Positions 1 through 30,573 of a DNA stretch of 30,573 nucleotides are shown piece after piece. The position numbers and the translations under genes are program-made. Source of the stretch: a virus; the IMG/VR virus record IMGVR_UViG_3300023118_000239, positions 1-30,573 of that record; one strand, 5' to 3'. The notes beneath the pieces were generated by a model. That model had not been told where the DNA came from, did not search any database, and worked only from the letters and a program-made list of their open reading frames with translations. Each line of letters starts with the position of its first letter. The stretch's first letter is position 1.

Positions 1-210
1 ATGCCCAACTCAGACTTGATCCCTTCCCTGCTCTCTAAGCTTTACGAAAACCAGCTGGCCCTTGAGGCTTCCATCATGGAGCTATCGAAGTGGATCGAGC
101 AACGCGGCTCCGCCGATGTAGCGGAGAACGTACGCGGCGCACTACACACCATCGATGAGAACGAAGAATTCATCAAACTGACTCTGGCCGTTCTAACGGC
201 GCCGGAGTGA
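1..210 (+). CDS. Small conserved protein, paralogue family copy 1
   Basis: This 69-residue protein has no function I can name. It aligns along its length with the proteins at 18715 and 19308. Shared features are an N-terminal Y-x-N-Q-L-x-L-E-A stretch, M-E-L followed by W-[IV]-E or LVEK, and E/D-N-[VI]-R-G-A-L near residue 43, then I-x-x-N. It looks soluble and helical, with no signal peptide or membrane segment. The ATG is the first base of the window and lines up with the starts of its relatives, so the gene is probably complete although its promoter lies outside. It sits just beyond the lysis end of prophage 1 and points toward it. Confidence 0.7.
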   Translation: MPNSDLIPSLLSKLYENQLALEASIMELSKWIEQRGSADVAENVRGALHTIDENEEFIKLTLAVLTAPE

Positions 211-211
211 T

Positions 212-242
212 CGCCTCTTGCGATCTCAAATCGCATGAGGCG
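212..242. other. Long hairpin after the first gene
   Basis: CGCCTC (212-217) and GCGAT (220-224) pair with ATCGC (230-234) and GAGGCG (237-242) around a CTCAA loop, giving 11 base pairs interrupted by a TT/AT internal loop. It starts two bases after the stop codon of the first gene. No T-run follows, so it is a weak terminator or a message-end stabiliser. Bases 243-380 contain no gene I can see. Confidence 0.5.
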
Positions 243-380
243 TAGAGGATTGCGCGGCAGAAACTTGAGGATCTCATACAAGCGGAGTCAATACCCAGCA
301 TCCACAACATCAAGCTCGTGCCGAACAGCGCGATTGCTTACTTAGGGAATATCAGCGGTTGCTTGGCTAACTGAAGAAAA

Positions 381-887
381 TTACCGAGCCAAAGCCCTGA
401 CGTACGCCTGGCATGCCCGCAGCGCTATCAGTCCTTGGTCGCCGGCATCGGTGATGGCGATAATTCGTTGAGCATGCGCTGGGTCAAGTTGGGCTCTACG
501 GGCTGCATGAACCACGCCGATGGTGCCGGGGGCGGCAGGCACGTTGCAGCCAGATGCTGTATCCGAGGCGTCGAGAAGGACTGACAGCCGCACATCAGCA
601 GTGGCAAGGCGATCACGTAGAGCAGCCTGGTTACGTTGGGCATTGGATAGCTCCAGGGAGTGTTGTTGATCTTGGCCCACCAGTCGTTGCTCCAGGGCCA
701 AACGCCTATCGGTAGCGTCTTTTTCTTGCTTGGCAGCTGCCGCGCTGATCAGATTCAAATCTTCCTGGAACAGACCGGCCTGCCTGGCGACGATTCCGTC
801 ATAGCGCCAGTCCTGCACCTTCCATGTCGAAAAACAAGCAATCGCCATCGCCACAAGCACGCAAGCCAGATTCTGCACTGGCGTCAT
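381..887 (-). CDS. Rz: Rz-like inner-membrane spanin, prophage 1
   Basis: This 168-residue i-spanin is the inner-membrane half of the spanin pair, which disrupts the outer membrane in the last step of phage lysis. Residues about 5-20 form one hydrophobic N-terminal anchor. A long charged and glutamine-rich helical region follows (about 35-95), then a cysteine-containing C-terminal part. The ATG at 887 is chosen because it overlaps the endolysin stop (ATGA) and begins the anchor; the open frame runs further upstream but there only mirrors the endolysin gene. Rz1 lies inside it in another frame. Prophage 2 carries a close relative at 27284. Confidence 0.85.
   Translation of the reverse strand: MTPVQNLACVLVAMAIACFSTWKVQDWRYDGIVARQAGLFQEDLNLISAAAAKQEKDATDRRLALEQRLVGQDQQHSLELSNAQRNQAALRDRLATADVRLSVLLDASDTASGCNVPAAPGTIGVVHAARRAQLDPAHAQRIIAITDAGDQGLIALRACQAYVRALAR
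428..643 (-). CDS. Rz1: Rz1-like outer-membrane spanin lipoprotein, nested in Rz
   Basis: This 71-residue o-spanin is encoded entirely inside Rz in a different frame. It has a short hydrophobic signal peptide and a lipobox L-M-C-G-C, with the lipidated cysteine at about residue 20. A short proline-rich segment (CLPPPAPSAW) follows, as expected for Rz1. The mature lipoprotein should sit in the outer membrane and contact Rz across the periplasm. The start is ATG at 643. Nested Rz/Rz1 pairs are typical of lambda-like phages, and the same arrangement recurs at 27337. Confidence 0.85.
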   Translation of the reverse strand: MPNVTRLLYVIALPLLMCGCQSFSTPRIQHLAATCLPPPAPSAWFMQPVEPNLTQRMLNELSPSPMPATKD

Positions 888-1417
888 GCAAGCACCTTCA
901 GCGCTTTGTCGTACAAAGCCTGCCGGTCGTCCTGCCCGGTGAGTCCACCATTGATGCGCCGGGTGATCTTCACGAACTGCCCCTGATCCGCCAAAGTGTT
1001 CAACCCACGGGTTGACCAGAACCACGCCGCCGACATCGTAGCGTGCTGTGGCAACTCCAATAACTCGGGCCGTGCGATCAAGTCGAGGCCCAGTGCTTCG
1101 CCGCATGCGGTGTAGTTCGCCCGGCCAGTGACTTGGATCAGGCCGCGCCCACGGTACTTGGAGCCATCCCCCTTCTCGGCATTGCCCAGGTCGGACCGGC
1201 CCTCATAGCCAGCTTGCTGCGTCGTTGGACCCCAAATTTCACGAACATGGCGCAACTGGGCCGACTCGTGCCCAACCTGAGCGATGAATGCGGCGACACG
1301 TAGTTGGCCGACGATCCCGTAGCGGCTCATGGCCGTGTTCAACACAGGAACAAAAACGCCCGCGACTTGGCGGGCGTTGGGAAGAATTTGCAGCAACTGC
1401 TGCTGGGTAATAGCCAT
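884..1417 (-). CDS. GH19-family endolysin
   Basis: This 177-residue phage lysozyme has the chitinase-19 fold and is predicted to cut the glycan backbone of peptidoglycan. The G-H-E-S motif holds the likely catalytic Glu51, with Glu60 a second candidate, and GRGLIQVTGR (90-99) is the family hallmark. No signal peptide is present, so release would need a holin, which I do not see nearby. The start ATG at 1417 follows the Shine-Dalgarno TAGGAGCT; the longer open frame upstream lacks homology. Its stop overlaps the Rz start. A strong terminator-like hairpin lies within codons 14-21. In prophage 2 this enzyme is replaced by a lambda-R-type lysozyme. Confidence 0.85.
   Translation of the reverse strand: MAITQQQLLQILPNARQVAGVFVPVLNTAMSRYGIVGQLRVAAFIAQVGHESAQLRHVREIWGPTTQQAGYEGRSDLGNAEKGDGSKYRGRGLIQVTGRANYTACGEALGLDLIARPELLELPQHATMSAAWFWSTRGLNTLADQGQFVKITRRINGGLTGQDDRQALYDKALKVLA
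1352..1378 (-). terminator. Intrinsic-terminator-like hairpin inside the endolysin gene
   Basis: On the minus strand AACGCCCGC pairs perfectly with GCGGGCGTT (nine base pairs) around CAAGTC, and the stem runs into TTTTTGTT. It lies within codons 14-21 of the GH19 gene. The structure meets the normal criteria for rho-independent termination. In a late operon it would be passed only by antiterminated or closely translated transcription. Confidence 0.5.
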
Positions 1418-1474
1418 ACGAGCTCCTAACGTGAATAGTCCGCACTCAGCAGACATGGATGGTGCGTTGCGCCG

Positions 1475-2524
1475 CTACGCCAGGCTTACAACCTTGACGG
1501 GCTTCGCGTCTTTCTTCGTTTTCTTGCCCTTGGCTTTAGCCTTGCCCTTTTTGCCGCCGTTGCACTCGACGGTGGTGGACCAGCCGGCTTGGGTGAATGT
1601 CTGCTCCACCGAATCCACTAGGTACTCGCCATCGAGCCCCAACTTAAAGCCCTGGGCGTTGATAGAGCGCTCCGCGAAAAGATCCGTGCGGCCGTCCATC
1701 TCCAGGCGCACGCCAGCGGTGGAGCGATTGAATGCAGCTAAGCGTGCCTTAGCAGCAGATTCGGCAGCGGTCTTGTTCGGGTGTATATGGCGGTCGGTAT
1801 GCACTGCCGGCAGGCCATCCGGCACGTCGTCGTTGTCCAGGGATACAACCGATAACTTGCCTGTCTTCTTGTCCTGATGCTTGGCCGCAACGGTCTTATG
1901 CGTGTTACGGTCGCCAAGGCGGAATTGCCAACGGCTTACGTCGCTGCGCGTGATGGTGATCGCGCCAATCACCTTGCCGCTGGCACTCAGGCCCGCTTGG
2001 CGCTCCATAACCATCAACTTACCGTCGCCCACCTTGGCGGTGCAGTCGTACTGTTTAGCCAGGCGCGTGACAAAGCTGAAGTCAGACTCGTGGAGCTGGT
2101 CAGCCCGGGCGACCTTCGTGGCAATGGTGCAGGCGGGCGTCCAGCCATTGCGCGCTGCGATATCGGAAACGATTTTCGACAGTGGCACGTCTTCCCAACT
2201 GCCGCTGCGGATCGACTTGCCAGTGCCGCGCATGTCGCTCGCCTTGCCCCGGATAACGATGGTGTCCGGCGACCCGGAAACCTCGATTTCATCGACCACA
2301 TAGCGACCCAGGCGCACCAGGGACGTTTCGGCATAGCCCAGGTAGACCTCGATGCCGGCGCCGCGCTTGGGTAGCGTTACCAGGCCGTCGCGATCATCAA
2401 TGCGCAACTCAAACTCGTCCGACTCCATGCCGGGCTTGTCCGTGGTGCGCAGCAGCAAAAGCCGATCGTTAATCAGCGACGTAATGTCGGAACCGTTCGC
2501 GACGATTCTAAATTGGGGAGTCAT
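1475..2524 (-). CDS. D: P2 gpD-like tail protein (late control gene D family)
   Basis: This 349-residue protein belongs to the phage late control D family, the hub at the tail tip of contractile tails, related to gp27/VgrG folds. It begins with residues typical of the family (F-R-I-V-x-N-G-x-D-I-T). The C-terminus is a lysine-rich tail (about residues 320-342) that may be disordered. ATG 2524 is preferred over an upstream start. About 135 C-terminal residues match the remnant at 28440 with only four substitutions. In P2 itself, D sits next to X and U in the tail operon, as here. The gene appears intact. Confidence 0.85.
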   Translation of the reverse strand: MTPQFRIVANGSDITSLINDRLLLLRTTDKPGMESDEFELRIDDRDGLVTLPKRGAGIEVYLGYAETSLVRLGRYVVDEIEVSGSPDTIVIRGKASDMRGTGKSIRSGSWEDVPLSKIVSDIAARNGWTPACTIATKVARADQLHESDFSFVTRLAKQYDCTAKVGDGKLMVMERQAGLSASGKVIGAITITRSDVSRWQFRLGDRNTHKTVAAKHQDKKTGKLSVVSLDNDDVPDGLPAVHTDRHIHPNKTAAESAAKARLAAFNRSTAGVRLEMDGRTDLFAERSINAQGFKLGLDGEYLVDSVEQTFTQAGWSTTVECNGGKKGKAKAKGKKTKKDAKPVKVVSLA

Positions 2525-2540
2525 AGGGCACTGGCCAATA

Positions 2541-2560
2541 AAACCCCGCACTGGGCGGGC
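2541..2560 (-). terminator. Terminator-like hairpin between X and D
   Basis: On the minus strand CCCGC and GCGGG pair around CCAGT and are followed by GTTTTATT. The same stem on the plus strand is followed by CTTTAGG. It sits in the 93-base gap between genes X and D. The motif CCCGC-ACTkG-GCGGG recurs at 28407 and, extended, at 1355. Confidence 0.5.
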
Positions 2561-2617
2561 TTTAGGAAAGGGAGGCGTTACGCGTAACGGAACAAGTGCG
2601 CAGCCGATAGAACTGAA

Positions 2618-2824
2618 TCAATCCCACAAGGCCACTTGCTCATCCACAGGGCCTGGCAGATCCGGCAAGACAATCACCACGCCAGCACGGTAAGGCTGAT
2701 CCTCGTCCGCCAGGCCCTGATTGGCCGCAAGCACTGCCTCAACACTGCCCACCAGATGGCCATAGAAGTTATGGCAAATGGTATCGAGCAGATCCCCGTC
2801 AGATGTTCTGCATGTCGTCGCCAT
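2618..2824 (-). CDS. X: P2 gpX-like tail protein
   Basis: This protein of about 68 residues resembles the P2 tail protein X family, a short LysM-like tail component. Recognisable features are the opening T-S-D-G-D-x-L-D-x-I-C, the central YGHLVGSVEAVLAAN, and the ending A-G-V-V-I-x-L-P-x-L. The start at 2824 overlaps the end of gene U by 26 bases; another start three codons upstream is possible. U-X-D is the gene order on the minus strand, as in P2-type tail modules. Confidence 0.8.
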   Translation of the reverse strand: MATTCRTSDGDLLDTICHNFYGHLVGSVEAVLAANQGLADEDQPYRAGVVIVLPDLPGPVDEQVALWD

Positions 2825-3644
2825 AGCGCACAAACTCCAAGGTAAACGCCTGTTTGCGCGGGATTCCGCCCTGCATCAGTGCGCTTTGGTCTTCGTCAAT
2901 GGTCTTGAGGCACCAGGTGCCCAGCACCACGCCATAGCCCGTGGTGAGGGTCACCGGCTTGAGCTGGGATCCTATTGAGCGCAGCGTGTTGAGCTGTTCC
3001 AGCCCGCCCCGGTAGCCTGGGAAAATATCGCCCTTAAGCGTGATTTTCTCGTCACCCATGCCCACGGCCTGCTGGGCCGAACGGCGCGTCAGGCGCTCCT
3101 GGGAGGCCCATCGGTATTCGGTCGAGCGGCGCAGCGAATCAAAGGCCGCCGTATCAAGGTTGAAGTAATACGGCTGCGCCTTTGGGTCCAGCGACTGAAT
3201 AATCAGCAGATGGGGGAAAGGCTTCACCGCCTCTTTCGCCGGCGTGCCGTTCGTGGCAAACGCACCGGTCGGCAGGATGTTGGCCAGCGACGGGTCAATC
3301 TTGCCGGCGATCTTGTTGATCGCCGTAGCCGCCCGGCTGGCCTGCTCCTTCAGCGTGCCCAGGCGCTCGTCAATCTGCGACAGGGCGCGAGTTGCACGGT
3401 TATAGGTGGCCACCACCTGGCCAACCTTGGCCTGGGCAGTGGCAATGCCGCGCATGACTCGCTGAAGTTTTTCCCCCACGGCCGGGCCAATAAACGGCAG
3501 ATCCTCCAGTTCATTGGCCGCGCCGGTGATTTCGCTGATCGCCCCGTTTACCGGTCCAATCACCCCATCGATACTGCGCCGGCCCGCCTCACCTGCCGAG
3601 GCCAGGTATTTCAGGCCGGACTGTAGCTGTGCCAGTGATTCCAT
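2799..3644 (-). CDS. U: P2 gpU-like tail protein with long N-terminal extension
   Basis: In this 281-residue protein the last 130 or so residues match the gpU family, a tail terminator or completion protein. Key features are F-P-H-L-L-I-I-Q-S-L, YRWASQERL, and the ending Q-A-F-T-L-E-F-x-R-Y-G-D-D. The first 120 residues are helical and rich in alanine and glycine, and look like a coiled spacer fused to the domain. The ATG at 3644 follows a GGGG ribosome-binding stretch. The gene lies nine bases after the tape-measure remnant, whose C-terminus would normally precede U. Confidence 0.8.
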   Translation of the reverse strand: MESLAQLQSGLKYLASAGEAGRRSIDGVIGPVNGAISEITGAANELEDLPFIGPAVGEKLQRVMRGIATAQAKVGQVVATYNRATRALSQIDERLGTLKEQASRAATAINKIAGKIDPSLANILPTGAFATNGTPAKEAVKPFPHLLIIQSLDPKAQPYYFNLDTAAFDSLRRSTEYRWASQERLTRRSAQQAVGMGDEKITLKGDIFPGYRGGLEQLNTLRSIGSQLKPVTLTTGYGVVLGTWCLKTIDEDQSALMQGGIPRKQAFTLEFVRYGDDMQNI

Positions 3645-3653
3645 AATCCCCCC

Positions 3654-4358
3654 TTAGATATGCGGCGCGTCGTAGAGCTGTCGGTTTTCGAGCTGCTGGG
3701 CAATTTCCCGGCGATGCTGGTCCAGCAGCGGCTGCAACTTGGCCGCCAACTCATTCGGGTCTTTCACATCGCCTTGCACTGTCAGCATGAAGGGCGCGCT
3801 AATGTCTACCTTGGGCTCGATCTTCGCCGGCTGCACCTTCGCCACCACGGCCGCAGCAAGTGGCGCTGCAACCGCGTCAGCGCTAGCCTGCGGCAACATC
3901 ATGGAGCGAGCGGCATCACCCGGATTGATTGCGCCAGGTGCTGCCGATAACGCGCCCTGGCCCGGATTGGTCAACATGAGAGGCCCCGTGCGCGAAGGCG
4001 CGAACGACTTGGCGATATCCCCTAATACCGGCGGGATATCCTTGCCGGCATCCTTCATCATCAATGGACCGGCCACGGGCATGACCTTCTTGCTTTCGTC
4101 AGCGCCAAACATCGACTTGCCGATAGCACCGCCCAGGGCGTCACCGCCCAAGCTCCCTAGATACCCACCAATCAGGCCGCCCAAGATGGTGCCGATTACC
4201 GGTACCGCCGACCCGATTGCCGCACCGGCCGCCGCACCGGCAAGAGTGCCAGCAAGCCCGCCGGCCGCCGCGCCATAACCTTCAGCTTTTTCGTCCTGGG
4301 TTTCAGCGTTGTCGTAAGTGTCTTTGACCTTAAAGCCGGCCTCAATTACGGCCAACAC
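3654..4358 (-). pseudogene. 3' end of a tail tape-measure gene
   Basis: This is the C-terminal part of a phage tape-measure protein. It contains a long run of small hydrophobic residues (GAAAGAAIGSAVP, LGGLIGGYLGSLGG) and a closing P-L-L-D-Q-H-R-R-E-I region. Full tape measures run to many hundreds of residues, but only about 235 remain. The first codon here is GTG with no ribosome-binding site, and the frame is open upstream to 4457. Tape-measure-like residues (G-V-G-A-G-L-K) continue to about 4390 and then stop making sense. The gene is therefore cut by a deletion joining it to the integrase-like gene at 4370. Confidence 0.7.
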
Positions 4359-4369
4359 TGCCGGTCCCT

Positions 4370-4807
4370 TCAGGCCCGCGCCAACGCCACGGCCTTGACT
4401 TCGGCCAGCCGCGGCTTGAGCTGGCAGTGGATCGCAGACTTGATGGCCGTGCGGCGCTTATCAGACAGTGCCCGCGACTTGGCCATACGGTCGCCGAACC
4501 AGTCGAGCAGCTCGCCGACGGTCAGCCAGCCCGACACGCTGGCCGCCCCATCAGCCGCCACGCGCAGGCGCACCGCCGGCAACGCTGCGATCACCTGCTT
4601 GGTGTTCAGGTCGGGAAAGGCGCCAATACGGTGCCATTGGCGCTTATTGAGCAAGTACCAGGAGCCGCGCGCACGGTTCTTGGCAAAACGAAAGTGCAAT
4701 GCAGGGTGGCCTGCATCGCGCAGGTTACGCACATGCTCAAGCTTAGCGTTGCGCACAATCTCGGCATCCGACAGTTTTACTGTCAGGGTTTTGATTTGGG
4801 TATTCAA
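4370..4807 (-). pseudogene. Truncated integrase-like gene (N-terminal and core-binding domains)
   Basis: The 145 residues resemble the N-terminal arm and core-binding domain of tyrosine recombinases. F-R-F-A-K-N-R-x-R-G-S-W-Y-L is the arm-type segment. G-W-L-T-V-G-E-L-L-D-W-F begins the helical core-binding domain. No catalytic domain follows; the frame ends at 4370, just where tape-measure sequence starts in another frame. The start overlaps the preceding small gene (ATGA). Recombinase-like genes downstream of dnaB occur in other Pseudomonas prophages, so this was probably a second recombinase rather than the prophage integrase at 13550. Confidence 0.6.
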
Positions 4808-5013
4808 ACGTTGCCCTCCCTTCGGGCAAGTAGGTCAACGACCTCAAAAGTCGATGGCCACATCCAATCGCCGTAGCGCCTGGCCGTGGCCTCATCAGCG
4901 AACAAAGCCACGGCATGGTCAGGCATGACGTCCATGTCCAACTTGAAGCCGCAGCAATGAACCGCATAGCGGTAATTGGCCGAGACCGGAACGGCCAGGC
5001 GAATCGGTGCCAT
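4804..5013 (-). CDS. Small phage protein downstream of dnaB
   Basis: This 69-residue protein is of unknown function. Its start overlaps the helicase stop (TGATG) and its stop overlaps the next start (ATGA), so it is translationally coupled on both sides. It contains two adjacent cysteines (H-C-C-G) and several aromatic residues (R-Y-G-D-W-M-W-P). No domain is recognised. The tight packing argues that it is a real member of the replication operon. Confidence 0.6.
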   Translation of the reverse strand: MAPIRLAVPVSANYRYAVHCCGFKLDMDVMPDHAVALFADEATARRYGDWMWPSTFEVVDLLARREGNV

Positions 5014-6380
5014 CAGTTGTTTTCCTTTATGTAACGACCGGCCAGACTGCTGATCTTTTCGGGTTTGGTCGGCTCAACCCAACCCGCTGCGAGCTGTTCG
5101 AATCGGCTGTACTGACCGTGGAAAGCGGCGCGAACGGTGCCGCCGGCAATATCACGGCCCTTGCCGATAATGATTTCGGCAATGCCTTTGGCTTCGGAGT
5201 GTTCGTGGTAGACCTCGTCGCGGTACACGAACAGGATGATGTCCGCGTCCTGCTCGATGGCGCCGGATTCACGCAGGTCAGAACACAGCGGGCGCTTGTT
5301 GGGCCGCTCTTCGCATTTACGGGAGAGCTGGCTGAGCAGGATCACCGGAACGCCCAGCTCGCGGGCCATGAGCTTCGCTGTGCGTGTCATATGGCTGACT
5401 TCCTGCTCACGACTGGACGTGCGCGAGTCGGACTCCACTAATTGCAGGTAGTCGATGACAATGAGGTCCAAGCCATACCGACGCTTATGGCGGCGAGCCG
5501 CCGAGCGCAGTCGATTCATTGACATCGACGCGCGATCCGACAGGAACAGATTCGACTTCTTGAGCTTGCCGGCGGCACTCATCAGCTCGGCGCCGTGGGT
5601 GTTCGGGGCCTTGCCATTTTTGATCAGCTGTAAGGGCACCCGCCCTTCGGACGCCATGAAGCGATCCATCAGGCCCGTGTTATCCATCTCCAAACTGAAC
5701 GCCATTACGCTTTTCCCATCACGGATAGCCGCGTGAGACGCGATGTTCATGGCGAGCGTGGTTTTGCCCATGGCCGGGCGGCCAGCGATGATGATCAGTT
5801 GGCCAGGCTTGAGGCCTTGCAGCTTCTCGTCCAAATCAGGAATGCCCGTGGACAGGCCGTCAATTTCATCACCACGATCAGCCCGGGCCTGCAGCACCTC
5901 GATGTAGTCGTTGAGAAAATCCTCAGCCTTGACCACTTCGGATGTTGCCGATTGGCTGTCAATGGCGTGGGACTCAGCCTGTACCGCTGCAACCTTGTCA
6001 GCCGCCGGCTGGTTACCGTAGGCAATGTCGTTGATCCGCACGCTCAGCTCGATGATCGACCTATCCAGGCTGCGCTCACGAACTGTTCCCGCGTAGGAAG
6101 CGGCGTTTGCAACGCTTGGCGTATTGCGGGCAATTTCTGCGGCATAGGCAAACGAACTCGCACCACCAGGCAGATCCCCCACATAAACCCCGACGGTCAC
6201 GATATCGACGGGATGACCATCACCGTGCAAGGCCAAAATCCCGCGATACAGCTCGGCGTTGTCCTCGTAGTAAAAGTCCTCGGGCACCAGATCGGCGGCC
6301 AGTACGTCGATCAGCTCAGGGCGCAGGAACATCGCCCCCAGCACACCATGTTCGGCTTCCAGGCTGTAGGGATCACGCAT
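5013..6380 (-). CDS. dnaB: Replicative DNA helicase, DnaB family (phage)
   Basis: This 455-residue ring helicase would unwind DNA at the phage fork and replace the host DnaB. The N-terminal DnaB domain begins with P-Y-S-L-E-A-E-H-G-V-L-G-A. The C-terminal RecA-like domain carries Walker A GRPAMGKTT (about 200-208), Walker B VIDYLQL (about 308-314), the SQLSR motif and DLRESGAIEQDAD. ATG 6380 is used because the longer frame begins with TTG. It overlaps the stop of the O-like gene by eight bases. It ends normally, so the replication module survived the deletion that begins two genes downstream. Confidence 0.93.
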   Translation of the reverse strand: MRDPYSLEAEHGVLGAMFLRPELIDVLAADLVPEDFYYEDNAELYRGILALHGDGHPVDIVTVGVYVGDLPGGASSFAYAAEIARNTPSVANAASYAGTVRERSLDRSIIELSVRINDIAYGNQPAADKVAAVQAESHAIDSQSATSEVVKAEDFLNDYIEVLQARADRGDEIDGLSTGIPDLDEKLQGLKPGQLIIIAGRPAMGKTTLAMNIASHAAIRDGKSVMAFSLEMDNTGLMDRFMASEGRVPLQLIKNGKAPNTHGAELMSAAGKLKKSNLFLSDRASMSMNRLRSAARRHKRRYGLDLIVIDYLQLVESDSRTSSREQEVSHMTRTAKLMARELGVPVILLSQLSRKCEERPNKRPLCSDLRESGAIEQDADIILFVYRDEVYHEHSEAKGIAEIIIGKGRDIAGGTVRAAFHGQYSRFEQLAAGWVEPTKPEKISSLAGRYIKENN

Positions 6381-7080
6381 TGTAATTACCCTCAACGACC
6401 TTCACGAAGTTGCTCGGGGCAATCAGCCAATCGAAGTTGCAGCGGAAAGGATTCCCGCCAGAAGCCGAAACCTTACCCATCAGAAACTCGCTGGAGCGCA
6501 CCAGGGCGAAGTACTCAGCCCAGAAACTGAGATCCTGATGAACATCGCTTTCGTTCCAACGTGCGCTGACCTTTGCAATCCGATCCTTGGTCAACAACAT
6601 GACTCGGGGAAACTCCGGGATCGTTGCGTTGAACAAATCGACGATTGCCTGAGTTGGGCATTTAGGCTTCGAAATTTTCGTTGGTTGCTCGGCGCCAAAA
6701 AGAGGTGACGGTTCACTTGATGGTTCTATTACGGTTCTGGGTGCGGCTGCTGCGGGGGGTTGCGTCGTGAGCTGCGGGGGTGGTGGTGCATCTGCTGCGG
6801 GGTGCGCCGCCTGCGGGGGTGCATAAGATGCGGGGGTTAGGGTGTAAATCGTCGACCGCCCCATCCGTTCCCGGACAGACAGAATGCCCACCTGACCAAG
6901 CCACTTTATGGCGGCCTGAACAGTCCTTTCAGCGAGGCAAGTGCGCTCAGAGATTCGGGCAATAGAAGGCCAGCAAACACCCTCGTCGTTTGCATTGTCA
7001 GCCAGAGAAATTAGGACTGCTTTTTGCGGGCCACTCATGCCTTGCAACGGCCAGCACAGGCTCATGATGATGGTACTCAT
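6373..7080 (-). CDS. Phage replication protein, O-like with N-terminal helix-turn-helix
   Basis: This 235-residue protein begins with a winged-helix segment. Residues 15-70 hold P-Q-K-A-V-L-I-S-L-A-D-x-A-N and the W-P-S-I-A-R-I-S-E-R-T recognition region, typical of phage origin-binding proteins. A low-complexity linker rich in proline and alanine follows. A C-terminal domain (SFWAEYFALV, N-P-F-R-C-N-F-D-W-L) resembles those that recruit the helicase. The position directly before dnaB matches lambda O-P logic. The start at 7080 overlaps the previous stop (ATGA). The replication origin may lie within or near this gene, but I see no clear iterons. Confidence 0.7.
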   Translation of the reverse strand: MSTIIMSLCWPLQGMSGPQKAVLISLADNANDEGVCWPSIARISERTCLAERTVQAAIKWLGQVGILSVRERMGRSTIYTLTPASYAPPQAAHPAADAPPPPQLTTQPPAAAAPRTVIEPSSEPSPLFGAEQPTKISKPKCPTQAIVDLFNATIPEFPRVMLLTKDRIAKVSARWNESDVHQDLSFWAEYFALVRSSEFLMGKVSASGGNPFRCNFDWLIAPSNFVKVVEGNYNA

Positions 7081-7301
7081 GCGGGAACATCCTGGGCAGA
7101 AGCTAAGGACGCCTTCAAATGATTGAGGCATGCTTGGCGAAATTTAGACTTGGAGGCATGCCAGTATTGGACGCTAATCTTGAGGGCGGCCTTCATCGCT
7201 GCGGATTGATTGGTGACTGCGTGTCGAGACACCTTTTCGGACTCACCGGGAAGTGTCGCGACATCGCCAGAACTGTTGACTGGGGGGGTGTTTTTGATCA
7301 T
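7077..7301 (-). CDS. Small early phage protein in the cII position
   Basis: This 74-residue protein of unknown function lies between cro and the O-like gene. It is basic, with alanine- and lysine-rich helical segments, and shows no clear helix-turn-helix. The ATG at 7301 begins next to a run of seven cytosines on the coding strand (ACC CCC CCA) in codons 5-7. Its stop overlaps the next start. The location is that of lambda cII, but I see no similarity that would justify that name. Confidence 0.55.
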   Translation of the reverse strand: MIKNTPPVNSSGDVATLPGESEKVSRHAVTNQSAAMKAALKISVQYWHASKSKFRQACLNHLKASLASAQDVPA

Positions 7302-7328
7302 TATTGACCTCGCTAAAACGTTGTACTG

Positions 7329-7353
7329 AACCGCCCTGCCAGGCGGTTTTTTT
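7329..7353 (+). terminator. Plus-strand intrinsic terminator between cro and the cII-position gene
   Basis: AACCGCC (7329-7335) pairs with GGCGGTT (7342-7348) around CTGCCA and is followed by seven Ts in total. It is a good terminator only for plus-strand transcription, yet the genes on both sides run on the minus strand. Any RNA it ends would be antisense to the gene at 7077-7301, much as lambda OOP RNA opposes cII. Confidence 0.6.
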
Positions 7354-7445
7354 ATGTCTGCTGTTTGGGCACTGGATGAATCAACAGCTAATCCAGATCA
7401 CTACCTGGCATCGCTCTTCAGGTACAAAATCATCCCAACGAACGG

Positions 7446-7649
7446 CTAAGCGGCATCTGGATATAGATCCGGTCTGAGCTCGTGACGCGGGATACCGGTT
7501 GCCTGCTCGACGGAGATCACGCGCTCCGCTGGCACTCGCCCGGAGGCACACCAGCGCTGAACGTTCTGTGGCGTGCAGCCAAGAACGCGAGCAAGGGCGG
7601 ACTGGCTGCCTGCTGCCTTAGCCGCACGCTCTGCTGCATTAGGTTCCAT
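7446..7649 (-). CDS. cro: Cro-like repressor, YdaS family
   Basis: This 67-residue DNA-binding protein matches the YdaS/Cro type. The helix-turn-helix is S-Q-S-A-L-A-R-V-L-G-C-T-P-Q-N-V-Q-R-W, followed by S-G-R-V-P-A-E-R-V-I-x-V-E-x-A-T-G-I-P-R-H-E-L-R-P-D. ATG 7649 is chosen; eleven residues upstream would run into the operator region. It is divergent from the CI gene and starts 19 bases from the first operator-like site. It is expected to repress CI synthesis and commit the phage to lytic growth. Confidence 0.8.
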   Translation of the reverse strand: MEPNAAERAAKAAGSQSALARVLGCTPQNVQRWCASGRVPAERVISVEQATGIPRHELRPDLYPDAA

Positions 7650-7667
7650 AGAGTCCTCGTTAAAACT

Positions 7668-7725
7668 GCAATTACAATTCAAAGTTACAGAATTTCAATT
7701 ATATCTACAAGTGAGAATTGCAATG
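7668..7725. promoter_or_regulatory. Operator-like region between cro and CI (three sites)
   Basis: Three related, roughly palindromic sites lie between the divergent repressor genes: GCAATTACAATTC (7668-7680), GAATTTCAATTA (7690-7701) and GAATTGCAATG (7715-7725). Their centres are about 22 and 25 bases apart, or two helical turns, as in lambda OR. The first contains AATTACAA, which recurs five times downstream of CI. These are sequence-based candidates for CI/Cro binding. Confidence 0.55.
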
Positions 7726-7758
7726 CTCGCTACAAGTGCTGGTTGTATTCTCGCTTCT

Positions 7759-8475
7759 ATGACTACGACCTCCTCACGCATAGCCGCAGCACGAGAAGCG
7801 CAGGGACTCAATCAATCTGAGTTAGCCCGCAAGCTTGGCGTTAGCCCTCAGTCGGTCCAAGCATGGGAGTCGGGGCGCACAGCTCCGCGAAACCCGCGCA
7901 TCAAGCATCTGAGTGAAGTGCTTGGCGTCTCAGTGGCCTACTTGATGGGCGAATCTGGGCCAGCCGAATCACGCAGCGTCACTACTGACGCCTCTTTGCA
8001 AGCAATCGAACCCTGGGACGAAAGCACCCCTCTTGATGAAGATGAGGTTTACGTACCCTTTCTTCGCGAGGTTGAGCTCGCGGCCGGCTCTGGAAGATTT
8101 GCGATTGAGGAAAGCGACAGCTCTCGACTGCGCTTCTTCAAGAAGGACCTGCGGCACAACGGCGTGCAATTCAGTAATGCAAGGTGCGTGGTTGTAAGCG
8201 GGAACAGCATGCTGCCGGTACTGCGGGATGGCGCAACCGTGGGCATCAATGTTGGAAAAAATACGCTGAAGGACGTGGTTGACGGGGAGATGTACGCCAT
8301 CAACCACAACGGCCAACTCAGAATTAAGCAACTGTTTCGCCTACCCACAGGCATTCGCTTGCGAAGCTTCAATCGCGATGAGCATCCTGATGAGGAGTAC
8401 ACATTTCAGGAGATCCAGGAGCAGCAGCTTGGCATCCTGGGCCATGTGTTTTGGTGGGCAATGTACTCCCGCTAA
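7759..8475 (+). CDS. cI: CI-type prophage repressor, HTH plus S24 self-cleaving domain
   Basis: This 238-residue lysogeny repressor has an N-terminal helix-turn-helix (about 7-60: L-N-Q-S-E-L-A-R-K-L-G-V-S-P-Q-S-V-Q-A-W-E). A LexA/UmuD-type protease domain follows. The Ala109-Gly110 cleavage bond, Ser150 in G-N-S-M and Lys190 complete the catalytic set, so RecA-stimulated self-cleavage and SOS induction are expected. The open frame begins at 7573, but ATG 7759 matches family starts. ATG 7723 overlaps an operator-like site. No Shine-Dalgarno is evident, and the message may have a very short leader. A terminator follows the gene. Confidence 0.85.
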   Translation: MTTTSSRIAAAREAQGLNQSELARKLGVSPQSVQAWESGRTAPRNPRIKHLSEVLGVSVAYLMGESGPAESRSVTTDASLQAIEPWDESTPLDEDEVYVPFLREVELAAGSGRFAIEESDSSRLRFFKKDLRHNGVQFSNARCVVVSGNSMLPVLRDGATVGINVGKNTLKDVVDGEMYAINHNGQLRIKQLFRLPTGIRLRSFNRDEHPDEEYTFQEIQEQQLGILGHVFWWAMYSR

Positions 8476-8480
8476 CCAAT

Positions 8481-8615
8481 TTGTAATTTCATTCCAGATC
8501 ACCAGAGCCCGCCATTGAGCGGGCTTTTTCATGCATGGTGAAATTACAAACATGCATCCTTCTGCGATAAAAATTACAACCAAAGCTTGCAAATTACAAT
8601 TATTAGTTGTAATTT
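8481..8615. promoter_or_regulatory. Five-copy operator-like cluster downstream of CI
   Basis: The nonamer AAATTACAA, or its complement TTGTAATTT, occurs five times exactly: 8481-8489, 8541-8549, 8571-8579, 8591-8599 and 8607-8615. The last two form a perfect inverted repeat with a seven-base spacer. The copy at 8541 is itself flanked by ATGCATG and CATGCAT. The position corresponds to lambda OL: beyond the repressor gene and in front of the plus-strand early genes that lead to the integrase. Confidence 0.6.
8506..8530 (+). terminator. Terminator of the CI gene
   Basis: GCCCGC (8507-8512) pairs with GCGGGC (8519-8524) around CATTGA, flanked by A and followed by TTTTTC. It stands 31 bases after the CI stop codon and is a standard rho-independent terminator. 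Confidence 0.8.
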
Positions 8616-8619
8616 TGCC

Positions 8620-8864
8620 TTGTCGCCGGACAACACCCGGCCAGATGGAAGGCAGCGATGAACCGGCCTCAACGGTTCAGAGGGTTGGCAACTGACCCGG
8701 GTGTGCAGCGTAAAACGCCAAGACAGTTATCCAGCGGGGCAAGCCGCGGCTGGAAGAACAATTTGATAGAGCCTGTGACCGACGCCAGTAGCGGGTCAAG
8801 GCAAAGCGCATCACTGAAGCACCTTCTTGCGAGGGTGCTTTGGGATGACTAAGAGGAGTGTCAA
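8620..8864 (+). other. Structured leader before the plus-strand early genes
   Basis: No convincing coding sequence occupies these 245 bases. Several short stems can be drawn: TGACC/GGTCA around 8776-8800 with inner CGC/GCG, and AAGCACC/GGTGCTT around 8816-8842. The second lacks a T-run. The stretch follows the OL-like cluster and precedes a strong Shine-Dalgarno (GAGGAG) at 8853, so it would be the 5' leader of the early message. A 64-codon frame (8658-8852) exists but shows no ribosome-binding site or protein-like composition. Confidence 0.4.
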
Positions 8865-9161
8865 ATGCAACAGCCAGAAGGCACAACCATTACGGAACCT
8901 TGGGCTTTAACTCCGTCATTACAGGGGAAAATTGAGGCGGCCCTCATGACCTTGGCGTTTTATGGAGACCCAGGATTGAAGACGAAACTCTTATTGATGC
9001 ATCCAAGCCGCGACATCGAAAAACAGAGCTGCCTTAAGTTCGCAACTATAGTTCTCAGTCGGACAATAACTGCATCATTACAAGCTTTGCCTCCTCTGCA
9101 TCTTGAGACGATTTCGAAAGAATTAGCTGAATATCTCGCTTCAGAATTCGAATCTCCATAA
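8865..9161 (+). CDS. Early phage protein of unknown function
   Basis: This 98-residue protein has no recognised domain. It contains helical segments (K-I-E-A-A-L-M-T-L-A-F-Y-G-D-P) and a final ISKELAEYLASE. The ATG at 8865 is preceded by AGAGGAGTGTCAA, a strong ribosome-binding site. The last 107 bases overlap the convergent minus-strand gene at 9055-9285. It is the first gene after the OL-like cluster. Confidence 0.6.
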   Translation: MQQPEGTTITEPWALTPSLQGKIEAALMTLAFYGDPGLKTKLLLMHPSRDIEKQSCLKFATIVLSRTITASLQALPPLHLETISKELAEYLASEFESP

Positions 9162-9285
9162 CGCCATACCAGAACCCGTCCTCAAGCTCCACAGCGTCCC
9201 CCACTTTGATCGACCGGTCGGTCTCAAGAATCTTCGGATTCATGTCGTCAGCGTCGTATTTGAACTTCAACCTGAACTTGCGCAT
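9055..9285 (-). CDS. Small convergent phage protein
   Basis: This 76-residue protein is of unknown function. It has a basic N-terminus (M-R-K-F-R-L-K-F-K-Y), then a probable beta-rich core (V-G-D-A-V-E-L-E-D-G-F-W-Y-G-V), and an acidic helical end. The start is supported by AGGAGGGCGAACTGCGC directly upstream on the minus strand, a near-perfect Shine-Dalgarno. Its 3' third overlaps the end of the plus-strand gene at 8865. Both frames look like genuine proteins. Confidence 0.6.
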   Translation of the reverse strand: MRKFRLKFKYDADDMNPKILETDRSIKVGDAVELEDGFWYGVMEIRILKRDIQLILSKSSQDAEEAKLVMMQLLSD

Positions 9286-9407
9286 GCGCAGTTCGCCCTC
9301 CTCTGCAGGTTGTGATGTGTGAGAGCGCTCAGCCTAGCGCAAAGCCCGTCACCTGGGCAGTGGTGAGCTGGCCGCTGGCCACACATTGATCACACCGAGG
9401 ATTCTAA

Positions 9408-9791
9408 ATGGACAGAGAAATTACCTGCGGCGCATGGAAGGGTCGCCTCGGTAGAGGCCTTGCGCCTAAAGAGCTTCAGTACCTACTGGCCACCGCCCAG
9501 GGCATGACGGCTAAAGAGATTGCCCGCCAGTTCGACGTGGCAGCCTGCACTGTAGCGAAGCGCCTTTCCTGCGCCATGTTCAAGCTCGGCGTTACCCGCC
9601 AGACCGCCATGATTGCTGAGGCTATGCGCCGCCAGATCATCTCGCCGATGTGCTTCGCGCTGGCGGCCCTCATAACCATGCACGCAATGATCGGTGATGA
9701 GTCAATGCGTCGTGATCGCCGGGTGCCAGAACGCCGTACAGCAGAGTTCAGAATGGTGCGCCGCGCCGCACAACCGATGCTGCTCGCCTAA
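9408..9791 (+). CDS. LuxR-type HTH phage regulator with a possible membrane segment
   Basis: This 127-residue protein has a LuxR/GerE helix-turn-helix (about 18-75). L-A-P-K-E-L-Q-Y-L-L-A-T-A-Q-G-M-T-A-K-E matches the family's T-x-x-E-x-x-V-L-x-x-x-A-x-G-x-S-x-x-E-I pattern, and L-x-x-A-M-F-K-L-G-V is its usual ending. Residues 80-97 (M-C-F-A-L-A-A-L-I-T-M-H-A) are hydrophobic and might touch the membrane. A basic, arginine-rich tail follows. Stand-alone LuxR-type proteins are common in Pseudomonas prophage early regions. No sensory domain is present. Confidence 0.7.
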   Translation: MDREITCGAWKGRLGRGLAPKELQYLLATAQGMTAKEIARQFDVAACTVAKRLSCAMFKLGVTRQTAMIAEAMRRQIISPMCFALAALITMHAMIGDESMRRDRRVPERRTAEFRMVRRAAQPMLLA

Positions 9792-9813
9792 CTCAAACAC
9801 TGAGGAAAAAGAT

Positions 9814-10098
9814 GTGCCTCAATCAATTCAAGAGCGCGCCGAAGGGCTCACGGCTCTCCGTGTCCGCGCAACCATTGCCACCAGCGCGATGTATGCCTTG
9901 ATTGGCAAAGAGCAGCCCGTGCAAGAGGTTCGCTTCCAGGTAGTCAATAAGGGCCGCAGCGCCTATCACGTCGTCGAACGCTCCACCGGCAAAGTAATGG
10001 GGATGTGTTTCACCTGGAAGGCAGCGATTAACCGCGCTCAGGTGCTGGAGGCTCGCGCCGATGGCAAGAAGATCTATATCGAGGGATGGTCGCAATGA
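9814..10098 (+). CDS. Early phage protein of unknown function
   Basis: This is a protein of 94 residues if translation starts at GTG 9814, eight bases after the GAGGA ribosome-binding site. The longer open frame to 9694 overlaps the previous gene and lacks a ribosome-binding site. The middle (V-R-F-Q-V-V-N-K-G-R-S-A-Y-H-V-V-E-R-S-T-G-K-V) reads like a small beta-sheet domain, and the end is K-K-I-Y-I-E-G-W. Phage proteins of this form, with KGRxAYHV and TGK, are usually annotated as hypothetical. An ATG two bases upstream opens a different, 29-codon frame, which I consider incidental. Confidence 0.55.
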   Translation: MPQSIQERAEGLTALRVRATIATSAMYALIGKEQPVQEVRFQVVNKGRSAYHVVERSTGKVMGMCFTWKAAINRAQVLEARADGKKIYIEGWSQ

Positions 10099-10187
10099 TC
10101 GGCGTGCCGATGGCCAACACACGTGACGCGATCATCTAAAATTTGAACTTGCAGCTGGAGGGAGATTACTCCCACCACCGAAGATCG

Positions 10188-11447
10188 TTAAGCGTGTTTC
10201 CTAGATCCAAAAAGCTTGATCCAGAGAGCAAATCCCCTTTGCTGTAACCGATACTCACCCATTTTAGATTCATTTTTGAGAATGATTTTACGTGTAGTTA
10301 GAGCACGCAGAGCATCAGTAAGTGTCTGGTCATCACCGGAGAAACTGCTACGTATTTCGCTTTTTTTGATCCACTCATTCATGTTTTCAGCCATGATGCT
10401 AAGCACCTGGCGATACTCATCAGATTTAATTTTTGAATGGTAGTCGCTCGCATAATAACGTGTACCAATGGAATCAATCGCACCGCCTTCGCTAAAAGCT
10501 CCTTCAAGTACATCTTCCATCGTTATTTCGCCATCGACATTGCAATCGAACGCTGAGTAGGCAAACTGCTGTATAAAATGTGGGTACCCCTCAGAAAGCG
10601 TAGCAATATGATCCTTCGCGAGTTCACCGATCGTAGTTTTTAAGTCATTAACATCATTTCCAGCCGCAATACCGCGATCAACGACATACTTAGTGTCAAT
10701 GAAGTTAAGCTCCTTTACTTTTAAATGAGTAAAAATTCGTATAGAGGACTCATGAGATTTGGCTAACTTTTCAACTACCTCTGGCAAGCCGGCCACAGCA
10801 AACATAACATTACTGCACCCATGACTCTGGAGCATTTCAGTAACGGTTTTGAAAAAGTAACCAATGTGAAGTGATGGAGACGCATTATCTGCCTCATCAA
10901 TAAGGAAAACTATTCCATCACGGCCCTGCTCTCCTTTTTCAGGGCTAGCTATACGCTTGCATGTTTCAGATAGCGAATAGGCAAAATCGTCAATCAACAA
11001 ATCCGAGTCATCAACTGGCAACGTCTTATCAATACCAGAATCCAAAACCTTCAACCTTTGAACAAAAGACCAGGTCTCAGCTAGAAACTTACGAATTGTC
11101 TCAATCTTACCAAGCTCACGACTAATGTTTTTTTCAATAAGCTTAATAAAACTAACAAGGCTTGTTCGGTCAGAAACAACAACGTTAACAGTGACAAAAT
11201 TAAACTTTTTATAGTCGGCTGTCACGGGCCTCACAGATCCAGCCGCCAGACTTTTGAGAAGATTCATTAGCGAGGATTTTCCAATCCCTCGCTCACCCGT
11301 CATGAGCAAATTTGTACCATGCCCATTTTTGGTTTGGTGAAGCCCTTTTTCAAAAGCCTGGATTTCTTTAAGACGACCAGCGAACATCCCTGCAGATACT
11401 GGACTATTAGGCTTGAAGGGATTGATCTTGCTCAAAAGCGCACCCAC
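10188..11447 (-). CDS. AAA+/ORC-like ATPase, candidate phage-exclusion gene
   Basis: This P-loop ATPase of about 419 residues begins N-P-F-K-P-N-S-P-V-x-x-x-M-F-x-G-R, the usual opening of AAA_16/ORC-Cdc6-like NTPases. Walker A is GERGIGKSS (51-59), Walker B is FLIDEAD (181-187), and a sensor-like strand MFAVAGLP lies at about 215-222. The last 100 residues could be a winged helix (E-W-I-K-K-S-E-I-R). The ORF starts at GTG 11447, but TTG 11435 has better ribosome-binding spacing. It is oriented against the surrounding early genes, is AT-rich, and follows three small genes on the same strand. I infer a moron cassette for superinfection exclusion or defence; its function is not established. Confidence 0.7.
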   Translation of the reverse strand: MGALLSKINPFKPNSPVSAGMFAGRLKEIQAFEKGLHQTKNGHGTNLLMTGERGIGKSSLMNLLKSLAAGSVRPVTADYKKFNFVTVNVVVSDRTSLVSFIKLIEKNISRELGKIETIRKFLAETWSFVQRLKVLDSGIDKTLPVDDSDLLIDDFAYSLSETCKRIASPEKGEQGRDGIVFLIDEADNASPSLHIGYFFKTVTEMLQSHGCSNVMFAVAGLPEVVEKLAKSHESSIRIFTHLKVKELNFIDTKYVVDRGIAAGNDVNDLKTTIGELAKDHIATLSEGYPHFIQQFAYSAFDCNVDGEITMEDVLEGAFSEGGAIDSIGTRYYASDYHSKIKSDEYRQVLSIMAENMNEWIKKSEIRSSFSGDDQTLTDALRALTTRKIILKNESKMGEYRLQQRGFALWIKLFGSRKHA

Positions 11448-11496
11448 CTTATTTGACTATGGAAAGCCGAAAAAATCGGCTCAAATATTAAGACCT

Positions 11497-11724
11497 TTAT
11501 CCTAGCAGACTTCGCTGTATTCGATCCAATGGCGCGACAAGCTTGGCAACCAATGGCCAGACCGCCTCATCTACTGGCGTATTGGTAATAGCAAGGATTT
11601 CCATGTTGTTTGTGGGCCAGGGGGGGGGGCAGCTTTCTGTGACGAATCTTAAGTTAACTATTAAATCTGCCTTGCCCTCGCCAACGCACGCAGTAGAAAA
11701 ATCAAATGTTGAGATCACAAGCAA
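11497..11724 (-). CDS. Possible small protein containing a G10/C10 tract
   Basis: This is a 75-residue frame, starting at TTG, between the membrane-protein gene and the ATPase gene. It is in the same frame as the membrane protein and begins eight codons after that gene's TAG stop. A run of ten cytosines on the coding strand encodes C-P-P-P in its middle. The ending (E-A-V-W-P-L-V-A-K-L-V-A-P-L-D-R) is protein-like. No good start signal is visible. It may be a separate gene, a readthrough extension, or part of a phase-variable gene. Confidence 0.35.
   Translation of the reverse strand: MLVISTFDFSTACVGEGKADLIVNLRFVTESCPPPWPTNNMEILAITNTPVDEAVWPLVAKLVAPLDRIQRSLLG
11620..11629. repeat. Ten-base poly-G tract
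   Basis: There are ten consecutive Gs on the plus strand, inside the 75-codon frame of the ATPase cassette. Such tracts are prone to slipped-strand changes. Shorter tracts occur at 12970-12977 (eight Gs) and 7282-7288 (seven Gs), both inside prophage 1 genes. Confidence 0.8.
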
Positions 11725-11745
11725 GGCGCCTGATAAAAAACGCTT

Positions 11746-12048
11746 CTATTGATTCTTGCCGAATGCATAGCCCAGAGCCAGCGTGATTAGAGGGATAAAC
11801 ACTGACCACACAGATTTTATCTCTTGGACATATTTAAAGTCTTTTTCGGCCACAACCAGCGAAAATAATAGGAGACTGAGCGCGCCAGCCACGACAAAGC
11901 TCCAAGTTATGGTCATCCAAACTATCGAATTTTTTGCATTATCACCGGTACCGATAGTTTGGGTTATTGTTCCAGCAATATGATTAAGAGGAATAGGACG
12001 TTTTTGGTCCACTTCACCCTCGGCAAGTTTCGCATTAAACTCAGCCAT
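11746..12048 (-). CDS. Two-TM membrane protein of the ATPase cassette
   Basis: This 100-residue protein has a charged N-terminal half and two hydrophobic segments: about 43-65 (V-W-M-T-I-T-W-S-F-V-V-A-G-A-L-S-L-L-L-F) and about 80-95 (W-S-V-F-I-P-L-I-T-L-A-L-G-Y-A-F-G). The arrangement predicts two membrane spans with a short loop containing EKDFKYVQEIK. ATG 12048 overlaps the preceding gene by eight bases. Small two-TM proteins paired with an NTPase are a common effector design in abortive-infection systems, which is the basis of my inference. I do not recognise the family. Confidence 0.6.
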   Translation of the reverse strand: MAEFNAKLAEGEVDQKRPIPLNHIAGTITQTIGTGDNAKNSIVWMTITWSFVVAGALSLLLFSLVVAEKDFKYVQEIKSVWSVFIPLITLALGYAFGKNQ

Positions 12049-12400
12049 TTTTTTGCTCCGCTAGCAAAAATGCATAGCTAAAACGACGCCCCACTCCGGC
12101 AGGACCTTTTATAGAATATACATAAAAAGTTATAGCAATATTTCGCCCATTCGTACTTGCAATTACTAGAGGCTCTAAAACACCTTCACCTAAAGAGTTA
12201 TTAAAATTATAGAGATTCAAAACCAGCGTCTGATCAATAATCTCAGACACATAGCGACTCGTCTGACTTGAAGAATCGTCCTTAAAAGCGATACGAAATT
12301 TTAAACCTGCAACCACAAAATCGATAGGGCATTCAACTGCGTGAATTTCCCCCGTACTAACTACCTCATAACCCTTAACCGACGCTTTAACCTCGAACAC
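12041..12400 (-). CDS. Small protein heading the ATPase cassette (DUF6864-like?)
   Basis: This 119-residue, beta-rich protein begins with GTG 12400, preceded by GGGGGAT as ribosome-binding site. It has alternating hydrophobic strands (Y-E-V-V-S-T-G-E-I, V-L-N-L-Y-N-F-N-N-S-L-G-E-G, A-I-T-F-Y-V-Y-S-I). This pattern reminds me of the DUF6864 family, but I cannot confirm it. The last eight bases overlap the two-TM gene. Its promoter should lie in the AT-rich stretch at 12401-12480. Together the genes from 12400 down to 10188 look like one operon acquired as a unit. Confidence 0.55.
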   Translation of the reverse strand: MFEVKASVKGYEVVSTGEIHAVECPIDFVVAGLKFRIAFKDDSSSQTSRYVSEIIDQTLVLNLYNFNNSLGEGVLEPLVIASTNGRNIAITFYVYSIKGPAGVGRRFSYAFLLAEQKNG

Positions 12401-12570
12401 TTCGTATCCCCCATGAAAAATTAACTAAATATAGCAAAATCCAGACAATTTCTATTCTATTTTTTTATTTCTACGCGGATCGTGGTGTTTGAGATGGTTC
12501 CTGCCCCCAAGATTTCGGCGCTATTACACACCCTCCTCAATGTCAGCCTCTATTACAGCAAGGTGCAGTC

Positions 12571-12708
12571 ATGTCTGTAGAACTCAGTTTGATCCAGTCG
12601 ATGCGAGTGTGGCGGGATGCCAATAGTTCGTGGGCATCCCCGCCCCGGCCATCCACGGATGACGCGCTCTTCCATATTCCTGGCTCACAGCGTAGGCACT
12701 TGAGTTAG
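12571..12708 (+). CDS. Short coupled early gene
   Basis: This 45-residue peptide starts at ATG 12571, seven bases after AAGGTG. It is rich in tryptophan, serine and proline, and holds a phage-like central phrase (P-S-T-D-D-A-L-F-H-I-P-G-S-Q-R-R-H). Its TAG stop shares a base with the GTG of the next frame (TAGTG), which supports coupled translation. Function is unknown. The preceding 170 bases (12401-12570) are AT-rich and hold no clear gene. Confidence 0.4.
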   Translation: MSVELSLIQSMRVWRDANSSWASPPRPSTDDALFHIPGSQRRHLS

Positions 12709-12992
12709 TGAGCGAAATGTCGAAGCTGCCGCTCCGGATACGCCACAGACAGTGTGAAAGCAAGCGCCATGGCACCATTAGCCTGGATTCCAAACCGGCC
12801 CACGAGTGGTGGCGGGTTCATCTTCTCCATCTACAACGCCGAACACGGCCCGATCTGCTTATGGGCGTTTTGGTTGATTACCGAGCCTACGAGTTCCTGA
12901 TACTCACCGACGAAAAACCGCAGCTTGATACCAGTCCGGCAACCGAAAAAACGCTCTGGACAATTCTATGGGGGGGGCGGAGAAAAAAATAG
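12708..12992 (+). CDS. Early phage protein of unknown function
   Basis: This 94-residue frame starts at GTG 12708, coupled to the upstream short gene; ATG 12717 is an alternative start. It contains W-W-R-V-H-L-L-H-L-Q-R-R and V-D-Y-R-A-Y-E-F-L-I-L, and ends with a basic G-R-R-K-K. The last codons contain eight Gs and seven As, so slippage would extend or change the C-terminus. No domain is recognised. Confidence 0.45.
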   Translation: MSEMSKLPLRIRHRQCESKRHGTISLDSKPAHEWWRVHLLHLQRRTRPDLLMGVLVDYRAYEFLILTDEKPQLDTSPATEKTLWTILWGGRRKK

Positions 12993-13051
12993 TCGGGAAC
13001 CCGACAGCCCGACACATCAACCATTGAGGTTCACCCAACAAGGAATGCCTC

Positions 13052-13237
13052 ATGAAACATTTCGCAGAAGAAGTCATGGCAATCGCCCCCGTACAAACTC
13101 GAAAGTCTAGAAATCGCTTCTTCCGAGAATACGACCGATGGACCAACCGCCTGCTTAGGCTGGGCTTCATCGATCTTGACGAGCGCCAAGATCTACGGTT
13201 GCACATCGCAGGGGCCTATTTAGCCACTTTGATGTAG
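13052..13237 (+). CDS. Small early phage protein
   Basis: This 61-residue basic protein starts at ATG 13052, eight bases after AAGGA. It is mostly helical (R-F-F-R-E-Y-D-R-W-T-N-R-L-L-R-L-G-F) and ends in a hydrophobic A-G-A-Y-L-A-T-L-M. Function is unknown. A GTCGGG/CCCGAC hairpin (12992-13005) lies upstream. Confidence 0.5.
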   Translation: MKHFAEEVMAIAPVQTRKSRNRFFREYDRWTNRLLRLGFIDLDERQDLRLHIAGAYLATLM

Positions 13238-13266
13238 GAGCCCCCTCTCACTAAAACTACCGGTAA

Positions 13267-13295
13267 GCGTCGGGCCACCTTCTGCCGCCCGACGC
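13267..13295 (+). other. Nine-base-pair hairpin in front of the DUF4224-type gene
   Basis: GCGTCGGGC (13267-13275) pairs perfectly with GCCCGACGC (13287-13295) around an 11-base loop. AAAAGGA, the ribosome-binding site of the next gene, follows immediately. No T-run is present, so a role in translation control or message stability is more likely than termination. The same GTCGGG/CCCGAC element forms a hairpin at 12992-13005. Confidence 0.5.
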
Positions 13296-13308
13296 GAAAA
13301 GGACCCCC

Positions 13309-13545
13309 ATGGAAATACAAAACGAAACACTTAACGAAGAAGAAATAGCGGCGATCACAGGCTACATGATCCCGTCTGGCCAAATAGCTTGGCTCAATCG
13401 AAATGGCTGGAAGTACGTACTGACCCGTGCGCGCAGACCGGTAGTTGGCCGCGTCTACGCCCGCATGAAGCTGGCTGGCGTGAAACCATCAGCAGAAAAT
13501 GTTGCGACTGAAGCCTGGTCGCTGGACTTATCACGAGTAGGATAA
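13309..13545 (+). CDS. DUF4224-type protein next to the integrase (possible excisionase)
   Basis: This 78-residue protein contains L-N-E-E-E-I-A-A-I-T-G-Y near the N-terminus, followed by S-G-Q-I-A-W-L-x-x-N-G-W and T-R-A-R-R-P-V-V-G-R. This matches the small DUF4224 domain often encoded just before phage integrases. The fold suggests a short DNA-binding helix-turn-helix, so an excisionase or integrase-partner role is plausible but not demonstrated. ATG 13309 follows AAAAGGACCCC. Only four bases separate it from the integrase gene. Confidence 0.75.
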   Translation: MEIQNETLNEEEIAAITGYMIPSGQIAWLNRNGWKYVLTRARRPVVGRVYARMKLAGVKPSAENVATEAWSLDLSRVG

Positions 13546-13549
13546 AAAG

Positions 13550-14614
13550 ATGCGAGCGAAAAAGGCGGCAAACAGGGACCTGCCGCCGCGAATGATTCGG
13601 CGTGTACGCACGCTGAAAGGCGGTAAAGAGTGGGTTGGGTATTACTACGACGGGAGGAATGAAGACGGGAAGCGGGTTGAAATTCCGCTCGGAGGTGATT
13701 TGGATATCGCCAAGGCTGAATGGGCAAAGCTCGACTGCAAGCCGGTGCCGAGGAAGAATGCGCTCTTGGCCCAGGTGTTCAACCGTTACGAGCGGGAGAT
13801 CATCCCTGGCAAAGCGCCCAAGACGCAGAGCGATAACCTGCTGAGCCTGAAGCAACTGCGAAAAGCCTTCTGCGATGCGCCCATCGACGCGGTGACGCCG
13901 CAGATCATTGCCCAGTACCGAGACGGCCGAACCGCCAAGGTGCGAGCCAACCGCGAGATCTCCCTGCTCTCGCACATCTACAACATCGCACGGGAGTGGG
14001 GGTTAACCGAGAACAACCCTGCCGCCGGCGTGCGCAAGAACAAAGAGGCACCGCGAGACTTTTACGCGACAGAGGAAATCTGGAGCGCTGTGTATGGCAT
14101 TGCCGCCTCAGAACTGCGTGACGCGATGGACCTCGCTTACCTAACCGGGCAGCGCCCTGCCGATGTGCTGTCGATGCGTGAGGCGGATGCAGTCAATGAG
14201 TTCCTGCAGGTGGCTCAGGGTAAGACGGCCAAGAAGCTGCGCATCCGGCTGACCGCCTCCGGCGCGCTCAATGACCTGGGCACTCTGGTGGCGAGGCTGA
14301 TCGAGCAGAGACGCTTGCGCGGGGTCACAACCCCTTATCTTATAGTCACCGAGGACGGTAGGCAGGTTACAAAGCACATGCTCCGTCTCCGCTTCGACGA
14401 TGCTCGCGACAAGGCGTTCACCATCGCCAGAGAAAACGGCGATGGAGTGTTGGCAGCCAGCATTCGAAAGTTCCAGTTCCGCGACATCCGCCCTAAGGCT
14501 GCAAGCGAGATCCTCGACCTAGGAGATGCAAGCCGGCTCCTGGGCCACACGGACAAGCGGATTACCGAGACCGTTTATCGCCGCGTCGGAGAGATCGTGA
14601 ATCCGACTCGCTGA
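13550..14614 (+). CDS. int: Tyrosine-recombinase integrase of prophage 1
   Basis: This 354-residue integrase has an arm-type N-terminus (G-K-R-V-E-I-P-L-G-G-D), a core-binding domain (about 70-160) and a catalytic domain. Visible catalytic residues are Arg202 (T-G-Q-R-P-A-D), a lysine in QGKTAKK (about 225), Arg314, His333 (L-L-G-H-T) and the nucleophile Tyr343 (ETVYRR). The HxxR histidine is replaced by Arg311 (R-D-I-R). It is transcribed toward the tRNA-Ser fragment 126 bases downstream, which is the likely attachment core. Confidence 0.9.
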   Translation: MRAKKAANRDLPPRMIRRVRTLKGGKEWVGYYYDGRNEDGKRVEIPLGGDLDIAKAEWAKLDCKPVPRKNALLAQVFNRYEREIIPGKAPKTQSDNLLSLKQLRKAFCDAPIDAVTPQIIAQYRDGRTAKVRANREISLLSHIYNIAREWGLTENNPAAGVRKNKEAPRDFYATEEIWSAVYGIAASELRDAMDLAYLTGQRPADVLSMREADAVNEFLQVAQGKTAKKLRIRLTASGALNDLGTLVARLIEQRRLRGVTTPYLIVTEDGRQVTKHMLRLRFDDARDKAFTIARENGDGVLAASIRKFQFRDIRPKAASEILDLGDASRLLGHTDKRITETVYRRVGEIVNPTR

Positions 14615-14709
14615 CCACAATTTGCAACGAGTTGCGGAAACCGCCTGAAATGATGCGGAAATGATCGGCCTTTACGCTCATAGCTTTGCCGAAGCCCAGA
14701 AACACAAAA

Positions 14710-14726
14710 GCCCCGCATTGCGGGGC
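14710..14726. terminator. Bidirectional hairpin between integrase and tRNA-Ser fragment
   Basis: GCCCCGC and GCGGGGC pair around ATT. On the minus strand the stem is followed by TTTTGTGTTT, which fits the native terminator of the tRNA-Ser gene. On the plus strand it is followed by CTTCGTTT, a weaker stop for the integrase message. Confidence 0.65.
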
Positions 14727-14740
14727 CTTCGTTTGAATCT

Positions 14741-14805
14741 TGGCGGGAAACCAGGGATTCGAACCCTGGGAACGCTATTAACGTTCGCCGGTTTTCAAGA
14801 CCGCT
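14741..14805 (-). tRNA. 3' fragment of tRNA-Ser(UGA), probable att core
   Basis: On the minus strand the sequence runs from the anticodon arm (loop CTTGAAA, anticodon TGA) through a long variable arm and a T-arm (GGTTCGAATCC) to an encoded CCA. The 5' acceptor expected from the 3' strand (GGGAAAC) is absent upstream, and no D-arm is recognisable. The outermost anticodon pair is a G-G mismatch. It is therefore the downstream half of a serine tRNA gene, of the kind left by tRNA-targeting integrases, rather than a functional tRNA. Confidence 0.7.
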
Positions 14806-15472
14806 ATGCAAACTCACGCGGGCCGACGTCCTGAAGGCCGCCGGAGTTCCATTACTCATGGCAACCAAGCAAGCTACAGGCCGCATTCTGCAAGGGGTGC
14901 ATTTTGAGTTTGGGAACTGTTTTTGCCCTCCCCCGGCGTCCTTCCGAATGAACGCAAACTACAGAAATGCGAAAGATTTACGAAATACCTCTTGACTGCT
15001 TTCGGCCGAGGCCGTGTAACACACGTTTTTGAGCGCGCCTGATACTCAAAACCGGACTGAAAATCGCGTTTCTACACGAAATCCACATCTGCTGACGTGC
15101 CGATGAATTTCAGATTTAACGTAGATGCGCACACTTCAATTTTGGCGAAACGTTTTTTTTAAACTCTGGGCCAAAAGCGATCAACCAACATTTGCGCTTA
15201 CAGTCAGTCGATTCAATCGATAATGTTCGCGAATGGGAATGGTGTGCTCGACTGCACTACGTGGTCCAAACCGGACCGCCAAAAGATCTCAGCTACTCGC
15301 TACGCCGAGCCAACTACCGCACTAGCTGCCAGAAATCACTGCTAAAGGCCAAGACCAAACCATGTTATATCAACTATACCCACGCTCTATGGTGATAACC
15401 TGAAAGGCTTTTAACGTAAGCCTCTATAAGGCCCTGGTTTATTACAGCCATAAACTCATGCCTCTAGGGGCG
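14806..15472. other. Non-coding stretch between att fragment and putAbiC
   Basis: There is no convincing gene in this stretch. A plus-strand frame at 14818-14900 (R-A-D-V-L-K-A-A-G-V-P-L-L-M) looks like a scrap of a coding sequence but has no start. The rest becomes steadily more AT-rich toward 15470, marking the shift from prophage to island composition. Confidence 0.4.
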
Positions 15473-16456
15473 TCATTTTCTTTTCTCTTTTTGCCGCCGT
15501 TGCGCCTCTCTAGTCCGCGCCGTTTGAAAATCCCTTCTATAGAACAATCTGTCGTCATTTGGGTTTCGCTGTGACAGACTAATGTGCCACAAATGTTCCA
15601 TCGCTTTATAGTGGCCGGCTGGAATACTGGAAATTGAAAAACGATCACTAAAGGATTGAGATGAACTTAATACCGATCTTATACTTTCGTAATTTGGATT
15701 TAAGAACGCCTGATAAAAAATATACCTTATTTCATATATAGTGAACTGAGAAGAAAATATTCGCAAATAATTTTCTTGCCTTTCCCGATCATAGCAGTCA
15801 TCCCTTATCAACGAAATTATCGAATTTAGAGACTCTAGATACCTAGCCTGCCTAGGAAAATTTAAATTGCAGTTCTTGTATAGCCAGTATGTGTAATCAT
15901 CTTTATCAAGTTCGCTACCGCTGGAAGGAAAAGATGATAGCCTTTTCATACAGGCTTGTTCGAAATTTTGCAATCTTGAGTTGAGCGCATCTATGCCATG
16001 CAGACGAGGCTGGCCAGCATCTAAAGATCGAATTGACAAATGAGTCAAATTATCTCGATACAGCGAGAGAAGCCTATAGAAAGACTCTTCGAACTGTTGC
16101 TGTCGAAAGGTTCTACTCTGAAGTTTTATTTCAACTCTTGTTTCAGATAACTCAGCCCTGGTAAGCTTAAGGTCTTCCCTCTGTAAAAAAATAGTGATGA
16201 GTAAGCCGGCAAACCCAAGCCCAGTAAAAAGGCAGTTTAACGCACCAAAACTATCACCAAATGTGCCGGCCTTGGAGATCGAGTATTCGCCAATTGGCCA
16301 TGCTTCATATACAAGAACACTCGCATAAATAAAAACGATTAACGCTATGGTACCGAAACAAGCAAGTAGAACGCGCAAAATACGCAAACTTGGCGGTGAA
16401 TCCGGTTCTAACGCGTCATTTACGAAGAACACATTGTGATAGCTTCCCAATTTCAT
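15473..16456 (-). CDS. Putative phage abortive-infection membrane protein (putAbiC family)
   Basis: This 327-residue protein resembles putAbiC, named after lactococcal AbiC. It has two N-terminal membrane spans (about 26-50 and 70-92) separated by a short loop containing G-T-F-G-D-S-F-G. A charged coiled-coil stretch follows (93-120), then the family-typical F-E-E-S-F-Y-R-L-L-S-L-Y-R-D-N (about 122-136) and a helical cytoplasmic domain. AbiC-type proteins block phage growth by a poorly known route. The gene is AT-rich and divergent from the PIN-domain gene, with a 312-base gap between their starts. ATG 16456 is used, though the ribosome-binding site is weak. Confidence 0.75.
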   Translation of the reverse strand: MKLGSYHNVFFVNDALEPDSPPSLRILRVLLACFGTIALIVFIYASVLVYEAWPIGEYSISKAGTFGDSFGALNCLFTGLGFAGLLITIFLQREDLKLTRAELSETRVEIKLQSRTFRQQQFEESFYRLLSLYRDNLTHLSIRSLDAGQPRLHGIDALNSRLQNFEQACMKRLSSFPSSGSELDKDDYTYWLYKNCNLNFPRQARYLESLNSIISLIRDDCYDRERQENYLRIFSSQFTIYEIRYIFYQAFLNPNYESIRSVLSSSQSFSDRFSISSIPAGHYKAMEHLWHISLSQRNPNDDRLFYRRDFQTARTREAQRRQKEKRK

Positions 16457-16768
16457 CCCTGAGATTACCCCTTTTACGAATTAACTCACTAAAGTCGGGT
16501 TTTGTGTTCAAAATACAAAACCCTACTACGTGATATTAAACATACCCATGCTGCGATTCTAAGCCGTGGGCCGCCTTATGACGCCACAAAATACAGTATG
16601 CCGGTGTCCTTTTCCACTACCATGGGTGGCTGAGACTCAATTCTCACCGAGGGCGTATAGACCCTTTAATAGCGGTCGCTCTGGGGTGTATATAGGCCCA
16701 GTGCAACGTTGCAAAATCTCGGATTTGCTGGTAAACACATTACATCACGAAATAAGGAACCCTCTCGC

Positions 16769-18223
16769 ATGGAAGTCGCACCCCGGATCCTCTACGTTTT
16801 CCCCGACACTAATGTTTTTGTTCAGTGCAAACAGTTAGAAGCACTAGATTGGACTCAACTGGGACAATATGACAAAATCATATTAATTGTTACCAGGCCT
16901 GTTATAACTGAGGTCGACAATCAAAAAAGTGGGCCTGGGCGACTTGCAAAACGCGCAAGAAACGCCAGCGCTCTGTTTCGGCGCTTTCTATTAGAAGGCG
17001 GTGACATTGAAGTCTTAACACAGGGTTCAAACCCCAACCTCGTATTAATGCTCGGTCAGCATTTCGAACCTTCTGAAGAGCTAAATAGTGTACTAAACTA
17101 CAACCATGCAGATGACAACATAGTTGGAATAGCGCACTCCTACCAGCAAAATCACAATCACGATGTCGTATTGCTATCCCACGATACCGGGCCATTACTA
17201 ATGTCCAAACGAGTAGGGGTGCCTTTTCGACCCGTACCCGATGACTGGTTACTTACCGCAGAACATGACGAGGAACAGAAGCGAATTCGGGAGTTGGAAG
17301 CCGATTTAACGCGAATAAAAAATAGCGAACCCCAATGCAATATTACTTTCAATGACATACCGTGGAAATTCACGCGGATAAATTATATTGCACTCAATTC
17401 GGCGCAATTATCAGATCTGATGGAAATACTCAAATCCCGTAATCCGATCAGCACTAGCTTTGGCCCAATCGAAATCGCGGAAAGAACTAGCAGTAAACTT
17501 TCTATATTCGGCAACCACCAAATTGAACGATTCGTACCTGCTACCGACGAGGAAATATCCAAATACAAGGATCAATATATTAAATGGGTCAACGATTGTT
17601 GCGACACTCTCGCCGTTCTTCATGAAAGCCTAAACAAGATTGAAGAGATGTGGGTTGTAAGCACAACACTAAGGAACATTGGAGCGAGCCCAGCCACAAG
17701 TGTAAATATCAGCTTTGAAAGCTTATCTAGAAATTTTGGATTTATGGGACTACCGAGAGAGGATGATGATATTGAAGGTGAGCAAACACCGCAACTGAGA
17801 ACACCACCGTATACTCCACAAGGCAGATGGGTTGCGGATAGCAAAATGCCATTTGACTTTGGAGTCGCAAGGGGCCAATTCACTGCGACGGCTCACGAGC
17901 CCCTATTCCGCGATTTTTCCAACTTTTCAAAAGCGCGCAATCCAAATTCATTTTATTGGAAAGATGGCCGTCCCGATTCCCCGTTGGTTCGGGTTGAGTT
18001 CGAATGCGAACAGTGGCGTCACCAAGATGAGCCCGAAACTTTTGAACTTAGATTGGTTGTGGCGCCCGGGCACTCCCCTTTTCGTGGCGCAATTCAAGCT
18101 TCTGTCCATGCAGCTAATATCAGAGAGCCAGTCAAAAAGGTACAGAGTGTCGAGTTTGTGATCGCAGATGTAGAGATCTTCAGCAAGGCAAAAGAGTTGG
18201 TATTGGGAAGTCCCTTGCGTTGA
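16769..18223 (+). CDS. PIN-domain protein, predicted ribonuclease
   Basis: This 484-residue protein has an N-terminal PIN-like domain (1-160). Acidic residues expected for metal-dependent RNA cleavage are visible: Asp13 in F-P-D-T-N, Glu48 in T-E-V-D, Asp115/116 in H-A-D-D-N and Asp139 in S-H-D-T-G. A coiled-coil (about 165-190) and a C-terminal region of unknown function follow. ATG 16769, preceded by AAGGAA, is chosen over an earlier start. PIN proteins with a long extra domain occur in defence islands. The neighbours here (putAbiC, PARIS) suggest such a role, but no partner antitoxin is visible. Confidence 0.7.
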   Translation: MEVAPRILYVFPDTNVFVQCKQLEALDWTQLGQYDKIILIVTRPVITEVDNQKSGPGRLAKRARNASALFRRFLLEGGDIEVLTQGSNPNLVLMLGQHFEPSEELNSVLNYNHADDNIVGIAHSYQQNHNHDVVLLSHDTGPLLMSKRVGVPFRPVPDDWLLTAEHDEEQKRIRELEADLTRIKNSEPQCNITFNDIPWKFTRINYIALNSAQLSDLMEILKSRNPISTSFGPIEIAERTSSKLSIFGNHQIERFVPATDEEISKYKDQYIKWVNDCCDTLAVLHESLNKIEEMWVVSTTLRNIGASPATSVNISFESLSRNFGFMGLPREDDDIEGEQTPQLRTPPYTPQGRWVADSKMPFDFGVARGQFTATAHEPLFRDFSNFSKARNPNSFYWKDGRPDSPLVRVEFECEQWRHQDEPETFELRLVVAPGHSPFRGAIQASVHAANIREPVKKVQSVEFVIADVEIFSKAKELVLGSPLR

Positions 18224-18316
18224 TCTTTTCAATATCTCGTAAGGTTGGTCAAGCGTTTGGGCGAGCGCCCGGCTTGCTCAATCTGAATCTGAACCAAACC
18301 GACCGTCCGCTTTGGG

Positions 18317-18499
18317 TCGATTCTGTTGAAAACAGTCGACCATGGTTTCCACGGCAGAAAAGTACACGTTTGAGAGTGAAATATTTACTTTTAGCAGAGG
18401 GTTCCGGACTTAAATTTCGCGTAGCTGCGCGCAAGAAAGACGTTTTCAGCCGTCTGTATGCCGGCAGTCTGGAAGAACCGACTTTTTCAACAGAGTCGG
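18317..18499. repeat. MITE-like element or IS remnant with inverted ends
   Basis: TCGATTCTGTTGAAAACAG at 18317 and, inverted, CTTTTTCAACAGAGTCGG ending at 18499 share the core TCTGTTGAAAA. They enclose about 140 bases with no gene. Each end also contains its own short palindrome (CTGTT-gaa-AACAG at the left). No transposase is present. Non-autonomous elements or decayed insertion-sequence ends have this form. The wider gap 18224-18714 holds no other supported gene. Confidence 0.45.
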
Positions 18500-18680
18500 T
18501 TGAATGCGGCTGTAGGGAAGCCAGGTCAACGATAGGGATTCGAACCCCTCCTTGCGTCTCTGTATACCGCTCAAGGCCCGAAAATACGATGTTTTCGTCC
18601 TTTGATCATGGCGCCATGCGGTCTGTGGCGGCCCTGAATCTGCCCTAATTTTGCCCTAAACATCTTCTCCACCGCCGCTG

Positions 18681-18706
18681 CTATGCTTGATCCTTCTCGA
18701 ACGGAG
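18681..18706 (+). promoter_or_regulatory. Shared upstream motif of the small-protein family (copy 2)
   Basis: A 26-base block, starting with the -10-like TATGCT and ending in the Shine-Dalgarno CGGAG, precedes the gene at 18715. It matches the block at 19274-19299 in 23 of 26 positions. Conservation upstream of the coding region suggests that promoter and gene travel together. Confidence 0.5.
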
Positions 18707-18714
18707 TCGACCCC

Positions 18715-18933
18715 ATGTCAGGTGATTACTCACTACCCGATGTCCTGGAAAGGATCTATGACAATCAGCTCGCCTTGGAGGCGGCGATAATGGAGCTGAC
18801 GTTGTGGGTGGAACAGAGGGCTTCGTCAGAGGTCGGCGACAATATCCGTGGAGCACTGGATGCTATTGGAGAGAACGCAGGCCACATAAAACAGGGCTTG
18901 GCCAAAAAACTCAAGGGTACGAATCGCGGCTAG
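18715..18933 (+). CDS. Small conserved protein, paralogue family copy 2
   Basis: This 72-residue protein is related to those at 1 and 19308. It shares Y-D-N-Q-L-A-L-E-A, M-E-L-T-L-W-V-E-Q and N-I-R-G-A-L-D-A-I-G-E-N, ending in a basic K-K-L-K-G tail. It is probably all-helical and cytosolic. ATG 18715 is preceded by ACGGAG. Function is unknown. It stands alone in its own short transcription unit. Confidence 0.7.
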   Translation: MSGDYSLPDVLERIYDNQLALEAAIMELTLWVEQRASSEVGDNIRGALDAIGENAGHIKQGLAKKLKGTNRG

Positions 18934-19273
18934 GCATCAGCTTCCCGAGCTGACCACTACAGAATCGCCTCAGGTAAGCCATACGATGGGCAATATGAAA
19001 CCAGCTCATAAACAGTTTCCAGACAGATTCAGTTCTTCGTGCTGCAAGGGAACTGTAGTGCCCATCCATCGCATTTTCACCCCAGATCACAATGCCCTCA
19101 GACATAGTCCCACCGTAAGCCCCGTCCCACCACTTTTCCGTGGCCCCGATGATAGATTGAGCGTAGCCCCTCGTCTGCCCCCCCGCCAGCCTGGCTAATC
19201 CCTCGAAACCACAGTACTTTTTAGCAATTTCTAAGCATGCAGCAATTACCGCCCACAAAGGGCACTACCGGTA

Positions 19274-19299
19274 CTATGCTTGTTCCTTTTCGAAAGGAG
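19274..19299 (+). promoter_or_regulatory. Shared upstream motif of the small-protein family (copy 3)
   Basis: This is the counterpart of the block at 18681. It starts with TATGCT and ends in AAGGAG, and contains the small hairpin CCTTT-TCG-AAAGG immediately before the Shine-Dalgarno sequence. It is flanked by the direct repeat CCGGTAC (about 19268 and 19300). Confidence 0.5.
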
Positions 19300-19307
19300 C
19301 CGGTACG

Positions 19308-19523
19308 GTGTCAGATGAGTATTCGTTAACAGATGTGCTGGAAAGAATGTATCAGAATCAACTCGGGCTTGAAGCCGCCCTAATGGAGCTGACGCTTCTG
19401 GTTGAAAAGCAGGGCGGGAGCGCAACGGGAGAAAACGTTCGTGGTGCTTTATGGGCAATTGGCGCGAATGCAGGCTACATCAAGCAGGGGCTAGCCAAGC
19501 TTAAGGGAAGAGGCAGAGAATAG
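19308..19523 (+). CDS. Small conserved protein, paralogue family copy 3
   Basis: This 71-residue relative of the genes at 1 and 18715 is closest to the latter: Y-Q-N-Q-L-G-L-E-A, M-E-L-T-L-L-V-E-K and E-N-V-R-G-A-L-W-A-I-G-A-N, then I-K-Q-G-L-A-K-L-K-G. The start is GTG 19308, preceded by AAGGAG. It lies 374 bases after copy 2. The interval between them has no clear gene. The following 260 bases (19524-19782) are AT-rich and probably contain the ariA promoter. Confidence 0.7.
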   Translation: MSDEYSLTDVLERMYQNQLGLEAALMELTLLVEKQGGSATGENVRGALWAIGANAGYIKQGLAKLKGRGRE

Positions 19524-19782
19524 GTTTGAGCCCAAGGGTCGACCGGGTTTCCCTGACTTCAGACCACCTTTAAAAATTTTTTGAAACTCGAAAAATATGA
19601 TTAGTAAATTTTAGCTTGGTAGGGCTAACCTCCTACCTGAAGCGTGGTAATAGTTAAGAAAAAGCCCCTAGAAATATGTCAACTTTATTATGCATAAAAC
19701 CGTACAACTATCGACACACTTACTCAGAAAATAACGAATAAGCAATCATATATTCCACACTCTAATAGAAGGATTTAGACCA

Positions 19783-21117
19783 ATGCCCATATTCAAAAGA
19801 TTTGCGATTTATGGACTATTTGAAGAGCGTGATATCGACATCCCCTTTGGAACAGATACGAGAATTCTCGTAGCCGAAAACGGTTATGGAAAAACTACCG
19901 TACTAAATGCTCTTTATTCTCTCGTAACGGCCGACATATCGAGACTAACAAAAATAGATTTTGAGTCCATGGAACTGGAGTTCTCTGATGGAGAGCTCTT
20001 TAAAATCTCCAAGAGTGATCTAGAGCTAGCTTTTAACGATACTACCGACAGCACAGCTGCGAAATTTCTATCCTTCAAATTAGGTAGAACGCAGATGGAA
20101 GATCTTTTAAGAAGCTACATGAACCTAGGCGAAATTCGCTTTCGCCGTTCATCACTTCTGAGTCGCGCTGCAAAATTAGTCGGCCTTACTGAATCGCACA
20201 TCATGAGAATTGTTCGTGATTTAACTGAAGCCACAGAGGCTAATGGCTCTCTCTTTAACACAAAAGAGAAACTTGAAGCAATCAAATCAAAAGTATCTTT
20301 TGATGTGCTTTACCTACCAACATATAGACGAGTTGAACAAGACCTTAGAAACCTTTCCAGCGATGAAGAAAAAGATGATAAAACCTTTCTAAACCAAGCA
20401 ATAAACTTTGGAATGGGTGATGTTGATACAAGGATAAAGCAAATCACAAAAGAAATTCTTAGCTCGTCGGTAGAATGGTTTTCAAAAGTCAATGGACAAA
20501 TGTTGAACCAACTAGTTGACGATGGCCTTAAGATCGAACAACATATGCTTGATAGTATTCAAAATCCTGCTGCGGTAAAAATCGTACTAGACAGAGTTGG
20601 ATCCAACATCTCTGATAGCAGCAAAGATAGAATTTTGGAATTAATTAAAACAAAAGATATACTAAACGGTCATGACCACTTAGTTTACTTTATTTCTAGC
20701 TTAGTAAAAGTTTACGAACAACAGCGCGAAAATGACACCGCCCTACAGCAGTTCTGCAAAGTTTGTAATAATTATCTTGGCGACAAAATGTTGCGCTATG
20801 ATGAAAGCACTGTCGCTGTAGATATAGTTAGAAAAAAGAATCTTCGCGATGTAAATATCGAATCGCTGTCGTCCGGAGAAAAGCAGATAATCTCTCTCTT
20901 CTCAAGGCTCTATTTGCACAAACAAGACAACTTGGGTATTTTCTTTGACGAACCCGAGCTTTCTCTTTCGATGGAATGGCAGAAGACTCTGCTTCCAGAT
21001 ATAATCAATTCAGGCAAGTGCGTTTTTCTTTTTGCAACTACTCATTCGCCGTTCATATTCCATAATGAGTTAAAATCTCAAACTGTTGACCTCAGCTCTT
21101 TCATTAAGGAACTATGA
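19783..21117 (+). CDS. ariA: AriA-like ATPase of a PARIS defence system
   Basis: This 444-residue ABC/SMC-like AAA ATPase has Walker A at 32-39 (E-N-G-Y-G-K-T-T), an ABC signature SSGEKQ at about 363-368, Walker B IFFDEPELSLS at about 386-396 and a switch histidine in ATTHSP (about 418-423). A coiled middle region separates the two halves. The overlapping downstream gene is a DUF4435/TOPRIM-type protein, the diagnostic partner in PARIS. In known PARIS systems AriA senses phage anti-restriction proteins such as Ocr and releases AriB. The ATG follows AGAAGGATT. Codon use is AT-rich, unlike the prophages, pointing to horizontal transfer. Confidence 0.8.
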   Translation: MPIFKRFAIYGLFEERDIDIPFGTDTRILVAENGYGKTTVLNALYSLVTADISRLTKIDFESMELEFSDGELFKISKSDLELAFNDTTDSTAAKFLSFKLGRTQMEDLLRSYMNLGEIRFRRSSLLSRAAKLVGLTESHIMRIVRDLTEATEANGSLFNTKEKLEAIKSKVSFDVLYLPTYRRVEQDLRNLSSDEEKDDKTFLNQAINFGMGDVDTRIKQITKEILSSSVEWFSKVNGQMLNQLVDDGLKIEQHMLDSIQNPAAVKIVLDRVGSNISDSSKDRILELIKTKDILNGHDHLVYFISSLVKVYEQQRENDTALQQFCKVCNNYLGDKMLRYDESTVAVDIVRKKNLRDVNIESLSSGEKQIISLFSRLYLHKQDNLGIFFDEPELSLSMEWQKTLLPDIINSGKCVFLFATTHSPFIFHNELKSQTVDLSSFIKEL

Positions 21118-22079
21118 TGAGTAGAGTAGATTTGATGGCGAAAGAAGCAGAAGAGTTCTCTACTAAATTTATGGAATTCATGAGAATTGTGGGTGGAGAC
21201 CCTCATCTATTTGTCTGCATCTTTGAAGGAGAAGACGAAAAATATTACTCCGGAAGAATAAATACCTCTCTACACGACACCACATGGGAATGCATCAATA
21301 CGGGAGGAAGAAAGCCAGCGCTAGAGCTATTTGAGACAATAGCAAACCACTTCCTATATAAAACCTATAAATATCTATGCTTTATAGACAAAGATTATGA
21401 CGACAAGTTTAACAATCCAGACCCGTCTAAAATCTATTCAACTCCCGGATATGCGGTCGAAAATTTCTATTTCTCAACTGCATGCTTAAAGAAAATTTTA
21501 TCGGCCGAATTCAATATCAAACCTGCCAACGAGTTAGCAGCACTCTGCGAGAAATACACTAGACTTTTTACAAAAACAAAACAAGAATTCTTAGATGCAA
21601 CATTTGAATTCAACGTCTGGGCAAAGACCAACTATATCATGGCGAACAATGGCGCAACGCCACTAAAAATGAGTATAAAATCCATCAAGACGGATGAATT
21701 GACTAAAATCACACTAGAAAAGGTTGAAGCCAACTATGATTGCAACGACATATCTTCAGTCTTTGCACATTTAAAAAATTCTGACTTATGCAGTTCCGCC
21801 CTACTGGAATCACGCACGCAATTATCTAACCAAGATCCAGCTCTTAGCTACAGGGGAAAAAACTGCGCAGATTTCATGCGACACTTCTTACTAGGAATTA
21901 AATCAGATATAAACTCCATAACTTTTAAAGAAGGCGAAAAACCAAAAATAAGAATTAACTTCTCGAAAGATAACTTTCTTTCCGAAGTTTCACAATATGC
22001 TGACACTCCTTCGTGCCTGATACATTTCCTATCTAGGTACTCAACAGCTCAAACCCTCACAGCATCAACAAATATTTAA
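21114..22079 (+). CDS. ariB: AriB-like DUF4435/TOPRIM effector of PARIS
   Basis: This is a 321-residue DUF4435 protein. The TOPRIM-like acidic residues are visible: Glu in F-E-G-E-D-E-K-Y-Y (38-45), then Asp92/Asp94 in F-I-D-K-D-Y-D-D, followed by G-Y-A-V-E-N-F-Y (112-119). In characterised PARIS, AriB is a nuclease that cuts host tRNA-Lys when released by AriA, halting translation. The start overlaps the ariA stop (ATGA), with AAGGAACT upstream. A second ATG follows directly. Only seven bases separate its stop from the inverted repeat and tRNA-Gly fragment. Confidence 0.8.
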   Translation: MMSRVDLMAKEAEEFSTKFMEFMRIVGGDPHLFVCIFEGEDEKYYSGRINTSLHDTTWECINTGGRKPALELFETIANHFLYKTYKYLCFIDKDYDDKFNNPDPSKIYSTPGYAVENFYFSTACLKKILSAEFNIKPANELAALCEKYTRLFTKTKQEFLDATFEFNVWAKTNYIMANNGATPLKMSIKSIKTDELTKITLEKVEANYDCNDISSVFAHLKNSDLCSSALLESRTQLSNQDPALSYRGKNCADFMRHFLLGIKSDINSITFKEGEKPKIRINFSKDNFLSEVSQYADTPSCLIHFLSRYSTAQTLTASTNI

Positions 22080-22086
22080 TTTCACA

Positions 22087-22115
22087 AGCTTGGGAAGCAG
22101 GAAGCTTCCCAAGCT
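22087..22115. repeat. 12-bp perfect inverted repeat at the tRNA-Gly fragment
   Basis: AGCTTGGGAAGC (22087-22098) and GCTTCCCAAGCT (22104-22115) are exact complements around AGGAA. The right arm is the anticodon region of the tRNA-Gly fragment; the left arm replaces the normal 5' half. Inverted core sites of this sort fit tyrosine-recombinase attachment sites. It could also end the ariB message, though there is no T-run. Confidence 0.6.
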
Positions 22116-22149
22116 GATAACGAGGGTTCGATTCCCTTCATCCGCTCCA
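22103..22149 (+). tRNA. 3' fragment of tRNA-Gly(CCC), probable att site
   Basis: From the anticodon loop (TTCCCAA) through a short variable loop and T-arm (GAGGGTTCGATTCCCTT) to the encoded CCA (22147-22149), the sequence matches a bacterial glycine tRNA. The 5' half is missing and replaced by the inverted repeat. This is a truncated copy created by site-specific integration, not a functional tRNA gene. The next 160 bases hold a direct repeat of GGTGTCTGT and no gene. Confidence 0.7.
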
Positions 22150-22309
22150 CTATTTTCAAGGCCTCCAGCCTACCCCGCTACTCCAAGGTGTCTGTTACGG
22201 TGTCTGTTTATAGTTTTCACAGAACGCCGACCAACTAAACCAGACACCAGTGCTAAGTCACCCTCTATAATCTATTCTTCCCAACGGCATGCTATCGGCG
22301 GTCGTACTC

Positions 22310-23587
22310 CTACTTGCACGCCACCTCCCATAGCTGATCAAGCTTGGTCGTGTAACTCTGACTCATCATCTCCCGACGCATGCCCCAATCAGGATTGCTC
22401 GGGACACTCGCAGCACGAAGCATCCCCCTGCCCCACCGTCCATTGATCTCGTCCAGCACCGCCATCACCCTTGTCGCCTCAGCCGGCTGGGAAGTTGCGA
22501 ACAAATCATCCTTGTATTCACCCGGCTGACACAGATTCAGCAGCATGACCTCTGCCTTGCTGTAACTGAACCCAGGACGAAACACACGATCAAGCGCGTC
22601 CACGGCCGCTGTGGTCAGCAGCCTAACGTCATCCGTCGAATATGGCAGATCCACTACTACCCCATTTGCGTACTTGGCCTCATCGGGATTGAACATCCCG
22701 GTACGGATGCTGACCCGGATCTTCTTGCACAGTGACTTCTGCGCCCGAAGCTTCTCCGATGCCCTCATCATGTAGGTGGCCACGGCCTCTCTTATCGGCG
22801 GCAGCTCCTTCAGCCGTTTGCCGAACATTCGGCTGCAACAGATCTCCTGTTTCGGCGGGTTCGGCTCGTCCAGATCCAGGCACGAAGTACCGGCAAGCTC
22901 ACGGGCAGTCTTCTCGATCACCACACTGAAGTTTTTGCGCAGCGACCAAGCATCAGCTTTGGCCAGATCCATGGCCGTCTTGATACCCATGGCATCCAAG
23001 TGCATTTTCATACGGCGACCCACGCCCCATACCTCGGCCACGTCCGTGTTGCGAAGCACCCAGTCGCGCTTCACCGGATCACAAATATTCACGACTCCGC
23101 CGGTCTCGGCCTGCAGGCGTTTTGCCGTGTGGTTCGCGAGCTTAGCCAAAGTCTTGGTCGGAGCGATACCCACGCCGACCGGGATACCGGTGCAACGCAG
23201 CACCTGGCTGCGAATGCGCCGGCCGAGCAGGTCAAGCCCTTGGATACCTGTGAGATCGGCAAACGCCTCATCGATGCTGTAAACCTCGACTGCTGGAACC
23301 ATCGACTCGATGATGGTCATTACCCGCTCACTGATATCGCCATACAGCGCATAGTTCGACGAGAAAGCGACGATGCCGTGCTGCCGGAGTTTTTCCTTGA
23401 TCTGGAAATACGGCTCCCCCATTTTCACGAAGGGCTTGGCGTCGTAGCTCCGTGCAATGACGCAGCCGTCATTGTTTGAAAGCACAACAATCGGGACCTT
23501 CGCAAGATCCGGGCGGAAGACGCGCTCGCAACTGGCGTAGAAACTATTGCAATCGATAAGACCGAATACCGGCGGCACTTTAGACAT
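22310..23587 (-). CDS. umuC: UmuC-like Y-family DNA polymerase subunit
   Basis: This 425-residue error-prone polymerase is the catalytic subunit of Pol V (RulB type in plasmids). The catalytic acidic residues are Asp12 in LIDCNSFYASCE and Asp106/Glu107 in YSIDEAFADL. The helix-hairpin-helix (E-V-W-G-V-G-R-R-M) and the little-finger region follow. Full length and intact. ATG 23587 overlaps the umuD stop by eight bases, which favours coupled synthesis. It enables translesion synthesis after SOS induction. Prophage and plasmid copies are common in Pseudomonas, and rulAB-type loci are known insertion hot spots. Confidence 0.92.
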   Translation of the reverse strand: MSKVPPVFGLIDCNSFYASCERVFRPDLAKVPIVVLSNNDGCVIARSYDAKPFVKMGEPYFQIKEKLRQHGIVAFSSNYALYGDISERVMTIIESMVPAVEVYSIDEAFADLTGIQGLDLLGRRIRSQVLRCTGIPVGVGIAPTKTLAKLANHTAKRLQAETGGVVNICDPVKRDWVLRNTDVAEVWGVGRRMKMHLDAMGIKTAMDLAKADAWSLRKNFSVVIEKTARELAGTSCLDLDEPNPPKQEICCSRMFGKRLKELPPIREAVATYMMRASEKLRAQKSLCKKIRVSIRTGMFNPDEAKYANGVVVDLPYSTDDVRLLTTAAVDALDRVFRPGFSYSKAEVMLLNLCQPGEYKDDLFATSQPAEATRVMAVLDEINGRWGRGMLRAASVPSNPDWGMRREMMSQSYTTKLDQLWEVACK

Positions 23588-24005
23588 GGCTGCGCACGCT
23601 GCCGATGATGACACCCCAGATAGCCAGCTCATCACCTTCCAGTACATATCGAGGCGGGTACTTGGGGTTCTCTGACAAAAGGATTACGTCCTTTCCCCTA
23701 ATGCACAGGCGCTTGCACAGAGGATCATTGTTCAACAGCGCCACAACGATGTGACCATGGGCCGGCTCCAGCGAGCGATCTACCACAGCCAGGTCGCCGT
23801 CAAAGATTCCTGCCCCCTGCATGCTTTCCCCGGTGATTTTCACCAGGTAGACATGCGGCGCGCGGATGTTCAGCACCTCATCCAGGGAGATGTGTGCCTC
23901 AATGTGATCCGCCGCCGGCGAAGGAAAACCAGCCGGCACTTGGAACAGACATAGAGGCAGCTTCCGGCCTACCTCTGCAATACGGCCTAAAATTGAATAG
24001 CTCAT
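23580..24005 (-). CDS. umuD: UmuD-like self-cleaving Pol V subunit
   Basis: This 141-residue S24 protein matures by RecA-assisted self-cleavage, and the product UmuD' joins UmuC. The predicted scissile bond is Ala25-Gly26 (V-P-A-G-F). The catalytic pair is Ser61 (G-E-S-M) and Lys98 (L-C-K-R). ATG 24005 is used; a GTG lies one codon upstream. A LexA box lies 19 bases upstream, so expression should be SOS-controlled. The gene is divergent from the SRAP gene. Confidence 0.9.
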   Translation of the reverse strand: MSYSILGRIAEVGRKLPLCLFQVPAGFPSPAADHIEAHISLDEVLNIRAPHVYLVKITGESMQGAGIFDGDLAVVDRSLEPAHGHIVVALLNNDPLCKRLCIRGKDVILLSENPKYPPRYVLEGDELAIWGVIIGSVRSHV

Positions 24006-24023
24006 CACGCACGACTTCCGATA

Positions 24024-24039
24024 CTGTACGAATGTACAG
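24024..24039. promoter_or_regulatory. LexA box between umuDC and SRAP gene
   Basis: CTGTACGAATGTACAG matches the Pseudomonas LexA consensus CTGT-N8-ACAG and is nearly palindromic. It sits just upstream of umuD and 62 bases before the divergent SRAP gene, so it could control both. Confidence 0.85.
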
Positions 24040-24100
24040 TTAACTTTCAGAAGCGCTTGCGGTCAATTTTTGTAGGAGATATCTGATAGGCGGGCGAGCT

Positions 24101-24799
24101 ATGTGCGGACGACTTTCACAATACGACGGCATCCACGACTTTGTGGCGGCGCTGAGCATGCCCAACGCGCTGGTCAATAACACCGGCGACCAACCCTTCG
24201 AGTGCTACAACGCCGCTCCAACCGCCCAGCTGGCGATTTTCCATCAGGAAGGTCAGTACCTGCACGCCGACATGGTCCGCTGGGGATGGCGCCCACACTG
24301 GGCGAAGGATCGCGCCGCACCGATCAACGCCCGGGTAGAGAAAGTCGCCCATGGCCCCTTCTTCCGCGCAATCTGGCCGCACCGGGCGATCATTGCGATC
24401 AACAGCTGGTTTGAATGGGTGGATGAAGGCGGACCCAAGAAGCAGCCCTACTTGATTCGCCGGCGAGACCGGGCGCCGATCCTCTGCGCCGCCATTGGAC
24501 AGTATCCCAGGGCCGAACATCCACCCGGAGAGCACGACGGCGTTGTGATCATCACAGCAGACAGCGCCGGCGGCATGGTGGACATTCACGACCGGCAGCC
24601 CGTGACGCTTTCACCGGAATTGGCTCGCGAATGGCTAGACCCGGCCACGCCCAAGGAACGTGCCGAGCAGATGGGGCTGCTGCAGGGTGAGCCTACCGAA
24701 GAGTTCGAATGGTTCAAGGTAGACCCAGCTATTGGTAATGTTCGAAATCATGGATCCGAATTGATTCAACCAATTCCGGAATCAGACCGACGGGATTGA
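24101..24799 (+). CDS. SOS-associated SRAP-domain protein (YedK/HMCES family)
   Basis: This 232-residue protein of the SRAP family forms a covalent link with abasic sites in single-stranded DNA, shielding them from cleavage. The catalytic Cys2 follows the initiator methionine (M-C-G-R). Other hallmarks are N-A-R (76-78), W-F-E-W (103-106, catalytic Glu105) and D-I-H-D-R (161-165, catalytic His163). The start is fixed because Cys2 must become the N-terminus. Divergence from umuDC and the shared LexA box tie it to the SOS response. Confidence 0.92.
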   Translation: MCGRLSQYDGIHDFVAALSMPNALVNNTGDQPFECYNAAPTAQLAIFHQEGQYLHADMVRWGWRPHWAKDRAAPINARVEKVAHGPFFRAIWPHRAIIAINSWFEWVDEGGPKKQPYLIRRRDRAPILCAAIGQYPRAEHPPGEHDGVVIITADSAGGMVDIHDRQPVTLSPELAREWLDPATPKERAEQMGLLQGEPTEEFEWFKVDPAIGNVRNHGSELIQPIPESDRRD

Positions 24800-24860
24800 A
24801 AAGGACAAATTTGACAGGGCATACGATTAACCTGTACCCCGAAAAGACCTTACTGACAAA

Positions 24861-26210
24861 TTACTTCTTATCAAGATAATCCTGAATCATCGCGTTTAAG
24901 TTAACTCCAAGCCCCGCCACATTTGGATTAAGGGTCACATACCTATTAATCCTAGCCAAAATAGAATTCGCCTTAGCCGACTTTTTCCCAACCTGAAGCT
25001 CATGCAACGCTACAATCAACCCCTGTATTAAATCTTTGAAATATGGGTCATTAGTAGAGATCCCTTTGATCAATTCCAAAGCATCTCCGACATCTGACGT
25101 ATCTTTTGTCACCAACGCAACATCACAGCGAACGATTGCATAGTCGAAGTGGTTATGTCTATTCATCACCGCTGGAACGAGGACATCCAATATTTCTTTG
25201 GCTCGATCATGACGCCCCAAGGCGAGCTGTACTCTAGCTAAGTAGATGCTCGCCAGATCAGTAGACTCTACCGAAAGCGATCTATGATAAAGTTTCTCAG
25301 CCATATAAAACTCGCCAAGTAGGTGGTAGCACTCACCAACTTGCATCCAAATCTCTGCTATTGCATTGCTTTTATATCTTTCCTCATCAACTTCAGCGAC
25401 CAATAATTCAATCGCTTTTTTCAGCATCACATTGTCTTTGATAATTTGTCCAAGCTGCATTACTGCCATGCCGAGAAGCCTACGACCATGGACATCCCTT
25501 TTTTCAACTGGGAGATTTTCGTATTCATCTATAGCCTCCCGTGCAAGTTTTTCAGCACGGCTAGGCTCATTCAATAAGAAATACTGCATTGCCACCAGAA
25601 AACGATAATGGAAACGTGATGACTCCGAATCGGTTAACTCAGTTATTCTAGTAGCCGCGTTTACGATATCGATATGCCCAAAACTTTCTTGATGCGCATC
25701 AAGATACACTTCGAGCAGTTCAGAACTTTGTATGTCCTTCCATTGATACTTAGCAAGCACGGCCCGTGCCGCGCCATAGTCATTTTTTGTTACCATATGG
25801 AAGAGTGCCTCCTCACAAGACACACACCACGTCCATCTGACATCTGCAATCGCGCCCGACAACTCACCAAGCATAGTAGGATATAAATCAATGATTCCGC
25901 ATTCACCATAAAGAAATCGGGCGTTCTGCACCAAATCATGCATAGCCGTTATATCTACACTTAATATCCAGCCATCGTAATCCTTGAGCTTCATTAAGGG
26001 AACCGTATGAGCAAAATGACACAGCCTATACCAAGTTATTTGAGCGCGAAGATATCTCAACTCTTGCGCAGGAGAACTGAAAGATTTATTCTTTTCAACA
26101 AACTTATGCTTGGGCCATTCACTCTTGCAGCAATTATCATACCGTTCCGCCGAACCACAGAAACAGTTTTCGCGGCCTTTTGGTTCAAAGCTATTTAGTG
26201 AATTCCGCAT
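24861..26210 (-). CDS. SEC-C zinc-motif protein with TPR-like repeats
   Basis: This 449-residue protein begins with a SEC-C metal-binding motif (G-R-E-N-C-F-C-G-S ... N-C-C-K; Cys16, 18, 27 and 28). The rest is built of helical pairs resembling tetratricopeptide repeats, clearest around 200-370 (S-R-A-E-K-L-A-R-E-A-I, A-E-K-L-Y-H-R-S-L, G-R-H-D-R-A-K-E-I-L). TTG and ATG starts are adjacent; ATG 26210 is chosen. No catalytic domain is visible. It is AT-richer than the flanking phage genes. A scaffold or sensor role is plausible, and SEC-C/TPR proteins occur in defence-rich regions, but I cannot assign a function. Confidence 0.65.
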   Translation of the reverse strand: MRNSLNSFEPKGRENCFCGSAERYDNCCKSEWPKHKFVEKNKSFSSPAQELRYLRAQITWYRLCHFAHTVPLMKLKDYDGWILSVDITAMHDLVQNARFLYGECGIIDLYPTMLGELSGAIADVRWTWCVSCEEALFHMVTKNDYGAARAVLAKYQWKDIQSSELLEVYLDAHQESFGHIDIVNAATRITELTDSESSRFHYRFLVAMQYFLLNEPSRAEKLAREAIDEYENLPVEKRDVHGRRLLGMAVMQLGQIIKDNVMLKKAIELLVAEVDEERYKSNAIAEIWMQVGECYHLLGEFYMAEKLYHRSLSVESTDLASIYLARVQLALGRHDRAKEILDVLVPAVMNRHNHFDYAIVRCDVALVTKDTSDVGDALELIKGISTNDPYFKDLIQGLIVALHELQVGKKSAKANSILARINRYVTLNPNVAGLGVNLNAMIQDYLDKK

Positions 26211-26340
26211 CAAGCTGTCTCTGTAGTTTTAGCCGTCCACTACAATAATGAAGATAGTATGCTTATTCAAGCGCTCCCGAATTCACCGACGCGGTTGAAC
26301 ATACATTTCACCATTCGGACAATCCTAAACACCCACTCGA

Positions 26341-27135
26341 CTAGAAAAGTTGACCTAAGCTCGCTGTCTGCCAGTTTATGATCACCAGCTCGCCGCTGAC
26401 TTCAGCCTTACATTGGCGCTGATTCGTGTTGCTGTAGCGAATGTCCAAGGTCTCGAAATGGAAGCCTTCGAACACGCGGCGGATGTCCGGGTGGTCATTG
26501 ATGCTGGACATCACCTTGCCTTTGCAGCGGCGCATGAAGCCGGCCATTCGTTCATAGTTCTCGAATGGAAAGTCCACGCCATAGCCGGCGGTCTGCCAGT
26601 AAGGCGGATCCATGTAATGAAAGGTGTGAGCACGGTCGTAGCGTTCAGCGCATTCAAGCCATGGGAGGTTTTCAACGTAGGTGCCAGACAGGCGCTGCCA
26701 GGCGGCCGAAAGGTTTTCCTCGATTCGCAGCAGGTTGATCGCCGGGCCGGTGGTTGCGGTACCAAACGTCTGCCCGGTGACCTTGCCAGCGAAGGCATGG
26801 TGGTGCAGGTAGAAGAATCGCGCGGCGCGCTGGATGTCGGTGAGGGTTTCAGGGCGGGTCATCTTCTGCCACTCGAACACCTGGCGGGAGCTGAGCGCCC
26901 ATTTGAACTGACGCACGAATTCTTCCAGGTGGTTCTGCACGACGCGGTACAGCGTCACCAGGTCGCCGTTGATGTCGTTTAGGACTTCAACCGGCGCGGC
27001 CTGGGGACGCATGAAGTAGAGCGCGGCGCCGCCGGCAAAGACTTCGACGTAGCATTCGTGGGGTGGGAAGAGCGGGATAAGGCGGTCGGCCAGGCGGCGT
27101 TTGCCTCCCATCCAAGGGATGATGGGTGTGGACAT
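26341..27135 (-). CDS. Phage Dam-like DNA adenine methylase
   Basis: This 264-residue N6-adenine methyltransferase of the D12 class has W-M-G-G-K-R (8-13), the SAM-binding F-A-G-G-A-A (33-38) and the catalytic D-P-P-Y (176-179). GATC is the commonest target of this class but cannot be deduced here. ATG 27135 is used; a TTG lies three codons upstream. The gene is last in the late-gene direction after Rz, but it has its own LexA box only 17 bases upstream of the start, so it is probably separately SOS-controlled. Methylation may protect phage DNA from host restriction. Confidence 0.88.
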   Translation of the reverse strand: MSTPIIPWMGGKRRLADRLIPLFPPHECYVEVFAGGAALYFMRPQAAPVEVLNDINGDLVTLYRVVQNHLEEFVRQFKWALSSRQVFEWQKMTRPETLTDIQRAARFFYLHHHAFAGKVTGQTFGTATTGPAINLLRIEENLSAAWQRLSGTYVENLPWLECAERYDRAHTFHYMDPPYWQTAGYGVDFPFENYERMAGFMRRCKGKVMSSINDHPDIRRVFEGFHFETLDIRYSNTNQRQCKAEVSGELVIINWQTASLGQLF

Positions 27136-27152
27136 ATAAAGCAAGACCTTTG

Positions 27153-27168
27153 CTGTATGGATAAACAG
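27153..27168 (-). promoter_or_regulatory. LexA box upstream of the phage methylase
   Basis: CTGTATGGATAAACAG has the exact CTGT-N8-ACAG frame. It ends 17 bases before the methylase ATG, with AAAGG as ribosome-binding site between them. Its position should block any promoter firing into the methylase gene. The remaining stretch to 27283 contains a bulged hairpin (GCTCC-GCTT ... AAGC-A-GGAGC, about 27179-27205) and no gene. Confidence 0.7.
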
Positions 27169-27283
27169 TTCTAGGCTCGCTCCGCTTTGTGCACGAAGCA
27201 GGAGCCTTGGCTGGACTTGCAGGGACGTTCTGCGGGGAAGGTGGCCGGATTGGATGTTGACGCATCCTGCCCGGCCGCTCCTT

Positions 27284-27796
27284 TTACTTCTGTGTAGAGA
27301 CTTCTTTTGCGTAGGCCTGACAGGCCCGCAGGGCGATTAATCCTTGGTCCCCGTCACTGGTGATGGCGAGAATTCGTTGAGCATGCGCTGGGTCAAGTTG
27401 GGCTCGCGCGGCTCCATGAACCACGCCGACGGCGCCGGGGGTGGCAGGCACGTTGCAGCCACTGGCTGAATCCGCGGCGTCGAGAAGGACTGACAGCCGG
27501 ACATCAGAAGTGGCAAGGCGATCGCGCAGAACAGCCTGGTTGCGTTGAGCATCGGATAACTCCCTAGTGTGCTGCTGGTCCTGGCCGGCGAGCTGCTGCT
27601 CCAGGGCTAGGCGCTTGTCCTGCTCAACGCGCGCTTGGGCGGCGGCAGCATTGGTGATCGCTGCCAGGTCATCCTTGTGCAGGCCGGCCTGCTCGGCGTA
27701 CTTCTTGCCCATCCGCCAGCCCTGCACATGCCAGGTGCCTGCGGCGCTGACAGCCATCGCTATCAGGATCGCGCCCATAATCTGCCAGGGCGTCAC
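27284..27796 (-). CDS. Rz: Rz-like inner-membrane spanin, prophage 2
   Basis: This 170-residue i-spanin closely resembles the copy at 381: one N-terminal anchor (about 5-22), then a helical periplasmic region with the shared A-L-E-Q-x-L-x-G-Q-D-Q-Q-H. The start is GTG 27796, overlapping the endolysin stop (GTGA). Rz1 is nested inside. The C-terminus (I-A-L-R-A-C-Q-A-Y) is shared with prophage 1. It completes the lysis cassette with the endolysin upstream. Confidence 0.85.
   Translation of the reverse strand: MTPWQIMGAILIAMAVSAAGTWHVQGWRMGKKYAEQAGLHKDDLAAITNAAAAQARVEQDKRLALEQQLAGQDQQHTRELSDAQRNQAVLRDRLATSDVRLSVLLDAADSASGCNVPATPGAVGVVHGAARAQLDPAHAQRILAITSDGDQGLIALRACQAYAKEVSTQK
27337..27552 (-). 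CDS. Rz1: Rz1-like spanin lipoprotein, prophage 2
   Basis: This 71-residue lipoprotein is nested in Rz in another frame. It has a signal peptide with lipobox L-M-S-G-C (lipidated cysteine at about 20) and the proline-rich CLPPPAPSAWF. The length is identical to the prophage 1 copy, with few substitutions. It is expected in the outer membrane, contacting Rz. Confidence 0.85.
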   Translation of the reverse strand: MLNATRLFCAIALPLLMSGCQSFSTPRIQPVAATCLPPPAPSAWFMEPREPNLTQRMLNEFSPSPVTGTKD

Positions 27797-28302
27797 GACA
27801 TCACCCCGCCCGCCAGCCGGTACTGCTTCAGCAGATCATCCAGGGGGTGTTCGCGCTGCCCGTATCCCGCGCCGGGCAGGCTGGCCCAGATGTTCCTGCA
27901 CTTCGCGATAGCCGTTTCGATCCGCCCGGCCACCACGTCGGGCAACGCCCGGCACTCGCGGATGTGCTGCAGCGCCAGAAGATCTTGGCTGATAGGGCTG
28001 AAGTCCGACAGATTGAGCAGCGCCTTGTAGTGCGGCCAGTCCTTCAGCATCTGCTGGTATCGGCCGGAAGCATTGGACGTCAACCCCTTGCTGTTGATGA
28101 CCTTCGATGCGCGCCCCTTGGCGAACGGGTGATCTGTGAAGTCCTTGAAGACCTCGGGCTTACGATCGGCGCCGGTGACGATCACGTCGTAACCATCCAT
28201 GGCAGTGGCCGGAGATGTGCTGGTGCCCTCGCCCCAGGCGAGCATGTCCAGGAATGCCAACGCGTTACGGCCGCCGGCGAGCGATTCGGAAAGTCGTGCC
28301 AT
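27793..28302 (-). CDS. Lambda-R-type endolysin (GH104-like transglycosylase)
   Basis: This 169-residue cytosolic endolysin is similar to lambda gpR, a lytic transglycosylase. Shared features are A-F-L-D-M-L-A-W-x-E-G-T (catalytic Glu25), G-Y-D-V-I-V-x-G, G-R-Y-Q, DFSPxSQD and the ending N-I-W-A-S-L-P-G-A-G-Y-G-Q. ATG 28302 shares a base with the TAA of an upstream 27-codon leader ORF (TAATG). The Shine-Dalgarno TGGAGAA lies inside that leader. It occupies the slot held by a GH19 enzyme in prophage 1. Confidence 0.9.
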   Translation of the reverse strand: MARLSESLAGGRNALAFLDMLAWGEGTSTSPATAMDGYDVIVTGADRKPEVFKDFTDHPFAKGRASKVINSKGLTSNASGRYQQMLKDWPHYKALLNLSDFSPISQDLLALQHIRECRALPDVVAGRIETAIAKCRNIWASLPGAGYGQREHPLDDLLKQYRLAGGVMS

Positions 28303-28385
28303 TACATTTCTCCAGGCAAAAAAATACCGGCTCGAGGGCCGGCGTTCGGGAGGATCTGCAGCAACTGCTGCTGGGTGATGGTCAT
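28302..28385 (-). CDS. Leader ORF left from a GH19 endolysin start
   Basis: This 27-residue ORF begins MTITQQQLLQILPNAG, nearly identical to the first residues of the prophage 1 endolysin (MAITQQQLLQILPNAR). It then diverges within a hairpin and ends at a TAA overlapping the lambda-R-type endolysin start. The same ribosome-binding site (AGGAGCT) is conserved. It appears to be the fossil 5' end of the replaced gene, possibly retained as a coupling leader. Confidence 0.65.
   Translation of the reverse strand: MTITQQQLLQILPNAGPRAGIFLPGEM
28317..28342 (-). terminator. Terminator-like hairpin in the leader ORF
   Basis: On the minus strand CCGGC pairs with GCCGG around CCTCGA and is followed by TATTTTTTTG. 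It occupies the same place as the hairpin in the prophage 1 endolysin gene, although the stem sequence differs. Confidence 0.5.
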
Positions 28386-28406
28386 ACAAGCTCCTAAAAT
28401 GAGTGG

Positions 28407-28421
28407 CCCGCACTTGGCGGG
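28407..28421. other. CCCGC-ACTTG-GCGGG hairpin between gpD and endolysin
   Basis: This is a five-base-pair stem around ACTTG in the 54-base gap between the gpD remnant and the leader ORF. On the minus strand it is followed by CCACTCATTTT, so termination would be weak. It belongs to the same hairpin family as 2545-2559. Confidence 0.45.
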
Positions 28422-28439
28422 GGTTGTGGTGCGCGACCG

Positions 28440-28850
28440 CTACGCCAGGCTGACGACTTTGACTGGCTTAGCGGCTTTCTTCGTTTTCTTGCCTTTGGCT
28501 TTGGCCTTGCCCTTTTTGCCGCCGTTGCACTCAACGGTGGTGGACCAGCCGGCTTGGGTAAATGTCTGCTCCACCGAATCCACCAGGTACTCGCCATCGA
28601 GCCCCACCTTAAAGCCCTGGGCATTGATAGAGCGCTCCGCGAATAGGTCCGTGCGCCCTGGCATTTCCAGACGCACACCGGCCGTGGAGCGGTTGAACGC
28701 CGCCAAACGGGCTTTAGCCGCTGACTCGGCGGCGGTCTTGTTCGGGTGAATATGGCGATCGGTGTGCACCGCCGGCAGGCCATCCGGCACGTCGTCATTC
28801 TCCAGGGAGACCACCGACAACTTGCCTGTCTTTTTGTCCTGATGCTTGCG
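28440..28850 (-). pseudogene. 3' part of a gpD-like tail gene
   Basis: This encodes about 135 C-terminal residues of gpD. It differs from the intact prophage 1 protein at four positions (Asp/Glu, Asp/Pro, Leu/Val, Asp/Ala), including in the lysine-rich tail. At about 28848 the match stops and, going upstream, portal sequence begins in a different frame. The N-terminal two thirds are lost. A longer open frame to 28925 is just portal DNA read out of frame. It should not encode a working hub protein. Confidence 0.8.
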
Positions 28851-29676
28851 GCCCAGCTTCCGGAGCTGGCCGTTTGATGAAGCCGGCAAACAGGTTCGCC
28901 ACCTCCTGACGGAACAGCACCGCATCGTCGTAGTTGTCCAGACTGCGCAGCCGTTTCAGCACCGGCGCCAAGCGAGGTACGCCACGCAGTTGCCCCGGCT
29001 CCATCGGCTCGAAAATATGCAGCACCTGCGCAGCTGGCACACGCACCAGCTGGTTGTAACCAGCGTTCAACGACGACGAGTCGCGGGGATGCGATAGGTA
29101 CATCCAATACGCCACGCGCTTGCCGGCCGGGTTAAACTCGATTCCGGCGCGAATCACGTTGCCGTTCTTGGCGGCTTCGAACTTATCGTGCGGGACAAAC
29201 TCAGGGGCCAGCGCTTGCAACTGCAGCGGTACCGCCAAGCCTTCGCCCGGACTGCGCGGCCGCAATCGCACAAAGCATTCACCGGCAGTTTCGACGGTGC
29301 GGGCCACAAGGGCCTGCATGCCGTAGAAGTCGGTCAGCTCATCGGCGTCTGCTTCATCCACCCAGTCGTCCCACAGCTGCTGCTGGAGTTTGCGCAGTCC
29401 GGCATCGTCGGTGGTCGGCCTGGGCGTGATCCCCGTGCCGATCAGGTTGCTGACGCGTTTGTCTATGACGTTGAAGGCGTACGGGTCATTGCGCACCGCC
29501 GCCCGCGAACGTGCCCGCAGGTTGCGTAGTGCCGGGGTGTTGATGCTGTTGATGCCGTTGTCGGTGGCTTCCCAACTGGCCGAACGTCGGCCCTCCCCGG
29601 CGCCTTCGTAACTGGCCTTGATGTTCGACGGCAGCAAGAATCCGTTACGGGTCAGCGTCGGATAGTGTCGGGCCAT
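28795..29676 (-). pseudogene. Truncated lambda-family portal gene
   Basis: The first 277 or so residues are a lambda-type portal protein, the vertex ring through which DNA enters the capsid. N-x-x-R-A-R-S-R-A-A-V-R-N-D-P-Y-A and the V-L-H-I-F-E-P-M-E-P-G-Q-L-R-G-V-P segment are family-typical. Lambda's portal has over 500 residues. After F-A-G-F-I-K the frame soon enters gpD DNA read out of phase and stops at 28795. The start overlaps the gpW-like stop (TAATG). Loss of the C-terminal half makes the prophage unable to package DNA unaided. Confidence 0.8.
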
Positions 29677-29882
29677 TAGAGTCCTTTGCCTCCGTGGGTA
29701 AGCCGCACCACGCGAGAGCGTGGCCCGGCGGCGTTGGTCAGCGACGTGCGGATCTCGTCGCGGGCCTTCAGCAGTTCGTCGATGGAGCGGTACTCCACCG
29801 TGCGGTCGCTATAGCGCACGGTCTTTTCACCGCGCGCAATGGCGCGCTCGATGGCATCGAGGTGCTTCGGGGTAAACGACAT
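29676..29882 (-). CDS. gpW-like head-tail joining protein
   Basis: This 68-residue protein resembles lambda gpW, which joins head to tail. It has a helical N-terminus (L-D-A-I-E-R-A-I-A-R-G), a beta hairpin (K-T-V-R-Y-S-D-R-T-V-E-Y) and a second helix (I-D-E-L-L-K-A-R-D-E-I). It lies between terminase and portal, as in lambda. The start is one base from the terminase stop, and the stop overlaps the portal start. It appears intact. Confidence 0.75.
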   Translation of the reverse strand: MSFTPKHLDAIERAIARGEKTVRYSDRTVEYRSIDELLKARDEIRTSLTNAAGPRSRVVRLTHGGKGL

Positions 29883-29883
29883 A

Positions 29884-30573
29884 TCAGCGTCTCTTCAGGT
29901 AACCACTTGTTGAACTGCGGCGTTGAGGGGGTGCAGCGGGTCGCGTTTGGGCGACCGGGGCAACGGGTTGCGGCGCTGGTTGCGGTATCACGGGAGCCTG
30001 CTCGGAGACCGTGACACGCTCGGCGGTGACCGCCTTTTCATCGAACAAGCCAGCCTGAGCCAGAGAGTTTCGTACCCGATCCCAGTCGTGTTCCTGATAC
30101 CGGTTGATGCCGAGGTAATGCGCCATTGCCAGGCAATACACCATCAGGTCGAGCGCTTCGTTGCGCTCGGCCTTGCCCTTAATCCACTCGATACGCTTGT
30201 GACCACGCACGTACTTAGCGACCTTTCGCTCGGCCACGCACTGGGCGAAGAACTCATCCGGCAGGTCGTTGGCAAAGTGCACCGCACCTGGGCCAGACTC
30301 AAACGGGTAGCGGTTGTAGATCCAGTCCTTCGCGGTGTCGGTACCGACAAACCACAGCTCCGCACCGCCGCGTTCGGTCTGCCCCTTCCAGGTCACATCA
30401 ACCATCGAAGGCCGCTGAGCGATCACCGGCTTGCCAGGCTTGCTCGCACCCTTGATGGCGAAAATGTTGCGCCAGCGTCGCACGCGGCAGAACTGATACA
30501 CCTCATCCGTGTGGTGACCACCGGAGTCGACAGCAACCGCAAGAATGCCCAGGCCAACGCCGCAAGGGTGCCG
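29884..30573 (-). CDS. Terminase large subunit, GpA family (C-terminal part, runs off the window)
   Basis: The visible 229 residues are the C-terminal nuclease half of a lambda gpA-type terminase. V-A-V-D-S-G-G-H-H-T-D-E-V-Y near the window edge carries the expected nuclease aspartate. A-L-D-L-M-V-Y-C-L-A-M-A-H-Y is the closing helix of the family. A proline-rich disordered tail follows. The frame is open to base 30573, so the ATPase half lies outside. It heads the packaging and head cluster of prophage 2. Confidence 0.85.
   Translation of the reverse strand, partial: RHPCGVGLGILAVAVDSGGHHTDEVYQFCRVRRWRNIFAIKGASKPGKPVIAQRPSMVDVTWKGQTERGGAELWFVGTDTAKDWIYNRYPFESGPGAVHFANDLPDEFFAQCVAERKVAKYVRGHKRIEWIKGKAERNEALDLMVYCLAMAHYLGINRYQEHDWDRVRNSLAQAGLFDEKAVTAERVTVSEQAPVIPQPAPQPVAPVAQTRPAAPPQRRSSTSGYLKRR

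Follow-up and report, generated by a model that had tools for sequence, protein, structure and literature searches.

Why does the beginning of one lysis enzyme stand as a short open reading frame (ORF) in front of the gene for another, with a terminator-like hairpin at the place where the two meet? The question is raised by prophage 2 in an IMG/VR virus record of 30,573 bases, which was analysed as a whole (hereafter the window, whose numbering is used throughout).

A GH19 gene start in front of a different endolysin

The ORF in question, the leader, translates as MTITQQQLLQILPNAGPRAGIFLPGEM followed by a stop. It lies among the following features of prophage 2, the short elements being read directly from the sequence:

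28407..28421, minus strand: degenerate CCCGCCAAGTGCGGG hairpin, 5′ of the leader
28391..28395, minus strand: leader ribosome-binding site (RBS), AGGAG
28302..28385, minus strand: leader ORF, 27 codons and TAA
28326..28343, minus strand: terminator-like hairpin GCCGGC-CCTCGA-GCCGGT, 6 pairs, loop CCTCGA
28318..28324, minus strand: tract of seven Ts, 3′ of the hairpin
28310..28313, minus strand: RBS of the GH104-type endolysin, GGAG, within the leader ORF
27793..28302, minus strand: endolysin of the GH104 / lambda R / P2 gpK type, 169 aa (phrog_90, 8e-57)
27284..27796, minus strand: Rz-type spanin (PF03245, 1e-05)
27337-27552: Rz1-like ORF from the ORF list, nested in the Rz-type spanin

Prophage 1 contributes two features to the comparison:

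884..1417, minus strand: GH19 endolysin, 177 aa (PF00182, 8.5e-11; phrog_181 endolysin, 3e-71)
1355..1378, minus strand: 9-bp hairpin AACGCCCGC-CAAGTC-GCGGGCGTT, then TTTGTT, in codons 14-23 of GH19

The leader carries the GH19 start motif MxITxQQLLQILPNA..AG.F in frame with its own Shine-Dalgarno (SD) sequence, and it aligns codon for codon with the GH19 genes of prophage 1 and of locus L321. The first-pass annotation had proposed that 14 GH19 codons survive together with their RBS. Survival is borne out, as is the AGGAG that the leader has in common with the prophage 1 gene (TTAGGAGCTYGTATG), but the length was underestimated: the GH19-like portion covers codons 1-24 (about 20-24 codons), since NAGPRAGIFLP is the GH19 motif itself (compare NAGPRAGIFLPALN in L321). 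The GH19 catalytic domain is absent after the leader; homology ends at the hairpin and a GH104-type gene follows, so the leader is not a GH19 enzyme. That next gene shares 64% identity with P2-like phage endolysins, one of which carries a GH104 annotation, and had no match in Pfam and NCBIfam searches. As described earlier, the seven Ts are found at 28324-28318 and the leader TAA overlaps the ATG of the lambda-R-type endolysin in TAATG at 28302, while the prophage 1 hairpin (9 bp, 1378-1355) occupies the same codons as that of the leader. The degenerate hairpin 5′ of the leader, compared with intact forms elsewhere, is probably a remnant of the hairpin that usually precedes such genes.

In the window, in prophage 1 and in GH19 genes, a G+C-rich stem is followed directly by a T-tract, the sequence pattern of an intrinsic terminator. 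The window hairpin is a weak example, with 6 pairs only. Its 40-nt fold does not differ from that of shuffles, and a terminator scan of the region returned 5 terminator-like sites against 3.8 +/- 1.7 in shuffles, no excess; that the hairpin stands above chance is therefore a matter of comparative evidence, not of the window hairpin alone. An Rfam scan of the whole window gave 0 matches above the gathering score, and the leader codons show no evident run of one regulatory codon apart from QQQ.

The window locus as a chimera

Homology to prophage 1 extends from the D-like gene across the intergenic stretch into the leader, where it ends at 28337. Homology to leaderless endolysin loci (L164, L009, L165, L003, L005) starts at 28333-28344 and continues through the endolysin, so that the hairpin (28343-28326) contains or borders both limits. 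On this comparison the window locus is a chimera, produced by a lysis-enzyme swap with its crossover in a shared element of hairpin and T-tract, which agrees with the swap proposed in the first-pass annotation. Loci L011-L014 carry the same leader and joint at 92-93% DNA identity (L011-L013 with an early stop), and the joint is therefore not an assembly artefact. The hairpin had been described as a different one, into which the leader runs; it is instead GH19's own conserved hairpin with a new 3′ flank. Import of the hairpin with the new enzyme is likewise rejected, as GH19 genes carry the hairpin themselves. The GCCTGGAGAAA block around the endolysin RBS is also found in leaderless relatives.

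A separate irregularity lies upstream. An ORF at 28795-29676 (minus strand) consists of a lambda-type portal gene fused out of frame, at ~28849, to the 3′ part of a D-like tail gene. The homology of L011-L014 to the window reaches only 28848, and no locus spans the portal/D-like junction. Probably, either prophage 2 has lost the genes between portal and D-like, or the record is chimeric at ~28849.

Recurrence of the joint

A leader unique to this strain is what the earlier annotation had named as the finding that would count against it, and this is not the case: leaders of this kind recur in further prophages, both with this endolysin type and with others. About 20 joint types, spread over four endolysin families, have a GH19 start that is joined to the new gene at the hairpin:

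before GH104-type genes: window, L014, L018, L050/L427, L193, L428
before GH24-type genes: L194, L268, L424, L210, L429, L458, L463, L465, L505, L455
before SleB-like genes: L198, L208, L211, L420
before phrog_873-type genes: L195, L201, L599

In the tabulated joints the new ATG lies 44-48 nt after the beginning of the hairpin. Together, these alignments show a chimeric locus whose joint recurs with four enzyme families. Such joints are uncommon: 75 of the 81 GH19 starts in 299 Pseudomonas genomes are intact genes, and when 399 genomes were scanned directly, 2 of them had joints, 3 in all. These joint scans are biased to the hairpin position, because they demanded an RBS near the hairpin; in scans free of this demand, truncated GH19 sequences run into other sequence mostly at or shortly after the hairpin, in small numbers.

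Homologous loci had been suggested as a check on whether different endolysin modules always join here. Four families do join at this hairpin. In L600 and L599, ~80 nt 5′ of the endolysin, the GH19 leader passes into a generic CCCGCC..GCGGG cassette shortly before it would reach the hairpin. That leader is still in frame and coupled, and marks a second crossover place beside the first.

Several other loci vary the arrangement. One genome (G061) has the same GH19 leader/GH104 joint at two places (L428 and L430). A leader lineage before GH24 genes (L421, L424, L426) has changed both AG dipeptides in codons 14-22 to AD (NADRRAD), so that the original stem is broken symmetrically; frame and coupling persist. 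In L052 (~2918-3000, 5′ of the endolysin) the leader start is unrelated (MARQARVYFCL), the NAG..AG hairpin is the same, and the leader stops 2 nt before the endolysin.

A conserved hairpin inside intact GH19 genes

Intact Pseudomonas GH19 genes of this type carry the hairpin within codons 14-22, nearly always with a 9-bp stem (226 genes), and 75 intact genes from the 299 Pseudomonas genomes agree. In a set of 144 GH19 genes, the segment N14-A15-[GRS]16-x-x-A19-G20-V21-F22 encodes the 9-bp stem, a 6-nt loop and the T-tract. Mean stem pairing in this set is 8.76 of 9, against 5.42 expected for codons sampled according to the codon usage of these genes. The T-tract is written in codons that are rare elsewhere in these genes: Val21 is GTT in 134/144 (10% elsewhere) and Phe22 is TTT in 135/144 (16% elsewhere).

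The two arms co-vary by codon, GGC, CGC or AGC at codon 16 pairing with GCC, GCG or GCT at Ala19. Across the 226 genes, the first base of codon 16 and the third base of Ala19 are GC in 173, CG in 36, AT in 9 and other in 8. A second variable pair, to which Asn14 contributes its last base and residue 21 its first (CG 212, TA 7), changes too rarely for contrasts on the tree. Sliding the partner by 1-3 positions lowers pairing from 98% to 22-62%, and changes on both sides number 42, compared with 0-8 in the slid controls and at most 13 in shuffles. On a tree built from the rest of the GH19 gene, 10 of 11 independent contrasts at codon 16/Ala19 (G-C vs C-G) co-vary and 0 are opposed (p=0.002). Exchange of hairpins en bloc could have inflated this figure; the loops CGCCAA and CCAGTT, however, each occur with both arm types, contrary to en-bloc exchange alone. 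Non-Watson-Crick pairs comprise 21 G.T and 7 A.C, an excess expected if selection acts on the sense RNA. Judged by the arm-to-arm codon covariation, the GH19 hairpin is under selection, and the earlier suggestion that hairpin and leader were merely kept at the joint falls short. A covarying terminator-like hairpin within the GH19 coding sequence, which is also the joint, is new beyond the first-pass annotation.

Distribution of the hairpin

The GH19 element is found in phages phiPSA1, MR13, KT1, Aurca01, PG1, JBD44, U6, PotUPM1, LPPA36 and Presto, and also in lys of a P. fluorescens tailocin (DVM-2008). Proteins with as little as about 46% identity still have it, the stem in U6 and LPPA36 being 6 bp long and followed by TTTTTT. 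Two GH19 genes of P. aeruginosa phages, whose N-terminus differs, lack it. A GH19 search in other Gammaproteobacteria gave few, distant matches, and other hosts were therefore compared on named phages: the hairpin is absent from GH19 of Achromobacter, Serratia, Salmonella, Klebsiella, Escherichia and Burkholderia phages and of one unassigned podovirus.

In the other endolysin families a hairpin stands before the gene. Within 70 nt of the start, 61/63 SleB-like, 57/78 GH104, 34/49 phrog_873 and 19/60 GH24 genes have a terminator-like hairpin; these counts are lower bounds, as GH24 loci from other hosts were included and for some phrog_873 genes the start was taken from the match and not from the true start. 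In the GH104, SleB-like and phrog_873 genes it stands just before the RBS, as it does in fewer GH24 genes, and 155/221 GH19 genes have an upstream hairpin in addition to their own. Similar blocks of hairpin and RBS precede tail-fibre, J and D-like genes at many loci, so a hairpin specific to lysis is rejected. The sequences suggest that terminator-like elements are scattered through the late operons of Pseudomonas phages and that the pre-gene form is general to late genes. One further block of hairpin, T-tract and RBS lies at 2545-2559 (minus strand) of the window.

Probable coupling of the leader to the new start

Translational coupling works best when stop and start are spaced by -4 to +3 nt (PMC12548453), and the window TAATG has the spacing of a coupled pair (about -4 to +3 nt). 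Among joint types, which were grouped by eye, about 16/21 have a leader stop no more than 4 nt from the new start. A first control of 25 cassettes, mostly GH104, was replaced by a larger leaderless one read in three frames, where 100/486 stops lie within -6 to +4 (~20% overall; 6-31% by family). With family-specific rates, the probability of at least 14/19 is about 1e-8, and 4e-4 under a deliberately generous chance of one-third; the joint types are not fully independent, as several coupled joints have blocks such as GGAGTTTGAC in common. Five leaders (L428, L429, L198, L208, L211) are uncoupled. The coupling that the first-pass annotation read from the position of stop and start thus gains statistical support, and the excess over the leaderless control favours functional coupling over a mere fossil, with the leader stop apparently placed for termination-reinitiation onto the new enzyme. 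The leader had been called a fossil, which is apt for the DNA remnant but not for the frame and stop; these look maintained in most lineages, and a few leaders (L011-L013, L602, L536) have decayed. The diverged leaders L441, L463, L599 and L052 keep both, which suggests selection on being an ORF and not on the peptide.

A proposed control element that doubles as a joint

The best explanation as a whole is, in our view, a conserved control element of terminator type at which lysis-enzyme swaps are also joined, and we hold it with moderate confidence. Most endolysin genes of Pseudomonas prophages bear a hairpin and T-tract element at their 5′ end. As the GH19 coding hairpin resembles the pre-gene hairpins, recombination there would replace the enzyme and leave the GH19 start as a short translated leader. 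The element itself may act as an intrinsic terminator that limits unscheduled transcription of the lysis genes and that is passed by antiterminated polymerase or by ribosomes closely behind the polymerase. Intrinsic terminators inside genes are known to be suppressed by translation (PMC5021804). In the chimera, a ribosome on the leader would hold the hairpin open and then hand over to the endolysin start. Both termination and coupling are inferred here from sequence patterns.

The strongest alternative, which we nevertheless find unlikely, is that ordinary Pseudomonas terminators share sequence by chance, that enzymes are swapped by homology, and that leader and coupling are neutral leftovers. 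A window crossover within a shared element, hairpins before non-lysis genes, decayed leaders (L602, L536) and the early stop of L011-L013 are what one would expect of it. It leaves unexplained the excess of coupled stops and the covarying codons that keep a coding hairpin in intact GH19 genes, a hairpin kept by P. aeruginosa phages and the P. fluorescens tailocin even where no T-tailed hairpin lies upstream.

Alternatively, the hairpin could act on translation or mRNA stability (i.e. as structure near the start codon, or as a processing or protective stem) and not on termination. Its position, 40-63 nt downstream of the ATG in GH19 and 20-45 nt upstream of the start in other endolysins, would suit such a role, as would the preference for sense-strand wobble pairs. 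A directional T-tract kept with the rare codons GTT and TTT is needed by an intrinsic terminator and not by an mRNA stem, and makes this reading rather improbable. A DNA-level inverted repeat, bound by a protein or used by a recombinase, would fit the near-perfect 9-bp dyad and the repeated crossovers there, and is very improbable given that pairing is retained although the arms vary, that the loop is free to vary, that the arms of pre-gene copies differ in sequence and that the wobble bias points to RNA.

Returning to the control element, its most specific form is that GH19 genes of Pseudomonas phages hold a translation-gated intrinsic terminator in their first 23 codons, kept by synonymous covariation and doubling as a universal lysis-enzyme joint with a translated, coupled leader. 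This we offer tentatively, as a possibility somewhat short of an even chance. A literature search found no direct report of an intragenic terminator in endolysin genes, most subscription journals being outside its coverage. If true, this would be a remarkably clear example of dual coding, with a stem kept by codon choice in >200 phage genes, and would supply a concrete and testable mechanism by which temperate phages hold their lysis genes silent and exchange lysis enzymes under continued control. In endolysin engineering, expression may change if the first 23 codons of GH19 are recoded synonymously.

Comparison with known systems

Promoter early stem-loops (PeSLs) are reportedly mobile regulatory cassettes of T4-type phages. 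They resemble the element here in that stem-loop regulatory cassettes form joints for module shuffling. A PeSL carries a promoter between its stem-loops; here, a search of 26400-30573 found no sigma-70-like promoter, and the GH19 version is coding sequence.

The start-associated and extended start-associated sequences of cluster K mycobacteriophages likewise place inverted repeats and a ribosome-binding motif just before selected gene starts (PMC3203893). Theirs are fixed 13-bp repeats with 17-bp inverted repeats, whereas the element described here is a T-tract hairpin with variable arms. Known cases of termination-reinitiation coupling share a stop and start that overlap or lie a few nt apart, with the SD inside the upstream ORF (PMC12548453), but the upstream ORF here is a truncated enzyme start bearing a terminator-like hairpin.

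In the alpBCDE self-lysis system of P. aeruginosa, AlpA lets polymerase bypass intrinsic terminators just upstream of the lysis genes (PMC7969949). As here, intrinsic terminators are placed immediately 5′ of Pseudomonas lysis genes, to be bypassed; the element that we describe differs in lying inside the GH19 reading frame or being joined to a leader ORF.
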